64,000 nt of DNA from Planctomycetota bacterium (GTDB taxonomy: Bacteria > Planctomycetota > OFTM77): contig JAJDCO010000087.1 of NCBI GenBank assembly GCA_029260795.1, positions 81,926 through 145,925 on the forward strand, given 5' to 3'. The position numbers and the translations under genes were made by a program. This document shows positions 1 through 64,000 of the stretch, piece by piece. Numbering within the stretch: the first letter of the stretch is position 1; each line of letters begins with the position of its first letter. The notes below the pieces were generated by a model. The model saw only the letters and a list, made by a program, of their open reading frames with translations. It was not told the origin of the DNA and searched no databases.

Positions 1-539
1 AGGCAGCGCGATTTGGCGACGTAGACCTGGTCGATGGTCATCTCGAGGTCGCGCGAGATCTCTTCGGCCGGTTGGTCGCGGAGCGCGAAGCGGCGGAAGG
101 CCTCCACGGTTCGTTTCTCCATGCGCGTCGTCGCGCTGAGCTCGTCGACGGCACGACGCAGGATCTCGGTCTCGCACTCCCGGTCCCACCAGGTCGAGAC
201 GATCGGCTCGTGGGCGAGCTCCTGCACGACCGAGTCGCCTCGCCAACCCTCGACCCGTTGGCGTTTGCGATGGGCATCCACCAGGCATCGGCGCGCGATC
301 GCGAACATCCAGGTCTTGAGCTTGGCTCGCGCGGGATCGAAGCGCGCCGCGTTCTGGGCGAGGCGCATCAGCGTCTCCTGAGCCACGTCCTCGGCCTCGT
401 CGGAGCGGAGGCCGGCGCGTCGAGCCAGGCCTTGGATGATCGGCCGGTAGCGCTGGTCGATCTGCTGGAAGCTCTCCGGCCGACCGCTCTCGACGAACTC
501 GAGCAACAAGAACGAGGTGGTGTGGGTGCCGGAGACCAT
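1..539 (-). CDS. ECF-family RNA polymerase sigma factor, 3' end cut by window edge
   Basis: The ORF track omits this gene because its 3' end lies outside the window. Reading the minus strand from the ATG at 539 gives MVSGTHTTSFLLLEFVESGRPESF, which aligns end to end with the two complete sigma paralogues at 11677-12267 and 17544-18131. The sigma-2 region reads EAEDVAQETLMRLAQ followed by LKTWMFAIARRC. The sigma-4 helix-turn-helix (PAEEISRDLEMTIDQVYVAKSRC) runs to the edge, so only about 15 residues are missing. Sigma factors of this type direct core RNA polymerase to specific promoters. No anti-sigma gene is adjacent. By analogy with the other two copies, a partner kinase may lie just left of the window. 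Start chosen by paralogue alignment. Family call is firm; the regulon is unknown. Confidence 0.9.
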   Translation of the reverse strand, partial: MVSGTHTTSFLLLEFVESGRPESFQQIDQRYRPIIQGLARRAGLRSDEAEDVAQETLMRLAQNAARFDPARAKLKTWMFAIARRCLVDAHRKRQRVEGWRGDSVVQELAHEPIVSTWWDRECETEILRRAVDELSATTRMEKRTVEAFRRFALRDQPAEEISRDLEMTIDQVYVAKSRC

Positions 540-860
540 CGGGACCTGGGAGCCCTTTTCGCGGATGGGAATTCGCCTCGAGGTGCCCTCCGCATCGCGT
601 GCGGAAGGCACAGGAGCATCGGCTGTCGAAAGCGACTCACCGATCGTCGCAGACTTTCTCTCGGCGCACAACGAGATGCTGCGTCTGGTCGTAAGAGTCA
701 GCACGCACTCAAGCGCAGTGGGCTCTTGGGGTCGTTGAGCCCCTCGAGCTCTCGGGCGCACTCGTCGATGTCGACGGAAACCGCCCGCCCGATCCACGAT
801 TTCATCGCGGTTCGAGCGGGCGGGCTGTCGATCGGGGAGCCAGACCTTCGAGCGAACGCG
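540..860. other. Intergenic region between ECF gene and secreted-protein gene
   Basis: About 320 bp without a gene. It must hold the promoter of the minus-strand sigma gene and the 3' end of the minus-strand secreted-protein gene. Two weak inverted repeats are visible: GGGCTC/GAGCCC at 720-742, and CCGCCCGC/GCGGGCGG at 781-823 with a 27-base loop. The latter could serve as a terminator of the 861-3464 gene, but neither is followed by a clear T-run. Short ORFs here are shadows. Confidence 0.4.
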
Positions 861-3464
861 TTACTTGATGATCATGCACACCGCGTTCGACTTGACCGAG
901 TTGGCGCCCGGCGGTCGAAGGATGATCACCTGACTGTAGATCGGGATGTTCTGGGTGTTGCCCGGTATCTGCACCGTCCACTCGGCGAAGCCGCAGCAGT
1001 TGGTCTTGAAGGGGCCGAAGAGGTTGATGGCCGGTAGCAGGTCCAGGCAAAAGGTGTTGCCGAAGAAGCACGGCCCATTGCCGATACCGGCCAGGCTGAG
1101 CAAGAGGTACACGGACTCACCTGGCTCACCTCCGTACACCCGGAAGGTGGCGGACTGACCGGCGACGAGGGGATCTTGGATCAGCACCAGATCGTTGTGA
1201 TAGGGCACCCTCGCGGCGAGGCCGTAGAGCGCGAGGCTCGAGTCGTACGCGGCTGAGCCGATGACGGATCCGTCGCGCTCGTCGACTCGGTAGAGGCTTT
1301 TCGGGGCCGCGTCGATGGCGAAGAGCGACGAGCCGCAGAACTCGATGTCGGTCGCCAAGTCGTAGGCGCTGTCCCCACCCTTGGGCGTGTAGCTCGAGGG
1401 CAAGCGATCGGACTCGTTGATGTTGGATGACGCAAAGGCGTTCATGCCGAAGATCTGACCGCTTGGATCCGTGCCCAAGCCATCGTAGTCCGCGGTGAAG
1501 CTGAGATGATCGACTACGCTGGCGGGATCGATCACGCCGTCGAGGCCGAGGATGCCCAGCTTCTCGCCCAGATTGGGAGTGGTGGACGTCCCAAACCCGA
1601 TGACGAGATCGTCACCCACGCTGGTCAGGCCTTCCGCGACCGTGACCGGAGGAGTCGCCGTGACGGGGACGGCCGAGATCATCGCGCCGGTATCCGGGTT
1701 GATCTCGACGAGATCCCAAGCGGTATAGGGTCCGGTCTCGGTGGTCGCGGTCAGCGCGTAGAAGGATCCACGGTGGAACGCGAGGTCGGTCATCTGGGAC
1801 ATGTTGTGTCCGATGATTTGACCAATGACGAGATGGTCGCCGGTCTCGGGCTCGAGCCGAATGAGCTCATCGGTGGCGGGGTTGACGCTGTAGAGCGGAC
1901 CGCACACGGGCCTGCAGACGGCCAGTCCCGAGAGTTCCAGGGGGGGGGTCAGCTTGGTCGAGCTGAGAAACGCCCCGTTGGTCGAGTCGATGCGGTGGAG
2001 CATCGGCCCGTTGGTGGCGTCGCGATCGATGCCCAGGAGCTGGTCGTGGCAGAAGGTCATGTCGTTCGCCTCCCACGCGTCCGAGGAGTGGGGCTCTTTA
2101 CCGAGCAGCGTGTGGTTGACAGGGATACGATCGGTCTCGTAGAGGTCGATCGAGGTGTTCGTGAACCACTGCTGGCTGGAGAAGATCTGGCCATACCGGT
2201 CCGTGGCGAGGGCGTCGAAATCGGCGTTGAAGCTCGTGTAGTCGATCGAGCTGATGATGAGGCCGGTGCTCGGAACGATCACGCCCAAGCGGTTGGCGAT
2301 GTACTCGAGGGGAGGGAGGTCTCCGAAGCCGACGATCAGCTCGTCGCCGACGCTGGTCAGCGACTCGACGTTGACCACCAAGCCGCCGCCCCAGGTGATC
2401 GGAAGCGCCGATCCGACCATCGCGCCCGTCTGGCAGTCGATCTCCAGCAGCCGATAGTCGGAGAGGGGCACGGATTCGGTCACCGCGTAGAGCTTGCCTT
2501 GGTGAAAGGCCAAGTCGGTCTTCTCCGCCATGATGAAGCCGATCCCTCCAACGTCGGAGACGAATCCGGAGGCTTGATCGATGGTCACGAGCCTGTTGCT
2601 GTCCGTATCGACACTGAAGACGCGACCACAGGAAGGCGGCGTCTTGGCGAGTCCGACCAAGCCGTTGGAGGGTTGAAGAGCCCGGGTCTTCAGCAGGCTG
2701 CCGTCGGTCGGGTCGATCCGGTGAATCGCCTGGCCGTTGGCCGAGATGCCGTAGAGGTGCGAGCCGCAGAACTCGAGGTCGTTCAGAGCGTGACCCGAAT
2801 TGTAGCCGCCGATCGGTGCCGGGGTTGCCGGAACCTGGCGAAAGCCCGAGAAGCTGTTGGCGCCGTTCTCGTAGTCGACCCCGATGAGCTGATGCTGGGG
2901 GCTGGTCGCCATCCCGTCCGTGTCGGTTCCGGGATAGCTGGCCACGCTGAGTGGGTCCACGTTGCCCGCAGTGTCGATGATGGCGATCTGGTCGCTCGTG
3001 AAGGAGGTTCCCGTGTTGCCGAAGCCGATCATGAGGTCGCCGCCGAGGCTGGTCAGCGACTCGACGACGTCCATCGGGACTCCCGTGACGGGTGAGGCGT
3101 TGACCTTTAACCCAGTCACCGGATCGATCTGGACCAGGTCCCAGGCCGTGGCGGGAAACGGCGTCCTGGCGATCACCGCGTAGACGAATCCTTCGTGAAA
3201 GGTGAGGTCCATCGTGTTCGACATGTCGTGGGTGATCGTCCCAACGACCGTGACGATGCCGGTCGGCGCATCGATCCTCACCAGCTCATCGGTTGCCGGG
3301 TCGATGCTGAAGAGCTCGTCGGCCGTCGCCGTTCCGACCACGAGGCTCATGGCGACCAGGAGGATGGCGAGCGGCTTGATCGCTGCATCAACGAGCCACG
3401 ACTGGGTTCTCACGACAGAAGGTCGCGCGAAGCGCGCGAGAACCAAAGGGAACAGAGCGTACAC
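861..3464 (-). CDS. Large secreted protein with three repeated propeller-like domains
   Basis: An 867-residue exported protein of unknown function. A long basic N-terminus and the hydrophobic stretch LAILLVAMSLVVGTATA form a signal peptide. The mature part has three homologous repeats of about 230 residues (roughly 51-280, 282-522 and 524-760). Each opens with a motif such as LYSVNPATDELIRLEPETG and later has TDLAFH..LYAVT, ESLTSVGDELIVGFG and D-x-x-FCG..LYGI. This suggests a beta-propeller or TolB/SMP-30-like fold. The last 105 residues form a separate beta-rich domain with a CC pair (KTNCCGFAEW), possibly a cell-surface sorting domain. The ORF track starts at 3761; I prefer GTG at 3464 because AAGGAGA lies six bases upstream and the extension has no signal-like start. 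It sits head to tail behind the ECF gene, so the two may share transcription. Function not assigned. Confidence 0.8.
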   Translation of the reverse strand: MYALFPLVLARFARPSVVRTQSWLVDAAIKPLAILLVAMSLVVGTATADELFSIDPATDELVRIDAPTGIVTVVGTITHDMSNTMDLTFHEGFVYAVIARTPFPATAWDLVQIDPVTGLKVNASPVTGVPMDVVESLTSLGGDLMIGFGNTGTSFTSDQIAIIDTAGNVDPLSVASYPGTDTDGMATSPQHQLIGVDYENGANSFSGFRQVPATPAPIGGYNSGHALNDLEFCGSHLYGISANGQAIHRIDPTDGSLLKTRALQPSNGLVGLAKTPPSCGRVFSVDTDSNRLVTIDQASGFVSDVGGIGFIMAEKTDLAFHQGKLYAVTESVPLSDYRLLEIDCQTGAMVGSALPITWGGGLVVNVESLTSVGDELIVGFGDLPPLEYIANRLGVIVPSTGLIISSIDYTSFNADFDALATDRYGQIFSSQQWFTNTSIDLYETDRIPVNHTLLGKEPHSSDAWEANDMTFCHDQLLGIDRDATNGPMLHRIDSTNGAFLSSTKLTPPLELSGLAVCRPVCGPLYSVNPATDELIRLEPETGDHLVIGQIIGHNMSQMTDLAFHRGSFYALTATTETGPYTAWDLVEINPDTGAMISAVPVTATPPVTVAEGLTSVGDDLVIGFGTSTTPNLGEKLGILGLDGVIDPASVVDHLSFTADYDGLGTDPSGQIFGMNAFASSNINESDRLPSSYTPKGGDSAYDLATDIEFCGSSLFAIDAAPKSLYRVDERDGSVIGSAAYDSSLALYGLAARVPYHNDLVLIQDPLVAGQSATFRVYGGEPGESVYLLLSLAGIGNGPCFFGNTFCLDLLPAINLFGPFKTNCCGFAEWTVQIPGNTQNIPIYSQVIILRPPGANSVKSNAVCMIIK

Positions 3465-3470
3465 GAGAGA

Positions 3471-3477
3471 TCTCCTT
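3471..3477 (-). promoter_or_regulatory. Ribosome binding site deciding the GTG start at 3464
   Basis: On the minus strand AAGGAGA is followed by six bases and then GTG. It is a near-perfect Shine-Dalgarno site. It argues against the 99-residue longer ORF listed in the track, which has no such site and no signal peptide at its start. Confidence 0.7.
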
Positions 3478-3484
3478 GAGGTGG

Positions 3485-3518
3485 GTCTCCGGCTCCCCGC
3501 TCGGGGAAGTCGGGAGAC
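3485..3518 (-). promoter_or_regulatory. Stem-loop in the leader of the secreted-protein gene
   Basis: Outer arms GTCTCC/GGAGAC and inner arms TCCCCG/CGGGGA with a two-base loop form a hairpin that ends just before the Shine-Dalgarno site at 3471-3477. It could affect mRNA stability or translation. There is no T-run, so it is not an obvious terminator. Confidence 0.4.
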
Positions 3519-3820
3519 GACGATGGAGCCATGCCCCACGAAAGACGAAACCGCGGCCTCACGCTTCCATCCTAGCAGGACGAATGAAGCGAGCGGCGCC
3601 CAACACGGCGTCGCCGTCAATGCGGTCTCAGGCAACGAGAGTGTAACCAGCTGCCACCCCACCGGAGAAACTCGAAAGGAAGTCGGGTGTCGGTGCGATG
3701 TCTTCGACCTCCCGACTGAAAGTCGGGCGTTGCGACGCTCGATGGAAAGCCGCTCTCTCACCTCGGTTCCTCTGTGGCGTCTCGGCCCGACTTCGTGGGA
3801 CGCGGTTCCTGGACCCGAGC

Positions 3821-3850
3821 GGCGGACTCCGTTCGCGCCTCTGCTCCATC
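3821..3850 (-). repeat. Dispersed repeat, core GAACAGAGAC family, copy A
   Basis: On the minus strand it reads GATGGAGCAGAGGCGCGAAC followed by GGAGTCCGCC. This matches the core of copies B-F at 4016, 20000, 21788, 46666 and 46779. Copies A and B are also similar over about 25 bp to the left (CGCGGTTC..GACCCGAG on the plus strand). Confidence 0.6.
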
Positions 3851-4015
3851 AAGGCGCTGTCCGTCGAGAGTCGAGGCCTGCAAGGCCGGCCTTGTGAAAG
3901 CCCCGGGGCGAAGCCCTGGGAGTCGGTATGTTCATTTGTTCAAAGCGACATTGAATGTGCCGCGTAAGCCCTGTAGGAGCGGCGTCGGCGTGAGACGCGG
4001 TTCTTCGACCCGAGT

Positions 4016-4053
4016 GTCGGACTATGTTCGCGTCTCTGTTCCATCAACGGCGG
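4016..4053 (-). repeat. Dispersed repeat, core GAACAGAGAC family, copy B
   Basis: On the minus strand it reads GATGGAACAGAGACGCGAAC, then ATAGTCCGACAC. Together with copy A it shares about 55 bp. It lies in the same intergenic gap as copy A and in the same orientation. Confidence 0.6.
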
Positions 4054-4275
4054 TGACCGGCTGGCGATGCTCGTGTCGCATGAGTCGGTCCAACGCGGCG
4101 AAAGAAAATCTGTGCGAGGTGCAAGGTCTGCCGCTCCGAGGTCAATACGCAGCATCGATCAGTCGATCCGTGAGTCTCACACGGTGAGCCGCGGGTCGGG
4201 AACCGAAGACCACGAAGACCCCGCGCACTTGTTCCGAGTCGGGACGAAGGCGCTTCCTACGAGAAGGAAAAGGCC

Positions 4276-6315
4276 ATGAACACTCACAGCGACTCTCTTT
4301 CGGCAGCGCTTTCGACCGCAGGCACTCGATCGTCTCGTCGCACTCGGCGACCCGGCAGACTGCAGCGACTGACTCTGGTCGCGATGGCGGCGGTGAGCCT
4401 CTCGACGCTCGCCCTCGCACAGTATCAGGACCACGAGGACTTTGATCTGAACACAGATCTCGACCATCCGTACGACGTCGCGCTCTTCGATCCCAACACC
4501 CGGGTCTACGACAGCTTCCCCCAGTTTTACCTTGGAGGGACCTCGCTGGCGTTCGTTTCTGACCCCGTTCGAGAATTGGCAGGCGGAAAGCTCCATCAGT
4601 ATCAGGTCGATGGGAGGTGGCTCGCGACCTACGACGAGAACGCGCTGGGGTTTCCTTTCGACTTCAGAGATGGTCCCTACGGCGTCGCGGTGAACGACAA
4701 TCCCAGCGATGACAACTTCGGCCATATCTATGTCATTGGTGGCTTCGAACAATTCAATGGGGCCCCGTTTTGGCGCATTCGAGTCTACAAGATGGACAAC
4801 AACCGCTTCCAAACCAGCACCTACCAAAAGCTCGAAGTGGTGACCGACTTCTTTGGGAGGTCCCCCACTGATAGCCTCTTCCAGCCCAAGGGGCTCGCCG
4901 TGGATTCCGACGGCGACGTTTATGTGACCACTTATGACGATTCGAAGTCAGCAAGCGTCGTGCTCAAGTTTCATGGCGAAGACGTGAGCAAGTATGGCGG
5001 GTTCTACGCCCCGGAGGAACGGATGTATGTCCTTCCCAATGGCGACAGCGCTCGAGACGTGAGTGTGAGCTCCTTTGACAAGATCGTCACGATCGCGAGC
5101 ACCACCAAGGTGTACCGATTCCAGAACAACGGCACCTTCATCGACTCGGCGAGCCCGGGGACCGAGTGGAGTCAGTGCTCCCAAGAGATCCAAGGTGTTT
5201 GCGCCCGGGATCTCGCTGGGGATCTCTGCGGCAGAGTGTGGAACTCGGTACGGGTGGACGGTCCGCCGGCCTGCAAGTTTGGCAAGGTGGAACGGCGAGG
5301 TCCCAACAATGTCCAAAGTCTCGAATTCACGGCGGGTGGCCTCAACATTCTGGAACAGGGTTCTTCCGATCCGGGATCCCTCGGTCTCGAGCATGCCCGA
5401 ACGTGGGGCTTCAAGTACTCGTCGTCTGGGCCCTTCCAACTGCCGACGACCGTGCTCTGCCAGCCGAGTCTCTTCGTTTGCAATGACAGGTTCACGAATG
5501 CAAACGTCACCGTCCTCAAGGATTCCCCCATGGAATCCTGTCCTCTGCCGGACGACGCCGTCGCTTGGTGGCCATTCGATGACTGGCGAGCGTACCGAGG
5601 GTCGGGAGCTGTTTCTCCCAAACTCAACATGATGAAGAACCGGATCAATCGGGACGCGAATGGAGTGTTGAAGTCCAACAACGCTTTGATTCCTCTTCCC
5701 CCGACCGTGGAAGGGGTCGTCAAGACTGCCCTCGGTTCCAAGAGCAACGACGAGTGGGTCGAAGTGCCGGATCACCCCAGCGTCAACTTCGGGACAGACG
5801 ACATGACCATCGAAGGCTGGATCCGAGCCCGCCCTTCATGGGGAATCGGAGTCATCCTCGACAAACGCGGCTTGAACTCGAGCGGCAAGGACGCCGGCTA
5901 CGCTGCTTACCTCCACGGCGGATTCCTCTCCTTCCAGTCGCTGGTCGATGGGGCCGCCGGAGAGTACTCCAGCGTGACGTCCTCTGCGAAGATCGATGAC
6001 GAGAAGTGGCATCACTTCGCAATCGTCTTCGAAAACACATCTCCCGGTCCCGGTACAGTGGAGTTCTTCGTCGACGGAGAGGACACCGAACCCATCAACA
6101 ACAAGTGGTCCGTCGAGCATACCGGCGACCTGGACAACCTCAGCCCTCTCTATATCCTTCGCCACCGACCCGATTTCTCGGACGGGCTGTCCGGCCATCT
6201 CGATGAGCTCACTCTCTACCGCCGAGCGTTGGACAGGGATGAGGATATCAAGCCCATTCACGCCGCAGGCTGTGCGGGCAAGAACCGGCCCTATCGGGGG
6301 GCGAGGGGTCAGTAG
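4276..6315 (+). CDS. Secreted protein with NHL-like propeller and C-terminal LamG domain
   Basis: A 679-residue exported protein. The signal peptide is long, with an arginine-rich n-region (RRTRRPGRLQRLTLVAMAAV) and cleavage probably after ALA. Residues about 50-420 contain NHL/SMP-like strands such as PYGVAVNDN and PKGLAVDSDGDVYVTTYD, suggesting a beta-propeller. Residues about 425-670 are a LamG/concanavalin-like sandwich: AVAWWPFDDW, WVEVPDHPSVNFGTDDMTIE, KWHHFAIVF and GHLDELTLYRRAL. LamG domains of this kind usually bind glycans or proteins at the surface. Start ATG has GAAGGA upstream. A near-identical LamG domain without the front half occurs at 10484-11221. The gene precedes a kinase gene, with a strong terminator between them. 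Substrate or partner unknown. Confidence 0.85.
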   Translation: MNTHSDSLSAALSTAGTRSSRRTRRPGRLQRLTLVAMAAVSLSTLALAQYQDHEDFDLNTDLDHPYDVALFDPNTRVYDSFPQFYLGGTSLAFVSDPVRELAGGKLHQYQVDGRWLATYDENALGFPFDFRDGPYGVAVNDNPSDDNFGHIYVIGGFEQFNGAPFWRIRVYKMDNNRFQTSTYQKLEVVTDFFGRSPTDSLFQPKGLAVDSDGDVYVTTYDDSKSASVVLKFHGEDVSKYGGFYAPEERMYVLPNGDSARDVSVSSFDKIVTIASTTKVYRFQNNGTFIDSASPGTEWSQCSQEIQGVCARDLAGDLCGRVWNSVRVDGPPACKFGKVERRGPNNVQSLEFTAGGLNILEQGSSDPGSLGLEHARTWGFKYSSSGPFQLPTTVLCQPSLFVCNDRFTNANVTVLKDSPMESCPLPDDAVAWWPFDDWRAYRGSGAVSPKLNMMKNRINRDANGVLKSNNALIPLPPTVEGVVKTALGSKSNDEWVEVPDHPSVNFGTDDMTIEGWIRARPSWGIGVILDKRGLNSSGKDAGYAAYLHGGFLSFQSLVDGAAGEYSSVTSSAKIDDEKWHHFAIVFENTSPGPGTVEFFVDGEDTEPINNKWSVEHTGDLDNLSPLYILRHRPDFSDGLSGHLDELTLYRRALDRDEDIKPIHAAGCAGKNRPYRGARGQ

Positions 6316-6363
6316 GGGTGCGATTCGTCTGAGACTGGCCTGATCGACGGATCGGCCATAGAA

Positions 6364-6404
6364 GAGGCGCCGAGAGGGCAGGTCAACTGCTCTCTCGGCG
6401 CCTC
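6364..6404 (+). terminator. Strong terminator-like hairpin after the LamG gene
   Basis: Arms GAGGCGCCGAGAGGGCAG and CTGCTCTCTCGGCGCCTC pair over 18 bases with a single G-T wobble and a five-base loop. It lies 49 bp after the stop codon. There is no T-run, so the call rests on the stem alone. Confidence 0.7.
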
Positions 6405-6494
6405 ACTGCGTAATTCGGCGCTTCAGGCACGAACCGAGATAGAGGTCTCTCCTGCGCCGCCCTTTCAGAGCGGCGACCGCCAGTGAGGTCTTTT

Positions 6495-6524
6495 CGGGTT
6501 GCGCATGGCTTCTTCTTTGTTGGG
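6495..6524 (+). promoter_or_regulatory. Conserved box upstream of kinase gene 1
   Basis: The sequence CGGGTTGCGCATGGCTTCTT, about 175 bp before the kinase start, is closely matched at 13839 (the same distance before kinase 2) and at 11282 (no kinase downstream). Conservation between otherwise diverged intergenic regions suggests a promoter or regulator site, possibly one read by the linked ECF factor. That link is inference. Confidence 0.5.
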
Positions 6525-6632
6525 AACGCCGCTCGAAGCCCGATGAGGCGGACATTGAACGCACGTCGACACGAAGAGCGTTGACCGCAGGCGCTCGCGC
6601 GCGGATGCTGCAGGGGCGTGCAGATCGCCATT

Positions 6633-6653
6633 CCCCGGGCCACGGCGGGGCCG
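6633..6653 (+). promoter_or_regulatory. Conserved leader element before kinase 1
   Basis: CCCCGGGCCACGGCGGGGCC ends about 20 bp before the kinase ATG. A nearly identical element lies 41 bp before the kinase 2 start (13977). The GGCC(C)/GGGCC arms around ACGGCG can pair. It probably lies in the mRNA leader. Confidence 0.45.
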
Positions 6654-6671
6654 TGTCCCGGAGAGGCCGCG

Positions 6672-9600
6672 ATGGATCCGGAGCCCCATGACCGCCTCGC
6701 CAATGCGTTTCGCCTGGTCAAGGAGTACGAGTCTCTCGATCCTCGGCCGACGGTGGACGAGTTCCTCGAAACGCACGCAAGCCTCGCGGATCTGATTCGC
6801 CCTCTGATTGCCGCGGAGCGCGTAGACGAACCGGAGCCAGCGCGCGTCTCAGGTGAGGCCGTGTTCTTCGGCCCCTACCAGGTGATCGAGACCCTGGGCG
6901 AGGGCTCCTTCGGTGTGGTCTACCGGGCGCTCCAGCGCGAGCCGCTGCGGCGAGAGGTGGCTCTCAAGGTCCTCAAGCCGGGAATGGAGACCCAGGAGAT
7001 CATCGCGCGCTTCGATGCCGAGCGTCACGCGCTGGCGTTGATGAATCATCCGAGCATTGCGCGCGTGATCGATGCCGGCGAGACGGACACGGGGCAATCC
7101 TACTTCGTGATGGAGCTGGTGCACGGTCGTCCGCTGACTCAGTTCTGCGACGAAGAGCGGTTGACGGTCGAGGAGCGGCTCGAGCTGTTCCGCCAGGTCT
7201 GCCTCGCGGTGGAGCACGCGCACCGAAAGGGCGTCGTGCACCGTGACCTCAAGCCGATGAACATCTTGGTGACGACAGTCGAGGACCGCCCCGTTCCCAA
7301 GGTCATCGACTTCGGGATCGCCAAGGCGATCGGTCGCAAGCTCACCGACAAGACGCTGTTCACTCAGGCCCGACTGGTCCTCGGCACGCCCTCCTACATG
7401 TCCCCCGAGCAAGCTCGCCAAACCAATCTGGACATCGATCATCGAAGCGACATCTACGCGCTCGGCGTGCTGCTGTACGAGCTGCTCACCGGCGTGCTCC
7501 CGATCGCGTTCGGCGACGACACGACCGGGTGCGATCTCTATCGGCAGATCTGGGAGGTGGACCCGCCACGTCCCTCGCACCGACTGCGCAGCTCCGGGGG
7601 CGACGCCGCTCCCGATTGGCCCGCGCGGCTGCACAGCGACACACGGTCCCTGCACGATGCGATCCGGGGTGATCTCGACTGGGTCGTCATGAAGTGTCTC
7701 GAGAAGGATCGGACCCGGCGCTACCCGACCGCCAAGGATCTGGCCGCCGATCTGGCGCACATCCTCGCGAACGAGCCCGTCGTCGCGCGCCCTCCCAGCC
7801 TCGCCTATCGCCTCCGCAAGCTCGCCCGCCGCAACCGCCCGGCGTCCGTCGCCGCGACCGTGGTGCTGGTGCTCGTGATCGTCGGCAGCGTCCTGACGGC
7901 CGGTCTGCTGGATTGGGCGCAGACGGAGAAGCAGACCGAGACGGAGCGGGCGAGCGTTGCGGCGGAGGCTGAAGCGAGGGCCACCTTCCTCCTGGGTGTG
8001 CAAGAAGCGCGCGACGACGGCGCCCCCGAAGGAGAGCGCTGGGCACTCGAGGAGATCCTCGAGCGCTCGAAGTTCCCGCCCCATCCGGCGTTGATACGGG
8101 TCCTGACCAAGATGTATCGGGAGAACCCCTGTCTCGCCACGATCCGGCTCAGGGAAAGCAGCGGGATTGCCGTCCGCCCCGGTGAGTCTCTTCGCGTGCG
8201 GGTCCTCAGCCGAGAGGGGTTGTTCGATTGGAATCTCGAATCGCTGGCGCTCGAGCCGGTCGAGATGCCCGCGGGTGTTGCTGGCTCTGAGTCGTTTCAG
8301 CTGAGTGCGGACGGAGAGCTCCTCACCTGGTGGAGGGGAGACGAGATGACTGTGGGACGAGCCGGTGAGTCTGGCTCGATCCGAACCGAGAGGATTCCTT
8401 TCAAGAGTGGAACAAGCGGGGCGTTCGTCCGGGTCGATTCCGCTCATCGAGCTGCGGTGGTGCGGGACAGCGAGACTGTCTGGCTGAGTCCGAACATCGA
8501 GTTTCAGCCTCTGACGCGCTTTGAAACGCCTCCCGTGGCGTTCCGCGTGGCGTTCTCGCCGTCGGGTGAGGCGACCGTCGCGACCTTGGGTGATCGGGAT
8601 GCCTTTGAGCTCTTGATCCGTCGGGAAGGCGAATGGTCTCCGTTGGCCAGCCTGCAAGAGCGAACCCCGTATTCTCCGGAGGTTGCGAGAAGCTCCCTCA
8701 AGTTCACCTGGATCGATGGTGATTCGGCACACATCTTTGGCTGGTTCGGGACGGAGTACGTGGAGATCTTGGCGACCGACGCCGAAGAAGATGAGCAGCG
8801 GTCGCGGCTCGAACCGAGTCTGGGCGCCGGTCAGGTCCAGGCCTTGGCCAGCTCGGGCGACTTCCTGGCGGCCGCGAGCGAGGAAAGGCGAATCCAGGTT
8901 TGGAATCGATCCGGTTCCGGCATAGCCGGCTTTGATCAGCGAGCGGATTTCGGCGGCATCGAGAGGCCGGCCAATCAGCTCGTCTTCAGTGAGGCGGAGC
9001 AAGAGCTCGTCAGCCATCACAAGGGACCGGGAAACGTGCGCGTTTGGGAGACCAAGTCGGGGCTCGACTACCAACGCCTGTATTCTGAGAGCGAACGTCA
9101 GGGCCTGCTCGACCGCTACGGCGCTCGCTTCTCAATAAACGGTCTGGCCATCAACGAGCGATTCCTCGTTTCCAGCGGAGGAGACCACGGGAATGGCTTC
9201 CTGAGTGTTCAGCAGATGGACAGCACGGGGCGTCTGGCGACGGGGCGTCCGAAGACGGAGCTGAAAGAGCAGATTCTGCCTAAGGTGGTCGGCTCCGTGG
9301 CGTTCTCTCCCGACGGTGCCTGGCTCGCCGTCTCGGACTACGCGGGCACGATTCGGGTGCTCGAAACGGAGAGCTGGCGAGTGATCGCCGTGGAGCACTC
9401 AGAGTCGACGCAGACTGCGGAGAAGGTCGCGAGCCTGTGCTGGCACCCGAGCCGCCCACTTCTGCTCGGCGGCAGCTCTCAGGGGGATCTCTTGGCCTGG
9501 GACATCCCCACCGGAGGCGATGCGACGCTCCACCGCCGCCGAGTGCCGATGCATGAGGGCCGAGTGTCGGGTGTCGCGGTGCATCCCAACGCTCAATGGA

Positions 9601-10175
9601 TCGCATCGACCGATCCTTCCGAGAGTGGAAAGCTCGTCGTCTGGAAGTGTCTCGACACGGGACCGGGCGACGTGCTTTGGGAAGAGAAGGTGCCCCAGGT
9701 GCGCGCTCCGCGCTTCCTGGACGATCGCTGGCTCGCCGTCGGCTCGTACGATCGGCTGATACTCTTCAATGTCGAGACCCGTCAAAAGGTCGTGACCGAC
9801 CCTCGCCATAAAGGCGAGGTCTACTCGCTGGCCGTGGATCCGAAGACGGGCTTCCTCGCCAGTGGTGGAGAAGACGGTCGAGTCTTGCTCTGGCAGGTCG
9901 AGGATGGTCGGATCGAGTTCCTCGAGACCTTGCGAGCTAAGGCTTCGAACGCCTCCTGCCTTGAGCTGGCTTTCACGCCGAACGGCCGGTACCTCGCCGC
10001 TGGCTTCCAGAAGGGCGTCGAGAGCGGCATCTGGGACCTGCACTACTACGAGCGCCACATCGCCGGCAACCTGGCCGGGCTTCTAGGTGAGGAGCTCGGC
10101 GCCGGGCGAATGGCCGACGCCGATCCACGCGTGCACAAGGCGCGCGCGTGGATCGAGGAGAAGTGGAACCACTGA
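6672..10175 (+). CDS. Membrane-anchored Ser/Thr protein kinase with WD40 propeller (kinase 1)
   Basis: A 1167-residue receptor-like kinase. Residues about 68-375 form a Hanks-type kinase domain with all key residues: glycine loop GEGSFGVVY, Lys99, HRDLKPMN (Asp192), DFG at 213-215 and a TPSYMSPEQA activation segment. A single transmembrane helix follows at about 391-413. The remaining 750 residues carry WD40-type repeats, for example VAFSPDGAWLAVSDYAG and LAVDPKTGFLASGGEDG. The usual topology would place the propeller outside the cytoplasmic membrane as a sensor. The track starts at 6618; I use ATG 6672 because it aligns exactly with the first residue of paralogue 2. It has its own conserved box and leader. 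Planctomycete kinases of this class are often encoded next to ECF sigma genes, as here. Direct substrate unknown; the linked ECF is the obvious candidate. Confidence 0.93.
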   Translation: MDPEPHDRLANAFRLVKEYESLDPRPTVDEFLETHASLADLIRPLIAAERVDEPEPARVSGEAVFFGPYQVIETLGEGSFGVVYRALQREPLRREVALKVLKPGMETQEIIARFDAERHALALMNHPSIARVIDAGETDTGQSYFVMELVHGRPLTQFCDEERLTVEERLELFRQVCLAVEHAHRKGVVHRDLKPMNILVTTVEDRPVPKVIDFGIAKAIGRKLTDKTLFTQARLVLGTPSYMSPEQARQTNLDIDHRSDIYALGVLLYELLTGVLPIAFGDDTTGCDLYRQIWEVDPPRPSHRLRSSGGDAAPDWPARLHSDTRSLHDAIRGDLDWVVMKCLEKDRTRRYPTAKDLAADLAHILANEPVVARPPSLAYRLRKLARRNRPASVAATVVLVLVIVGSVLTAGLLDWAQTEKQTETERASVAAEAEARATFLLGVQEARDDGAPEGERWALEEILERSKFPPHPALIRVLTKMYRENPCLATIRLRESSGIAVRPGESLRVRVLSREGLFDWNLESLALEPVEMPAGVAGSESFQLSADGELLTWWRGDEMTVGRAGESGSIRTERIPFKSGTSGAFVRVDSAHRAAVVRDSETVWLSPNIEFQPLTRFETPPVAFRVAFSPSGEATVATLGDRDAFELLIRREGEWSPLASLQERTPYSPEVARSSLKFTWIDGDSAHIFGWFGTEYVEILATDAEEDEQRSRLEPSLGAGQVQALASSGDFLAAASEERRIQVWNRSGSGIAGFDQRADFGGIERPANQLVFSEAEQELVSHHKGPGNVRVWETKSGLDYQRLYSESERQGLLDRYGARFSINGLAINERFLVSSGGDHGNGFLSVQQMDSTGRLATGRPKTELKEQILPKVVGSVAFSPDGAWLAVSDYAGTIRVLETESWRVIAVEHSESTQTAEKVASLCWHPSRPLLLGGSSQGDLLAWDIPTGGDATLHRRRVPMHEGRVSGVAVHPNAQWIASTDPSESGKLVVWKCLDTGPGDVLWEEKVPQVRAPRFLDDRWLAVGSYDRLILFNVETRQKVVTDPRHKGEVYSLAVDPKTGFLASGGEDGRVLLWQVEDGRIEFLETLRAKASNASCLELAFTPNGRYLAAGFQKGVESGIWDLHYYERHIAGNLAGLLGEELGAGRMADADPRVHKARAWIEEKWNH

Positions 10176-10213
10176 GAACCCGGAGCGGAGCTCGTTCGCC
10201 ATCGGGCGTTTCA

Positions 10214-10456
10214 TTCCGGAGTGCGGTCGCGAGCACCGCGAGCTGCCGCGGCGAAGTGCGGTAGCAAGGTCACGAGATTCCGCCGTGGAGTGCGAACGAG
10301 ATTCCGCCGGCGGACAACTTCTTCCGGAGTGCGGCCGCGAGCACCGCGAGCTGCCGCTGTGGAGTGCGGTAGCAAGGTAGCGAGATTCCGCTGGCGGACA
10401 GCTTCTTCCGGAGTGCGGCCGCGAGCACCGCGAGCTGCCGCTGTGGAGTGCGGTAG
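10214..10456. repeat. Tandem repeat, three copies of about 83 bp
   Basis: Three copies begin TTCCGGAGTGCGGNCGCGAG at 10214, 10322 and 10405. Copies 2 and 3 are 83 bp apart and nearly identical. Copy 1 is 108 bp from copy 2 because of an internal partial duplication (CGAGATTCCGC occurs twice). The array fills the gap between kinase 1 and the LamG ORF. Spacing and copy number do not fit a CRISPR array. Confidence 0.8.
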
Positions 10457-10483
10457 TGATCCTCCCCCGTCCTCGAGGACACC

Positions 10484-11221
10484 ATGACCTCCTGCCCGCG
10501 TCCTCCGGGCGCCGTCGCCTGGTGGTCGTTCGACGACCACGTTTGGCCGGATAAGAATGTCGTGGCCAACCGGCTCAACTCTGGCGCGAATGGAAAGAGG
10601 AAGTCGGCCAAGGGAGCCCCCCTTCCCCCAACCGTGGAAGGCGTCGTTCGAACCGCCATCGGTTCCAAGGACGGCAACGATTGGGTCGAAGTGCCCGATC
10701 ACGAGAGTATCGACTTCGGTACCGACAGCCTGACGATCGAGGGTTGGATTCGCGCCCGAGAAGATGAATTGGGAGTCCAGCCCTTCATCGAGAAGCGTGG
10801 TCAGCATCCCATTTCGGGCGCGGACAGTGGCTACCATGCTTATCTCCACGACGGACGCCTGTGCTTCCAGACAGTGGCCGCTGGAGTCCCCAAGAACTTG
10901 GAATCCCAACTGATGATCGCGGACGAGGAGTGGCATCATTTCGCGATCGTCTTCGACCAGAGTTCCGGGAACGTGACCTTCTACAATGATGGAGTGTCTG
11001 AGCTTCTCACCGGCGCCGTGACCGGAGACCTCGACAACATCGCCCCTCTCTTTCTCCTTCGCCACCGACCCACGGCCACGAACGGACTGAACGGCGAGCT
11101 CACGTTCTATCGGAGAGCCCTGCTCGATACGGAAATCCAGGACATCTTCAACGCCGGTTGTGCGGGCAAGGGCCTTCCCGGGCTGACGGGGACGTACCAA
11201 CTGACCAAGTGCTACTCGTGA
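10484..11221 (+). CDS. Orphan LamG-domain ORF, truncated paralogue of the 4276 gene
   Basis: The 245-residue ORF is essentially one LamG domain and matches the C-terminal third of the 4276-6315 protein: AVAWWSFDDH, LPPTVEGVVRTAIGSK, EEWHHFAIVF and GELTFYRRALL. The join is sharp: its first residues MTSCPRPPGAVAWW correspond to MESCPLPDDAVAWW in the middle of the longer protein. It has no signal peptide, no upstream propeller and a TGA in frame shortly before the ATG. The tandem repeat lies directly upstream. Either it is a 5'-truncated remnant of a duplicated gene or it is a cytoplasmic orphan product. I think remnant is more likely, although the reading frame is intact and a terminator follows. 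Confidence 0.65.
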   Translation: MTSCPRPPGAVAWWSFDDHVWPDKNVVANRLNSGANGKRKSAKGAPLPPTVEGVVRTAIGSKDGNDWVEVPDHESIDFGTDSLTIEGWIRAREDELGVQPFIEKRGQHPISGADSGYHAYLHDGRLCFQTVAAGVPKNLESQLMIADEEWHHFAIVFDQSSGNVTFYNDGVSELLTGAVTGDLDNIAPLFLLRHRPTATNGLNGELTFYRRALLDTEIQDIFNAGCAGKGLPGLTGTYQLTKCYS

Positions 11222-11230
11222 ACGCTCACA

Positions 11231-11253
11231 GGAGCCCGTGGGGAGCGGGCTCC
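11231..11253 (+). terminator. Terminator-like hairpin after the LamG remnant
   Basis: Perfect arms GGAGCCCG and CGGGCTCC around a seven-base loop, nine bases after the stop codon. There is no clear T-run. Its position relative to the next conserved box matches the other modules. Confidence 0.5.
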
Positions 11254-11281
11254 ATCACTCTCACGAGCCGAGTGCTGCTTT

Positions 11282-11312
11282 CGGGTGGCACGCGGCTTTC
11301 TTCTTGGTTGGG
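11282..11312 (+). promoter_or_regulatory. Kinase-upstream box without a kinase
   Basis: CGGGTGGCACGCGGCTTTCT followed by TCTTGGTTGGGA matches the boxes in front of kinase 1 (6495) and kinase 2 (13839). Here no kinase gene follows: the next gene is the minus-strand ECF factor. The bases after the box (GATCGAAGCTCGATTCC) also resemble the kinase 1 upstream region. This suggests a lost kinase gene. Confidence 0.5.
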
Positions 11313-11676
11313 AGAGCGATCGAAGCTCGATTCCGCTGACTCCGAAGCTCGCCCGGATCTCGGTGCGATCGTTAGCACCGCGTCCGAGGATGTCGCCCCT
11401 TCAGGGCGCCGCCCTGCGTTCGCCTCATCCAGGGCCATGAGATCTCCGGCACTTCGGGCCTCGCGTTCGCCAGCAGGAATGCTTCGGGCGAATCGGTCGC
11501 CCTGCTCACCGCGGCCGGGGTCGCATTATCGCACCGCAGGCTCCCTTGGTGGTTCGCTGCGCCGCGGCCTGTTCCGTCGCGCTCGATTGGCTGCGGGCGC
11601 AATTGCGCTGCGGAAGGTCCCGTTGCTCTCAAACCGCGGCAGCTCGCCGGGAACTGCATCCACCGTAGCCGCAAGC
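11313..11676. other. Intergenic region where a kinase is expected by module layout
   Basis: About 365 bp without a supported gene. It contains a GATGTCGCCCCTTCAGGGCG palindrome near 11389, related to repeats near 18480 and 54170. No kinase-like peptide could be read in any frame, so any deletion removed the gene completely. Confidence 0.45.
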
Positions 11677-12267
11677 TCAATCGAGCTCGTAGAGGGAGCG
11701 CAGCGTCTCGACGATCGGGCGGAGCTTGACCAGGCAGCGGGACTTCGCGACGTAGACCTGCTCGACGGTCATCTCGAGCGAGCGCGCGATGTCTTCGGCG
11801 GTCTCGCCTTTGACCGCGAACCGCTCGAAGGCGTCGACGGTGCGGGCGTCGGTCCGCGTCGTGCGCAGCTCTTCGATGGCGCGACGCAGGATCTCGGCTT
11901 CGCAGGCTCGCTCCCACATCGTCGAGACGACCGGCTCTTCGGCCAGCTCCTGGACGATCGAGTCTCCTCTCCAACCGGCCTGCTTCTGGCGTGTGCGAAA
12001 GGCCTCGTTGAGGCAGCGGCGGGCGATGCCGAACATCCACGTCTTGAGCTTGGCGCGCTCGGGGTCGAAGCGCGTGGCGTTCTGAGCCAGCCGAATCAGC
12101 GTCTCTTGGGCGAGGTCCTCGGCACCATCGGCTTGCAGTCCGGCTCGGCGACCCAAGCCTTCCAAGATCGGTCGGTAGCGCTCATCGATCTGCCGGAAGC
12201 TCTCGGGGCGACCGCTCGCCACGAAGTCGAGCAAGAGGAGAGATGTGGTGTCGGCGGGCGATGGCAT
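11677..12267 (-). CDS. ECF-family sigma factor (copy 2)
   Basis: The 196-residue protein has sigma-2 (GAEDLAQETLIRLAQ, LKTWMFGIARRC) at about residues 45-90 and sigma-4 (TAEDIARSLEMTVEQVYVAKSRC) at about 150-185. It lacks any extra C-terminal sensor domain or a neighbouring anti-sigma gene. The start MPSPADTTSLLLLDF aligns with both paralogues. It is divergent from the secreted-protein gene at 12564 and convergent with the LamG remnant. Sigma factors linked to membrane kinases may be switched on by phosphorylation, as shown for the PknT-EcfP pair in Vibrio parahaemolyticus. Unlike that ECF type, this one keeps acidic residues at the sigma-2.2 ED position. Confidence 0.93.
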   Translation of the reverse strand: MPSPADTTSLLLLDFVASGRPESFRQIDERYRPILEGLGRRAGLQADGAEDLAQETLIRLAQNATRFDPERAKLKTWMFGIARRCLNEAFRTRQKQAGWRGDSIVQELAEEPVVSTMWERACEAEILRRAIEELRTTRTDARTVDAFERFAVKGETAEDIARSLEMTVEQVYVAKSRCLVKLRPIVETLRSLYELD

Positions 12268-12563
12268 CTCGACTTGGAGACCCTTCGGTGTGGGTGAGCC
12301 GCCTCTTGATCATCGGCGCGGAGCAAGGGGGGCGAGACCTCGGGCGCGGTTTGGAACGGCACGCAGAGTGTCAGAGTTCGGCACCGCACGCAACGCGAGG
12401 TCTCCGCTCGGGCTCGAGGGGAGAGGGGATTGGTGTGCCAGGGCGGAGGCTTTGGCAGTTTTCGGCCCTCGAAGAAACAATTCGGATTGAAGTGTAAGGA
12501 TCGTCCCGGTGGCGCGAATACGCAGCAGTCAGACAATCAAACCTTCATTGGGAGATCAGAATC
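12268..12563. other. Divergent promoter region, ECF copy 2 / secreted protein
   Basis: The 296-bp gap should carry promoters for both flanking genes. AATACGCAGCA at 12516, 48 bp before the plus-strand ATG, is shared with the region upstream of the LamG gene (4144). GGGAGAT is the ribosome binding site of the secreted-protein gene. Nothing else is clear. Confidence 0.4.
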
Positions 12564-13745
12564 ATGAAACGCTTCACCACGGCACTGCTGCTGTCCCTCG
12601 CCTTTCCTCTCGCGTCCGCTTCCGCTCAAACGATCGTGTTCCGCTCGGGCAACGGGAGCGTGGGGGATCCCGATAGCCGCATCACGTTCCTGGCCGGTGC
12701 GTCCGAGTCGGAGCTCCGTTCGAGTGCCTTCGTGGCGCAGGACTTCTCGGACGCCGAGAACGGCCCGGCCGCGACGATCGTGACGGAGTACGCCGGATGG
12801 CTGCCGAGCATCACGGACTCGAAGGCGCGTTGGGTCGCCGTCGACACCAACCGCACCCCAAAGTCGGCGCTCTACGCCATCAAGTTCCACGTCGACAATG
12901 TTTGCTGGGAAGCGGCATCGCTCCAGTTCTCGTTCGCGACCGACGACCAGCTCGGGGACCTGTCGGGAGGATCGAACGAGCTCGGCCTCTTTCTCAACGA
13001 GCAGCCCTTGGCCGGCTCGAACGGTGGCAGCTTCAACACCGAAACGACTCTGGGCGTCTACGACGTCACGGGGCTTCTTCAGCCCGGTGAGAACACGCTC
13101 TACTTCTACAATCGGGACAAGGCACGCGTCGTGAGCGGTGTCATCTTCAGTGGTCGCGTTCAGATCACTCCGATGGCGCCGGTCTACCTGACCGATCAGT
13201 TGACCTCGAACCGCTTCAATGGTCTGCCGAACAACACGCTTCAGCTGACGGCGACCTACGACGGCGTTTCGGGTGGCCAGCTCCTCGAGATCGAGTTTCG
13301 CCATGTGCCGTCCGGCCAGAAGACCTGGGTCGTCATGCCGGCTCTGTTCGACCGCAGCACTCGCATCAACACCTTCGAGTTCGACATCTGTGACTGGGTG
13401 CCGACCTGCCGCTGCCGGATCAGTGGCGTCGTCCCCAACGGCGGCCTCGACGGCATCGCGTTCGGCATGTTCTGGAAGGACAAGGACGGCAACTACGACC
13501 TGCTCAAGAGTCGTGCGAATGCTCCGGCGAGCTTTGCGGCCTTCGAGGGTGCCTGGCCGATCAGTTACAGCTCTGCCACCTTCGACTTCCTGACGCCGCA
13601 GCTCGCGGTCTGTCCGAATGGCGGCTGCCGCGATCAGGCGCGAGCCATGCTCTACGGGTCCGAGGTGATGGGAAATGGCGTCCACCTGATCTGCTGCGCG
13701 CGTGGAGGCAATCTCCCGAAGGAGAGTGATCCGAGACTCAAATGA
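12564..13745 (+). CDS. Secreted protein of unknown function
   Basis: A 393-residue exported protein. MKRFTTALLLSLAFPLASASA is a clean signal peptide with cleavage before QTIVF. Residues about 25-190 look like a galactose-binding-like or jelly-roll beta domain: ALYAIKFHVDN, NELGLFLNEQPL, GVYDVTGLLQPGENTLYFYN. This pattern is common in carbohydrate- or protein-binding modules of secreted planctomycete proteins. Residues 200-393 are a second, Cys-rich domain (CDWVPTCRCRI, CPNGGC, CC) that I do not recognise. It lies upstream of kinase 2 in the same way that the LamG gene lies upstream of kinase 1, which may reflect a functional link. A hairpin terminator separates it from the kinase. GGGAGA lies upstream of the start. 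Confidence 0.8.
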   Translation: MKRFTTALLLSLAFPLASASAQTIVFRSGNGSVGDPDSRITFLAGASESELRSSAFVAQDFSDAENGPAATIVTEYAGWLPSITDSKARWVAVDTNRTPKSALYAIKFHVDNVCWEAASLQFSFATDDQLGDLSGGSNELGLFLNEQPLAGSNGGSFNTETTLGVYDVTGLLQPGENTLYFYNRDKARVVSGVIFSGRVQITPMAPVYLTDQLTSNRFNGLPNNTLQLTATYDGVSGGQLLEIEFRHVPSGQKTWVVMPALFDRSTRINTFEFDICDWVPTCRCRISGVVPNGGLDGIAFGMFWKDKDGNYDLLKSRANAPASFAAFEGAWPISYSSATFDFLTPQLAVCPNGGCRDQARAMLYGSEVMGNGVHLICCARGGNLPKESDPRLK

Positions 13746-13764
13746 GTCGGGCGACGATGACCAC

Positions 13765-13799
13765 GACGGGAGGTCTCTCCGAGCGGAGACCCTCCCGTC
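13765..13799 (+). terminator. Terminator hairpin between secreted protein and kinase 2
   Basis: Arms GACGGGAGGTCTC and GAGACCCTCCCGTC pair with one bulged base around TCCGAGCG, 20 bp after the stop codon. It implies that kinase 2 has its own promoter. Confidence 0.65.
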
Positions 13800-13838
13800 C
13801 GGTTCCGGCGACCTCCGCCAACCGCCGCGTGCCACCCT

Positions 13839-13869
13839 CGGGTCGCACGCGGCTTTCTTTGATGGTTGG
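13839..13869 (+). promoter_or_regulatory. Conserved box upstream of kinase gene 2
   Basis: CGGGTCGCACGCGGCTTTCT and then TTGATGGTTGG match the boxes at 6495 and 11282. It lies about 180 bp before the kinase ATG, a spacing like that of kinase 1. An ATTGACC string at 13923 may be part of the same control region. Confidence 0.5.
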
Positions 13870-13976
13870 CGCCAGCGTGAATTCGTTGCGGCCACGGGCG
13901 CGAAGCCTCTCGCACCCCCGAGCATTGACCTGGGGATTCGTCGCGCCGATGCTGGTGACCTGTACCAGTCGATAGT

Positions 13977-13998
13977 CCCCGGGCCCACGGCGGGGCCG
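13977..13998 (+). promoter_or_regulatory. Conserved leader element before kinase 2
   Basis: CCCCGGGCCCACGGCGGGGC followed by CG is almost identical to the element 39 bp before kinase 1. GGCCC and GGGCC can form a short stem around ACGGCG close to the start codon. Confidence 0.45.
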
Positions 13999-14017
13999 CG
14001 CAGCAAAGAGGTCCCTC

Positions 14018-17000
14018 ATGAGCTTGGAGTACCACGAACGTCTCGCCAGTGCGTTGCGCCTGGCCGACGAGTACGAGGAGCTCACCCCGCGGCCGACCGT
14101 CGACGAGTTCCTGGACCGGCACGCCGACCTCGCCGAGCTGATCCGCCCTCTGATCGATGTGGAGCTGGCTGAGGAGGTGAAAGAGGAGCCCGATTCCATC
14201 GAGGGCCTTTCCTTCGGCCCCTACGAAGTGATCGAGACGCTCGGCGAAGGCGCCTTCGGTATCGTCTACCGGGCGCTTCAGCGGGAGCCGCTCCGCCGCG
14301 AGGTGGCGCTCAAGGTGCTCAAGCCCGGCATGGACAGCCGAGAGGTCCTCGCGCGCTTCGACGCCGAGCGTCACGCGCTCGCCTTGATGGACCACCCGAA
14401 CATCGCACGGGTCATCGACGCCGGTGAGACCGAATTGGGGCGACCCTACTTCGTGATGGAGCTCGTGCCGGGTCGACCGCTGACGCAGTTCTGCGACGAG
14501 GAGCGTCTGACTGTCCGGGCACGGCTGGAGCTGTTCATTCGAGTCTGCCGCGCTGTCGAGCATGCACATCGCAAAGGCATCGTGCACCGCGACCTCAAGC
14601 CGATGAACATCCTGGTGCGGTCAATCGAAGACCGACCGGTTCCCAAGGTGATCGACTTCGGAATCGCCAAGGCGCTCGATCGCAAGCTGACCGACAAGAC
14701 GCTGTTCACGCAGGCCCGACTCGTCATCGGAACGCCCGCCTACATGTCGCCCGAGCAGGCTCGCCAGACGACGTCCGAGATCGATCAGCGCAGCGACGTC
14801 TACTCGCTGGGCGTCATCCTGTACGAGCTCCTGACCGGAGTGCTGCCGATCCAGTTCGTGGACGATGCGACCGGTCTCGATCTCTATCGGCAGATCTGGG
14901 ACGTCGAGCCGGCTCGGCCGTCACAGCGACTGGGCACGGGCGGCGACGTCGGACCGGACTGGGCGACAGGGCTCCGGAGCGACTCGCGCGCTCTCCTGGA
15001 GAAGGTTCGGGGCGATCTCGACTGGATCATCATGAAGTGCCTCGAGAAGGATCGGACGCGGCGCTACGCCAGCGCGAAAGACTTGGCCGACGACCTGACG
15101 CACTTCCTCGCGAACGAGCCGGTGGTGGCGCGGCCCCCGAGCTTGACCTACCGGCTTCGCAAGCTCGTGCGCCGCCATCGCACGGCGAGCGTCTTCGGGG
15201 CAGCCATGCTGGTGCTGCTGCTCGCCGGTGGTATCGTGACTGTCGCCGTCTTGGATTGGGTTCAAGGCGAGAAGCAGGCGGAGGGCGAACGAGCCCGCCT
15301 GGCCAGCGAGCGCGCAGCGGAGGCGGAGTTTCGCCGCGGCGTGCGACGCGCGCGTGATGAAAGGGCACCGGCCGGGGAGCGCTGGGCGCTCGCCGAGATC
15401 CTCGAGCAGTCGTCGATCCCTCCGGATCCGATCTTGATCGGCCTGCTGAGTGAGATGTACCGGCTCAATCCGTGTCTGGCTTCGATCCCGTTCGGAGTCG
15501 AGGGTGCCACCGCCGTCGTGCGTTCCGGCTTCCCGCTGCGACTGCGCGTCCTCCACAAAGAGGGACTCTTCGATTGGGATTTCGAGATGCTCGCGCTCGC
15601 TTCCGTCGACCTCGCGGCGGACCTCAGCCGCGCTGACCGGATAGCCCTCAGCCCGGATGGAGAGATCTTCGGCTGGCTGGAGGGTGACCAGCTCTCTATT
15701 CAACGAGTGGGCGAGGCCCAGCCCCTTCGCCCGCCGCAGACCGTTTGGGGGGTCGGCTTTTCGAATGACCTGGGGGCAACGGCGAGCTTCAAGATCATCC
15801 CCCCTCGCCGCGGTCTCCTGTTCGCGGATAACGAGAGCTACTGGATAAGCGAGAACGTCGAATCGCAGCCGCTGACTCGGGTCCGAGCACCCGATCTCAT
15901 CATGCCGAGGGTCGTGTTCAACGCCTCCGGGGATCCGACGGTCGCCACGCTCGGGGATGCGGCCGGCTTCGAGTTCCTGACCCGGCGCGACGGCGTCTGG
16001 AAGGAGTTGGCCCAAGTCGATCATCCCATCATCCTCCCGCCTGACCGTCCCGGCCGCAAAACCGCTCAGTTCCAATGGCTGAACGGTGATCCCAGCCGAC
16101 TCCTGTTTTCGATCGAGACTGGAAGCCTGGAGGTGCTGACCCTGGGTGCGGATGGGAAGGCCAGGCGACAGCTGGGGGCTATTCCATTGGTCGGCCTGAT
16201 CATCGGGTTGACCAGCTCAGACGACCTCCTGGCGGCCTCGGACAGGGGTGAACTCGTTCGCATCGCACAGCGGTCCGGTCCGGGCGAGATCGACTATCGC
16301 TTGCGGGCGTCTTTCGACGGATTCGAAGCACCAGCCGACGAACTGCAGTTCGACTCCCAAGGTCAACGGCTCGTCAGCAAGCACGGGGATGGCACGGTCC
16401 GCGTCTGGGAGACCGAAGTGGGGCTCGACTACCAGCGCCTCTACTCTGAGAGCGACCGCGGTGATCTTGTCGACAAAGCTCGATACGGTCCGGGATTCTC
16501 GATTCACGGCCTGGCCATCAGTCCCGACAATCGCTTCATCGCGGCCGGCGGGGGCGAGCTCGACCAGGGCTTTTTGAGCGTTCAGCGCGTCAAAAGCACG
16601 GAGCTCTTGAAGACGGAGCTGAGCGAGGAAACGCTTCCTCGACAGATCGGGGGCGTCGCGTTCTCAGCTGACAGCGCCTGGCTGGCGGTCTCCGACTACG
16701 CCGGGGTCGTGCGAGTTCTCGAGACCGAGACCTGGCGGGTGATTGCCCGAGGCCGATATCTGGACCAGCGCGAGAACCAGGTCACGAGCTTGAGCTTTCA
16801 TCCGAGCCAACCCCTGCTGCTCGGCGGCGGCTATCAGGGAGAGCTTGTCGTTTGGGACGTCCGGAGCCAAACCGATGCGATGCCGCGCCGACTGGTGCCG
16901 GCGCACGACCATCGGGTGTCCGGGGTCACGATCCATCCGAGGGCTCGATGGATCGCATCGACGTGTCCCCGGACCCGGGAGCTGATCGTCCGCGAGTGCC

Positions 17001-17527
17001 TCGCCGAGGGTCCGGGTGCGGTGCTTTGGAAGGCGATCGTGCTCGACGCCCGCACCCCGTGCTTCGTGGGAGATCGCTGGCTCGCCGTCGGGACAAGAGA
17101 TCGGCCCCGCATCTTCGAGCTCGAGACGGGCCGCTGGCTTCCGGGGCCTGAATCGGGGCGCCATCTGGGACCGATCTTCACGTTAGCGCATAGTCCGAAA
17201 ACGGGACTTCTCGCCAGCGGCGGCCGCGATGGTCAAGTCTTGCTCTGGCTCGTTCTCGACACGGGTCAGATCGAGTTTCTCGAGACGCTGCGCGGACGGA
17301 ATGGAGACCCATGCTTCAAGCTGGCCTTCACGCCCGACGGCCGTCATCTCGCCGCTGCATTCGAGAACGGAGTCGAGAGCGGTGTCTGGGACTTGCGTTA
17401 TTATGAGCGTCACATCGCCGGCAACCTGGCCGGCGTCCTCGAGGCCGAGCTACGAGCCGGCCGCGACATCGATGCCGAGCGCGTCTCAGAGCTGCGCGCC
17501 TGGATCGACGAAGCTTGGAACCGCTGA
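14018..17527 (+). CDS. Membrane-anchored Ser/Thr protein kinase with WD40 propeller (kinase 2)
   Basis: The 1169-residue paralogue of kinase 1 is collinear with it over the whole length; the catalytic residues fall at the same positions (Lys99, Asp192, DFG 213-215). Motifs are GEGAFGIVYRA, HRDLKPMNILV and GTPAYMSPEQA. A transmembrane helix follows the kinase domain (VFGAAMLVLLLAGGIVTVAVLDW). WD40-like repeats fill the C-terminal part, for example VAFSADSAWLAVSDYAG and LAHSPKTGLLASGGRDG. Both kinases end with the conserved YYERHIAGNLAG segment and a Trp-rich tail. The stop is only 16 bp from the stop of the convergent ECF gene, so the two transcripts must overlap or share a terminator region. 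This kinase and ECF copy 3 make the clearest intact module. Start from ATG 14018, directly after the leader element. Confidence 0.94.
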   Translation: MSLEYHERLASALRLADEYEELTPRPTVDEFLDRHADLAELIRPLIDVELAEEVKEEPDSIEGLSFGPYEVIETLGEGAFGIVYRALQREPLRREVALKVLKPGMDSREVLARFDAERHALALMDHPNIARVIDAGETELGRPYFVMELVPGRPLTQFCDEERLTVRARLELFIRVCRAVEHAHRKGIVHRDLKPMNILVRSIEDRPVPKVIDFGIAKALDRKLTDKTLFTQARLVIGTPAYMSPEQARQTTSEIDQRSDVYSLGVILYELLTGVLPIQFVDDATGLDLYRQIWDVEPARPSQRLGTGGDVGPDWATGLRSDSRALLEKVRGDLDWIIMKCLEKDRTRRYASAKDLADDLTHFLANEPVVARPPSLTYRLRKLVRRHRTASVFGAAMLVLLLAGGIVTVAVLDWVQGEKQAEGERARLASERAAEAEFRRGVRRARDERAPAGERWALAEILEQSSIPPDPILIGLLSEMYRLNPCLASIPFGVEGATAVVRSGFPLRLRVLHKEGLFDWDFEMLALASVDLAADLSRADRIALSPDGEIFGWLEGDQLSIQRVGEAQPLRPPQTVWGVGFSNDLGATASFKIIPPRRGLLFADNESYWISENVESQPLTRVRAPDLIMPRVVFNASGDPTVATLGDAAGFEFLTRRDGVWKELAQVDHPIILPPDRPGRKTAQFQWLNGDPSRLLFSIETGSLEVLTLGADGKARRQLGAIPLVGLIIGLTSSDDLLAASDRGELVRIAQRSGPGEIDYRLRASFDGFEAPADELQFDSQGQRLVSKHGDGTVRVWETEVGLDYQRLYSESDRGDLVDKARYGPGFSIHGLAISPDNRFIAAGGGELDQGFLSVQRVKSTELLKTELSEETLPRQIGGVAFSADSAWLAVSDYAGVVRVLETETWRVIARGRYLDQRENQVTSLSFHPSQPLLLGGGYQGELVVWDVRSQTDAMPRRLVPAHDHRVSGVTIHPRARWIASTCPRTRELIVRECLAEGPGAVLWKAIVLDARTPCFVGDRWLAVGTRDRPRIFELETGRWLPGPESGRHLGPIFTLAHSPKTGLLASGGRDGQVLLWLVLDTGQIEFLETLRGRNGDPCFKLAFTPDGRHLAAAFENGVESGVWDLRYYERHIAGNLAGVLEAELRAGRDIDAERVSELRAWIDEAWNR

Positions 17528-17543
17528 GGACCCGTCGTCCGTT

Positions 17544-18131
17544 TCAGTCGTAGAGCCCGCGCAGTCGCTTGACGATCGGTCGGAGCTTCACGAGGCAACG
17601 GGATTTGGCGACGTAGACGTGGTCGACGGGCATGTCGAGCGCGCGCGCGATGTCTTCGGCCGACTCGTTGCGAAGCGCGAAGCGTTCGAAGGCCTCCAAC
17701 GTGCGCTTGTCGGTGCGCGTCTTTTTGCGTAGCTCATCGAGGGCACGACGTAGGATCTCGGCCTCGCACTCGCGCTCCCACCAGGTCGCGACGACGGGCT
17801 CCTGCGCGAGCTTCTGGACGACCGAGTCGCCGCGCCAGCCTCGATTCTTTTGGAGCTTTCGAAAGGCATCTGCCACGCAACGACGGGCGATCGCGAACAT
17901 CCACGTCTTGAGCTTGGCTCGCTCTCGATCGAAGTTAGGGGCGGTCTGGGCGAGCCGCATCATGGCGATCTGAGCGACGTCCTCGGCCTCTTCGGCTTGC
18001 AAGCCGGCGCGGCGCGCGAGGCCCTCCACGATCGGTCGGTAGCGCTCGTCGATCTGTTGGAAGCTCTCCGGTCGGCCGCTCTCCACGAAATCGAGGAGCA
18101 GGAACGACGTGGTGTTGGAACCGGAGACCAT
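17544..18131 (-). CDS. ECF-family sigma factor (copy 3)
   Basis: The 195-residue protein is close to copies 1 and 2. Sigma-2 carries EAEDVAQIAMMRLAQ and LKTWMFAIARRC; sigma-4 carries SAEDIARALDMPVDHVYVAKSRC. The track ORF starts at 18317, but MVSGSNTTSFLLLDF at 18131 aligns with the starts of copies 1 and 2 and has GAGG six bases upstream, so the 62 extra residues are dropped. It is convergent with kinase 2. No anti-sigma gene or zinc-binding domain is present. Control is probably through the kinase, which is inference from gene linkage. Confidence 0.92.
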   Translation of the reverse strand: MVSGSNTTSFLLLDFVESGRPESFQQIDERYRPIVEGLARRAGLQAEEAEDVAQIAMMRLAQTAPNFDRERAKLKTWMFAIARRCVADAFRKLQKNRGWRGDSVVQKLAQEPVVATWWERECEAEILRRALDELRKKTRTDKRTLEAFERFALRNESAEDIARALDMPVDHVYVAKSRCLVKLRPIVKRLRGLYD

Positions 18132-18316
18132 TTCGACCTCGTGCTGTTGCGTGCCGCTCCCTTCTCCACCCGCACGGCGCGAGAGACCGAGAGACGAACG
18201 AGTCGCAAGCCAGCCCGAATCCTCGCAGAGAGGAGAAGGACGTGCAACGTGGCTTCGGAACGGCGTCACACCCTGGGTCGGTTCGGTATCCGTCACCCCC
18301 AGGTTGCGCGCCCTCA

Positions 18317-18356
18317 CCCCAGGTTGCGCGCCGGCTTCGCCGGCGCTGACCTGGGG
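18317..18356. repeat. Long hairpin, CCCCAGGT...ACCTGGGG
   Basis: The arms CCCCAGGT..GCGCCGGC and GCCGGCGC..ACCTGGGG form a near-perfect 40-bp palindrome with a TTC loop. The left arm string CCCCAGGTTGCGCGCC also occurs as a direct copy about 20 bp upstream. It heads the 116-bp tandem array, and a degenerate copy closes the array at 18613. Confidence 0.7.
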
Positions 18357-18444
18357 CTGGATGATGTCGGCCTCTCAAGCCGAGCAACCGCCGTTCGATC
18401 ATCGTCGAAAGACCCGGCAGCGGATCGGTGGGAGCTGTCTTCGC

Positions 18445-18470
18445 TGGCAGCGCGGGCGGCCCGCCCGCAT
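18445..18470 (+). repeat. REP-like GC palindrome, copy 1
   Basis: GCGGGCGGCCCGCCCGC preceded by GGCAGC and followed by AT. It is one of six copies of this palindrome seen in the window and lies inside tandem copy 1. Confidence 0.65.
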
Positions 18471-18560
18471 GGACGGATGATGTCGTCCCTTCAAGCCGAG
18501 CAACCGCCATTCGATCATCGTCGAAGGACCCGGCAGCGGATCGGCGGGGGCCTTCTTCGC

Positions 18561-18586
18561 TGGGAGCGCGGGCGGCCCGCCCGCAT
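18561..18586 (+). repeat. REP-like GC palindrome, copy 2
   Basis: TGGGAGC followed by GCGGGCGGCCCGCCCGC and AT. Identical in the core to copy 1, one tandem unit away. Confidence 0.65.
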
Positions 18587-18612
18587 GGACGGATGATGTC
18601 GGTGTCCAGTGA

Positions 18613-18649
18613 CCCCAGGCTGCGGCCGGGCTTCGCCGGCGCTGACCTG
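18613..18649. repeat. Degenerate second copy of the CCCCAGG hairpin
   Basis: CCCCAGGCTGCGGCCGGGCT then TCGCCGGCGCTGACCTG matches the hairpin at 18317-18356, with the right end eroded. The tandem array is therefore bracketed by two related hairpins. Confidence 0.55.
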
Positions 18650-18801
18650 ATGCAGAATGGAGTCGGCACATCGGGCCGAGCGGGACGCCACGGGAGGCGC
18701 TGCATCCCGCTGAGTGTGTGGGAATTCTCCTGGCCTTTCGCAAGGCCGAATCGCCTACTGGCAGAGTTCGAGGTCCGGCATCAACTCGGAGAGGATCCGT
18801 C

Positions 18802-19779
18802 ATGAATCTGCGATCACTGGCACTGCTCCTCTTGCTGGCGTGTCCGCTTCAGGCACAGGAGCCGACGACTCAGCCGACCGTCGAGCTGATCGTCACGGTC
18901 AGCGTCGATTGGGAAGGACGCTCCCTCGACGCAGCCAACGTCGCGGCGATGGTCGATCTACGAGAGCGCTTTCCCAAGGTGCCGTACACGCACTTCCTGA
19001 ACGCGGCCTACTACACGCATGCTGATGTCGATGCGGAGGTCATCGGGCGCGAGATCCGCAAGACGCTGCTCGCCAGCGACGAGATCGGTCTCCACATTCA
19101 CTGTTGGGAATCGCTCATGGTTGCGTCCGGCGTGACCTTTCGCGACCAGCCAACCTTCTGGGGTCGTCCGGCGAGCCGGCGCGGTGGCCGAGAGCCCGGA
19201 CATGAGGTCGAGCTCGATGCGTATGACCTGGAAGAGATCCGCAAGGTGACGCGCTTCTCGAAGGAGAAGCTGAAGGAGCAGGGCTTCGAGCTCTCGAAGA
19301 GCTTTCGTTGTCCCGGCTGGTGCGCGAGCGCGAAAATCCTGCACGCCGTTCGGGCCGAAGGCTTTCTCATCGACTCGTCCGCAACCGACGCGGCCTGGCA
19401 CGACCAAGAGCTCGACGGGCTTCCGATCCACGCCCGCATTCGAGCACTCTGGCCGGAGATCTCGCCTCTGTCGCAGCCTTACCCGATCGAGACAACGAGC
19501 GGTGAGATCTTGGAGATGCCGGACACGGGCGCCCTCGCCGATTACGTCACCGGCGAAGAGATGATCGCACACCTCGAAACGGTGTTGGCGGCCGAGAAAC
19601 TGAACGGACTGCGCTTCGCCCACATCGGATTCCATCACGAGACCGCCGCGCGCTACGGCCCGCGCGTCCGCGAGTGCCTCGAGCACTTCGCCGATGACGG
19701 GCGGATTGCCTTCAAGACGCTCGAAGAAGCGGCCCGCCTGTTCCGCGCCCAAAAGAAGACGGTCGAGATCGGCAAGTGA
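18802..19779 (+). CDS. Secreted polysaccharide deacetylase-like protein
   Basis: A 325-residue exported protein. The N-terminus MNLRSLALLLLLACPLQAQ is a signal peptide; LLAC could also be a lipobox. Motifs fit the NodB/polysaccharide deacetylase fold: TVSVDWEG (Asp36, expected general base or metal ligand), GLHIHCWE (histidine metal ligands), FRCPGWCAS (the R-x-PG motif) and HIGFHHET near the end. Such enzymes remove N- or O-acetyl groups from cell-wall or environmental polysaccharides; here the substrate is unknown. The track starts at 18718, but ATG 18802 has GGAGAGGA upstream and begins the signal peptide. No operon partner follows; a REPIN-like element lies directly downstream. Confidence 0.75.
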   Translation: MNLRSLALLLLLACPLQAQEPTTQPTVELIVTVSVDWEGRSLDAANVAAMVDLRERFPKVPYTHFLNAAYYTHADVDAEVIGREIRKTLLASDEIGLHIHCWESLMVASGVTFRDQPTFWGRPASRRGGREPGHEVELDAYDLEEIRKVTRFSKEKLKEQGFELSKSFRCPGWCASAKILHAVRAEGFLIDSSATDAAWHDQELDGLPIHARIRALWPEISPLSQPYPIETTSGEILEMPDTGALADYVTGEEMIAHLETVLAAEKLNGLRFAHIGFHHETAARYGPRVRECLEHFADDGRIAFKTLEEAARLFRAQKKTVEIGK

Positions 19780-19797
19780 CCCCGCCCGCCCGCCATC

Positions 19798-19937
19798 TTG
19801 GACCGCCGGCTTCAGCCGGGATCGTTACGTGGTCGGCAACACGTGAACTCTCCGCAGTCTCAACCTGAGACGAGACGTCGCCCGGAGAGTCCACGATCCA
19901 CGAGGCGTAACGCGCCGGCTGAAGCCGGTGGTCCGAA
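19798..19937. repeat. REPIN-like 140-bp imperfect palindrome
   Basis: The left end TTGGACCGCCGGCTTCAGCC continues to GTTACG. The reverse complement of the right end gives TTCGGACCACCGGCTTCAGC, also continuing to GTTACG. The terminal arms therefore match over about 31 bp. Inner arms CTCTCCG/CGGAGAG and GTCTC/GAGAC extend the symmetry towards the centre. No ORF is present. The structure fits a REPIN or MITE, a non-coding element moved by a transposase in trans. Confidence 0.7.
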
Positions 19938-19999
19938 GAGGTACGAGAGCAGACGATCTCGATCGCTTCCTGGACCGGTCTGGGACGAGGCGGTTCGAA

Positions 20000-20098
20000 G
20001 GAACAGAGACCCGAACGGAGTCCGTCGCGTCGAACCTTGACGTTCTACGCGTCCTGGCGGGCTGCGATGCCTTCGACTCACATCGAAGAGAAAGCGGC
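20000..20098 (+). repeat. Dispersed repeat, core GAACAGAGAC family, copy C
   Basis: GGAACAGAGACCCGAACGGA followed by CGTCGCGTCGAACCTTGA and, further on, GATGCCTT and GAGAAAGCGG. It aligns with copy E (46666-46764) over nearly 100 bp with scattered mismatches, which defines the full element. Confidence 0.7.
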
Positions 20099-20137
20099 CG
20101 CGGACTAACTCTTCAGACGGTTTCTGTACGGCTCGAC

Positions 20138-21691
20138 TCACCGCTTCTCGAGCAGACGCGGCGCGCTGAAGCCGCGTTCTCGGATCTCTTTCAAGCGCGC
20201 CCGCAAGGCGAGCACCTTGTCCGGCTGCTCGGCGAATCGATTCTCCCGCTGCCCGAGATCGTCATTCAGGTCGAAGAGCGCCGCGGGATGTGCGTTCGTC
20301 TCGTAGCTCTCGGCTTCCATGACCCACTTCGGCACGCGCGAGTGCTGTCCGTTCGGCGCCTCGATGAGCACCCAGCTGCCGTGCCGGATGGCGAACTTGT
20401 CGGCATAGGTGTTGTGCACCAGCGTGTCGCGCGTCGCATTGGCAGCTCCCTTCAAGATCGGCAAGAAGCTCTGGCTGTCTTCCGCGGCCGTATCCGGCAG
20501 CTCATGTCCGACGATCTCAGCGATCGTCGCCATCAGGTCGATCTGTCCGATCAGCGCCTTCGAGACCGTGCCGGGCTTCACGACACCCGGCCAACGGATG
20601 ACGAACGGCACGCGATGTCCGCCCTCCCAGATGTCGCGCTTCAGACCGCGGAGCTCGCCCGCACTTCGATGCCCGAAGTCGCGGACGCGCGGATAGGCGT
20701 AATGCTCGGGGCCGTTGTCGGACGTGAAGATGACGAGAGTGTTCTCGCGGAAGCCGTGCGCGTCGAGTGCCTCGAGGATCTGACCCGCATGCGCGTCACT
20801 TTGATGGACGAAGTCACCATAGCCACCGGCCCGCGTCTTGCCGTGATAGGCCTTCGCCGGCACGATCGGCGCGTGGGGGGACGTCCAGGGAAAGTAGAGA
20901 AAGAACGGCGTGTCGCTGCTCTTCTGCTCCGAGATCCACTGAACCGCGCGCCGTGTGAGCTCGGGCATCACGGCGTCCTGCTTCCAGCCGGCGACCATCG
21001 GTCCCGGCCGCCCTTCCGGGGCGCCTTCCGCCGGCTTCGGATCCGGAACATAGGGCACGGTCGGGACCTGCAAGACGCGGTCGTTCTCGATCCACGTGTA
21101 GGGTGGAAAGTTCGGGACGTCGTCGCCGAAGTAGTGATCGAATCCGTGGGCGAGCGGGCCGTTCGGAATGGGCCGCGACCAATCGAAGGCATCGGCGGCG
21201 GAGCCGCGCTTCTTGCCGTTGATCTCGATCTGCTTCGCTTCGGGCTTCTGAATCGCCTTCCAATCCCAGCCGAGGTGCCACTTGCCGATGCAGGCCGTTC
21301 GGTAGCCCTGTCCCTGCATCATCTCCGGCAAGGTGAGTCGCTCGGGCGCGAAGACGGAGTCGCCGAACGCGTTGACGATGCCGTGAAACTTGCGCCAGTG
21401 GTAACGACCCGTGAGTAGTGCATAGCGACTCGGTGTGCAGATGCCTGACGAGCTGTGGGCGTCCGTGAAGCGCATGCCTTCGCGGGCGAGCCGGTCGAGG
21501 TGGGGCGTCGGGATCTTCGATTCCTGGTTCTGGATGGCGAGGTCGCCGTAGCCCATGTCATCGGCATAGAGGATGACGATGTTGGGCCAGGTCGGCGACT
21601 TCGGCGTCTCCGCGGGCTGTGAGAACGCGATGGGAGCGGCGAGGACGGAGACCCACAAGACGTGTGCGATGACTTCTTGGAGTAGGTTCAT
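20138..21691 (-). CDS. Secreted type I sulfatase (formylglycine type)
   Basis: A 517-residue exported arylsulfatase-family hydrolase. A signal peptide (residues 1-24, ending AFSQ) is followed by the N-terminal sulfatase motif NIVILYADDMGYGD with the metal-binding Asp pair. The modification motif CTPSRYALLTGR puts the formylglycine precursor at Cys85. FTSDNGPE supplies further metal ligands. The enzyme should remove sulfate esters from sulfated polysaccharides or small molecules in the periplasm or outside. The length is typical. Start ATG 21691 is preceded by AGGCAGGT. Planctomycetes are rich in such enzymes. It depends on a formylglycine-generating enzyme encoded elsewhere. It stands alone, with repeats on both sides. 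Confidence 0.93.
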   Translation of the reverse strand: MNLLQEVIAHVLWVSVLAAPIAFSQPAETPKSPTWPNIVILYADDMGYGDLAIQNQESKIPTPHLDRLAREGMRFTDAHSSSGICTPSRYALLTGRYHWRKFHGIVNAFGDSVFAPERLTLPEMMQGQGYRTACIGKWHLGWDWKAIQKPEAKQIEINGKKRGSAADAFDWSRPIPNGPLAHGFDHYFGDDVPNFPPYTWIENDRVLQVPTVPYVPDPKPAEGAPEGRPGPMVAGWKQDAVMPELTRRAVQWISEQKSSDTPFFLYFPWTSPHAPIVPAKAYHGKTRAGGYGDFVHQSDAHAGQILEALDAHGFRENTLVIFTSDNGPEHYAYPRVRDFGHRSAGELRGLKRDIWEGGHRVPFVIRWPGVVKPGTVSKALIGQIDLMATIAEIVGHELPDTAAEDSQSFLPILKGAANATRDTLVHNTYADKFAIRHGSWVLIEAPNGQHSRVPKWVMEAESYETNAHPAALFDLNDDLGQRENRFAEQPDKVLALRARLKEIRERGFSAPRLLEKR

Positions 21692-22016
21692 GAACCGTAC
21701 CTGCCTTCAAGGGAGTGGAATCATTACTCATCAAGAAAGCACAAGGCCTCCACTCAGGCCAGCGCGTGACGCCTCCAAAGCACGAATGACAGAGACGCGA
21801 ACGGAGTCCGCCGAGTCGGCGGTCCACGGTCGTCGCCATCCGGCGGGCCGTTTCGCCTTCGAATGACGAGGACGAGAGAGCGGACGCGTTGATCCTGAGC
21901 CACGTGGACTCACTGAAAGCCGCTCACTGCCTTGGCGCGCGATGGCGACCTGGGTGGCGATCGGTCTTACGCGCCGACTGCCGTCAGCGGCTCTCCGTCA
22001 TGGAGCCTGCACTCCC
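21692..22016. other. Intergenic region upstream of the sulfatase
   Basis: About 325 bp between two minus-strand genes. It must carry the sulfatase promoter. It contains copy D of the dispersed repeat (21788-21815), with GCCGAGTCGGC forming a small stem beside it. No gene is supported. Confidence 0.4.
21788..21815 (+). repeat. Dispersed repeat, core GAACAGAGAC family, copy D
   Basis: GACAGAGACGCGAACGGAGT followed by CCGCCGAG. Only the core is conserved; the flanks differ from copies C and E. Confidence 0.55.
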
Positions 22017-23216
22017 TCACACGCGCAGCCAGCGCGTGAAGAGCGACGCGACTCGGGCGCTCAGGCGAGCGGCGAGGTAGCCGGCGAAGCGCTCGGTGAT
22101 GTCGACGCGGCGCTCGATCATGACCAGCGCGACCTCGCGGTTGCGCTCGAGGAGGTATTCAGCCGAGGTCTGAAGCTCATCAACCAGGCCGAGGCCCTTC
22201 TCCACCGACTCCTCCGCCGACCAGTGATCGCCCGAGCGTACCTCGTCGAGCTTGACGCGGTCGCCTCGATGCTTCTCCACGGCCTGGAGGAATTGAGTGT
22301 GGATGCCGGCCAGCTTCTCATCCATGTATTCTCGCACCTCAGGCCCGTCGTCGTCGGCGAAGTGCACGACCCGCTTCTTGTCGCCGGCCACGAACAAGCG
22401 ATACGATACGCCCTTCTCTTCGAGCAGGCGCTTCACGTTCGGGATGCCGGCCACGACACCCACCGAGCCGACGATCGCGAACGGGCCCGCCAGGATGCGA
22501 TCAGCCGGCAGCGCCATCAGGTAGCCCCCCGAGGCGCCGATGCGATCGATGCAGGCCGTCACCTTCAGGCCGGAGGCACTCAGCCGCTCGAGAAGCGCAT
22601 AGGCGTGACCATAGCCGTGGGTCGTGCCGCCGGGCGAGTCGATGATGACGACGGCTTCCTCGAAGTGGTCTCGGTTCACCAGCACCTCGTCGATCGCTTC
22701 GGATAGACGCTGGTCTCCCGACGCGTTGAGGTCGCGCAGGCCCTGAAAGCGCAGCACGGCCAAACGCGGCGGGGGGCCGGGAAGGCCGGCCTCAACGGAA
22801 GGATCGCGAGGCGCCTGCCCATTCTCGTTCGTGTTCCCCTCGTCTTCCGGCGGCTCGGAGGTCTCACCCGTCGGTGCGGCGGATCTCTCGGTCGGCGCAG
22901 GCCGCACGAAGGCTAGAAAGACGACCAGCTTGAGGAACTGGAGGACTGCGATCAGGAGTCTCGGGATCCACCCGAGGCGCGTCCCCCTGGGCGCCGGCCC
23001 CGGCAACGTGACCGCCAGGACGGGCTTCTCCTGAAAGCGCGTGTGACGATGGTATCGCCACAGGCCCGTGTGAGGATCGCGCTCCGGCTTGAAGTCTTCG
23101 GTATCCAACGACGACTTCGCCAGCAGGCGCGTCAGGTGGAACGCGAAGATCACGCCACTCAGGAGCAGCGCGATCAAGAGCAGTGACTGCAGGACGTCGA
23201 GCGCCTCGACAAGCAT
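22017..23216 (-). CDS. SohB-like membrane serine protease, peptidase family S49
   Basis: A 399-residue signal-peptide-peptidase-A-family protein. Residues 7-30 form a transmembrane anchor and a second hydrophobic segment lies at about 85-104. A Pro/Glu/Asn-rich linker leads into the S49 domain (about 150-360). The catalytic Ser is in GASGGYLMA (Ser229) and the Lys in AGDKKRVVHF (Lys281). Their 52-residue spacing equals that of Escherichia coli SohB, which supports the short, single-domain type rather than full SppA. IIDSPGGT is the conserved oxyanion segment. Such enzymes degrade membrane peptides or damaged membrane proteins. It is transcribed alone; the neighbouring minus-strand protease ends with its own terminator. 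Confidence 0.9.
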   Translation of the reverse strand: MLVEALDVLQSLLLIALLLSGVIFAFHLTRLLAKSSLDTEDFKPERDPHTGLWRYHRHTRFQEKPVLAVTLPGPAPRGTRLGWIPRLLIAVLQFLKLVVFLAFVRPAPTERSAAPTGETSEPPEDEGNTNENGQAPRDPSVEAGLPGPPPRLAVLRFQGLRDLNASGDQRLSEAIDEVLVNRDHFEEAVVIIDSPGGTTHGYGHAYALLERLSASGLKVTACIDRIGASGGYLMALPADRILAGPFAIVGSVGVVAGIPNVKRLLEEKGVSYRLFVAGDKKRVVHFADDDGPEVREYMDEKLAGIHTQFLQAVEKHRGDRVKLDEVRSGDHWSAEESVEKGLGLVDELQTSAEYLLERNREVALVMIERRVDITERFAGYLAARLSARVASLFTRWLRV

Positions 23217-23386
23217 GGCTCGATTCTCTCGAAAAGGACAAGGAGGGACGGGTCGCCCGACAGTCTACCCCAGGGTCTGTTCGTCAGGGATCGCCGCACG
23301 AAGAGAATGACCTCGCATTCCGTCGGATGTCCCAGAAAAAAGTCGCTCGCGCGACGTCTCCGGAAGCCTCCGGAAACCAAGAGAAA

Positions 23387-23414
23387 GAGCCCGGGCGATG
23401 GCTCGCCCGGGCTC
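23387..23414 (-). terminator. Rho-independent terminator of the secreted protease gene
   Basis: Perfect 12-base arms GAGCCCGGGCGA/TCGCCCGGGCTC with a four-base loop lie about 50 bp past the stop at 23466. In the minus direction they are followed by TCTTTCTCTTGGTTT, a T-rich tail. Confidence 0.75.
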
Positions 23415-23465
23415 GGGATCGATCGAAGAGCTCACTCCGACTCGGGGTCGGAGTGGCGGCGTGGA

Positions 23466-24905
23466 TCAGTAGACGTAGATCCGCACCGCGTCCTGACCGT
23501 CCGTGTCGTTGTTGCTGTTCTCGGCATCGCTCGGCTGCGTGATCACGCCGAGGTAGTACCAGCCCGGCGTCAGGTTGCTCGGGAGGTAGACCGAGCCGAC
23601 GTTGACGCGGACCGACGACTTGCTGCCGAAGTTCCAGTTGAAGGAGTGGGACTGGAGCAGGGTGTCGTACTGGGAGATGTTGTCGTTCGTGGAGAGGTAC
23701 ACTTTGACGGGGACGTTGCCGTTGCGTCCCGCGCTGGAGTAGTTGTGCGTCAGGTAGTTGACGCCCGTGACGTAGCCGCCGCGGGGGAAGTAGGTGCCGC
23801 CGGCGTTGACGTCGAGCGGGACGAGGTCCGGCGAGTTGTGGGTGCGAGCGTTGATGAAGTCGACGACGTGTCCGTACTTGCTGGAGGTGAGTCGGACCGA
23901 GTCCATGTCGGTGCCGTAGAACCAGTTCCAGAAGTTGTGCGAGGTGACGGCGTAGACGTACCGGCTGCTGCCGATGAACTTGTAGCTGCCGCTCCCGCTC
24001 TGACCCGGGATGCCGGCCTTGCGACGACGCGCCTCGTAGCTGTTCGGCAGCGTGTCGAAGTCGCCAGCCTCTTGGTACATGTCGACCTGCGAGTAGGGAG
24101 AGCCGGGGTAGGAGTTGTTATACCACCACGGGCTCTCGAACCAGCTGCTGCTGGAGGTGTAGCCGTAGCCGAACCAGCCGGTCAGGGCGCCGACGGGACG
24201 GGCGAGGCGCACCAGGGCAATGTCGTGCTCACTGTCTTCGTTGTTGGTCCAACCGGTCCAGCTCATGACGGTCTCCATCTCGGAGGTGCCGTAAGGAGCG
24301 CTGCCACCGTCGCGACCGGGCGTGACGATGATGCGGCTGGCCCAGCCACCGTTGTCGTGGCTGAAGACGCAGTGACCGGCCGTGATGACGTGTCGCGAGT
24401 CGATGAGCGCGCCCGAAGCACCCGACCAGTTACCGTTGGGCCACTGGATGGAAAGGTGGACGTTCATGCGATTCGGGAAGCACTCGGGGCACGAGACGTA
24501 GTTGAGGCTGCCGAAGTTGGCCGTCATCGGAGGATGCTCGTGATCCTCGCCACCGATCGTCAGGTCACCGACGGCGCCTTCGAGGAACTCCTCGCCGAAG
24601 CGGAGCGCTGTCGAGGCGGCTCGGTCGCCGTCGCGAGTGATCGAGTCGCTGGGAAGGACGAGCTTCTGCTCGTCGCTCGCGAACTCTTCGGGCATCGGGA
24701 GGGGCTCGGGAAACAGAATCGCCTCGTCGGCGTAGCGCTTCGCGCCTTCCTCGCCGGGGCGAGCCGGCTGCACCTTGCCGGGCTGCGGGATGGCGTCGAC
24801 GGTGCTCTTGTCGGAGCGGTCGGTGTTCTTCTGGGACGACTGGGCGAAGGCGGGCGTGGCCAGCACGAGGCCGGCGATCAACAGGAGGGTGTTCCGCGAT
24901 CTCAT
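23466..24905 (-). CDS. Secreted trypsin-fold serine protease with CARDB-like C-terminal domain
   Basis: A 479-residue exported protease. Residues 1-21 are a signal peptide (MRSRNTLLLIAGLVLATPAFA). A pro-region of about 100 residues precedes the S1-type domain. The catalytic triad is visible: His178 in ITAGHC, Asp228 in EHDIAL and Ser303 in GQSGSG. The GxSGS form of the serine motif is typical of V8/glutamyl-endopeptidase-like enzymes rather than classic trypsin. From about residue 355 a beta domain of the CARDB type follows (DLVPLDVNAGGTYFPRG, VKVYLSTNDNIS), probably for cell-surface contacts. Two Cys in SCPECF could form a disulfide. ATG 24905 has AAGGA upstream. Cleavage specificity is not proven. 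Confidence 0.9.
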   Translation of the reverse strand: MRSRNTLLLIAGLVLATPAFAQSSQKNTDRSDKSTVDAIPQPGKVQPARPGEEGAKRYADEAILFPEPLPMPEEFASDEQKLVLPSDSITRDGDRAASTALRFGEEFLEGAVGDLTIGGEDHEHPPMTANFGSLNYVSCPECFPNRMNVHLSIQWPNGNWSGASGALIDSRHVITAGHCVFSHDNGGWASRIIVTPGRDGGSAPYGTSEMETVMSWTGWTNNEDSEHDIALVRLARPVGALTGWFGYGYTSSSSWFESPWWYNNSYPGSPYSQVDMYQEAGDFDTLPNSYEARRRKAGIPGQSGSGSYKFIGSSRYVYAVTSHNFWNWFYGTDMDSVRLTSSKYGHVVDFINARTHNSPDLVPLDVNAGGTYFPRGGYVTGVNYLTHNYSSAGRNGNVPVKVYLSTNDNISQYDTLLQSHSFNWNFGSKSSVRVNVGSVYLPSNLTPGWYYLGVITQPSDAENSNNDTDGQDAVRIYVY

Positions 24906-25000
24906 CGTGGATTCCTTTGAAGTTTCGTGGAGAGCTTTATTGCTTCACTCGGCCAATGCCGGGTGGTCATGCACTCCAAGCGAAAAGCGCGAGGAGCTGT

Positions 25001-25033
25001 GACACCGAAAACTTCGGAGGGCGTGTCTTTTTT
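25001..25033 (+). terminator. Orphan intrinsic terminator on the plus strand
   Basis: GACAC/GTGTC outer arms and CCGAA/TTCGG inner arms are followed at once by TTTTTT, the best T-run in the window. The only nearby genes run the other way or start 290 bp later. It may end an unannotated short transcript between 24906 and 25000. About 410 bp (24906-25319) otherwise hold no gene. Confidence 0.55.
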
Positions 25034-25084
25034 CGATCGGCGGGCGAGAGGATGCGGAGTCGACACGCACCGACCGGCTGGTCC

Positions 25085-25109
25085 AGGCGGGCGAGCCGCC
25101 CGCGCTCCG
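25085..25109 (-). repeat. REP-like GC palindrome, copy 3 (inverted)
   Basis: Read on the minus strand it gives GGAGCGCGGGCGGCTCGCCC, one base different in the palindrome core from the plus-strand copies at 18561 and 54140. Confidence 0.5.
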
Positions 25110-25319
25110 TGCGTTGACGCACTCGGATCTATGCACGCCGAGAGCCGAACCGGAACCGACGTCATGATCGATTACGGCAGTCCAAGTGGTCCAGCCGAGG
25201 AGAGCGAGCGTCGGATTCCTCAGGTACGATGAGCACTCGAACTTCCTCCTTGTCGACTCGGCTCTACCGGCCGTGGATCGTCGTGGATCGTTGACCTCGC
25301 ACGCACTCAGGAAAGGCCC

Positions 25320-25850
25320 ATGACCGAGACTCTGCCGGTTCGCTCCGCGCGCTCGAGCGATCTCGATGCGATCGACGATATCTACCGCTACTACGTCGAG
25401 GAGACGCCCGTCACGTTCGACTTCACTCCCCGAGCCCGTGAAGAGACGCTGGAGTGGTTCGCGCAATTCGACGAGCGAGGGCCCTGGCGCCTGCTCGTCG
25501 CGATGCGCGCAGAAGCGGTCGTCGGATTCGCACACTCGAAGCGCCATCGTCCCAAGGCCGGTTACGATACGTCGGTCGAGACGACGGTGTACGTGAAGCA
25601 CGGCGCGGAGCGGCAAGGGGTCGGAACCGCGCTCTACCAGGCGCTCTTCGAGGAGCTAGAGGGTCTCGATCTGCACCGCGCCTTCGCCGGCATCACGCTG
25701 CCGAATCCCGGCTCCATCGCGTTGCACGAGCGATTCGGATTCCGGCACCTGGGCACGTTCGACGAGATCGGACACAAGGGGGACCGATACTGGAGCGTCG
25801 CTTGGTACCAGAAGGCGCTGCCCGGCGGCCGTACCGCGAAGGGCTCCTGA
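25320..25850 (+). CDS. GNAT N-acetyltransferase, phosphinothricin acetyltransferase-like
   Basis: A 176-residue acetyltransferase of the Pat/MddA group. The family pattern is clear: VRSARSSDLDAIDDIYRYYV at the N-terminus, TPVTFDF, the acetyl-CoA-binding ERQGVGTALYQAL at about residues 97-109, and the C-terminal ITLPNPGSIALHERFGF and WYQKAL. Close family members acetylate phosphinothricin, methionine sulfoximine or related amino-acid analogues, often as detoxification or housekeeping enzymes; the true substrate here is unknown. GGAAAGG precedes ATG 25320. It heads a possible four-gene plus-strand cluster with lgt, a DUF2164 gene and a HAD phosphatase gene. Confidence 0.88.
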   Translation: MTETLPVRSARSSDLDAIDDIYRYYVEETPVTFDFTPRAREETLEWFAQFDERGPWRLLVAMRAEAVVGFAHSKRHRPKAGYDTSVETTVYVKHGAERQGVGTALYQALFEELEGLDLHRAFAGITLPNPGSIALHERFGFRHLGTFDEIGHKGDRYWSVAWYQKALPGGRTAKGS

Positions 25851-25925
25851 CGGCGACTCCGGGGTAGTTTTCTCGGCCGGCCAGCGTTACCTTCACCGCT
25901 TCGATTGGCGCACCGAGAGCCTCCA

Positions 25926-25930
25926 GGAGA
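25926..25930 (+). promoter_or_regulatory. Ribosome binding site for the TTG start of lgt
   Basis: GGAGA lies six bases before TTG 25937. No ATG or GTG in frame fits better, since the lgt reading frame must include the conserved IHWDVSPELVELGPI region. Confidence 0.6.
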
Positions 25931-25936
25931 AACGAG

Positions 25937-26770
25937 TTGAGCATCGCGGCGATCCACTGGGACGTGAGCCCCGAGCTCGTGGAGCTCGGTCCGATCACGA
26001 TCCGTTGGTACGGTCTCCTCTTCGCCTCGGGCTTCATGCTCGGCTTCGTCATCATGACGAGGATCTTCCGTCGAGAAGACAAGCCGGTCCGCGATCTCGA
26101 TTCGCTGCTCATCACCATGATGCTCTCGACCGTCATCGGTGCGCGCCTGGCTCACTGCCTGATCTACGAGCCCGATCGCTACCTGAGTGACCCGATCCAG
26201 ATCCTCAAGGTCTGGGAGGGCGGTTTGGCGAGTCACGGTGGCGTGGTCGGCATCCTCATCGGCTTGGTCTGGTACTGCCGAAAGCACAAGGATCAGCCCT
26301 ATCTCTGGCTGGTCGATCGCCTCTGCGTGCCGGCTGCGTTGACGGCCGGGCTCATTCGCCTCGGCAACCTCTTCAACTCCGAGATCGTCGGCGTGCCGAG
26401 CGACCTGCCGTGGGCGGTCGTGTTTGCCCGCAACAACGAGTCGATCAGCCGCCATCCCGCGCAGGTCTACGAGTCGCTGTCGTACCTGATCCTGTTCGCG
26501 GTGCTGATCCTGCTGTACCGGCGCCGGGGGGCGAGCATCCGTCCGGGCCTACTGACAGGGCTGCTGCTCACGGTGATCTTCTCGGCTCGCTTCCTGATCG
26601 AGTTCGTCAAGGAGCGCCAAGCGGAGTACGCCACCCATGCGCAGCTCAGCGTCGGCCAGTGGCTCAGCATCCTGCCCGTCGCAGCCGGTGTGTGGCTCCT
26701 TCTTCAAGGCCCTCGCTATCAGAGGGATGTCTCCTCGCCATCGCCGGCGAGTGGGTCCTCCACTCCCTGA
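25937..26770 (+). CDS. lgt: Prolipoprotein diacylglyceryl transferase
   Basis: A 277-residue multi-pass membrane enzyme that transfers diacylglyceryl from phosphatidylglycerol to the lipobox Cys of prolipoproteins. Conserved residues are present: His100 in SHGGVVG, Arg141, Asn144 and Glu149 in IRLGNLFNSEIVG (the Lgt signature), RHPAQVYE at 172-179 and Arg218 in ARFLIEF. IRWYGLLFASGFMLGF is the first core helix. The start is TTG with GGAGA upstream. The many lipoproteins encoded in this window would be its substrates. It probably forms an operon with the next two genes (27 bp and 19 bp gaps). Confidence 0.96.
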   Translation: MSIAAIHWDVSPELVELGPITIRWYGLLFASGFMLGFVIMTRIFRREDKPVRDLDSLLITMMLSTVIGARLAHCLIYEPDRYLSDPIQILKVWEGGLASHGGVVGILIGLVWYCRKHKDQPYLWLVDRLCVPAALTAGLIRLGNLFNSEIVGVPSDLPWAVVFARNNESISRHPAQVYESLSYLILFAVLILLYRRRGASIRPGLLTGLLLTVIFSARFLIEFVKERQAEYATHAQLSVGQWLSILPVAAGVWLLLQGPRYQRDVSSPSPASGSSTP

Positions 26771-26797
26771 CCGAGCCTTCTCGATGGGCCTTGCGAC

Positions 26798-27031
26798 ATG
26801 ACGATCGAGCTTTCTCCCGATGCCCGCGACCAGCTCATCGCCCAGATCCGCGCCTACCTGAACGAGCACTTCGATCAAGAGCTCGGTGAGCTCGGAGCTC
26901 GCCTCTTCCTGGACTTTCTCCTCCCCAAGATTGCGCCAACCATCTACAACCTCGCCATTCGCGACGCCCAAGCCTACCTCCAGGAACGGCTCGAGGACAT
27001 GGAGGCGCAGCTGTGGGAGCCCGAGGCTTGA
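26798..27031 (+). CDS. DUF2164-family small protein
   Basis: A 77-residue protein matching the DUF2164 pattern: IELSPDARDQLIAQIRAYLN, then ELGARLFLDFLLPKIAPTIY and DAQAYL. Family members are small, soluble, mostly helical proteins without known function. It lies between lgt and the HAD gene with short gaps, so it is probably cotranscribed. The Shine-Dalgarno site is weak. I recognise the family from its sequence pattern; the role is unknown. Confidence 0.8.
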   Translation: MTIELSPDARDQLIAQIRAYLNEHFDQELGELGARLFLDFLLPKIAPTIYNLAIRDAQAYLQERLEDMEAQLWEPEA

Positions 27032-27050
27032 GCGCTCTCGCGTGGATGGA

Positions 27051-27647
27051 ATGAAGGACGTGTTCAACCGCCGCCATTGGATCTTCGACATGGATGGCAC
27101 GCTCACGGTCGCCATCCACGACTTCGACGCGATCCGCGCCGAGCTCGGTCTCCCGGCGGGTCGGCCAATCCTCGAGGCCCTCGATGAGCTCCCGGAAGCG
27201 GAGGCGAGTGAGATCCATCGGCGACTCGATGCCATCGAGCTCGAGCTGGCCCGCCGAGCTCAGCCTGCGCAAGGAGCGGTCGAGTTCGTCGGTGCATTGC
27301 ATGCGCGCGGCGATCGGATCGGCATTCTGACGCGCAACACCCATGAGAATGCGTGGGTCACGTTGTCCTGTTGCCGGCTAGACCGCTACTTCGACCCGAG
27401 CGATGTGCTGGGACGAGAGGCCGCCGATCCCAAGCCCAGCCCGGCCGGTATTCGTGCTCTTCTCGAGAAATGGAACGCCGAGCCTGACGACGCCGTCATG
27501 GTCGGCGACTTCCGATTCGACCTCGAGGCCGGTCGCGCCGCACGGACAGCGACGCTCTACGTCGCGGCCGGGCGTGACCCGGAGTGGGACCACCTGGCCG
27601 ACCATACCGTGGCATACCTCGAGGCACGGCTTCTCGGTGATCGCTGA
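27051..27647 (+). CDS. HAD-superfamily phosphatase, phosphoglycolate-phosphatase-like
   Basis: A 198-residue haloacid-dehalogenase hydrolase. Motif I is FDMDGTLT with the nucleophile Asp near residue 13, motif II is ILTRNT, the Lys is in ADPKPSPAGI and motif III is MVGDFRFDLEAG. A small helical cap lies between motifs I and II, so this is the Gph-like subfamily I. It probably dephosphorylates a small metabolite. The track ORF starts at 26886 inside the DUF2164 gene; ATG 27051, preceded by GGATGGA, is more likely. GTG 27042 is a possible alternative. Last gene of the lgt cluster; a hairpin follows. Confidence 0.88.
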   Translation: MKDVFNRRHWIFDMDGTLTVAIHDFDAIRAELGLPAGRPILEALDELPEAEASEIHRRLDAIELELARRAQPAQGAVEFVGALHARGDRIGILTRNTHENAWVTLSCCRLDRYFDPSDVLGREAADPKPSPAGIRALLEKWNAEPDDAVMVGDFRFDLEAGRAARTATLYVAAGRDPEWDHLADHTVAYLEARLLGDR

Positions 27648-27751
27648 CGCACGGTGCGGAAGAGCGCATCGCGGACGATCGCTTGTTTGCGAGGAGCCAG
27701 GCGCGGCGTTCGGTTCCGCAGTACTTGACGCGATTGTGCATTGCGTGCGTC

Positions 27752-27777
27752 AGCACCGCGGCCTCGATTGCGGTGCT
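27752..27777. terminator. Hairpin between convergent HAD and DUF6259 genes
   Basis: Perfect arms AGCACCGC and GCGGTGCT with a ten-base loop lie 105 bp past the HAD stop. A second small hairpin, CGCCC/GGGCG at 27821-27834, sits close to the end of the minus-strand gene. Either could end transcription from its side. T-runs are absent. Confidence 0.45.
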
Positions 27778-27855
27778 TGATTCGTTCGTCGATGAGCGGC
27801 CGCTCCACGAACGCACTCCCCGCCCTTAGGGGGCGCACTCCTCCTTGCTCCTCGA

Positions 27856-30081
27856 TCAGCGCTCGAGGATCAAGAAGCGGAGGTCGACGGCCGGGAGTGC
27901 CATGGTGTGGGTGAAGTCGTCGGTCACCGTCGCGAGGACGCCGTTCGTGCGGCCGTCGAGAAGCCGATACTCTTGACCAGGCACGAGGTCGTAGGACTCG
28001 AAGTCGAACTGGAACGAGACGTTCGTGTCGAGCTTCTCGTAGTTCACGAGCAGGATGCCCAAGCGTCCGTCTGGAGCTTTCCACACCGATGTCAGGACGC
28101 CGGGAGCCCGAATGGTGTAGGGCTCATCCGAACGCGGCTCGATGAGTGTCATGGTCTGCGAGGGGGCCGACGTCTCGAGTGGTCTCAGGAGCTGCCCCAA
28201 CAAGAGGAAGTCCCGGTATCGACGCCGCGCCACGATGAAGCGCTTGAGTGCACCGACGTAACGTTGCACCGACGCGTAGTAGATCCAGTGATTCGGAACG
28301 CCTCCGAGCTCGAACAGAGACTCGATCGAGCTGAGCATCTTGCCCAGGCTGAAGCCGTGCGCCAACGTGTAGACCGCGTCGTCGAGGTGCACGAAGTGGT
28401 GCGCGCGGAAGAAGTCCATCTTCGAGTTGGCGATCAGGGTGACCGTGTAGTCGTGGTAGACGCTGTCGTACAGCGGTACGTATTGCGCCGAGCCGTCTCT
28501 CGAGACCGGGTTGTACTCATAGGGATTCTCGGGCGCGATCATGTCGGCTACGCCGATGAAGCCTTCGAACATCGACTCGTAGGTGATCACGAAGTCGGCG
28601 TTCTCGGCGCGTCGCCCGTTTCGGACGGCCGTCATCAGGGCATGAAAGCCCGCGATCGTGTGGGAGCCATGTCCGCGACGGTTGCGGAACGCATCGAAGT
28701 CGGGATGGACCTCGTACGGGTTGTCGAGGTAGACACCGTCCGTGCCCACTCGCCGAAGGATGGCGTTCACGTGGTCGTGCCATGACGACACTCCCGGATC
28801 GAGGACGACGACCGTCCAGGGCGCGAACGGATCGAAGATCGTCGCCCCATGGAAGTCCTTCTTCGTCCAGGCGTAGACGTTGTCTTGCCCATAGCTCGGA
28901 TGACTGGCGTCGTAGGCGTATGACCACACGTACGGGATGCCGCGCACGCCTTCGGAGGCGAGGCCGTCGAGCGTCGCCTGGAACCCGGGCGAGGAGCCGT
29001 AGGCGCCGAAGGTGTCGAACCAGGCCCAGTGAGCGACGGCCAGGCCACCCGGTGGAATGTTGTAGAACTCGCGCACCGCCTTGAATCCGGCGACTGTGTG
29101 GTTCACGTCGTCGGAGACTTCGAAGGTATGAAGCTCCAGCAGATCGAGCTCTTTCCACCAGCTAGGCACGTCCGTGCGTTCGGCCAGCTTGCCGTGTCGC
29201 AGCCAGGCTTGATCCTTGGCAAACTCGCGATAGATCTGACCGGCGTCGTACCAGTCGCCTTCGAAGAGTCCGATCACCCACGGGAAGCTCATCAAGAATG
29301 AGCGACCGGGCGTGACCTGATCCTCGGTGAAAGCCTGCAAGCCGAGATGATAGGACTCGCCATCCCCTTCCAAGCTCAGGCGCTTGTAGTACCAGTTCGG
29401 ATCGTGAGCGGCGAGGTAGAGCCCGGCCCCTCCGTCGGTGTACACGGGGAAGAGCTGTGCGTTGAGCTTGTTGCCGATGAAGGTCGCGGCGCCGTTGTGC
29501 TTCAGCGTCCGCTGGGGATCGGCCACCTCCAGCGCGCCCCGGTAGGGCACGATCGCTCTCAGCGTCGTGCCGTCCGCCGGAGGCGAGATCGCCAGATGGA
29601 GCTCGGCCAGCTGGACGGTGAACACGTTCATGGCTCGCGCATCGACGGCCAGGCGCCATTCGGTCTGCGATCCGTTCGCGGGAAGGCGGATCTCGACGTG
29701 AACCGAGAAGCGCTCCCCGCCGACTCGACACTGCCGCCAGATGAGCGTCACCACCAACGTGTCGCCCTCTGGGCGCCGTCGCACTTCCGCCGGCCGCGTC
29801 GTGCTCGTCGCATCGGACTCGATCGTCTCGCCGCTCGTCAGGTCGAGCCAATGAACCCGCCAGAGCGACGCGTCGGCGAACGAGAACGCGATCTCGCGCT
29901 CGTGGTCGACCAACCGAGCCAGCGAGAGGTTTCCCGAGAACGGCGACCGGCTCAGAGTGAGCTCGAGGTCTCCATGGCGAATTCGCTCGGAGTCGCTCGC
30001 ACTGCCCGGAGCTCGGGGCTGAGCGGCGGCGGGAATGGTGAGAAGGGCCAGGAGCAGGCCGATGCGGTGAAGAGCAAGCAT
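27856..30081 (-). CDS. Secreted DUF6259 glycosidase-like protein
   Basis: A 741-residue exported protein resembling DUF6259 proteins, which share the layout of large retaining glycosidases: an N-terminal beta-sandwich (about 35-260), a TIM-barrel region with GLAVAHWAWFDTFGAYGSSP, VVVLDPGVSSWHDHVN and GTDGVYLDNPYEVHPDFDAF, and a C-terminal beta domain (APGVLTSVW..LGILLVNYE). Asp and Glu residues in LDNP and ITYESMFEG are plausible catalytic acids, but this is inference. The signal peptide is MLALHRIGLLLALLTIPAAA. The track starts at TTG 30093; I use ATG 30081. Neither has a good ribosome site. It probably acts on polysaccharides outside the cytoplasm. Family call from pattern, substrate unknown. 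Confidence 0.78.
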   Translation of the reverse strand: MLALHRIGLLLALLTIPAAAQPRAPGSASDSERIRHGDLELTLSRSPFSGNLSLARLVDHEREIAFSFADASLWRVHWLDLTSGETIESDATSTTRPAEVRRRPEGDTLVVTLIWRQCRVGGERFSVHVEIRLPANGSQTEWRLAVDARAMNVFTVQLAELHLAISPPADGTTLRAIVPYRGALEVADPQRTLKHNGAATFIGNKLNAQLFPVYTDGGAGLYLAAHDPNWYYKRLSLEGDGESYHLGLQAFTEDQVTPGRSFLMSFPWVIGLFEGDWYDAGQIYREFAKDQAWLRHGKLAERTDVPSWWKELDLLELHTFEVSDDVNHTVAGFKAVREFYNIPPGGLAVAHWAWFDTFGAYGSSPGFQATLDGLASEGVRGIPYVWSYAYDASHPSYGQDNVYAWTKKDFHGATIFDPFAPWTVVVLDPGVSSWHDHVNAILRRVGTDGVYLDNPYEVHPDFDAFRNRRGHGSHTIAGFHALMTAVRNGRRAENADFVITYESMFEGFIGVADMIAPENPYEYNPVSRDGSAQYVPLYDSVYHDYTVTLIANSKMDFFRAHHFVHLDDAVYTLAHGFSLGKMLSSIESLFELGGVPNHWIYYASVQRYVGALKRFIVARRRYRDFLLLGQLLRPLETSAPSQTMTLIEPRSDEPYTIRAPGVLTSVWKAPDGRLGILLVNYEKLDTNVSFQFDFESYDLVPGQEYRLLDGRTNGVLATVTDDFTHTMALPAVDLRFLILER

Positions 30082-30216
30082 GCCGGTGGTCAAAGGGGGT
30101 GGGAGAGTCGGGCGAAGGTTCTAACCACTTGTCATCACGAAGATAACAGGGATTCTGCAGTGGTCAAGCCTCGGCTCGGGCCCCCCCCTCGATCGACGCC
30201 GACGACCGCTTTCGGT

Positions 30217-30555
30217 TCAACCGCCCAAGATCTGAACGGCATCGTCCCGAGTGTCGAAGACGTCGATGATCCGGTCCATGCGTACGAGACGGAAGGTCGA
30301 AGCGACCTGTCTCGACATGGAGCACAAGGCAAAGGTGCCGCCGTCCGCGTTCTTGCGTCGGAGGCACGAGAGGATGACCCCAAGCCCGGCACTGTCGATG
30401 AAGTCGATCTCACTCAGATCGACGATCAGCGATCGGTCGCCCTGAAGCTGGCTCGCGACGCCTTGCGAGAATGCCTTCGCGTTGTCGGCATCGAGGGCCG
30501 AGACTCGCGGTCGAACCACGTCCACGTGGTCACCCGAATCAATCTGGATGTCCAT
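30217..30555 (-). CDS. STAS-domain anti-sigma factor antagonist
   Basis: A 112-residue SpoIIAA/RsbV-like protein. LIVDLSEIDFIDSAGLGVIL contains the phosphorylatable Ser55 in the standard place. In partner switching the unphosphorylated STAS protein binds the anti-sigma kinase and releases the sigma factor. The ATG overlaps the TGA of the upstream phosphatase gene (TGATG), so translation is coupled. The longer ORF in the track (to 30690) only runs back into that gene. Its phosphorylation state should be set by the kinase and phosphatase domains of the neighbouring fusion protein. Confidence 0.92.
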   Translation of the reverse strand: MDIQIDSGDHVDVVRPRVSALDADNAKAFSQGVASQLQGDRSLIVDLSEIDFIDSAGLGVILSCLRRKNADGGTFALCSMSRQVASTFRLVRMDRIIDVFDTRDDAVQILGG

Positions 30556-32591
30556 CAGCCGTCTCTCCGAGAAAGGAATCGGGTCAGCGTCAGGCGGTTC
30601 TCGCCTTCGGGTCCCCGGATGTATTCGACGTCGTCCATAAGCTCGTGAATGAAGTAGACCCCCATCCCGCCCGGGGACAGGTCGTCCCAATCGGGGGGCT
30701 GCACACTGGCAGGATCGAACGAGCGTCCCCAGTCTCGGAGGATCATCACGAATCGATCGGATTGGCGACGGACGGTCAGCTCGAGGATTCCCTGATCCTG
30801 ATCTTCGTCGTAGCCGTGGCGCATGATGTTGCTGGCGGCCTCGGTCAGAGCCAGCAGTAGCTCGTCGAGAATCTCGACCGGCATGGTGGGCTCACGCTCG
30901 GCGATGCTCGAAGTGAAGCTGCGCAGCTTGCGCAGCTGGCTCGTGCTGCTGGGTACGCTGAGTCGGTCCTCGAGGACGATCTCCTCGCGTTCGACCAGCG
31001 GCTCGATCTTGATCACCACGCACGACAGGTCGTCTCGGACGCCGTCGGCACCGGCGAAGGCGACGACCGACTCGCGGATCGCGATCGTGAGATCGCTCGC
31101 CGAGAGATCCCGATGCTCGAGGAGGGTCTGCTCGAGTCGTCTCTGCTCGTACAGCTCGCCGCCGGGGCCGACCGCTTCGGTTACACCGTCGGAGTAGATC
31201 ACGAAGATGTCGCCCGGCTCGGCCGTGCTCTGGAATTGGCGGTACACGGAGTCGGGATGCATTCCGAGCGGCAGGTTGACCCGGCGCTCGCACTCGTCAC
31301 GCAGGGCATCGACTCGGCCCGTGCTCGCGCGCAGGCGCAGCGTGCTGGTATGCCCACAGTCGACGTATGTCACGATGCGTCGTCGGGTGTCGAAGCGTGC
31401 GTAGCAGATCGTGACGAAGCGCTCGAGCTCGATCAGGCGATTGGTGATCGCTTGGTGGACGTCGAGCACGATCCGCTCGGGTCGAGCGGCGTTGGGACGA
31501 CTCTCGCCACCGGGTGAGCCGCTTCCCGATCGGAGGAACTCGCTCTTGACCGCTGCTCCGACGAGCGCGGCGGGAACGCCCTTTCCCATGACGTCGCCCA
31601 TGACCACGTCGAGGCAAGTCGGCGACTGAGGCAAGAAGTCGAAAAAGTCGCCGTCCACGTGCTGCGAGGGAATCGACAGCGCCCCGACGTCGAGCCCTTC
31701 CAGGCCGCTCGGTAGCTGCCCGAGGAGCAGATGCTCCTGGATGTGCGCTCCGATCTCGAGATCGTGGCGCAGTCGCTGCGACTCCAGCCGCTCCTCGTGC
31801 AGCCGGCTCGCCTCGATCACACGCGAGAGCTGAAAGGAGAGGATCTCCACCAGGCGCATGAAGTGTGAGTCGAAGGAATCTTCGTGCTCGTTCCAGACCT
31901 CCACCACGGCGTGCACGATGCCGTGCGCCACGACGGGCGACACGAGGGCACTTCGGGCCGAGTCGAGCTCGGGGTCGAGGCGAGCTTCCACGCGCTCGCG
32001 TCGACGCCAAATGATGCCGCGCTTCTCTTGAATCGCCTTGCCGACCAGGCCGATGTCGGCGGCTCGAGGCTCGGGCACCGAATCGAGGGAGCAGTTGGCA
32101 ATCTCGATCCCGTTCTCCCCGACCGTCCAGATCGCGGCTTCGAGGCCGGGAGTGATCGCAATCAGTCGCTCGAGGACCTTGGAGAAGGCGCGGCTGGGCG
32201 TCAAGAAGACCGTCGGATCCGAGCCGAAGTCGTGGATCGAGGCGAGCCCTTCGTAGCTGAAGCCGAGCTCCTCGAAGAGGTTCTCGATCTCGACCTCGCG
32301 CTCCACCAGGCATTGGGCGGCCTGCGTCATCGACTCGGCGAGGCGGCGTCCGGACGAGCCGCTTTCCAGCCCATCGAAGACGACCGTCGACCGCGTTCCG
32401 TCTCGGAAGTCGAGCGCGATCTCACAAGCGGCCTCGCTCGGCTGCTCGACTTCGGAGGCCCCGAAGGCCGGTCGTTGCCCCTCAGGAGACCGAACCCAGA
32501 CCCGGACGCCCTGCCAGTTCTCCGGAGGGTGGATCAGCTGGTGAAGAGTCGAGATGAGGCGATCTGCGGTCGACGAGGCGGCCGGGATCAC
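30555..32591 (-). CDS. GAF - PP2C (SpoIIE) phosphatase - HATPase fusion, partner-switching regulator
   Basis: A 678-residue cytoplasmic regulator with three domains. Residues about 130-260 look like a GAF sensor. A coiled linker (about 260-290) leads to a PP2C/SpoIIE phosphatase (about 290-510) with metal-binding HVDGDFFD (Asp314), MGDVMGKGVPAALV (Asp333) and IYSDGVTEA. Residues about 540-675 are an RsbW-like HATPase: LTEAASNIMRHGY (N-box), LRDWGRSFDP and GGMGVYFIHELMDD. One chain thus carries both the kinase expected to phosphorylate the STAS partner and the phosphatase expected to reverse it. Translation starts at GTG 32591, overlapping the response-regulator stop by four bases. Its activity is probably set by the response regulator and the GAF ligand. 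Confidence 0.92.
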   Translation of the reverse strand: MIPAASSTADRLISTLHQLIHPPENWQGVRVWVRSPEGQRPAFGASEVEQPSEAACEIALDFRDGTRSTVVFDGLESGSSGRRLAESMTQAAQCLVEREVEIENLFEELGFSYEGLASIHDFGSDPTVFLTPSRAFSKVLERLIAITPGLEAAIWTVGENGIEIANCSLDSVPEPRAADIGLVGKAIQEKRGIIWRRRERVEARLDPELDSARSALVSPVVAHGIVHAVVEVWNEHEDSFDSHFMRLVEILSFQLSRVIEASRLHEERLESQRLRHDLEIGAHIQEHLLLGQLPSGLEGLDVGALSIPSQHVDGDFFDFLPQSPTCLDVVMGDVMGKGVPAALVGAAVKSEFLRSGSGSPGGESRPNAARPERIVLDVHQAITNRLIELERFVTICYARFDTRRRIVTYVDCGHTSTLRLRASTGRVDALRDECERRVNLPLGMHPDSVYRQFQSTAEPGDIFVIYSDGVTEAVGPGGELYEQRRLEQTLLEHRDLSASDLTIAIRESVVAFAGADGVRDDLSCVVIKIEPLVEREEIVLEDRLSVPSSTSQLRKLRSFTSSIAEREPTMPVEILDELLLALTEAASNIMRHGYDEDQDQGILELTVRRQSDRFVMILRDWGRSFDPASVQPPDWDDLSPGGMGVYFIHELMDDVEYIRGPEGENRLTLTRFLSRRDG

Positions 32592-33022
32592 ACGAGGCCC
32601 CTCGGCGAGGGGCGAGTCCCGGAGGACTTGGAGGCCAGCCCGAGTCGCTCGAGCGTGCGGAAGAGGTCGACCGGACTGATCGGCTTCGTCAGGAAGGCAT
32701 TTGCGCCCGCCTGCTCGGCCGTCTCGGCCGTCGCTTCTCCCTCGTCGTCGAAGGAGTGCGAGGTCATCACGATGATCGTCATGTCATCGAAGTCGGCGAG
32801 CTGGCGAACTTGCCGGCAGAGCTCGAGCCCCGACTGACCGGCGCAGAGGACCACGTCGGTGATCATCGCTCGAGGCCGGAACTCCGGGAGGAGCTCGAGA
32901 GCTTGTTGGCTGGACTCAACGATCCGCAGCTCGAAGCCCGCCTTGGTGAGGTAGTGCTCGAGGAAGCGAGCGACCACCAGCGAGTCTTCGACGATGAGGA
33001 TGCGACGGGGTGACGTGTCCAT
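32588..33022 (-). CDS. Response regulator, receiver domain only
   Basis: A 144-residue CheY-like protein. The acidic pair is in VEDS, the phosphoacceptor Asp56 is in MITDVVL, a Thr is in IVMTS (Thr87) and Lys113 is in LTKPIS. There is no output domain, so it should act by binding a partner, most likely the phosphatase fusion encoded next. The track starts at 33046, but ATG 33022 has a perfect GGAGG five bases upstream. The stop overlaps the next GTG (GTGA). No sensor histidine kinase is encoded nearby. Confidence 0.93.
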   Translation of the reverse strand: MDTSPRRILIVEDSLVVARFLEHYLTKAGFELRIVESSQQALELLPEFRPRAMITDVVLCAGQSGLELCRQVRQLADFDDMTIIVMTSHSFDDEGEATAETAEQAGANAFLTKPISPVDLFRTLERLGLASKSSGTRPSPRGLV

Positions 33023-33154
33023 CAGGACCTCCGGATTCGGAGCCAAGTACCTGGTTTCCGTATCGGCCGGTCGGCTCTGAAACCTGAACCGTCGCCTCCA
33101 CCTTCCCCGACGGGCTCTCGGGCTCGCCCGATCGCCGGGGCAAGAGCCCGCAGC

Positions 33155-34624
33155 TCACTCGACCGTGACGTTCTCGAACGTAACGGAGGAGGTACCTGTC
33201 CGATCCGAGGCCTGGCGGGACTCGAAGTAGAGTCCCCAGCGGCCGGGGTCGACGGCACTCCCGGGGGCCGACCACACGGTCTCGCCGTCGATGGACCAGC
33301 TCATCTCACCGGTCGCGGGCGATCGCTCGAGGCGCCACACGCCCGTGGGGTCGAGGTGATCCGGAAGCTGCCAAAGAGCCGGCGTGTCCCAGCTTCCCTC
33401 GCGATAGTCGACTCGAATGAGCTCCCGGCCTCGGCGTCGGGCGCCCAGCACCGTGAAATGACGCGGTGACCGATAGCTCGTCAGGAAGGCGACGGTGGAG
33501 GCCGTGGGAAGCTGGGCGAGCGAGAACTCGACCCGGGACGGCGGCTGGAGGTCGCCTTGCCAGATCAAGGCCGTCGAGCCGCGTGCGGGCCGACGAGCAC
33601 TCAGGTGCGAGCCGTGTTGAATCCAGCGGCGTCCGAATCCGACTCGCCAAGGCAGGTCATTCCAGCGATCGAGATGATCCCGCCAGCGGCGCTCGACGAG
33701 GCCAACCGGGTACGTGCGCTGAAAGGCGAACCAGGGTGAGCGGTCAGCGCCAAGGCGCTGAATCAGTGCCGGAAAGCGGCCCGCCACGCTCGGATGACCG
33801 TCGCTGAGGAGAAAGTGACAGAGGCTGGTTGCGAGTGAGAAGTTCAGATCGTCGCTGCGATCGTCTCGGAACTGCCAGTAGTCGAGACCAAAGAGCCAGG
33901 CGAGGCGAAACGCGCGTCGGTCGCGACGGGTCGCTGATCGACAAGTGTTCACGACGTTGAGGTCGAGTGGGAGATCGTCCGACGGCATCTCCGCGTTGGA
34001 GTAGAGCACCCAGGCGGTGACGATCTCGGCCAGCCCTTCATTGAGGACGTCCGGCACGAACGACGTCCAGCGCGCCAGCGCCGCGTGACTCGTCTCATGA
34101 GCGATGTTCCAGGGCACGTCGACGCCGGGTTGGTCGAGGAGCGCGATCACACCGAGCTGCTGGTAGTAGCCACCGCGCGGCTCGAAGGTGCGATCCGGAG
34201 TGCTCGCCGAGTCGGCGTGGCCGTAGACGCTTTTGAAGTCGTGGTGTCGCTCGATCGCGAGGAGCGTCTCGATATCTCGGCAGAGGTAGACGAAGGAGGC
34301 GGGCAGGTCCGTCTCGGGCGATCGTCCCGTCGCCCAGTTCGACAAGCGCTCGTCGACGCGATCGATCGTCGTGGCGAGGTCGCCGAGAGCGCGCAACGTA
34401 TCGCTGCCGTAGTAGACGCTGCCACGCTGCGTGCGATAGGGAAGCGCGTAGGCGCGCGGCGTGTTCGAAGCCGGCGGCGTGATGACGGTGCGCTTACTCG
34501 TGACCGATCGGTGCGCGGTCAGGGGCGGCAGCTCGTCTCGGTGAGCATCGTCACAGGCGGCGAAGAGGAGCAGCGCTCCCGCGAGGAGACCTCCCACTCG
34601 CCCTCTGCGCCGATCTGCCATCAT
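33155..34624 (-). CDS. Lipoprotein zinc-metalloprotease-like protein
   Basis: A 489-residue lipoprotein; the signal sequence GGLLAGALLLFAAC gives lipid attachment at Cys24. The zinc site is HETSH at 176-180, and an Asn-Glu-Gly motif (VLNEGLAE) about 16 residues later supplies the third ligand, a gluzincin pattern. The last 180 residues form a LamG-like or DUF1080-like beta-sandwich (WQLPDHLDPTGVWRLERS, GLYFESRQ). It probably cleaves peptides or binds glycans in the periplasm. Its ATG overlaps the TGA of the sugar permease gene (ATGA), which makes it the last member of that operon. Catalytic activity is inferred from the motif only. Confidence 0.75.
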   Translation of the reverse strand: MMADRRRGRVGGLLAGALLLFAACDDAHRDELPPLTAHRSVTSKRTVITPPASNTPRAYALPYRTQRGSVYYGSDTLRALGDLATTIDRVDERLSNWATGRSPETDLPASFVYLCRDIETLLAIERHHDFKSVYGHADSASTPDRTFEPRGGYYQQLGVIALLDQPGVDVPWNIAHETSHAALARWTSFVPDVLNEGLAEIVTAWVLYSNAEMPSDDLPLDLNVVNTCRSATRRDRRAFRLAWLFGLDYWQFRDDRSDDLNFSLATSLCHFLLSDGHPSVAGRFPALIQRLGADRSPWFAFQRTYPVGLVERRWRDHLDRWNDLPWRVGFGRRWIQHGSHLSARRPARGSTALIWQGDLQPPSRVEFSLAQLPTASTVAFLTSYRSPRHFTVLGARRRGRELIRVDYREGSWDTPALWQLPDHLDPTGVWRLERSPATGEMSWSIDGETVWSAPGSAVDPGRWGLYFESRQASDRTGTSSVTFENVTVE

Positions 34625-35868
34625 CCACTCGCTCTCCGCCTCTTCGCGACGATTCGCCGAATCACTTCATCGGCCAATACACCGAGCAAGATGACCGTGC
34701 CCATCACGGCGTACTCGACCGAGTAAGGGATTCCGAGGAGGTTGAAGGCATTATAGAGAAGACGGAGGACGGCAGTCCCGATCACGATTCCGAGGATCGA
34801 GCCCTCACCGCCGCGCAGGCTGCAGCCTCCGAGGACGGCCGCCGCGATCGCATACAGCTCGTAGAACTGACCGAGCTGCGAAGGCTGGACACCGTTCGCA
34901 TCCAGCGTGAAGAGCACACCGCCGAGGCCCGCCAGCACCGCACACAGGACGTAGGCGACCGTGATGATCAGGCCCGTTCGGACGCCACTGAACCGCGCCG
35001 CTTGCTCGTTGCGTCCGGTGGCGAGTAGGTGCCGCCCGAACACCGTCTCGTTCAAGAGCAGTCCGCTGACCAGCGCCAGCGCGACCAGGACCCAGAACGG
35101 CATCGGCACCGGAACCTCGGCCAGCAGCGTGCGACCGGTCAGCCAAGTCACACCGCCGACGACCAGCACGAGCGTGCTCGACACGAGCCCGACCAGCAGC
35201 GCCCGGCTTTGGAGCCAGGCGGGGCAGCGCTTCAGCCCGGCGACGAATCCGGCGCGGGATCGGAGCCCGCGCAACGTCGCGATCCACGACCTCGAGACTG
35301 CCCGGAGGCCTCCTGCCATGAAGGGTCCCGTCCGCGTCCGCAGCCAACGCGCCAGCAGCCACATCGTCAGCACGGCTCCCACCACGGTGAGGAGCGAGGA
35401 CATCGAGCCCATCGGCCCGGTCGTCAGCTCTCGGAGCTCGGTGTGCCCGGTCCCAAAGCCTTGGTTGAGGTCGTCGGTCAAGTAGCGCGCCGCGCCGCGG
35501 TAGATCAGCAGGCCACACAGGGTGACCAAGAACGGCTGGAGCTTCAACCGCGTGACGAGCAGCCCGTGCAGGAGCCCGATGCACACCGAGACGAGCGCGA
35601 TCAAACCGAGGACGCTGGTCAGCGACCAGCCCTTCTTGACGAGCAGCCACGGCAGCATCGTCCCGGTCAAGCCGACGATGGATCCGACCGACAGGTCGAT
35701 GCCACCCGTGATGATCACGAACGCGACACCGATCCCCAAGATCCCGTAAAGCCCGGTCCGGCTCGCGAGGTTGGAGATGTTGCCCGGCTTCATGAACGAG
35801 TCGCTGTTGAGCGCGGTCACGAAGCAGATCACCAGCAACAGACCGAGAATACCCAGGATCTTCTTCAT
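34621..35868 (-). CDS. Ribose-type sugar ABC transporter permease
   Basis: A 415-residue inner-membrane permease of the RbsC/BPD_transp_2 family. Family motifs include GIGVAFVIITGGIDLSVGSI near residue 50 and TGRNEQAARFSGV plus AAVLGGCSLRGGEGS in the second half. It is about 90 residues longer than E. coli RbsC. The extra piece (about 185-275) lies in the middle, has a basic stretch (RSWIATLRGLRSRAGF) and one or two hydrophobic segments, and may be an extra cytoplasmic loop with helices. The track ORF starts at 36144 inside the ATPase gene; ATG 35868 overlaps the ATPase stop by four bases and has GGAGG upstream. Confidence 0.9.
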   Translation of the reverse strand: MKKILGILGLLLVICFVTALNSDSFMKPGNISNLASRTGLYGILGIGVAFVIITGGIDLSVGSIVGLTGTMLPWLLVKKGWSLTSVLGLIALVSVCIGLLHGLLVTRLKLQPFLVTLCGLLIYRGAARYLTDDLNQGFGTGHTELRELTTGPMGSMSSLLTVVGAVLTMWLLARWLRTRTGPFMAGGLRAVSRSWIATLRGLRSRAGFVAGLKRCPAWLQSRALLVGLVSSTLVLVVGGVTWLTGRTLLAEVPVPMPFWVLVALALVSGLLLNETVFGRHLLATGRNEQAARFSGVRTGLIITVAYVLCAVLAGLGGVLFTLDANGVQPSQLGQFYELYAIAAAVLGGCSLRGGEGSILGIVIGTAVLRLLYNAFNLLGIPYSVEYAVMGTVILLGVLADEVIRRIVAKRRRASG

Positions 35869-37370
35869 CGCGTGGCGGCCTCCTGTCCGCCGGTTGCGAG
35901 CTGGAGAACGGCGCTTTCGGCGAGCTCTTCGCGACCGAGCTCGCCGGTGAGTCGGCCTTCGTGCATGACGAGCACTCGGTCGGCGAGACCGAGGATCTCC
36001 TCCATCTCGGAAGAGACGAAGAGGATCGCGACGCCGTTCTCGGCCAGGCGAGAGATCATCTCGTAGATCTCGTGCTTGGCGCCGACGTCGACGCCTCGCG
36101 TCGGCTCGTCGAGCAGCAGCACGCGCGGCTCGAGGGCGAGCCATTTGGCGACGACGACCTTCTGCTGGTTGCCGCCCGAGAGGTTCCCCGCCAGCTGATC
36201 CGGTCCGGGCGCCTTGATGCGAAGGGAAGTCTGCTGACGGCGAGCCAAGGCATCCTCGAGCGGGCGACGCACGAAACCGAGTCGGCTGCGGCGAGCGAGA
36301 GAGGCGAGTCCGATATTGTCGCGCAGGTTCGCAGTGAGGATCAGACCTTGCCCCTGGCGATCCTCGGGCACGAGGGCCAGACCGGCCGCGATCGCGTTCC
36401 GGGGCTTGCCGAGCGAGAGCTCACGACCCGTCACGCGGACGCTTCCGCTTCGGGGCGCATCGATGCCGAACAGCGCACGGAGCACCTCCGACCGACCTGC
36501 GCCTACCAGGCCGGCCAGCCCGACTCGCTCCCCGGCGCGCACGGTGAAGCTGACCGCATGTTGCGGATGAGCTTCGGTGCGGAGCTCCTCGACCTCGAGT
36601 GCGACCTGGCCGAGTGCGTGTGGGCGCGAGGCATAGAAGCTGTCGAGCTCCCTTCCGACCATGCAATGGATCATGCGACCGCGCTCGATCTCGTCTCCGA
36701 CGAGCTCCGCGACCCGCTCGCCGTCACGCAGCACCGTGACCCGATCGGCCAGATCGATGACCTCACCGAGGCGATGCGAGATGTAGACGATGCTCACGCC
36801 TCGGTTGCTCAGCTCACGAATGACCTCGAACAGTCGCTCGCTCTCGTTGGTGGAGAGGCTCGAGGTCGGCTCGTCCATGATCAGCACTTGGGCGTCGGCC
36901 GCCAAGGCGCGCGCGATCTCGACCAGCTGGCGTTGGCCGACCGAGAGCTCCGTGATCGGAGTGCCCGGACCGAATGGCACACCGATGCGCGTGAGGACCC
37001 GACGGGCATCGGCCTCGAGGCGTTGACGATCGAGCAGGCCGAAGCGTCGGGGCTCGCGTCCGAGGTAGAGGTTGCCGGCCACGTCGAGGTTGTCGGCGAG
37101 GTTGAGCTCTTGGTGAATGAGGGCGATGCCGAGCGAGCTCGCGGCCCGGGGTGATTCGATGGGGGTCGACTCGCCGCGCCAGCGCAGCTCACCCTCGTCT
37201 GGCCGCTCGATGCCGGCGAGGATCTTCATGAGCGTGCTCTTCCCAGCGCCGTTCTCTCCGACCAGGCCGAGCACCTCGCCGGGAGCCACGTGCAGGTCGA
37301 CGCGGTGGAGTGCCCGCACGCCGGGAAACCGCTTGCCGATGCCGTGTGCCTCGAGCAGCGGCTCGGTCAT
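35865..37370 (-). CDS. Ribose-type sugar ABC transporter, double ATP-binding protein
   Basis: A 501-residue RbsA/MglA-like protein with two nucleotide-binding domains. Domain 1 has Walker A GENGAGKST (38-46), signature LSVGQRQLVEIARAL and Walker B LIMDEPTSSLS. Domain 2 has a degenerate Walker A (GLVGAGRSEVLRAL), signature LSGGNQQKVVVAKWL and LLLDEPTRGVDVGAK, as usual for the family. It powers import of a monosaccharide with the flanking binding protein and permease. The gene lies 16 bp after the binding-protein gene and overlaps the permease by four bases. Substrate cannot be told from sequence. Confidence 0.95.
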   Translation of the reverse strand: MTEPLLEAHGIGKRFPGVRALHRVDLHVAPGEVLGLVGENGAGKSTLMKILAGIERPDEGELRWRGESTPIESPRAASSLGIALIHQELNLADNLDVAGNLYLGREPRRFGLLDRQRLEADARRVLTRIGVPFGPGTPITELSVGQRQLVEIARALAADAQVLIMDEPTSSLSTNESERLFEVIRELSNRGVSIVYISHRLGEVIDLADRVTVLRDGERVAELVGDEIERGRMIHCMVGRELDSFYASRPHALGQVALEVEELRTEAHPQHAVSFTVRAGERVGLAGLVGAGRSEVLRALFGIDAPRSGSVRVTGRELSLGKPRNAIAAGLALVPEDRQGQGLILTANLRDNIGLASLARRSRLGFVRRPLEDALARRQQTSLRIKAPGPDQLAGNLSGGNQQKVVVAKWLALEPRVLLLDEPTRGVDVGAKHEIYEMISRLAENGVAILFVSSEMEEILGLADRVLVMHEGRLTGELGREELAESAVLQLATGGQEAATR

Positions 37371-37386
37371 GGTCGGACCGAGGAGC

Positions 37387-38391
<1,005 letters not shown>

Positions 38392-38631
38392 GGTCGGAGC
38401 TCCTTCGCAAGCTGGGTCGAAGCCGCCGGGCCAGGGCGACGAGAGTGAACGGATAAGCGATACCGGATTCAGGATCGGGCCGCAAGCCGCGTCGGTCGGA
38501 AGCGCCGGATGGTTTGCGCTCTTCTGCACCAGCGCGTGCGACGATCGCTCCGCCCATGCTTTGCGCCAGCAGAGGCTGCCGCTAGAATCCGACGCGAGCA
38601 CTTGGAACCGAACAACGTCGCCGGATGGCCC

Positions 38632-38636
38632 GGGAG
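38632..38636 (+). promoter_or_regulatory. Ribosome binding site for a TTG start
   Basis: GGGAG lies seven bases before TTG 38644. The conserved PepSY-family N-terminus (LWNRKLHRW) begins only a few codons later, so the longer track ORF is unlikely. Confidence 0.5.
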
Positions 38637-38643
38637 ATCACCT

Positions 38644-39168
38644 TTGAGCGCAGCCGCGCTTTGGAATCGCAAGCTGCATCGATGGGGAGCCATCCTCACC
38701 GCTCTTCCCGTCATGATCGTGATCGGGTCGGGCCTCTTTCTGCTCCTGAAGAAGGACGTCGATTGGATCCAGCCATCGACTCTGCAAGGCAGTGGCGATG
38801 CGCCATCGTTGCCCTTCGAGCGGATCCTCAATGCCGCTCGCGGTGAGCCCCAGGCTGGCATCCAGACCTGGGAGGACATCGACCGGCTGGACATCCGACC
38901 CGGTAAGGGTGTCATCAAGGTACGCGGCAAGAATCGTTGGGAGGTACAGCTCGACGCCCAAACCGGAGCCGTGCTGAATGTCGCGTTTCGACGCTCGGAT
39001 CTCATCGAGAGCATCCACGACGGTACGTTCTTCCACGATCGTGTGAAGCTGTGGGTGTTTCTTCCGGCGGCCCTCATCCTGCTCGGGCTGTGGGGAACCG
39101 GTCTGTACCTGTGGCTGCTGCCCTACCTGGTGCGCGCTCGGCGGCGCAAGAAGGCGGCGAAGAGCTGA
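38644..39168 (+). CDS. PepSY-domain membrane protein
   Basis: A 174-residue protein with two transmembrane helices (about 14-33 and 140-163) around a periplasmic PepSY domain. The family pattern is LWNRKLHRWGAILTALPVMI at the first helix, then GVIKVRGKNRWEVQLDAQTG and IESIHDGTFF, then the second helix. Such short PepSY proteins are related to the helices of iron-regulated membrane proteins and are often linked to metal uptake or protease inhibition, but no specific role can be given. It has a basic C-terminal tail (RARRRKKAAK). The start is TTG 38644 with GGGAG upstream, shortening the track ORF by 45 residues. It stands alone, divergent from the sugar importer. Confidence 0.82.
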   Translation: MSAAALWNRKLHRWGAILTALPVMIVIGSGLFLLLKKDVDWIQPSTLQGSGDAPSLPFERILNAARGEPQAGIQTWEDIDRLDIRPGKGVIKVRGKNRWEVQLDAQTGAVLNVAFRRSDLIESIHDGTFFHDRVKLWVFLPAALILLGLWGTGLYLWLLPYLVRARRRKKAAKS

Positions 39169-39433
39169 GGCTCGCGGCTCGGGATACGCATGGGCGTTCG
39201 TGAGACGTCGTTGCCGACGCGATTGCCGACGCGATTGCCAGCCCCAGGCCAAGGCCTCGCTGCGCTCCGCCTTGAGCTCGGGCTGGATGATTGCCGGCCC
39301 TTCAGGCCTCGCAACGGTCAGCTCCTGCGTCGACGAGCTCGCCGTGGGTCTGTGTCGAAGGCTACGCGGACATCCGGCCGCGCTTTGATCGCCCCCCTGG
39401 GACCGCGGGCGGCCCGCCCGCTTCCCTCTCGGA
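39169..39433. other. Intergenic repeat-rich region between convergent genes
   Basis: The 265 bp contain GCCCCAGGC, GGGCTGGATGATTGCCGGCC with CTTCAGGCCTCGCAAC, and end in a REP-like palindrome. This is the same order of elements as in the 18317-18600 array, so it is a degenerate single copy of that composite element. Two direct GCCGACGCGATT copies lie at 39212-39235. No gene is supported. Confidence 0.5.
39398..39422 (+). repeat. REP-like GC palindrome, copy 4
   Basis: TGGGACC followed by GCGGGCGGCCCGCCCGC. It lies just past the stop of the minus-strand hydrolase gene and could also act as its transcription-end hairpin. Confidence 0.6.
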
Positions 39434-40912
39434 TCACTTGCCCTTGAGGTAGCCCAAGCGCTCGAGGTGGCGGCGTTGCTCGGGTGTCAGGTCGGCGGGG
39501 TTCGTCGGATCGAAGCCGAGCTCGCGGCGAATGGTCGTGCGTTGCCGCCACTGCTTCGCGAAGGTCTTGAGCTTCTCAACCCGGATCTCTTGCTCGCCAC
39601 TCAGATCTCGGCGCTCGAGCGGATCGGCTGTGAGGTCATACAGCTCGAAGGTGTCGATGTCGACGTTCCAGATGGCCTTGTAGCCGCCCTGTCGCAAGAC
39701 GATGTTCTCATCTCCGCGCAGCGCCTTGAAGGGTGCGAAGAACTTCTTGCGGTTCAGTCGCATGGCGGTCACGCGCACGTCGTTGCTGGGCTCCTCCGCG
39801 TCCCGAAGCCACGGGAGCAGAGTCCGTCCACTCACCGACTCCGTGTGGGGCAACCCGGTTGCATCGAGGATCGTCGGCATGACGTCGATCAAGCTCACCG
39901 GCGCTTCGATACGCCGACCCGCGCTCGTTCCGCCCGGCAGCTTGACCATCAAGGGCACGCGCACCAGCTCTTCGTAGACCGATTGATCGTGCTGCCAGCC
40001 CGCGTGCTCGCCGAGCTCTTCGCCATGATCGGACAGCACGATGAAGAGGGTCTCGTCCCAGATGCCTTCCTTCTTCAAGCTCTCGATCACGCTACCGATC
40101 AACGCGTCCGTCCAGCGCAGCTCGCCATCGTAGAGAGTGCTGATCACGGGCTGGAGCTCGTCGAGCTCGCGCATGAGCTCGGCTTGGCGGGCCGAGTTGT
40201 CCGCGATCTCGGGCGACAGAAGCGCTCCGATGTTCTCGCGTGTGAGGTTGCGATACTCATGGCACAGCTCGGTGATCCGATCGATCGTCACGCGATCGAC
40301 TTCACCGAATGGCGCCAGATGCTTGGCGGGCGGATCGTAAGGATCGTGCGCGCCCGTGTTGTGGAGGTAGAGAAAGAACGGGCGATCGCTTTCGGCTGCA
40401 TGCAGCCAGCGCGAGACCTGCTCGCCGTCGACCTCCTCGTCGACCAGCGATGCCGTCTCGAAGCCCACGTCGAGGCCGGACAGCTCGCCGGCGTACGGGT
40501 TGCGATGGAAGCTGCCGGTGCGGTAGCCGGCCTCGGCCAAGCGGACGGCGAGCGGCCGGGCGTCCGGGGCGATCCGATGCCCGTCGCGGATCACCCCGTG
40601 CTCGCCGACGAACGACGAGAGCATCAGCGAGACCACGGAGGGGAGTGTCCAAGGGGCGGCCGAATGTGCCGCCTCGAACACCACGGCCTCCTCCGCCAGC
40701 GCGTCGAGGTGCGGCGTCGTCGGCTTCGAGTAGCCGTAGACCGAGAGGCGATCCGCGCGCACGGTGTCGACCAGCATCACGACGACGTGCGGTGGGCGCG
40801 AAGCCTCCGCGCTCGGGGATTCGTCGTCTTCCTGAAGGGCATCCTCGCACGAGGGGAGCGCAGCTCCGATCAGCAGGAGGCCGGCGAGGATTCTCGAAGA
40901 CGGCAGGTGCAT
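39434..40912 (-). CDS. Sulfatase-fold lipoprotein hydrolase with Thr in place of the FGly Cys
   Basis: A 492-residue lipoprotein (lipobox ALPSC at about residue 22) of the alkaline-phosphatase/sulfatase superfamily. The first metal site is VVVMLVDTVRADRLSVYGY and the second is IVLSDHGEELGEH. Where sulfatases have Cys-x-Pro-Ser-Arg, this protein has PWTLPSVVSL, aligning Thr with the modified Cys. It therefore cannot form formylglycine and is more like phosphoethanolamine transferases or phosphodiesterases of the same fold, which use Thr. YLHNTGAHDPYDPP also fits the superfamily. The track starts at 41467; ATG 40912 begins the signal peptide, although its ribosome site is weak. Unlinked to other sugar genes. 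Confidence 0.85.
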   Translation of the reverse strand: MHLPSSRILAGLLLIGAALPSCEDALQEDDESPSAEASRPPHVVVMLVDTVRADRLSVYGYSKPTTPHLDALAEEAVVFEAAHSAAPWTLPSVVSLMLSSFVGEHGVIRDGHRIAPDARPLAVRLAEAGYRTGSFHRNPYAGELSGLDVGFETASLVDEEVDGEQVSRWLHAAESDRPFFLYLHNTGAHDPYDPPAKHLAPFGEVDRVTIDRITELCHEYRNLTRENIGALLSPEIADNSARQAELMRELDELQPVISTLYDGELRWTDALIGSVIESLKKEGIWDETLFIVLSDHGEELGEHAGWQHDQSVYEELVRVPLMVKLPGGTSAGRRIEAPVSLIDVMPTILDATGLPHTESVSGRTLLPWLRDAEEPSNDVRVTAMRLNRKKFFAPFKALRGDENIVLRQGGYKAIWNVDIDTFELYDLTADPLERRDLSGEQEIRVEKLKTFAKQWRQRTTIRRELGFDPTNPADLTPEQRRHLERLGYLKGK

Positions 40913-41218
40913 GGCGAGAGGGTTCAATGAGAGCGCGAGGAGGTGTGGGAGCGCGGCTGAGCGCGGGCGGGACCGAGGCCCGGGCTGAGGCTTCATCCTG
41001 CCGCATGCCGAGGGCAGGGTAAAGCAGCCCAAGAGAGTGGGCCGTCGAGGCGCTCTCGTTGAGACGGACCCGAACGGTCGGCGGGTTCCCTCCGAATTCG
41101 GGAGCCGGGTCGAGAGGTCGGGCGGAGACCTTCGCTTCAGGAGCGCCGTTGCGGGTCGAGCTCGTCGTCTGTAAAGTCCCATTGGGGAACGAATACGGGT
41201 CAGCCATGGAGAGCGAGC
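40913..41218. other. Divergent intergenic region
   Basis: About 306 bp between the minus-strand hydrolase and the plus-strand membrane protein, presumably holding both promoters. CTCCGAATTCGGGAG at 41091 is a short palindrome. No coding region or clear promoter was recognised. Confidence 0.35.
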
Positions 41219-41659
41219 ATGAGTGAGAATGAAGGCGCATCTCCGCGTGAGGTGCCGACGCCGACCGCTACCGAGACCAAGAAGCGGAGCCGCCTCTGGA
41301 CCGTGATCGGGTTCGTCGTGGTGGCGGGTGGCCTGATTGGAATGAAGTACTGCGACCAGGGCGAGGCCGACGCCGACGTCAAGGGTCAGGCTGCCGAGGT
41401 CGTTTCGCAGCTTCCCGACTACGCCGGCAACGAGGAGTACTACGCCTCGCTGATCGAGACGGCGCACCCGACGGCCTTCGACGACTCCTACCGGATGGGA
41501 GGACGTCGCACGTCGAGCAAGTTCGACGACGAGCGCTACCTGCAGCTACTCTTCCAAGGTATGGCCGACCAGGCTCAGGCCGATGGGCGCACCGAGATCG
41601 TTGGCACGCTTCGGTTGGCACTGCTCTCTCTGCGCAGCGGTCCCGGCGAGTCGCGCTGA
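41219..41659 (+). CDS. Single-pass membrane protein of unknown function
   Basis: A 146-residue protein. A hydrophilic N-terminus of about 25 residues (rich in Pro, Thr, Glu) precedes one transmembrane helix, LWTVIGFVVVAGGLIGMKYC, and an acidic, probably periplasmic C-terminal region with SKFDDERYLQLLFQGMADQA. The C-terminal part is predicted helical. I do not recognise a family. GGAGAGCG upstream of ATG 41219 supports the start. Its stop is 30 bp from the convergent ABC permease. Confidence 0.7.
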   Translation: MSENEGASPREVPTPTATETKKRSRLWTVIGFVVVAGGLIGMKYCDQGEADADVKGQAAEVVSQLPDYAGNEEYYASLIETAHPTAFDDSYRMGGRRTSSKFDDERYLQLLFQGMADQAQADGRTEIVGTLRLALLSLRSGPGESR

Positions 41660-41689
41660 GGCGAGCTCGCCGAGCGGCTCAGCCGGTCC

Positions 41690-43027
41690 TCAGTAGTCGC
41701 GCTTGTAGAAGAGTCGGCAACCGAGGGCGAGCACGACAGCGGCAAAGGCGAACGAGGTGCCGAGGGAGAAGAACCAGTCGACCTCGGGGAGCTCCTTCAT
41801 GATGCGGTCGTAGGCCATGGGGTCGAGCGTGGCCTTGGAGAAGAGCCAGGTGTTCAACGTGTCGAGGTCCGTGATCTTGGGCAAGATCGTGTACAGGACC
41901 TCGATCAGCGTCTTCACCCACTCCGGTGACGATTTGAGCAGCACGTCCCTCGACCGGTACAGCCCGGTGGCCGAGCTACTGATGCCCCAGACGCCGACCG
42001 AGACCATGAAGGCCATGTTCGTCGAGCGCGACCAGACGCCGACCGTGACGGACACCGCGTAGAGAAACGAGAAGCCCAGCATGAGCACGCCGACCGAGAG
42101 CAGGAACATCGGATCCCAGTAGCCCGTGCGCAAGCCCAAAGCGACCCAGCAGCCCCCGATCAAGAAGCTGCCGAAGACGAAGATGAAGCTCAGACCGCCG
42201 AGGTACTTCCAGAGCAGGAGCGGCACGCGGCCGACCGGCCGCGCGAGCACGAGGTCGAGCGTTCCCTTCTGGAGCATCGACGGCACGAATGAAGAGCAGA
42301 CGCCGAGGGCGATGAGTATGCCGATGAAGCCCCCGAAGGTATTCGCGAGCACTCTCTGCATGTTGACGACCGCCTCCGACAGACTGGTGTCGATGACCTT
42401 TTGCTCGACCAGGCCGAAGAAGAGACTCTGCTTGTGGGCACCCGGAATGTCCGCCCAGTCGTTCACAGCGACGGCGGTCGCGATCTTCACCTCGTTCTCG
42501 GCCCCGATCTGCGCTTTGCCGACATGCACGTGAGGAAAGAGGTCGTGCGCGATCCGTTCGCGCAGCGCCTGCTGCCAATCCTCGGGCGGATAGGTCGTGG
42601 GAACTTCGACCTCTTCTTGTTCGTCGTCGTCGAGCCCATGTCGCTCGATGTCTTCCTGGAAGCTGCGCCAGCCGCGCACGAGACCATTGAGGTGGGACTG
42701 CGTCGTCGTGAGATCGATGCGGTAACCGTGGGCGACGTCTTTCGGAAAACCGTCCTCGGGCGTCACGGGTCGGATACCGTCGATCTCGGCCTCGAATCCG
42801 ATGCTGTTGCTCATGTTGAACGAGCTGAGCCCGGCCGAGCGCGTGTACTCCAGCCGGTCCAACTGGCTGAAGTTGCGTGCGAGCAGCGTCTCCGGGTTTT
42901 CGGACTGGTACGATATCCCCAAGCAGAACACGATCGCGACGATCGAGAGGAAGAGCAGGATGATGAGCGAGCGACGGTCGATCGACTCGCGGATCGAGTC
43001 TTCGAGGATCACGAAGAAGGTCTTCAT
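41690..43027 (-). CDS. ABC-2 type transporter permease
   Basis: A 445-residue membrane protein with an N-terminal helix (about 19-42), a large extracytoplasmic region (about 43-225) and five or six helices from about 225 on (NTFGGFIGILIALGVCSSFV, WKYLGGLSFIFVFGSFLIGG). MLQKGTLDLVLARPVGRVPL is the conserved cytoplasmic loop of ABC-2 permeases of the NatB/CcmB-like kind. It works with the ATPase encoded upstream, which it overlaps by four bases (ATGA). Together they form an exporter of unknown cargo. The long extracytoplasmic insert contains an acidic Glu/Asp run (DDDEQEEVEV). Confidence 0.9.
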   Translation of the reverse strand: MKTFFVILEDSIRESIDRRSLIILLFLSIVAIVFCLGISYQSENPETLLARNFSQLDRLEYTRSAGLSSFNMSNSIGFEAEIDGIRPVTPEDGFPKDVAHGYRIDLTTTQSHLNGLVRGWRSFQEDIERHGLDDDEQEEVEVPTTYPPEDWQQALRERIAHDLFPHVHVGKAQIGAENEVKIATAVAVNDWADIPGAHKQSLFFGLVEQKVIDTSLSEAVVNMQRVLANTFGGFIGILIALGVCSSFVPSMLQKGTLDLVLARPVGRVPLLLWKYLGGLSFIFVFGSFLIGGCWVALGLRTGYWDPMFLLSVGVLMLGFSFLYAVSVTVGVWSRSTNMAFMVSVGVWGISSSATGLYRSRDVLLKSSPEWVKTLIEVLYTILPKITDLDTLNTWLFSKATLDPMAYDRIMKELPEVDWFFSLGTSFAFAAVVLALGCRLFYKRDY

Positions 43028-44001
43028 GACTTGCCCTCCACCTTCTCGTCGATCACTTGCAAGAAGACCTGCTCGAGCGTGAGTCGCTTCTTGCTCAGAG
43101 CGCGCAATCCGATTCCGCGGCTGCGGAGCAGATCGACGACGCCGTCGATGTCGTCCTCGCGGGCGATCTGGACCTCGAGCTCGGTGCCCGTGACGTTGAC
43201 CTCGACCACGAGCTCGCGGACGGCGGCCACGGTTGCCTCGTCGGGCTCGGGCTGGGTCGTCAGCGAGAACATGCCTTCGCTGCGCGTCAGCTCGGAGGTC
43301 GCCCCGCAGCGAACCAGCGTGCCCCGATGCAAGATCCCGACTCGGTCGCAGACCTGCTCGACCTCGCTGAGGAGGTGCGAGTTCAGGAAGATCGTCTTGC
43401 CTTGTCGCTTCAGTCCCGTCAGGACCTCGCGAATCTCGGCGCGCCCTTTCGGATCGACGCCGTCGGTCGGCTCGTCGAGGAAGATGACCTGTGGGTCATG
43501 GACGAGCGCTTGCGCGAGGCCCAGACGCTGCTTCATGCCCTTCGAGAAGCCCCGGATCTTCTTCTTGCCCGCGTCTGCCAAGCCGACCTGCTCGAGCAGC
43601 TCGCCCGATCGCACTCGGCGCTCGTGCTTGGGCGATCCCGACAGCGCCGCATAGAAGTCCATCATCCCGGCCGCCGTGCGATACTCGGGGAATCGATGGT
43701 CCTCGGGCAGATAGCCGACCGAGGAGCGGGCCTGCGTGTGGCGTGACGACTTGCCCAAGATCGACGTCTCGCCGGTCGTCGGGCGGACGATGTCGAGCAG
43801 GATCTTGACCAGAGTCGTCTTGCCGGCGCCGTTCTGACCCAGGAGCCCGAAGATCTCGCCGTTCGCGATCTCGAGATCGGTCGGTTGCAGCGCGTGGACC
43901 CCGCGCACTCCGCTGCCGTACTGCTTCGAGACTCCGCGGACCGAGATCGCGGAGCCGGTTCCCGTCGTCACCTCGCTGCCTCCCCGAATGCCCACCGACA
44001 C
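43024..44001 (-). CDS. ABC transporter ATP-binding protein (ABC-2 exporter)
   Basis: A 325-residue ATPase of the CcmA/NatA type. Walker A is GQNGAGKTT, the signature FSKGMKQRLGLAQAL and Walker B VIFLDEPTDGVDPKG, with SH-loop NSHLL. The last 80 residues form the accessory domain common in drug- or polysaccharide-export ATPases. Start GTG 44001; other GTG codons close behind (43995) are possible. It is cotranscribed with the permease. The 127 bp upstream to the TPR gene hold no gene. Confidence 0.93.
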   Translation of the reverse strand: MSVGIRGGSEVTTGTGSAISVRGVSKQYGSGVRGVHALQPTDLEIANGEIFGLLGQNGAGKTTLVKILLDIVRPTTGETSILGKSSRHTQARSSVGYLPEDHRFPEYRTAAGMMDFYAALSGSPKHERRVRSGELLEQVGLADAGKKKIRGFSKGMKQRLGLAQALVHDPQVIFLDEPTDGVDPKGRAEIREVLTGLKRQGKTIFLNSHLLSEVEQVCDRVGILHRGTLVRCGATSELTRSEGMFSLTTQPEPDEATVAAVRELVVEVNVTGTELEVQIAREDDIDGVVDLLRSRGIGLRALSKKRLTLEQVFLQVIDEKVEGKS

Positions 44002-44128
44002 CGGATTCGTCGAGGGGCCACGCCTACGGCCCGCGCACCGATCGACGCCCGGTTCATGAACACTCGGTTTACCGCATCAACGCACCATTGTGCACTCCGT
44101 TCTTTGCGGCACCGGGAGGATCCGGCGC

Positions 44129-44659
44129 TCAGTCCGTCGGCGCGAATGCCACCTGATCGAACAGGCGTCGCCAAACGCGCAGCTTCAAATACGGGCGCAA
44201 TCGCTCGCCGGCGGACTCGAAGTCCTCGTCGATCAAGGCCCAGGCAAATCCATCGGCCAGCGGCGGGAGATCTCGTCCCTGCGACTCGGCCAGCTTTCGA
44301 GCCCGCAGGAGCTCGTCGCTCGCCTCGGCCTCGCGGCCCGCCAGAAGATGGCAGAGCGCGAGATAGCCCGTCGCAGCCGGATGATCCGGAGCCAGCTCGC
44401 GAGCCCGGCGCAGCTTGCGAGCTGCCGAGCCGAAGTTGCCCAAGAAGAGCTGGGCGAGGCCGAGATCCTGCAGCCAGATGGCCTCGGCGCCGCGCAGATC
44501 CAAGTAGGCGCGACAGAGCGCCTCGAGGTGAGCGTACTCCCCGGCGTCCCTGAGGCGGCCGCGCAGCCGATCGGCCGCCTCGTTGAATTGGGGATCCTGC
44601 ACGTCGAGGTGGAACCGACGGAGGGTTTTGGTGGCCTTCCGGTTCAGAAGCGCTAGCAT
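44129..44659 (-). CDS. TPR-repeat protein
   Basis: A 176-residue soluble helical protein. Two to three tetratricopeptide repeats can be read: AIWLQDLGLAQLFLGNFGSA, then ARELAPDHPAATGYLALCHL and AEASDELLRARKLAE. These mediate protein-protein contacts. The track ORF begins at 45214 far upstream on the antisense of the ABC exporter; ATG 44659 with GGAG six bases before it is a much better start. Divergent from the MsbA-like gene. No partner can be named. Confidence 0.8.
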   Translation of the reverse strand: MLALLNRKATKTLRRFHLDVQDPQFNEAADRLRGRLRDAGEYAHLEALCRAYLDLRGAEAIWLQDLGLAQLFLGNFGSAARKLRRARELAPDHPAATGYLALCHLLAGREAEASDELLRARKLAESQGRDLPPLADGFAWALIDEDFESAGERLRPYLKLRVWRRLFDQVAFAPTD

Positions 44660-44824
44660 CGCGAACTCCGGCTTCGTCGAGCGAGTTGTCGGGGTGTTGA
44701 TCAGGCTTATCCGGACCGAGTCGCTTTCGGGCATCCTCGACCCACAGAATCGTCGTCGGCCGGAATGGGTGTCCAGTTTGAGCGCCCGTTGAAATCCTCG
44801 CCTTCCCACTCTCGACAGCCCGCC

Positions 44825-46642
44825 ATGTCTGCGCAGCCTCTGCCCCCGGACGTCGACAACGAGCCATCGCCGCCCGCGGAAGAGCAACCCGAGCCGGAGC
44901 GAGTTGCCTGGCCGAACGCTCTCGCTCTCTTTCGCCGTTTGTGGCCGCAGCTGCGGCCCGAGCTGCGGCCCGCCCTGTGGGCGGCCGGTGCAGCGCTCTT
45001 GGCCGTGCCCGCCTCGGTCGCTTCGCCGTTCCTGACGCGCTCGCTGTTCGACGACGTGCTGCCTCAGGGCGACGCACGAGGCATCCTCGTCATCGGCGGC
45101 GCCATGATCGGGTTCACCCTCGTCGGTGGCCTGTTGAGCTACTTCCAGGAGCGGATCGCGATCGGCATTCGAGCGCGGGTGCGACAACGCTTGACCCGTG
45201 GAGTCTTCTCCCACTTGCTGCGCCTACCGCTCCGGTACTTCCACGGCAGCGAGACCGGCTACCTGATGTCGCGCGTGCGCGACGACGTGAACGGCCTCGA
45301 TTCGCTCATGATCGACGAGCTGATGGGAGCCGGTGTCGACGTGCTGCGGGCGGCCGTGTTCTTGAGCCTGCTCTTCTTCGTCGATGTGGGCTTGGCGCTG
45401 TCGGGAGCCACCTTGCTGGCCATCATCTTGGGCTTGGTGTTCGCCGTCTCGCCGGCATTGCGCCGGCGCAGCGAGGTGGCGCGCGAGACCGATGCCAAGA
45501 GCAGTGCCGCGCTGCACGAGTCGATCGCGGGCTTGGCGACCGTGCGCACCGGCGCCCAAGAGGCGAGCGAGCGACGGAGGTTCTTACGGTCGGTACGGAC
45601 CGCCCTCCGGGCGATGGTGCGGCGCGACGTGTTGGGTGCCGTGACCGGAACCGTGTTCAGCTTGGTCGCGAACCTCGGGCTGTACGTGATCCTGGCGGTC
45701 GGTGCCTATCGCATCGCATTCGGCTCGTCGTCGATCGGCAGCCTGATGGCGTTCCTGATGTTCCTCATGCAGCTGATGGGAGCGGCGGGAAGTGTCTTCG
45801 GGCTGGTGCCGGCTCTGCAACAATCGCTGGCGGCTCTGCAGCGGCTGTTCCGCTTACTCGACGAGGAGCCCGAAGAGGACAGCACCGAGCGTCCGCCCGG
45901 CGAGGAGCCGCAGGGGGCCTTCGAGTTTCGCAACGTCTCCTTTCGTTACGAGGACGATGGCGAATGGGCGCTCCGCGGCGTGACGCTCTCGGCTGCTCCC
46001 GGCGAGCTCATCGCATTGGTCGGGCGCAGCGGCGCCGGCAAGACCACGCTCGTCCACTTGCTGCCTCGCCTCTATGACCCGACCGAGGGGGTGATCACGC
46101 TCGACGGTCGCTCGCTTCGGGAGATCCCGCTCGATTGGCTGCGCCGGCGAATCGGCGTCGTGCCGCAGGACATCTTCCTGTTCGACCGAACGGTGCGAGA
46201 GAACCTCCTGTACGCCGTGCCGCACGCCTCGGAGGCGCGCCTGATGGAGGCGGTCCGCGGAGCGCATGCCTGGGACTTCATCGAGCGCTTGCCCAAGGGG
46301 CTGGAGACGCGACTCGGAGAGCGCGGTGTGCGCCTGTCGGGTGGCGAGAAGCAGCGGCTGGCGATCGCAAGAGAGCTACTGCGCGATCCGCCAGTGCTGA
46401 TCCTCGACGAGGCGACCGCCAACCTCGACGCCGAGAGCGAGGCGCTGGTCCGTGAAGCCATGGAGCAGCTTCGCCAAGGTCGGACCTGCTTCGCGATCGC
46501 CCATCGCCTCTCAACGGTGCGAGCCGCCGACCGCATCCTCGTCCTGGACCGCGGAGCCATCGTCGAGTCGGGCACCCACGACGAGCTCCTGGCGCGAGGT
46601 GGGCTCTATCGAGAGCTCCACGATCTCCAATTCGACGAGTGA
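44825..46642 (+). CDS. MsbA/ABCB-like ABC exporter, fused permease and ATPase
   Basis: A 605-residue half-transporter that should work as a homodimer. Residues about 40-345 are the six-helix exporter domain (ALWAAGAALLAVPASVASPF, GETG-like HGSETGYLMSRVRDDV). The ATPase domain (about 370-600) has Walker A VGRSGAGKTT, Q-loop VVPQDIFLFD, signature RLSGGEKQRLAIAREL and Walker B LILDEATANLDAES. Cargo could be lipid, peptide or drug. The start is uncertain: the track uses ATG 44765, 20 codons earlier; neither has a clear ribosome site and the first 45 residues are a low-complexity Pro/Glu tail. Confidence 0.92.
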   Translation: MSAQPLPPDVDNEPSPPAEEQPEPERVAWPNALALFRRLWPQLRPELRPALWAAGAALLAVPASVASPFLTRSLFDDVLPQGDARGILVIGGAMIGFTLVGGLLSYFQERIAIGIRARVRQRLTRGVFSHLLRLPLRYFHGSETGYLMSRVRDDVNGLDSLMIDELMGAGVDVLRAAVFLSLLFFVDVGLALSGATLLAIILGLVFAVSPALRRRSEVARETDAKSSAALHESIAGLATVRTGAQEASERRRFLRSVRTALRAMVRRDVLGAVTGTVFSLVANLGLYVILAVGAYRIAFGSSSIGSLMAFLMFLMQLMGAAGSVFGLVPALQQSLAALQRLFRLLDEEPEEDSTERPPGEEPQGAFEFRNVSFRYEDDGEWALRGVTLSAAPGELIALVGRSGAGKTTLVHLLPRLYDPTEGVITLDGRSLREIPLDWLRRRIGVVPQDIFLFDRTVRENLLYAVPHASEARLMEAVRGAHAWDFIERLPKGLETRLGERGVRLSGGEKQRLAIARELLRDPPVLILDEATANLDAESEALVREAMEQLRQGRTCFAIAHRLSTVRAADRILVLDRGAIVESGTHDELLARGGLYRELHDLQFDE

Positions 46643-46665
46643 CGTTCTCGGTTCAGAGGACGTAA

Positions 46666-46764
46666 GGAACAGAGACCCGAACGGATCTCGTCACGTCGAA
46701 CGTTGAGCTTCAACGCGCCTTGGCAGGCAGTGATGCCTTGTCCTCCCGTCGACGAGAGAGCGGT
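46666..46764 (+). repeat. Dispersed repeat, core GAACAGAGAC family, copy E
   Basis: GGAACAGAGACCCGAACGGA, then CGTCACGTCGAACGTTGA, GATGCCTT and GAGAGAGCGG. Best partner of copy C (20000-20098), with which it aligns across its full length. Confidence 0.7.
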
Positions 46765-46778
46765 CTCGCTCCCGAAGA

Positions 46779-46815
46779 GAAACAGAGACTCGAACGGAGC
46801 TCGTCGAGTCGACCG
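46779..46815 (+). repeat. Dispersed repeat, core GAACAGAGAC family, copy F
   Basis: GAAACAGAGACTCGAACGGA followed by GCTCGTCGAGTCGACC. It follows copy E directly, giving two copies in tandem in the 287-bp gap between the exporter gene and the glycosylase gene. Confidence 0.6.
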
Positions 46816-46929
46816 ATCGAGTGGAGTCGGTCGACGGAGGGCCGTGCGACAGTGTCGGGCCGAAGATGAGAGAGGGTTCTTCCCACGAGCGTTCTTCCCC
46901 TCGAACGCCGTCGCACCAACACCGCCGTC

Positions 46930-47847
46930 TCAAAGCGGCACGCCTTCGTTTTCGTGCCACTCGCGGGTGAGGTCGAGCCAGAGCGCCAGGCCGAGCCAGG
47001 GGCCGAAGGCCCGATAGCGGCGGACGATCGAAGCGTCCTTCTTGGCGCGTCGGGCGCCGTAGAGCTTCGCGAAGCGAGCGCGGCACCACGAGTCGAGCGC
47101 CGGATGCTCGTAGTGGCCGAGCAGCCGTTGCAGCAGGCCGGCCGAGTAGGGACCGATGCCGGGCAGCTCGATCAGATCCCCATACAGCGCCTCCACGTTG
47201 GTCGACTCGTGCCGCCAGGCTTCGGGATCGAGCTCCTTCCGCGCCACGCGGCGCGCCAGCTCGAGAAGATGCGGCGCGCGGTAGCCGCAGCGAATGCGCT
47301 CGCGGAGAAAGGCCTCGTCACAGGCGGCGATGCATTGGGCGCGCGGAAAGGTGCGTCCTCCTCCGGGCACGTCCTCTCCGAGCTCGTCGACGAGCCGCTG
47401 GACCATCTGCTTCGTCAGCGACCACGAGCAGTTCGTCGTGCAGAGCACCTTGACGAGGTCTTCGAAGGCGGTTGGCGAGCGCAGCAATCGGCCGGCTCCT
47501 CGTCGCGCTGCCCAGGCGAGCGCCTCGTCGGCAGTGGCCATCTCGTAGAAGGCGCCGAAGTCCTCGTCGAGACGTAGGCAGGAGCGCACGACCGAGCGGA
47601 GCCGTCGTCGCTGGTCGGTCGACAACGGCTCCGCAGAGAGGCAGGTGCCCGCTAGCTGATGGCCGCGTTTCCACACTCGAACACCGACCGGCCTCTCACC
47701 GAGATCGCACGTCCACGCGAGGCGGCTCCGTTTCGCGTCCCATTCGAAAGGCGGCAGGTCGTACCAGCCGTGACCGAGCGCGGCGAGCCGGAGCTCGAAG
47801 GGCTGCGGGACGCGGAGCGTGAACGAGCAGGCGGTCGTCGACGTCAT
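46930..47847 (-). CDS. HhH-GPD DNA glycosylase (AlkA/OGG-like)
   Basis: A 305-residue base-excision-repair enzyme. The helix-hairpin-helix LIELPGIGPYSAGLLQRLLG is followed 11 residues later by the catalytic Asp in ALDSWC. An N-terminal beta domain (about 1-95) and the segment SPTAFEDLVKVLCTTNCSW, the usual first helix of the glycosylase core, place it in the AlkA/OGG group. It lacks the C-terminal iron-sulfur Cys cluster of MutY/Nth. It removes alkylated or oxidised bases; exact lesion unknown. A small lipoprotein gene lies 18 bp upstream on the same strand. Confidence 0.88.
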   Translation of the reverse strand: MTSTTACSFTLRVPQPFELRLAALGHGWYDLPPFEWDAKRSRLAWTCDLGERPVGVRVWKRGHQLAGTCLSAEPLSTDQRRRLRSVVRSCLRLDEDFGAFYEMATADEALAWAARRGAGRLLRSPTAFEDLVKVLCTTNCSWSLTKQMVQRLVDELGEDVPGGGRTFPRAQCIAACDEAFLRERIRCGYRAPHLLELARRVARKELDPEAWRHESTNVEALYGDLIELPGIGPYSAGLLQRLLGHYEHPALDSWCRARFAKLYGARRAKKDASIVRRYRAFGPWLGLALWLDLTREWHENEGVPL

Positions 47848-47865
47848 GCTCGCCCTCCCGACTCC

Positions 47866-48231
47866 TCAGCGTCCGAAGCGGATGGTCGTCGACGCGTGCG
47901 ACTCGATCGAGAAGTCGTCCACGCCGTAGGGCGACGTCAGGGCCGACTCCAAAGCCTTCATGGCTTCGGCCACGTTCGACCCATCGAACCGTTGCTCCAG
48001 CAGAACGGTCGCGGTCTCGGCGTCGACCTCGAGTGCCTCGACGCCGGCCACGGGCTCGAGCCGAGAGCGAACGGCCTGCGCGCCGGATTCATCGCTCAGG
48101 CCCGAGACGCGGATCACGACCACGAGCTGATCGGCGTCCGGCTCGAGGCTCCCGTCGGACGTCCCGCTCTCCTCAGAGCTGCAAGCCACACTGACGAGCG
48201 CGAGGGCAAGGATCGCAGACAGAGCCTTCAA
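47866..48231 (-). CDS. Small lipoprotein with HMA-like domain lacking the metal cysteines
   Basis: A 121-residue lipoprotein. The signal KALSAILALALVSVAC puts the lipidated Cys at 17. The mature part, LVVVIRVSGLSDESGAQAVR and VEALEVDAETATVLLEQRFD, has the beta-alpha-beta rhythm of heavy-metal-associated domains, but the CxxC metal site is replaced by Asp-Glu-Ser, so it probably does not bind copper. The start is TTG 48231 with GGAGG four bases upstream; the track ORF (to 48468) runs into the next gene. It lies between two minus-strand genes and may be cotranscribed with both. Confidence 0.72.
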   Translation of the reverse strand: MKALSAILALALVSVACSSEESGTSDGSLEPDADQLVVVIRVSGLSDESGAQAVRSRLEPVAGVEALEVDAETATVLLEQRFDGSNVAEAMKALESALTSPYGVDDFSIESHASTTIRFGR

Positions 48232-48235
48232 GGTG

Positions 48236-48240
48236 CCTCC
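48236..48240 (-). promoter_or_regulatory. Ribosome binding site for a TTG-started lipoprotein gene
   Basis: On the minus strand GGAGG is followed by CACC and TTG. The four-base spacing is short, but no other start in frame gives a signal peptide. Confidence 0.5.
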
Positions 48241-48280
48241 CAGGCGTGGGCGCGCCGCCGAGGGCGCACCCGCGAATCGC

Positions 48281-49633
48281 TCATTTGGTCTCCGAGAGGC
48301 AGTACAAACGCTTGTGTCCGCGGAGCAGCAGGTCCGAGCCGATCGCGATCGGCGAGGCGTCGAACTCGTCGTCGAGATGGTTGACCGCGAGCACGTCGAG
48401 CTTGGTCCCGGCGGCGAGAACGACGGTGGCGCCGTCTCGGCCAGTGACGTAGACGCGTCCGGCAGCACCGAGCGGCGACGAGTAGACCTGCGTCAGTGCT
48501 TCGAGGCGCTCGGGGCCGTAGTGCACCTCGCCCGTCTTCGCGTCATGGCAAGAGATCATGCCGCGGAAGTGAGACAGGAAGTAGATTTCGTCTCCGTAGA
48601 GCAGGGGCGAGGGAACGTAGGGCGTGTGCCGATCGAAGGACCAGGAGATGCTCTCGGTCCCCGTGATGTCCCCTTTCGCCTGGCGCGGGTCGATCGCCTG
48701 CAGCATGGTTCCGCGGTAGCCGCTCATCACGTAGACGAGCCCGTGTCCGAACATGGGAGACGGGATGACGTTGGTCGTGAGGCCCGAGCACTTCCAGATC
48801 TCGCGACCGTCGCTGAGATCGTAGGCCCGCGTGAAGGCGGTGGCGGGCACGATCACTTGCACCCGATCGCCGACGGGCAGGATCAACGGCGTGGCCCAGG
48901 ACGTCACCTCGTCGCGCGCCTGACGCCACTGCTCCTCGCCGGTCTGGCGATTGAAGCAAGCGATGAACGAGTCGCCCTCGTGGTCCCAGTTGACGACGAC
49001 GCGATCGCCGTAGACGGCTGGCGAGCTGCCCTCGCCGAACTGGTTGCGCGTCTGCATCCTTCCGAGGTTCTTACTCCAGAGCACCTCGCCATCGAGGTTC
49101 AGGCAATGCAGCCCGCGCGATCCGAAGTTGACGTACAGGCGGTCGTCGATGAGCACCGGCGACGAGGAAGCTTGCGAGGCGGTCGGGTGCCCGCCCTCGT
49201 GGGGTGTCTCGGTCACGATCGTCTTGCGCCAGATCTCCTTGCCAGAAGCGAGGTCGAGGCACATCGCCACGAACTGGTAGGGCTTGGTCGGAGTCGTGTT
49301 CTGCATGCGGCCCTGACCTCGGCCTCGGCCACCGCGCACCAGGCCGGCGGCGCCTTCGGCCGGCTCCTCCTTGGGCTCCTCGGCGTCTTGCGTGTCGGTC
49401 GGCACGGCCGTCATCAAGTAGATGCGTCCGTCGGCGACGACGGGCGTGGAGTGTCCGAGCCCGGGGAGCTCGATCTTCCAGCGCACGTTCTTCGTCTCAC
49501 TCCACTCGAGTGGCGGTCGAGCACCCGGCGCCTCGCCGGTAGCCAAGGGCCCGCGCCAGTGGCGCCAATCGTGCTGCTCGTCTTCGATGACGAGGGGCAG
49601 GAGCAAGGCGGTCGCGAAGAAGGCTGAGAGCAT
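48281..49633 (-). CDS. PQQ-like beta-propeller protein
   Basis: A 450-residue exported protein. The short hydrophobic start MLSAFFATALLLPLVI is a signal peptide. Repeated WxxGxxxW-type blades are typical of PQQ-like propellers: LASGKEIWRKTI, LDGEVLWSKNLG, TGEEQWRQARD and SDGREIWKCSG. DWRHWRGPLATGEAPG and WSETKNVRWKIELPGLGHST near the start are the usual entry motif of this planctomycete family. It resembles BamB and non-quinone PQQ propellers; there is no evidence for a dehydrogenase active site. A Gly/Arg-rich insert (RGGRGRGQGRMQ) interrupts the first blades. GGAG precedes ATG 49633. Confidence 0.88.
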   Translation of the reverse strand: MLSAFFATALLLPLVIEDEQHDWRHWRGPLATGEAPGARPPLEWSETKNVRWKIELPGLGHSTPVVADGRIYLMTAVPTDTQDAEEPKEEPAEGAAGLVRGGRGRGQGRMQNTTPTKPYQFVAMCLDLASGKEIWRKTIVTETPHEGGHPTASQASSSPVLIDDRLYVNFGSRGLHCLNLDGEVLWSKNLGRMQTRNQFGEGSSPAVYGDRVVVNWDHEGDSFIACFNRQTGEEQWRQARDEVTSWATPLILPVGDRVQVIVPATAFTRAYDLSDGREIWKCSGLTTNVIPSPMFGHGLVYVMSGYRGTMLQAIDPRQAKGDITGTESISWSFDRHTPYVPSPLLYGDEIYFLSHFRGMISCHDAKTGEVHYGPERLEALTQVYSSPLGAAGRVYVTGRDGATVVLAAGTKLDVLAVNHLDDEFDASPIAIGSDLLLRGHKRLYCLSETK

Positions 49634-49806
49634 CGGGAGTCTCCCGTTCGTCGGTTTGCGTAGGGGTGGACCTCGGGGCGTCGGCAGTCCAATGGGTCAA
49701 CCGCGCAAGAATGGCAAGGTCGCGCGCTTCCTGCAATGCGCTGCGACGACTTCGGCGTTCACTGGAGAGTCGAAAGGCCGGATCGCGTGCTCGGTCTCCT
49801 GGGTGG

Positions 49807-50553
49807 TCAGCCTTCCCGCTGCACTCGAGAGCCGGGCACGACGTCGAGCTGGCCGTCGTCGAGAAAACGCACGAAGCACTTGCGGCCGTCGTCGTAGTCA
49901 CGCGCGTCGACGATCAGCTCGGCCGGGCGTCCGAAGGCGGTGCACCTTCGTCCATCAGCCTCGTCGAGGCCGCGCCAGTTGCGGATGAAGGGATTGCTCT
50001 CCCACTCTTCACCGATGGTGGTGTCGTCCATGTGCCCCGGATGCACGATGGTCTCGGCCGGCAGCTTCATCAGCACCTCGAGGATCGAGTGCCGCAGGTC
50101 TTCGAAGGTCGTATGGCCCGGGCCGCGCGTGCCGCCAACGCTGCCGCGAAACAGCGTGTCACCCGTGAACACGCGCTCGTCGTTCACGACGAACCCGAGC
50201 TGGCCGAGGGTGTGACCCGGGATGTGCAGCGCGCGAATCTCCAGGCCACCGCTGCTCAGCGTGTCGCCGTCCTCGAGCTCGACGTCGAGCTCACCGAACA
50301 AGGATCGCTCCCGCGGATGGCCACCGATCTGGCACCCGTAGCGGCGTTGGTAGTCGCCGTTGTGGGCGATGTGGTCGTAGTGATGGTGCGTGCAGAGCAC
50401 GTGCGTCAGCGTCAAATCGTGCGCTTCGATCTGCGCGGCGATCGGCTCCAGGGGGCCGCCCGAGTCGATCATCACGGCCGGGCCACCCGGGCGGTCTGCC
50501 AACAGAAAGGTGTTTGAGAGCCAACCCGGATGACGTGATGAAGTGATGATCAT
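49807..50553 (-). CDS. Metallo-beta-lactamase-fold hydrolase, glyoxalase II-like
   Basis: A 248-residue MBL-fold enzyme. The zinc motif is THHHYDH (residues 55-61); further ligands are in HIPGHTLG, FTGDTLF and VHPGHMDDTT. This set fits glyoxalase II-like thioester hydrolases. An arginine-rich extension of about 50 residues at the C-terminus (DGRKCFVRFLDDGQ) is unusual for the family. The gene lies only eight bases after the alcohol dehydrogenase gene, so they form an operon. In many bacteria a thiol-dependent formaldehyde dehydrogenase is paired with an esterase; this enzyme may fill that place (inference). Confidence 0.9.
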   Translation of the reverse strand: MIITSSRHPGWLSNTFLLADRPGGPAVMIDSGGPLEPIAAQIEAHDLTLTHVLCTHHHYDHIAHNGDYQRRYGCQIGGHPRERSLFGELDVELEDGDTLSSGGLEIRALHIPGHTLGQLGFVVNDERVFTGDTLFRGSVGGTRGPGHTTFEDLRHSILEVLMKLPAETIVHPGHMDDTTIGEEWESNPFIRNWRGLDEADGRRCTAFGRPAELIVDARDYDDGRKCFVRFLDDGQLDVVPGSRVQREG

Positions 50554-50560
50554 AGCGGGC

Positions 50561-51664
50561 TCAAAACTGGATCACCGAGCGGATGCCGTCTTGCTTCTTC
50601 ATCAGCTCGAAGGCGTCGTTGACGTCGTCCAGAGGCATGCGATGCGAGACGAATCCGTCCAGGTCGAGCTTGCCCTGCACGTACATGTCGACGAGCTGCG
50701 GCACGTGGGTACGGCCCTTGGCGCCACCAAAGCTTCCCCCTTGCACCGTGCGTCCCGTGATCAGGAAGCGGGGAATGATCTCCAGCTTCTCGCCTTTGCC
50801 AGCCACTCCGAGCATCGTGCAGAGACCCCAGCCCATGCGGGCTGCCTCGACCGCTTGCCCCATCACGTCGACGCGTCCCGTCGCTTCGAACGTGTAGTCG
50901 GCGCCGAAGCCTTCGGTCAGGTCGAGGATCTGCTGCACCGGATCCTCGCTCGCCAGCAGCGTGTGCGTGGCGCCGTACTTCTTGGCCAGCTCGAGGCGCT
51001 GCGGAGACAGATCGACCGCGATGATGCGCTCGGCCCCTTGGAGCTTGCAGCCCAGCAGTGCGCCGAGACCGACCATGCCGGCACCGAACACGGCGCAGGT
51101 CGAGCCCTTCTGGACCTCCGCCTTCCACAGCGCCGCAGCGATTCCGGTCGTGGGGCCGCAGGCGAGGAGGCAGGTGGCTTCGAAGGATGCACTCGGGTCG
51201 ATCTTCGCCAGTGCGATCTCGGGCATCACCGTGTACTCGGCGAAGGTGCTCGTGCCCATGAAGTGGCGAATCGGCTCGCCGTTGCGTGACAGCCGCGGCG
51301 TGCCGTCGGGCAGGAATCCCTTGCCCTGCTGCTCGCGGATCTTCAGGCAGATGTTCGTCTTGCCGCTTCGACAGTGAATGCACTCGCCGCACTCGGGCGA
51401 GAACAGCGTCACGACGTGGTCGCCGACCTTCACCGACGTCACGCCGGTCCCGACCTCCTCGACCACGCCCGCGCCCTCATGGCCGAGCACGCACGGGGCA
51501 TAGCCGCTTGGATCCGCGCCGCTGGCGGTGTAGAGGTCCGTGTGACAGACGCCGCACGCCTTGACCTTCACCAGCACCTCGCCGGCCTTCGGCGGCGCGA
51601 TGTCGAGATCCTGGACGATGAGGGGCTCTCCGAACTTCTCCAGCACGGCAGCGCGCATCTCCAT
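50561..51664 (-). CDS. Zinc-dependent alcohol dehydrogenase, class III-like
   Basis: A 367-residue medium-chain dehydrogenase. Catalytic zinc ligands are Cys40 and His62 (ACGVCHTD, LGHEGAGVVE); the structural zinc Cys lie at 92, 95, 98 and 106 (CGECIHCRSGKTNIC). The Rossmann fingerprint is FGAGMVGLGALLG. HFMGTSTFAEYTV is typical of class III (S-hydroxymethyl-thiol/formaldehyde) enzymes. With the glyoxalase II-like neighbour it suggests thiol-linked aldehyde detoxification. The track starts at 51742; ATG 51664 with GGAG upstream begins the conserved core. NAD is the likely cofactor. Confidence 0.93.
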   Translation of the reverse strand: MEMRAAVLEKFGEPLIVQDLDIAPPKAGEVLVKVKACGVCHTDLYTASGADPSGYAPCVLGHEGAGVVEEVGTGVTSVKVGDHVVTLFSPECGECIHCRSGKTNICLKIREQQGKGFLPDGTPRLSRNGEPIRHFMGTSTFAEYTVMPEIALAKIDPSASFEATCLLACGPTTGIAAALWKAEVQKGSTCAVFGAGMVGLGALLGCKLQGAERIIAVDLSPQRLELAKKYGATHTLLASEDPVQQILDLTEGFGADYTFEATGRVDVMGQAVEAARMGWGLCTMLGVAGKGEKLEIIPRFLITGRTVQGGSFGGAKGRTHVPQLVDMYVQGKLDLDGFVSHRMPLDDVNDAFELMKKQDGIRSVIQF

Positions 51665-51815
51665 GAGGCGGTCTCCGGGAATCCGCTGCGGCGAATCAAT
51701 TTGTTTCGGGCTGCAGTATAGCCAGGTGTGCCCCGAGACCAACAGGCACGCGCCCGGACATCGCGGTCGCGGGGGCTCGGTGCAAACCCGCCTGGTCGGC
51801 GCCGAGGCATTGCCC

Positions 51816-51821
51816 TATAAA
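51816..51821 (+). promoter_or_regulatory. Candidate -10 hexamer for the radical SAM gene
   Basis: TATAAA stands out in a very GC-rich divergent gap of 230 bp, 79 bp before the ATG at 51895. No good -35 hexamer is seen at standard spacing, so this is weak. Confidence 0.3.
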
Positions 51822-51894
51822 GGGCGGCGCTCGTCGAGCCGCGCGGCCCGGATCGACGGACTTCGTGCTCGGCCGCTCGCCAGAGTGCCCGCTC

Positions 51895-53190
51895 ATGTCC
51901 CAGCCGACCGCCGCGCCTTCGCGCACCGCCGAGATCGATGCCGCGCTCGCCGAGCACTCCTCCTTGCCGCCCGAGGCGATCTTCAAGGAGGACCTGCTTC
52001 GGGGCGGTGTCGCGTTCAGTGAGGACGCACTGCGCATCGCTTCGGGATTCAAGCCGAAGTCGTACTTCATCTTCTCCTTCGATCTCACGCCGATCGATCA
52101 GATGGAGCAGGCCGAGAATCTGCGCGCTCCCGAGGAGATGTGCCTCATCGGCGGCCCGCGAGGGTTTCGACGCACGATCGTTTCGGTACGGGTCAATCCC
52201 GCTTCGCCTCACCGGGTCGAGCTCGTCGAAGGGCGCCTGACGCTCATGCTCGAGGGCGAGTCTGTCTGCGACGTGCAGCTTCAGGAGATCCCCGAGTACT
52301 ACCGTCGCTCGCTCGAGAACGGTCAGCCCGTCACCCAGGTCGCACCCACCATCGAGTGGGGATACCTCATCTACCTGACGGTCTACCGCAAGTGTCAGTA
52401 CTTCGGCTTCCAGGAGGAGTGCCGCTTCTGCGACATCAACGAGAACTTTCGGCAGCAGGTCGCAGCGGGCCGCCCCTACCAGACCGTCAAGCCGATCGAT
52501 CAAGTCCTCGAGGCCCTCGAGATCATCGCGAGCTCCGACAACCACGCGAAGGCCTACACGGTCACCGGCGGCAGCATCACGCGGCACCTGAAGGGTCAGC
52601 AAGAAGCTGACTTCTACGCCGACTATGTGCGTGCGATCGAGGAGCGGTTCCCGAATCGTTGGATCGGTAAGGTCGTCGCCCAGGCGTTGCCGGTGGAGGA
52701 GGCGCGTCGCTTTCACGACGCCGGTGCCCAAATCTACCACCCCAACTACGAGGTCTGGGACCCGCGCCTCTTCGCCGAGCTCTGTCCGGGCAAGGAAGCG
52801 TACGTCGGTCGAGACGAATGGATCCGACGCATCCTCGATGCGGCCGAGATCTTCCGGCCTTCGCACGTGATCCCGAACTTCGTCGCGGGCATCGAGACCG
52901 CCCTGCCCCATGGGTTCGAGACGATCGAAGCCGCGCTCGACTCCACGACCGAGGGTCTCGATTTCTTCATGAGTCGGGGGATCACGCCTCGCTTCACCGT
53001 CTGGTGCCCCGAGCCGCTCAGCGTCCTCGGGAAAGATCAGGGACCGGCTCCCCTCGCCTATCATGCGGGCCTCCTCGAGCGGTATCGGGACACGCTTCGC
53101 CACCATGGGCTGGCTCCTCCTCCCGGCTACGGCGAGGCGGGCATCGGGAACGCCGTCTTCTCGGTGAGCGCTTTCATGGACGTCCTGTGA
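51895..53190 (+). CDS. Radical SAM protein with CX8CX2C cluster motif
   Basis: A 431-residue protein (track start GTG 51865 adds ten residues). Residues about 145-400 look like a radical SAM TIM barrel: an aromatic lead-in WGYLIYLTVYRKC, then CQYFGFQEECRFCDIN, where three Cys with spacing C-x8-C-x2-C would bind the 4Fe-4S cluster. AYTVTGGSI fits the GGE-like SAM-binding strand. HDAGAQIYHPNYEVWDPRLF and HVIPNFVAGIET resemble later strands of biotin-synthase-like enzymes. The canonical spacing is C-x3-C-x2-C, so this is a divergent family; the substrate is unknown. The N-terminal 140 residues form a separate domain. No adjacent peptide substrate gene was seen. Confidence 0.82.
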   Translation: MSQPTAAPSRTAEIDAALAEHSSLPPEAIFKEDLLRGGVAFSEDALRIASGFKPKSYFIFSFDLTPIDQMEQAENLRAPEEMCLIGGPRGFRRTIVSVRVNPASPHRVELVEGRLTLMLEGESVCDVQLQEIPEYYRRSLENGQPVTQVAPTIEWGYLIYLTVYRKCQYFGFQEECRFCDINENFRQQVAAGRPYQTVKPIDQVLEALEIIASSDNHAKAYTVTGGSITRHLKGQQEADFYADYVRAIEERFPNRWIGKVVAQALPVEEARRFHDAGAQIYHPNYEVWDPRLFAELCPGKEAYVGRDEWIRRILDAAEIFRPSHVIPNFVAGIETALPHGFETIEAALDSTTEGLDFFMSRGITPRFTVWCPEPLSVLGKDQGPAPLAYHAGLLERYRDTLRHHGLAPPPGYGEAGIGNAVFSVSAFMDVL

Positions 53191-53227
53191 CGGGCCAGAG
53201 AAGCGGTGGCGAGCCCGCCTCGATGTC

Positions 53228-53935
53228 ATGAAGCGCCTCGGGATCTTCCTCGGCCTGGCACTCGTGCTCGGCGTCGTCTTCTTCCCTTTCTGGAGCGAGC
53301 CAACTCAGCCGACCGACCGAGACTTGGCCCTCGCCGTCGAGCCGCCGGGCTCGGGTTCGCACCCAAGCAGCCTCACACCGCTGGCGTCCGAAGAAGCGCC
53401 GGCGACGCACGAGAAGGCCCACGTCGAGCCTTCCGATGACGAGGGGATCCGCCCGTCACCGTCTCCTCTGCTCCTCGATTCGAGCAAGCCGCTGCCATCC
53501 CCTCGGATGGTCGCGCCCCTCGTCACCTCCGAGCTGAGCTGGGTCCAGGGTCAGGGCAACCCGCTCGAGGACCCACAGCTCAACCCCGACGGCCTCGATC
53601 TGTCGGACGACGACCAAGAAGCCTTCGCCGATCTTCGCGGCGAGCTGGCGGCCTCGGTCCATGTCGCCTTCAAGCAGGTCGAGCGAGCAGCGCTCGCGAT
53701 CGCCCGACGGCAAATCGAGACCGGCGAGTACCAAGTCCTGGCGCAAGGGGAAGAGATCACTCTTGGCCAGGATGTCCTGGGCTATGTGTTCCAGCCGCTC
53801 GACGACCATTGGAGTGCGATCGTCATACTGCGGGTGAGTGAGCCCGAGATTCGTCAGTGGTTGGACGCACTCCGCTCGCGCCAGCAGCAGGTCTTGGATC
53901 AGCTCCACCGATTCCTGAAGGAGCACGGTCGGTGA
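53228..53935 (+). CDS. Membrane-anchored or secreted protein of unknown function
   Basis: A 235-residue protein with an N-terminal hydrophobic segment (MKRLGIFLGLALVLGVVFFPF), either an anchor or an uncleaved signal. A Pro/Ser/Glu-rich low-complexity region (about 25-95) leads to a soluble C-terminal domain (about 120-235) that is helical then alpha/beta, ending in a long charged helix (EIRQWLDALRSRQQQVLDQL). I recognise no family. It begins 37 bp after the radical SAM gene, so it may share its transcript. No strong ribosome site is visible. Confidence 0.65.
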   Translation: MKRLGIFLGLALVLGVVFFPFWSEPTQPTDRDLALAVEPPGSGSHPSSLTPLASEEAPATHEKAHVEPSDDEGIRPSPSPLLLDSSKPLPSPRMVAPLVTSELSWVQGQGNPLEDPQLNPDGLDLSDDDQEAFADLRGELAASVHVAFKQVERAALAIARRQIETGEYQVLAQGEEITLGQDVLGYVFQPLDDHWSAIVILRVSEPEIRQWLDALRSRQQQVLDQLHRFLKEHGR

Positions 53936-53949
53936 CCCGCTACCGACGG

Positions 53950-54030
53950 CACCCCAGGGACCGCCGGGCGCCCAGTAACCAGGGAACGTCGGGCGGTCAG
54001 TAACCTGGGACCGCGGGCGGCCCGCTCGCT
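53950..54030. repeat. Degenerate tandem repeat ending in REP-like palindrome, copy 5
   Basis: Three diverging units of about 26 bp: CCCCAGGGACCGCCGGGCGC, CCAGGGAACGTCGGGCGGTC and CCTGGGACCGCGGGCGGCCC, the first two ending in CAGTAA. The last holds the REP-like palindrome with one mismatch. The 314-bp gap (53936-54249) has no gene. Confidence 0.6.
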
Positions 54031-54139
54031 GTTATCGGGGCGTCAGCTTCGCTTCGCCGCGACGACCTGTACGAGTTCCGTGAGACGACGTCGGCTCCGC
54101 TGCGCGGACGCACTCCAGTCACGTTCGGGGGCGTCTTCC

Positions 54140-54166
54140 CTGGGACCGCGGGCGGCCCGCCCGCAT
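54140..54166 (+). repeat. REP-like GC palindrome, copy 6
   Basis: CTGGGACC, then GCGGGCGGCCCGCCCGC and AT, followed by GGCGCCCTTCAGGGCGC, a second palindrome also found near 11389. Confidence 0.65.
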
Positions 54167-54249
54167 TCTGGCGCCCTTCAGGGCGCGCATCCTGTGGCTC
54201 ATCGAGCACAGTCCTGTGCGGAGGGCCCATCGGCAGCGTGGGTCTGCGT

Positions 54250-55371
54250 TCAGCTCCGGTCGGTAGTCGGAACGTAAGGTCGAGGTCCCGGACCGACGTA
54301 CTTGGCACGCGGTCGAATCAGGCGGTTGTCGGCGAGCTGTTCGAGCACGTGTGCGGTCCAGCCGGCCATGCGGCTGACGGCGAAGAGCGGAGTGAACAGT
54401 CGCGTCGGCAGTCCGAGCTGGTGGTAGGTGGAGGCGGAGTAGAAGTCGACGTTGCAGTTGAGGCCCTTGGCCTCACGCATGGCGTCCTCGATCTGCTGCG
54501 ACATCTCGAACCACTTTCGGTCACCCGTGGAGTCCGCGAGCGCCTTCGACATGCGTCGCAAGTGAGTGGCGCGAGGATCTTCGGTGCGATAGACCCGGTG
54601 TCCGAACCCCATGATCTTCTCGCCCTGCTCCAATGAGCGGAGCACGAACGCCTCGGGCTCGATGCCTTCCTCGTCGATCTGGAGGAGCATCTCGATGACC
54701 TTCTCGTTGGCGCCTCCGTGCAGTGGCCCCTTGAGGGTGCCGATGGCGGAGGTGGCTGCCGAGATGACGTCGGAGAGAGTCGCCGCTGTCACGCGTGCCG
54801 AGAACGTCGATGCGTTGAAGCCGTGGTCGGCATGCAGGATGAGAGCCACGTCGATCGCGCGAGCGGCTGCGTCGCTGGGGACCTCACCCGAGGCGAGGTA
54901 GAGGAAATTGGCGGCCAGGCCGAGCTCGGGCTTTGGAGCGAGGGGCTCTTTGCCGAGGGAGAGTCGGTGGAGGGCGGCCACGAGGGTGCCAGTACAGGCG
55001 ACGAGTCGCTCGGAGATCTGGCGGCGTACGATCGGGTCGTGGGACTCGGCGTCCGGCTCGTGGTGTCCGAGCAGGGAGACCGCGGTGCGAAGGCTGGCCA
55101 TCGGATGCGCGTCCCGTGGGATCGCGCGGAGCTGGTCGACGAGGGCGGCGGGGATCGCTCTCTCGCGAGCCAAGCGCTTGGTGTCGGCGGCGAGACCGGC
55201 ACGGCTGGGGAGCTCACCGTCGAACAGGAGGAACACGACCTCCTCGAAGGTCGACGCTTCGGCGAGCTCGTGGATGTCGTAGCCCCGGTACCGGAGCTCA
55301 CCCTTCTCACCATCGATCGAGCAAATGGCCGAGTCGGCGGCCGTGATACCTTCGAGTCCCTTGCCCGACAT
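54250..55371 (-). CDS. gltA: Citrate synthase
   Basis: A 373-residue short-form citrate synthase that condenses acetyl-CoA and oxaloacetate. Key residues are His218 in GPLHGGANEKV, His258 in MGFGHRVYRTEDPR and Asp310 in NVDFYS. HADHGFNAST is the oxaloacetate-binding strand. The length is closer to the type found in Gram-positives and archaea, or to 2-methylcitrate synthases, than to long E. coli GltA, so methylcitrate activity cannot be excluded. No prp genes are near, which favours the TCA cycle role. The track starts at 55446; ATG 55371 has GAGGAG seven bases upstream. Monocistronic. Confidence 0.93.
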   Translation of the reverse strand: MSGKGLEGITAADSAICSIDGEKGELRYRGYDIHELAEASTFEEVVFLLFDGELPSRAGLAADTKRLARERAIPAALVDQLRAIPRDAHPMASLRTAVSLLGHHEPDAESHDPIVRRQISERLVACTGTLVAALHRLSLGKEPLAPKPELGLAANFLYLASGEVPSDAAARAIDVALILHADHGFNASTFSARVTAATLSDVISAATSAIGTLKGPLHGGANEKVIEMLLQIDEEGIEPEAFVLRSLEQGEKIMGFGHRVYRTEDPRATHLRRMSKALADSTGDRKWFEMSQQIEDAMREAKGLNCNVDFYSASTYHQLGLPTRLFTPLFAVSRMAGWTAHVLEQLADNRLIRPRAKYVGPGPRPYVPTTDRS

Positions 55372-55656
55372 GCGCAGGCTCCTCTCATGCGGTTTGCCGG
55401 GGCGAGTGCAGGAAACCCGGCAGGCGGAGTTCGCCGGTTCCATCATCGGCGAGACCTCCTGATCCTCTGGAGAATGATCATATCACCCGGGACCGAAAGA
55501 GTCCTCGGCCGGGCGACCGGACGACGAGTCTCGTCTCCTCGTCCGGGAAGCGTTCGGGGCGATGTGGCGATCCGCGCTGGCGGGCCTGGCGCGCCAGGTT
55601 TAGATTGAGGCCGCGTGCCGGTCGAACCGGCGACCCTTCGTGAACGAGGAGCCCGG

Positions 55657-56115
55657 ATGTCCCTTCGCTGGCTGTTTCTTCTGGGAATGCTTTCGATGAG
55701 CTGTGCGAGCGTCGAGCGCTTCGATGCTGGAGATGAGCAGGCTGTGCGCGCACTGCTCGAAGAGCAGCGGACGGCCTGGAATCGTGGCGACATCGAGGGC
55801 TTCGTCGACGGCTACGAGCGCTCCGCGCAGCTGTCCTTCGCCGGTGCCGATGGAGTCACCCGGGGCTGGGCGGATCTGCTGACGCGGTATCAACGTCGCT
55901 ATCCCGATATCGCCGCCATGGGTGAGCTGAAGTTCGACCTCTTCGAGGTAAGGCCCTTGGCCAAGTCCGCCGCCCTCGTGATCGGCGAGTGGCGGCTGAT
56001 GCGCGAAAGCGACTCGCCGGGCGGCATTTTCAGCCTGATCGTCGAGCATCAGATGGATGGCTGGAAGGTCATCCATGATCACACGTCATCGTATCCGACC
56101 GAAACCGAGGACTGA
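55657..56115 (+). CDS. NTF2-like (DUF4440/SnoaL-type) lipoprotein
   Basis: A 152-residue lipoprotein; MSLRWLFLLGMLSMSC gives a lipobox with Cys16. The mature domain has the NTF2-like pattern: EQAVRALLEEQRTAWNRGDI, then FVDGYERSAQLSFAG, YQRRYPD and FSLIVEHQMDGWKVIHDHTS. Such domains bind small hydrophobic ligands or serve as scaffolds; no catalytic residues can be named. GAGGAG lies just before ATG 55657, which replaces the GTG 55615 start of the track. The arginase gene follows after 26 bp and may be cotranscribed. Confidence 0.85.
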   Translation: MSLRWLFLLGMLSMSCASVERFDAGDEQAVRALLEEQRTAWNRGDIEGFVDGYERSAQLSFAGADGVTRGWADLLTRYQRRYPDIAAMGELKFDLFEVRPLAKSAALVIGEWRLMRESDSPGGIFSLIVEHQMDGWKVIHDHTSSYPTETED

Positions 56116-56141
56116 GAGTCAGTCCGGAAAGGAAGTGGGGC

Positions 56142-57056
56142 GTGGGTGATCGGACGGTTCACATCATCGGAGTGCCGATGGACCATGGCGCGGGGCGCCG
56201 GGGCGTCGGCATGGGTCCGACCGCCATTCGCATCGCGGGCCTGCACCGGGCGCTCGAGCGGATCGGGCGCTCGTTCGTCGACCGCGGCGACATCGTGATC
56301 AAGACGCCCGAGACCGAGGTCTCGGGTGATCCGCACTACCGGTTTGCCGGGCTGATCCAAAAGGCCTGTGACGAGCTGCGCCAGCTCGTGCTGGCGGCTC
56401 TCGAGGAAGGGGGCTTGCCGCTCGTGATCGGCGGGGATCACAGCATCGCCATCGGCACCGTCGCGGGGCTGTCGGAGTTCCATCGCGCGCGCGAACAGCG
56501 TCTCGGCCTGATCTGGGTCGATGCCCACGGAGACATGAATACGCCGTCGACCAGCCCCAGCGGCAACATCCACGGCATGCCGCTCTCAGTGAACCTCGGC
56601 ATGAACGCGGGCGCCTTGACGTCGCTTGGCGGCTTCCAGCCCAAGGTCCTTCCCGAGGATGTCGTCTTGATCGGACTCCGCGATCTCGACCAAGGAGAGC
56701 GGCAAGCGATTCGAGAGTCGGGCGTGCACGCCTACACCATGCAGGACATCGATGAGCGCGGCATGGCCTCGATCATGCGGGAATCGATCGAGCACGTGAC
56801 GCGTCAGTGCGACCAGTTCCACATCAGCTTCGATATCGACAGCCTCGACCCTCGCGTGGCTCCCGGAACCGGAACACCCGTCCCCGGTGGCCTCACCTAC
56901 CGCGAGGCGCACCTGGCACTCGAGCTGGCCGCAGCCTCCGAGCGCCTGGGCTCCTTCGAGCTGGTGGAGGTCAACCCGATCCTCGACACCGCCAACCAGA
57001 CCGGCGAAGTCGCCGTCGGCTTGATTGGCTCAGCGCTGGGGCGGAAGATCCTGTAA
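56142..57056 (+). CDS. rocF: Arginase
   Basis: A 304-residue ureohydrolase that splits arginine into ornithine and urea. The binuclear manganese ligands are His100 in GGDHSIAIG, Asp127, His129 and Asp131 in WVDAHGDMN, and Asp231 and Asp233 in [28 protein letters not shown] at the N-terminus and NIHGMPLS are arginase rather than agmatinase signatures. [17 protein letters not shown] matches the family C-terminus. Start is GTG 56142 with AAGGA upstream. The gene suggests arginine breakdown or polyamine supply; no other arginine genes are near. Confidence 0.95.
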
Positions 57057-57109
57057 CGCTCGGCGCGCCCGGTCAAACCTCTCGGAGGCCCGACTTCAGG
57101 ACCTAAGAC

Positions 57110-58243
57110 GTGGAGGTCGTCCTGTCCCAGCCTGACGCCGTCTCGCTCGACCAGAGCTTCATCCGTTCATTTCGTCGTCGCCTGCTCGATTGGTTTCGTC
57201 GCCACCGGCGTGAGCTGCCTTGGCGAGAAACCAAGGATCCCTATGCGATCTGGATCTCGGAGATCATGCTCCAGCAGACCCAGGTCGCCACGGTGATCCC
57301 CTACTACGATCGCTTCCTCGCCCGCTTTCCGACAGTCGAGGACCTGGCGGCGGCCGAGACGGACGAGGTCCTGCGGCACTGGGCGGGTCTCGGGTACTAC
57401 AGCCGCGCGCGCAGCCTGCATGCCGCCGCGCGCCACATCGTCGCGGAGCACGGGGGGCGGTTTCCCCACGAGGAGGAGCAAGTTCTCGCGCTGCCGGGGG
57501 TCGGTCGCTACACGGCGGGCGCCATCCGCTCGATCGCCTTCGACATCCCGGCGCCCCTGCTCGACGGCAACGTCACGCGTGTGCTGACACGCGTGCTGGC
57601 GCTGCGCGGGGATCCCAAGAGTGCGCCCCTTCACAAGAAGCTGTGGCGCATCGCCGAGGAGCTGGTGGCCCCCAAGACGGCTTCCGAGTTCAACCAGGGA
57701 ATGATGGAGCTGGGTGCCCTCGTCTGCACACCGCGGAACCCGGACTGCGGACGTTGCCCGGTTCGCCGACTGTGTGAGGCGAACCGCCTCGGTCTGACTC
57801 GAGACCTTCCCGAGACGCCGGCGAGACGACCCACCGTTTCCGTCACGCTCGCCGCGGCAGCGATCACCGATGCGCGCGGCCGCCTCCTGATCGTCCAGCG
57901 CCAGGGTGAGGACTTGCTCGAGGGATTCTGGGAGCTTCCAACCGTCGAGCACCAGGAACCCGTCGAGCGGGCGCTCGAGACGGCGGTGCGAGAGCGCACC
58001 GGACTTCAGATCCGGCTGGGTCGTCGTCTGGGTCGCGTGCGTCACACGATCACCTATCGGCGCCTGCAGGTGATTGTCCTCGCCGGCCAGTGCCTGAGCT
58101 CGGGTCGTGCGAGCCGAGGACGGGACTGGGCTTGGTACACGCCCGGCCGGGAGGAGTTCGCCTTCTCGGCACTCGCCCGAAAAACGATGCGGCTCTGGTC
58201 CGAGGATTCATTGAGCCGTGAGTCGGTGAACGGCGAGCGATGA
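57110..58243 (+). CDS. mutY: A/G-specific adenine DNA glycosylase
   Basis: A 377-residue repair enzyme that removes adenine mispaired with 8-oxoguanine. The catalytic Glu51 is in SEIMLQQTQV, the HhH is LPGVGRYTAGAI, Asp152 is in LLDGNVTRV, and the 4Fe-4S Cys lie at 206, 213, 216 and 222 with the correct C-x6-C-x2-C-x5-C spacing. Residues about 240-365 form the NUDIX-like MutT domain that reads 8-oxoG (LLIVQRQGEDLLEGFWELP). Start GTG 57110. It lies 53 bp after the arginase gene in the same direction. Confidence 0.96.
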   Translation: MEVVLSQPDAVSLDQSFIRSFRRRLLDWFRRHRRELPWRETKDPYAIWISEIMLQQTQVATVIPYYDRFLARFPTVEDLAAAETDEVLRHWAGLGYYSRARSLHAAARHIVAEHGGRFPHEEEQVLALPGVGRYTAGAIRSIAFDIPAPLLDGNVTRVLTRVLALRGDPKSAPLHKKLWRIAEELVAPKTASEFNQGMMELGALVCTPRNPDCGRCPVRRLCEANRLGLTRDLPETPARRPTVSVTLAAAAITDARGRLLIVQRQGEDLLEGFWELPTVEHQEPVERALETAVRERTGLQIRLGRRLGRVRHTITYRRLQVIVLAGQCLSSGRASRGRDWAWYTPGREEFAFSALARKTMRLWSEDSLSRESVNGER

Positions 58244-58369
58244 TCGGGTGAGCCAGCGGGAGCGGCAGAAGCGAAGCAGTCCTCGTACTCGAACCCCTGC
58301 GTCGACAGCGCTCGCCGTCTCGCATAGAGTGCGAGGCGGGTGGAGGATTCGGCTGGAGCCTGCAACACG

Positions 58370-59779
58370 GTGATTCGACTAAGCCTGGTCCGCTTCTTTT
58401 GGCTCGCTGGCACGCTGACGACGGTCAGTCTGGCGGCGCACTCGCAGCACCCATGGGAGGCGCACACCGATCGCGTGACGGGTCTGGAGATTCGGAGCCC
58501 GCGCGTCTTTCGACCGCTCGGCATCACCTCCTTCGACGGACCGGTCATCCTGAGGCTCATTCGGCCGTCGAGCACCGAGCGGTCGGGAGGGTGGCGTCGA
58601 GAGAGCGAGATCTGGCTGGTCGATTGGGGCACCCGCTCGGACTCCCCGAATGCGGTCGCCGAGGACTTTGATCGTCTCTTCCCCGTGCAGCTCGCGGGCT
58701 GGCGCGTCGTCAGCCGGGAAGAGGTCGGCGGCAACGTCGAGATCGAGCTGGCGCGCGCGGGTGCTCGCGGCTGGGCTTGGCTGGGAAGAGTCGGCGATCG
58801 CCGCATCGCGGTCATCGGCTTGTCGGATGCGGAGAGCTTCGAGGTCGATCGTGCGGTGTTCGTGCGCGCGGCCGCCTCCTCGCGGATCCGCAAGCAAAAA
58901 GGAGCGCCCGAGGAGAGTCTGCGGCGAGCCTATGCCGCGAGATCGGACTGGCTGGACGTCGAGCGTCGCTTACAGCTCTGTCTTCGAGCTCCGCCCGGTT
59001 GGTCCGTCGTCGAGAGCCCCCGCTTCCTCGTGATCCATCCGGAGGGAGCTCCGTCCTGGATCGAGGAGTCCCCACTCCGATTGGAAGCCGTGCGGTCGGC
59101 GCTCGAGCGACGGTTCCCACCTCGGGTCGCCATCCGCTCGGTCGGCGTCGTTCGGGTCTGCAACGATCGCGTGGACTACTTCGCGCATGGCGGCGTGCCC
59201 GATGCGGCCGGAGTCTGGAATCGGCGCACCGAGGAGCTGGTGCTCTTCCTCGACCCACAGGCGGTGGTGTCGGGTGACCGGCGCTTCCTCACCTTGCAGC
59301 ACGAGGCCGTGCATCAGTACTTCGCGGCGGCGCTCGGCGACAAGCGGCCCGCCTCTTGGTTCGACGAGGGAGTCGCCGACACGTTTGCCGCGGCACGTTT
59401 CGACGATGAGGACCGAGTCGTGTTCGAGAAGAACTCGCAGCGACTGCCGCGGCTCGAGATCGTCCTTCGCCGATTGGGCCCGCTGCCTCTGCGGGAGCTC
59501 CTGAATGCCTCGCATGGCGAGTACCTTCGTGGCGGCGCCGCCACCTACGCGACCGGCTGGTCGTTCGTCTACTTCCTGATGACGAGCCCGGAAGTCAGCG
59601 CGCACGAGGAATGGGCCCGGCTGTTGGATCGGTACTACCGCTTCTTCGAGCAGTCGGAGTCGGAAGCGCTCGATCCCTCCTCACGACGCGAGGCAGCCTT
59701 GCAGGCGGCCCTCGGCTCCATCGATATCGAGGCGCTCGAGTCGGCTTGGAGAAGTTTCCTCGACCGCCTCATGGGTTGA
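58370..59779 (+). CDS. Secreted gluzincin-type metallopeptidase-like protein
   Basis: A 469-residue exported protein. GTG 58370 begins a good signal peptide (IRLSLVRFFWLAGTLTTVSLAA); the track start GTG 58340 adds ten residues and is also possible. The zinc motif HEAVH is at 311-315, and WFDEGVADTFA supplies the downstream Glu333, a gluzincin arrangement as in DUF1570-like planctomycete proteins. The N-terminal 150 residues are a separate beta-rich domain. It probably cleaves proteins outside the cytoplasm; this is inferred from the motif. The stop is 16 bp from the convergent lipoprotein gene. Confidence 0.78.
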   Translation: MIRLSLVRFFWLAGTLTTVSLAAHSQHPWEAHTDRVTGLEIRSPRVFRPLGITSFDGPVILRLIRPSSTERSGGWRRESEIWLVDWGTRSDSPNAVAEDFDRLFPVQLAGWRVVSREEVGGNVEIELARAGARGWAWLGRVGDRRIAVIGLSDAESFEVDRAVFVRAAASSRIRKQKGAPEESLRRAYAARSDWLDVERRLQLCLRAPPGWSVVESPRFLVIHPEGAPSWIEESPLRLEAVRSALERRFPPRVAIRSVGVVRVCNDRVDYFAHGGVPDAAGVWNRRTEELVLFLDPQAVVSGDRRFLTLQHEAVHQYFAAALGDKRPASWFDEGVADTFAAARFDDEDRVVFEKNSQRLPRLEIVLRRLGPLPLRELLNASHGEYLRGGAATYATGWSFVYFLMTSPEVSAHEEWARLLDRYYRFFEQSESEALDPSSRREAALQAALGSIDIEALESAWRSFLDRLMG

Positions 59780-59795
59780 GCGCGAGACGCGACGC

Positions 59796-60317
59796 TCAAT
59801 CCCAGAGGGACAGGCGATCATGGGCACGGCTCTCGGTCACGATGCCGACGCGCATCGACCGGTAGAGGTCGGGGCGAGGCAGATCGAGGTCGATGGTGCA
59901 GGACTCGGCTCCGGCTCCGCTCGAGGCGTCGAGGGGAGAGATGATGGAGAGCAGGGGAGAGCCGTCGTTCCTGAAGAGCTCGACGCGCAGGTAGTAGGCT
60001 TCCCAGCGCAGGTCCGAGCCATCGGCCATCCCATGAAGCTTCCACCCATCACCGTCATCGGCCACTCGGAGATCGTCGAGGATCTCGACGGCACGACCGA
60101 GGACGAGGCAGCTCTTGGCATCGAGCTGGCGCGGTCGCGGGGGCCTGGACTCGCGCGGTGCTCTCCCGTCTTCACTCGGTGCCGCCGCCACATCGCTCTC
60201 CTCGAGCACGCTCGGCGAGCGGGTTTCGATGACGGAGAGCTGTCGATGCTCCTTCAGAGGGGCACAAGCGGTCGAGCCGAGCAGGATGAGAAGGAGGGCG
60301 CGGATCGGCATCGTCAT
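59796..60317 (-). CDS. Lipoprotein of unknown function
   Basis: A 173-residue protein. MTMPIRALLLILLGSTAC is a lipoprotein-type signal, although the lipobox (STAC) is not perfect. A Pro/Arg/Ser linker precedes a C-terminal beta domain (LVLGRAVEILDDLRV, WEAYYLRVELFRNDGSPLLS, CTIDLDLPRPDLYRSMRVGI). I recognise no family. The reading frame is clear on the minus strand; the opposite ORF 59820-60434 has no signal peptide or known motif. It lies downstream of pmbA, but with a 145-bp gap. Confidence 0.68.
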   Translation of the reverse strand: MTMPIRALLLILLGSTACAPLKEHRQLSVIETRSPSVLEESDVAAAPSEDGRAPRESRPPRPRQLDAKSCLVLGRAVEILDDLRVADDGDGWKLHGMADGSDLRWEAYYLRVELFRNDGSPLLSIISPLDASSGAGAESCTIDLDLPRPDLYRSMRVGIVTESRAHDRLSLWD

Positions 60318-60462
60318 GGTTGGGCAATCCAGGGGAGCGGGAGGCGGCGGGCGGGCCGAGGCAGGCGGGAGACGACGATCACGACCGAGTGGACGTGCGC
60401 CGTCGCAGGTAGGACGGGAGCACGGGGTCGGTAGGTTCCCGAGTTCTGCCTCGACGGGGTCC

Positions 60463-61833
60463 TCACCGCCCTGCCACCATGAGCTGAGCGATCTTCAGCG
60501 TGGGTGCCGAGACGGTCCGCTTGGACTCGAGGTCCGAGCCGATGCTCACGATGCCCCGGAAGATGTCCTGCAGCGTGCCGGCGACCGTGCACTCCTCGAC
60601 CGGCTCGGCGAGCTCGCCGCCCCGAATCCACAGGCCGGCCGCGCCCTGCGAGAAGTCGCCGGTCACCAGGTTGGCGCCGTGACCGATGAGGCTGGTGAGG
60701 TAGAGACCGTCATCGACGCTGGCGATGATCTCCTCGGGCGACAGCTTGCCAGGCAGCAGACGAAGCTGATGGGGCCCGGCGCTCGGAGAGCCCTCGGTGG
60801 ATCGGCGGCAGTTGCCGGTCGTGGGCAGCTGCAATCGGCGACCCGAGTAGCAATCGAGCAAGTACGACTGCAGATGCCCGTCGCGGACGACCGCAGTCCG
60901 CCGAGTCGCGACCCCTTCACCATCGAACGGCCGGGAGCCGAGGCCACGGTTCTCGAGAGGGTCGTCGACGATCTGAACCGGGGATGCCGCGATGGCCTCC
61001 CCGATCTGATCGATCAGGAAGGAAGCCTGGTTGTAGAGCGAAGCGCCGCAGACGGCCGAGCCGAGAGAGCCGAGGAGGCGGGAGGCCGTCTCGGGTGAGA
61101 AGACCACCGGCACCGCACCCGTCTCGGGCTGGGTCGCTCCCAGTCGGCGGACGGCGCGACGGGCCGCTTCGGCTCCGATGGCTTCGGGCTCCTCCAGATC
61201 CGAGAGGTGTCGAGCGACCGTGTAGTAGTAGTCGCGCTGCATCTGATCGTCGGCCGAGGCGAGTGGCTGCGAGATGAGGGAGAAGGTCGTGCTCGGGTAC
61301 TCACCGGCGAAGCCGCAAGAGCTGGCGTAGATGCGATGGGAGGCGTCGAAGGCGAAGGTGGACCCGTCGGAGTTCGTGATGCGGGGATCGGCACTCAGCG
61401 CGGCTTCTTCGGCGCGACGCGCGAGATCGATCCGTCCCGCCACGTCCAGGGAGTCGGCGTGTGGATCGGCGAGCTCGAGATCGGGAAGGTCGCGAGCGAT
61501 CTCGGTGGCCAGCGGCAGGCCGGCGCACTCGTCGGATCCCATGGCGCGCGCATTCGCGACCAGCTCGCTCACGAGGCGCTCAAGAGTCTCGGGAGTCGTG
61601 TCGGACGTCGCCCCGGTCGCGACCTGACCGTCGACGAAGACGCGGAGGCCCAGGCGACGCGAGTGCGCACCGTGGAGCTTCTCGACCTCGTTCGAGCGAT
61701 AGGTCACCGAGAACTCGTCGCCGTCGATGGAGAGCAGGTCGGCCGCGGTCGCACCTTGGCGGCACGCCAGCTCGATCAGCTCACGGGCGCGGTCGATGTC
61801 CAGCTGACGTCGGGTCGCGGATGGAGTGCTCAT
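60463..61833 (-). CDS. pmbA: TldE/PmbA-type subunit of TldD/E protease
   Basis: The 456-residue partner of TldD. It shows the shared TldD/PmbA architecture: EFSVTYRSNEVEKLHGAHSR, RLGLRVFVDGQVATGATSD, PVVFSPETASRLLGSLGSAV and LPTTGNCRRSTEGSPSAGPH. It lacks the HExxxH zinc site, as expected for the E subunit. The heterodimer degrades unfolded or small peptides and matures some modified peptides such as microcin B17. Its ATG overlaps the TldD stop by four bases, so both are made together. Confidence 0.93.
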   Translation of the reverse strand: MSTPSATRRQLDIDRARELIELACRQGATAADLLSIDGDEFSVTYRSNEVEKLHGAHSRRLGLRVFVDGQVATGATSDTTPETLERLVSELVANARAMGSDECAGLPLATEIARDLPDLELADPHADSLDVAGRIDLARRAEEAALSADPRITNSDGSTFAFDASHRIYASSCGFAGEYPSTTFSLISQPLASADDQMQRDYYYTVARHLSDLEEPEAIGAEAARRAVRRLGATQPETGAVPVVFSPETASRLLGSLGSAVCGASLYNQASFLIDQIGEAIAASPVQIVDDPLENRGLGSRPFDGEGVATRRTAVVRDGHLQSYLLDCYSGRRLQLPTTGNCRRSTEGSPSAGPHQLRLLPGKLSPEEIIASVDDGLYLTSLIGHGANLVTGDFSQGAAGLWIRGGELAEPVEECTVAGTLQDIFRGIVSIGSDLESKRTVSAPTLKIAQLMVAGR

Positions 61834-63284
61834 TGTGTGCCTCCCACGGTCAGGCCATCGACACGGATCGTCGGCAGGCCAACACAGACCGGCACCGACT
61901 GACCCTCTTTTCCACAGGTGCCGACTCCCAGGTCGAGCTCCAGATCGTTCCCGACCATCGACACGCGCGTCAGCACGTCCGGTCCGTTGCCGATCAGGGT
62001 CGCACCCTTCACGGGTCGCGTCACCTTGCCGTCCTCGATCAGAAACGCCTCGCTGGCCGAGAACACGAACTTCCCATTGGTGATGTCGACCTGACCGCCC
62101 CCGAACTCCTGGGCGAACAGCCCGCGCTTCACCGAGCGCAGGATATCGCCGGGATCCGACTCGCCCGCCAGCATGAAGGTGTTGGTCATGCGAGGCAGCG
62201 GCTGATCCTGGTACGACTCGCGGCGACCGTTTCCGGTCGCGGGCAAGCCCATCAAGCGAGCGTTCAGGCGGTCCTGCAGGTAGGCGCGCAAGATGCCGTT
62301 CTCGATCAGCACCGTTTGCTGAGTCGGCGTGCCTTCGTCATCCACGTTGAGGGATCCCCGCTGCCCGACGAGGGTACCGTCGTCGACGACGGTGCAGAGC
62401 GGCGACGCGACGCGCTCACCGATGCGACCCGAGAAGGCCGACGTGCCCTTGCGGTTGAAGTCGCCCTCGAGGCCGTGGCCGATCGCCTCGTGCAAGAGGA
62501 TACCTGGCCAGCCCGGACCGAGCACGACATCCATCGTGCCTGCCGGTGCGGATTCGGCGGTCAGGTTCCGAATCGCTTGTCCGGCCGCCCGCTGGGCGAG
62601 GTCGGCGAGGTGCGCGAGATCGGCGTGACCGTCGAAGGCCAAGCGGCCGCCGGCGCCCGCGTATCCCTGCTCCCGGCGATCTCCGTCCACGGCAATGCAG
62701 CTCACGTTGAAGCGGGTCAGCGGGCGAACGTCCCCCACCACTTCGCCGTCGGCACGCGCGACCAGGACGACCTTGTGCTCGGTCGTGACGCTCGCGACCA
62801 CCTTGCGGATGCGAGGATCGACGGCGCGAGCGCGGGCGTCGATCTCCTCGAGCAGGCGGATCTTCACCGCCAACGGTACGTCCGTCGTCGGCGTGTCGAT
62901 CGGATACAGATCGTGGGTGTGTGCGCGGGGCGCGACCGCGACGCTCTCGCCGCCCGGTCCGGTGGCCGCGATGGCACGGGCGCTCTCGGACGCGATGCGC
63001 AGGCTGTCGATCGTGATGTCGTCCGAGTACGCGTAGCCGGTCTTCGCCTCGGAGTTGGCTCGCACACCGACGCCCTGAGTGACGTTGCGCGTCGCTTCCT
63101 TGACGACGCCGTCGTCGAGCTGGAGGCCCTCGTTCGTTCGGTACTCGAAGTAGAGATCGCCGTCGTCGATCGGTCCGCCCAGCAGACGGCCCAACGCCTG
63201 TCCCGCCATCCGGTCGGAGAATCCGAACTGCTGGGCAAAGAATCGCTCGGGCGTCCGCTCGAGCGCGTGCTGCGCATCGCTCAT
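61830..63284 (-). CDS. tldD: TldD metalloprotease, catalytic subunit
   Basis: A 484-residue zinc protease. The metal site HEAIGHGLEGDF and the conserved Cys in GTCGKEGQSVPVC are both present. DLYFEYRTNEGLQLDDGVVK near the N-terminus and RRESYQDQPLPRMTNTFM complete the TldD pattern. It works with PmbA, whose gene follows with an ATGA overlap. The track ORF starts at 63485; ATG 63284 starts the conserved N-terminal part. First gene of the pair, so the promoter should be in 63285-63666. Confidence 0.95.
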   Translation of the reverse strand: MSDAQHALERTPERFFAQQFGFSDRMAGQALGRLLGGPIDDGDLYFEYRTNEGLQLDDGVVKEATRNVTQGVGVRANSEAKTGYAYSDDITIDSLRIASESARAIAATGPGGESVAVAPRAHTHDLYPIDTPTTDVPLAVKIRLLEEIDARARAVDPRIRKVVASVTTEHKVVLVARADGEVVGDVRPLTRFNVSCIAVDGDRREQGYAGAGGRLAFDGHADLAHLADLAQRAAGQAIRNLTAESAPAGTMDVVLGPGWPGILLHEAIGHGLEGDFNRKGTSAFSGRIGERVASPLCTVVDDGTLVGQRGSLNVDDEGTPTQQTVLIENGILRAYLQDRLNARLMGLPATGNGRRESYQDQPLPRMTNTFMLAGESDPGDILRSVKRGLFAQEFGGGQVDITNGKFVFSASEAFLIEDGKVTRPVKGATLIGNGPDVLTRVSMVGNDLELDLGVGTCGKEGQSVPVCVGLPTIRVDGLTVGGTQ

Positions 63285-63666
63285 GGTTGCGTCCTGTCTG
63301 GAAGCGGGGAGTTGGCCCGTGCACGGAGAGTCGGGCTCGCTCGAAGAGTTTGTCGGATGTTGATGTCCTGGAGGTTGAGGAGAAAACACGGAGAGGACCC
63401 CCTCGGAGCTCCCAGTCCTCCGGCGGCTTCGTTGCCATTCTTTGGCCGCCACGGCGCACTCGGACGGCCTCTCGAAGTTGGGCATGTCGGACCCCGAGCT
63501 CTGTTCGTCTCGACCCAGATTCTGAATTGCCGTCCCAATGGTCGCTCACCTCGTTTTATTGACGCTTCGCCCAATCAGGCGTAGCCTCGGAAGGGTTCCG
63601 GGAAGGACCCGTCGCCCTCCTGCAAGCCGCGGGGGGAGGCGACGACACATAACAGGGGAGTGAAAC
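63285..63666. other. Divergent intergenic region, tldD / secreted protein
   Basis: About 380 bp hold the promoters of tldD (minus) and of the secreted protein (plus). A possible plus-strand promoter is marked at 63559. No gene is supported; the ORFs on both strands are extensions or shadows of neighbours. Confidence 0.4.
63559..63587 (+). promoter_or_regulatory. Candidate sigma70-like promoter
   Basis: TTGACG, a 17-base spacer and TAGCCT lie 80 bp before the ATG at 63667, next to a rare TTTTATT stretch. The -35 matches five of six bases; the -10 matches only three. Confidence 0.35.
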
Positions 63667-64000
63667 ATGAACAGCAGGATGAGCACCACGAGCGTCCGTA
63701 CGGCGATCGAGGGGGGGGCACTGGTTGTCGGGCTGATGCTTGGCTTCATCGCCTTCACGCCTGAGGCAGTCTCTCAGGTTTGCGCACCGGGCGGCCCGTC
63801 GCGCAGCGTGTATTTCCAGAAGACGAATGGTGTCTTCGACTTCAATCTCCAGGAAACCTCGATGGATGCCGGCGCCCACGTCTGGGAGGGGATGCTGGAC
63901 GATCTCATCACCGATCCCACCTGGGGGATCACGAGCTGGCAGAATCCCGTCGATTACGCCAGCGTGGATGTGAGCAGCTTCGCTTGGGACGGTCCACTCG
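63667..64000 (+). CDS. Secreted protein of unknown function, 3' end cut by window edge
   Basis: The reading frame runs from ATG 63667 to the window edge (111 codons) and is absent from the track for that reason. GGGGAG six bases upstream is a strong ribosome site. The N-terminus (AIEGGALVVGLMLGFIAFTP) is a signal peptide with probable cleavage near AVSQ. The mature start VCAPGGPSRSVYFQKTNGVF is followed by WEGMLDDLITDPTWGITSWQ. I do not recognise a family. It resembles in style the secreted proteins at 861-3464 and 4276-6315, but I see no homology. Confidence 0.75.
   Translation, partial: MNSRMSTTSVRTAIEGGALVVGLMLGFIAFTPEAVSQVCAPGGPSRSVYFQKTNGVFDFNLQETSMDAGAHVWEGMLDDLITDPTWGITSWQNPVDYASVDVSSFAWDGPL

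Follow-up and report, generated by a model that had tools for sequence, protein, structure and literature searches.

The locus and its question

What is the role of a radical SAM protein whose cluster cysteines are spaced C-x8-C-x2-C and not C-x3-C-x2-C? The question is raised by a gene of a Planctomycetota bacterium, which lies in the window analysed here (the whole stretch of 64,000 nucleotides). The original prediction described its product as a radical SAM protein with this motif and an unrecognised N-terminal domain, perhaps of a new or little-studied family. It did not give the function that comparative evidence points to, which is the futalosine-pathway step otherwise carried out by MqnE.

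Translation of the gene gave 431 amino acids with zero internal stops (Table 1). A longer opposite-strand open reading frame (51568-53229, 553 aa) was rejected as a high-GC artefact, since homologues were found only for the plus strand. Beyond the 235-aa gene there are a citrate synthase and an arginase-family gene, and no linkage to quinone synthesis was found among the genes in the window.

Table 1. Features of the radical SAM locus, in positions of the window
Feature	Position	Strand	Evidence or remark
Zinc alcohol dehydrogenase, class III-type	50561-51742	-	Upstream, divergent from the radical SAM gene
Variant radical SAM protein, NF045502 family, proposed MqnE-replacing aminofutalosine synthase	51895-53190	+	Translation, profile match, alignment, model
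N-terminal a/b domain, residues 1-150	51895-52344	+	Separate model; fold search without a similar solved structure
CQYFGFQEECRFC, C-x8-C-x2-C, Cys167/Cys176/Cys179, presumed [4Fe-4S] ligands	52393-52431	+	Alignment; b1-a1 loop of model
TGGS, residues 224-227, after barrel strand 2	52564-52575	+	Model; G225 and G226 invariant in alignment
235-aa protein, no family matches	53228-53935	+	Starts 37 bases past the stop of the radical SAM gene

Cluster motif and predicted structure

The C-x8-C-x2-C motif was invariant across about 70 orthologues, and in an alignment of 42 sequences (31-70% identical) C167, C176, F178 and C179 never varied. All clear orthologues have the motif, which by these alignments is not due to chance, and the original description of a radical SAM protein with this spacing was correct in every particular. 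Paralogues with 21-31% identity retain C-x2-C and have a first gap of x8 to x11. The same range of the first gap, with C-x2-C fixed, was seen among distant relatives, for example CEYWTIKPDRENCRFC in L002.

The AlphaFold2 model built from 42 sequences had a pLDDT of 93.6 and a pTM of 0.93. Along the model come strand 1 (158-164), the three cysteines, helix 1 (181-190), a further strand (220-225) and the TGGS motif, which we infer to correspond to the SAM-binding motif (GGE type) of radical SAM enzymes. Structure prediction was the test on which the earlier reading had been staked, and the model places the three cysteines between strand 1 and helix 1 of a partial TIM barrel (the b1-a1 loop), which is the usual cluster site of radical SAM enzymes. 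The modelled position of the cysteines in the barrel thus puts the protein in the radical SAM superfamily, and a [4Fe-4S] cluster and cleavage of SAM are predicted for it.

Foldseek search against the PDB found HydE, BioB, ThiH, LipA and PylB (E about 1e-7 to 1e-6), all by the barrel only. The likeness covers about 245-285 columns at 12-17% identity, and the N-terminal domain of the window protein is unmatched. These five enzymes have the canonical cluster spacing, unlike the window protein. Searches of the PDB sequences by phmmer and by profile, with the window protein (P0001) as query, gave nothing useful. The N-terminal domain that had not been recognised does fold confidently, as its approximately 150 residues modelled alone gave a pLDDT of about 91, and the fold search found no significant match among solved structures (best E 0.65).

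Family membership and relatives

The HMM search that had been suggested placed the window protein in NCBIfam NF045502 "variant_rSAM", with 185.2 bits over residues 31-391 against a curated cut-off of 125 bits; the alignment takes in most of the N-terminal domain. The C-xn-C-x2-C layout and much of the N-terminal region are common to both. NF045502 is a catalogued domain model without assigned function, and so the family is little studied, as had been proposed, rather than new. The model is broader than the orthologues of the window protein and also takes in paralogues, some of them from genomes with MqnE. One paralogue lies in the window genome itself (L002, G000:C56, 1213-2517, minus strand) and has 200 bits to NF045502, a C-x11-C-x2-C motif and 26% identity. 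Because paralogues like this are also found in genomes with MqnE, NF045502 probably mixes functions. In profile comparison with the paralogues most of the protein aligned, cysteines included (prob 99.9).

Pfam search gave zero matches, and the window protein had no match in phage records. The MSMEG_0568 family radical SAM protein (TIGR04043) is a distant relative (32.6 bits, E 4e-8), but the score is far under the cut-off of 303.7 bits, so that TIGR04043 is a separate family. The MqnE family TIGR03700 (SCO4494 family, cut-off 434.55 bits) did not match the window protein at E<=1. MqnE has the canonical C-x3-C-x2-C, whereas the window protein has C-x8-C-x2-C; its N-terminal domain is unlike CofH/MqnE, and comparison of the two profiles gave a weak match of the barrel (prob 87). 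What is alike in both is the radical SAM barrel, the mqnA/mqnC neighbourhood, and the proposed reaction and pathway position.

Genome scanning found 51 related loci. In a tree from a quick search only, with long branches, the bacterial orthologues formed a single group with good support and with subdivisions that mostly follow phyla, and the archaeal homologues of Metallosphaera and Thermogymnomonas fell outside it. The Metallosphaera homologues (L049, L050) are about 41% identical, with transposase-like genes nearby. This type is sporadic, in two of 59 genomes of the order, one of which has a truncated second copy (G222:C1:1349118-1349357). A quinone link in Sulfolobales was rejected because of this sporadic occurrence and because Metallosphaera is without MqnC. 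A homologue of 31% identity in a Bacillota MAG (L051) is flanked by genes for a short-chain dehydrogenase and an AMP-forming ligase; its genome has no mqn genes, and the homologue probably has another function within the wider family.

Gene neighbourhoods of orthologues

Gene-neighbourhood analysis, also suggested at the outset, covered five loci of Ktedonobacterales (L040, L041, L044, L045, L142), and each of them showed the order mqnA - gene - mqnC on one strand. In L045 mqnC is followed by an aminofutalosine-deaminase-like hydrolase, with best match NF006269 (176 bits, below the cut-off of 320). The upstream neighbour in the Chlorobiota locus L031 is futalosine-hydrolase-like (best match TIGR03664, 50.8 bits, below cut-off). 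Canonical operons, as in Streptomyces plasmid loci, have the order mqnE - ferredoxin - menaquinone biosynthesis protein - mqnC; mqnE there adjoins mqnA/mqnC, where Ktedonobacterales have the variant radical SAM gene. Outside Ktedonobacterales and one Chlorobiota contig, linkage to mqn genes within 8 kb of the gene was absent, and this includes the window. The genome G216 has a cluster mqnP-ubiX-menG-mqnL-deaminase-like-mqnC-mqnA without mqnE.

Four loci of Acidobacteria (L012, L017, L018, L047) have a P5C (L-glutamate gamma-semialdehyde) dehydrogenase gene directly downstream, and then 2-oxoacid:ferredoxin oxidoreductase-like genes. The dehydrogenase was rejected as functional partner because it is conserved only in these four related loci. 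Thermogymnomonas has an aldehyde dehydrogenase of a different kind.

Menaquinone genes in carrier genomes

Of the 34 genomes that we examined via their loci, 30 are bacterial genomes, from about seven phyla, that carry a clear orthologue. The MqnA/MqnD family (PF02621) was present in 30 of the 30, usually in two copies, and MqnC in 24; the other six are metagenome assemblies, which may be incomplete. Neither MqnE nor MenD of the classical pathway was found over cut-off in any of the 30, the window genome included. The window genome (94% complete) has mqnA, mqnC and mqnD and is without mqnE: the genes for MqnC and MqnA lie near each other on contig G000:C107, and G000:C8 encodes an MqnD-type protein. 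Carriers from Chloroflexota, Chlorobiota, Latescibacterota and deltaproteobacteria were likewise without MqnE over cut-off, as were the chromosome-level assemblies G212 and G217.

The sub-threshold MqnE matches listed for the carriers examined were MqnC, CofH beside CofG, or proteins without the cluster motif. Second MqnC/MqnE-like matches in Acidobacteria were rejected as hidden MqnE, as they are CofH next to CofG (F420). Two MqnE/CofH-like proteins without C-x3-C-x2-C adjoin mqnA/mqnC, one in the window genome (L121, G000:C107, 6341-7552, minus strand; TIGR03700 33.9 bits) and one in Chlorobiota (L122, G210:C86, 7920-9143, plus strand; 118.5 bits). They are possibly remnants or catalytically dead partners.

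Exclusion of MqnE was also seen in samples drawn without regard to the gene, many of whose genomes are incomplete. Among 199 Planctomycetota genomes, 25 had a strong orthologue, the window genome among them, and MqnE over cut-off was found in 0/25 carriers versus 87/174 non-carriers (Fisher p=2.6e-7). When only the 103 MqnC-positive genomes were counted, it was 0/11 versus 81/92 (p=3.5e-9), and by family 0/9 carrier families versus 38/71 others (p=0.0026). Among 149 Acidobacteriota genomes MqnE was found in 0/12 carriers, one of which has a truncated gene, versus 93/137 others (p=3.5e-6). The genome-level p-values are inflated by shared ancestry; the two phyla are separate tests.

Other gaps exist among the MqnC-positive Planctomycetota, since 11 of the 103 had neither MqnE over cut-off nor the variant protein; several of these 11 had MqnE matches that were partial or below threshold. 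G001, G109, G124, G140, G179 and G181 are genomes of this kind, and they are either incomplete assemblies or have a further MqnE substitute.

Streptomyces normally makes menaquinone with a chromosomal MqnE. Two linear Streptomyces plasmids (NZ_CP108387.1, L153, 14962-16332; NZ_CP108083.1, L154, 14998-16320) carry orthologues 61% identical to the window protein, away from mqn genes, so the exclusion of MqnE is not absolute. Either MqnE was lost in the plasmid-bearing strains or both enzymes coexist. Other Streptomyces plasmids (L155, L156) have an mqnE-mqnC set; that of L155 adjoins glycosyltransferase and P450 genes, in what is likely a natural-product cluster.

Proposed function and alternatives

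With MqnA, MqnC and MqnD present, one early step is missing, and it is itself a radical SAM reaction. Because carriers share a radical SAM protein where their relatives have MqnE, non-orthologous replacement is the simplest reading. So we consider it probable, from sequence comparison, that the window protein stands in for MqnE when menaquinone (vitamin K2) is made by the futalosine pathway. The direct basis is the motif, the fold, the family, the operon position in Ktedonobacterales, the presence of MqnA, MqnC and MqnD, and the absence of MqnE and MenD. The protein occurs with MqnA/MqnC/MqnD and in MqnE's place, as would an aminofutalosine synthase, with the Streptomyces plasmids as possible exceptions. 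It lies outside the MqnE family but would work like its members.

The chemistry of MqnE is radical addition to an enolpyruvyl ether, followed by rearrangement and decarboxylation. By analogy with this established enzyme, the predicted activity of the window protein is conversion of the MqnA product and SAM to aminofutalosine, and its substrate, product and radical mechanism would be as follows. Cys167, Cys176 and Cys179 would hold a [4Fe-4S] cluster, and SAM would be cleaved to a 5'-deoxyadenosyl radical. The MqnA product is 3-[(1-carboxyvinyl)oxy]benzoate, and the radical would add to its enolpyruvyl double bond; rearrangement with loss of CO2 would give aminofutalosine (6-amino-6-deoxyfutalosine), which would then be processed by a deaminase/hydrolase, MqnC and MqnD.

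It is unlikely that the window protein acts at another or an added step of the pathway, such as on a later intermediate, with the MqnE step left to a further, unrecognised enzyme. A place between mqnA and mqnC suits any pathway step, such an enzyme may exist in the few MqnC-positive genomes with neither MqnE nor the gene, and cluster-less MqnE-like proteins are beside mqnA/mqnC in two carriers; but an added step would not require the loss of MqnE, the strict absence of MqnE from carriers in two large samples is a prediction of replacement, and the sole early step missing beside MqnA, MqnC and MqnD is the radical SAM reaction. We regard it as quite improbable that the protein has an unrelated role, such as one in amino-acid catabolism, and that its pattern against MqnE is a by-product of lineage history. 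The P5C dehydrogenase of four Acidobacteria, the divergent class III-type alcohol dehydrogenase in the window, the many loci without mqn linkage and the Streptomyces plasmid copies would suit such a role, whereas the mqnA-gene-mqnC arrangement in an unrelated phylum, the MqnA/MqnD-family genes of all 30 bacterial carriers, and an exclusion that Planctomycetota and Acidobacteriota each show and that persists when families are counted speak against it.

We think it very doubtful that the enzyme turns the same precursor into some other adenosylated or rearranged compound instead of aminofutalosine. The menaquinone route would then have a third variant, which comes back to the known one at MqnC or MqnD, and the MqnE-like protein without cluster motif in the window genome and the Chlorobiota genome could be a partner of the enzyme. 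That carriers have an MqnE too divergent to detect, or missed in incomplete assemblies, is hardly credible. It is true that metagenome assemblies make up most of the carriers, that the families of MqnE, MqnC and CofH are related, and that G210 has the cluster-less MqnE-like protein at 118 bits; yet the same search in the same phyla found 87 and 93 genomes with MqnE over cut-off, with zero carriers among them, neither the 94% complete window genome nor chromosome-level G212 and G217 have it, and the listed sub-threshold matches in the carriers examined were MqnC, CofH or cluster-less proteins.

Meaning of a probable MqnE replacement

A full-text literature search, with subscription papers and preprints mostly outside its scope, found no paper naming an alternative MqnE. 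One paper proposes a replacement for MqnD, not MqnE (PMC4746308), and a recent survey assigned pathways by gene quorum, by which a missing MqnE could stay hidden (PMC13386864). What is new here is the likely function of a catalogued, function-less radical SAM family.

If replacement of MqnE is true, the NF045502-type family would gain a precise and testable function, and there would be a second, unrelated solution for a rare reaction that keeps the added 5'-deoxyadenosyl radical in the product. MqnE is a studied target in Helicobacter (PMC13280913), and the existence in nature of a non-homologous enzyme for its step would matter for narrow-spectrum inhibitors directed at MqnE. It would also mean that an apparent gap of the menaquinone pathway is closed in many Planctomycetota, Acidobacteriota, Ktedonobacterales and others, and that automated pathway calls would be corrected.
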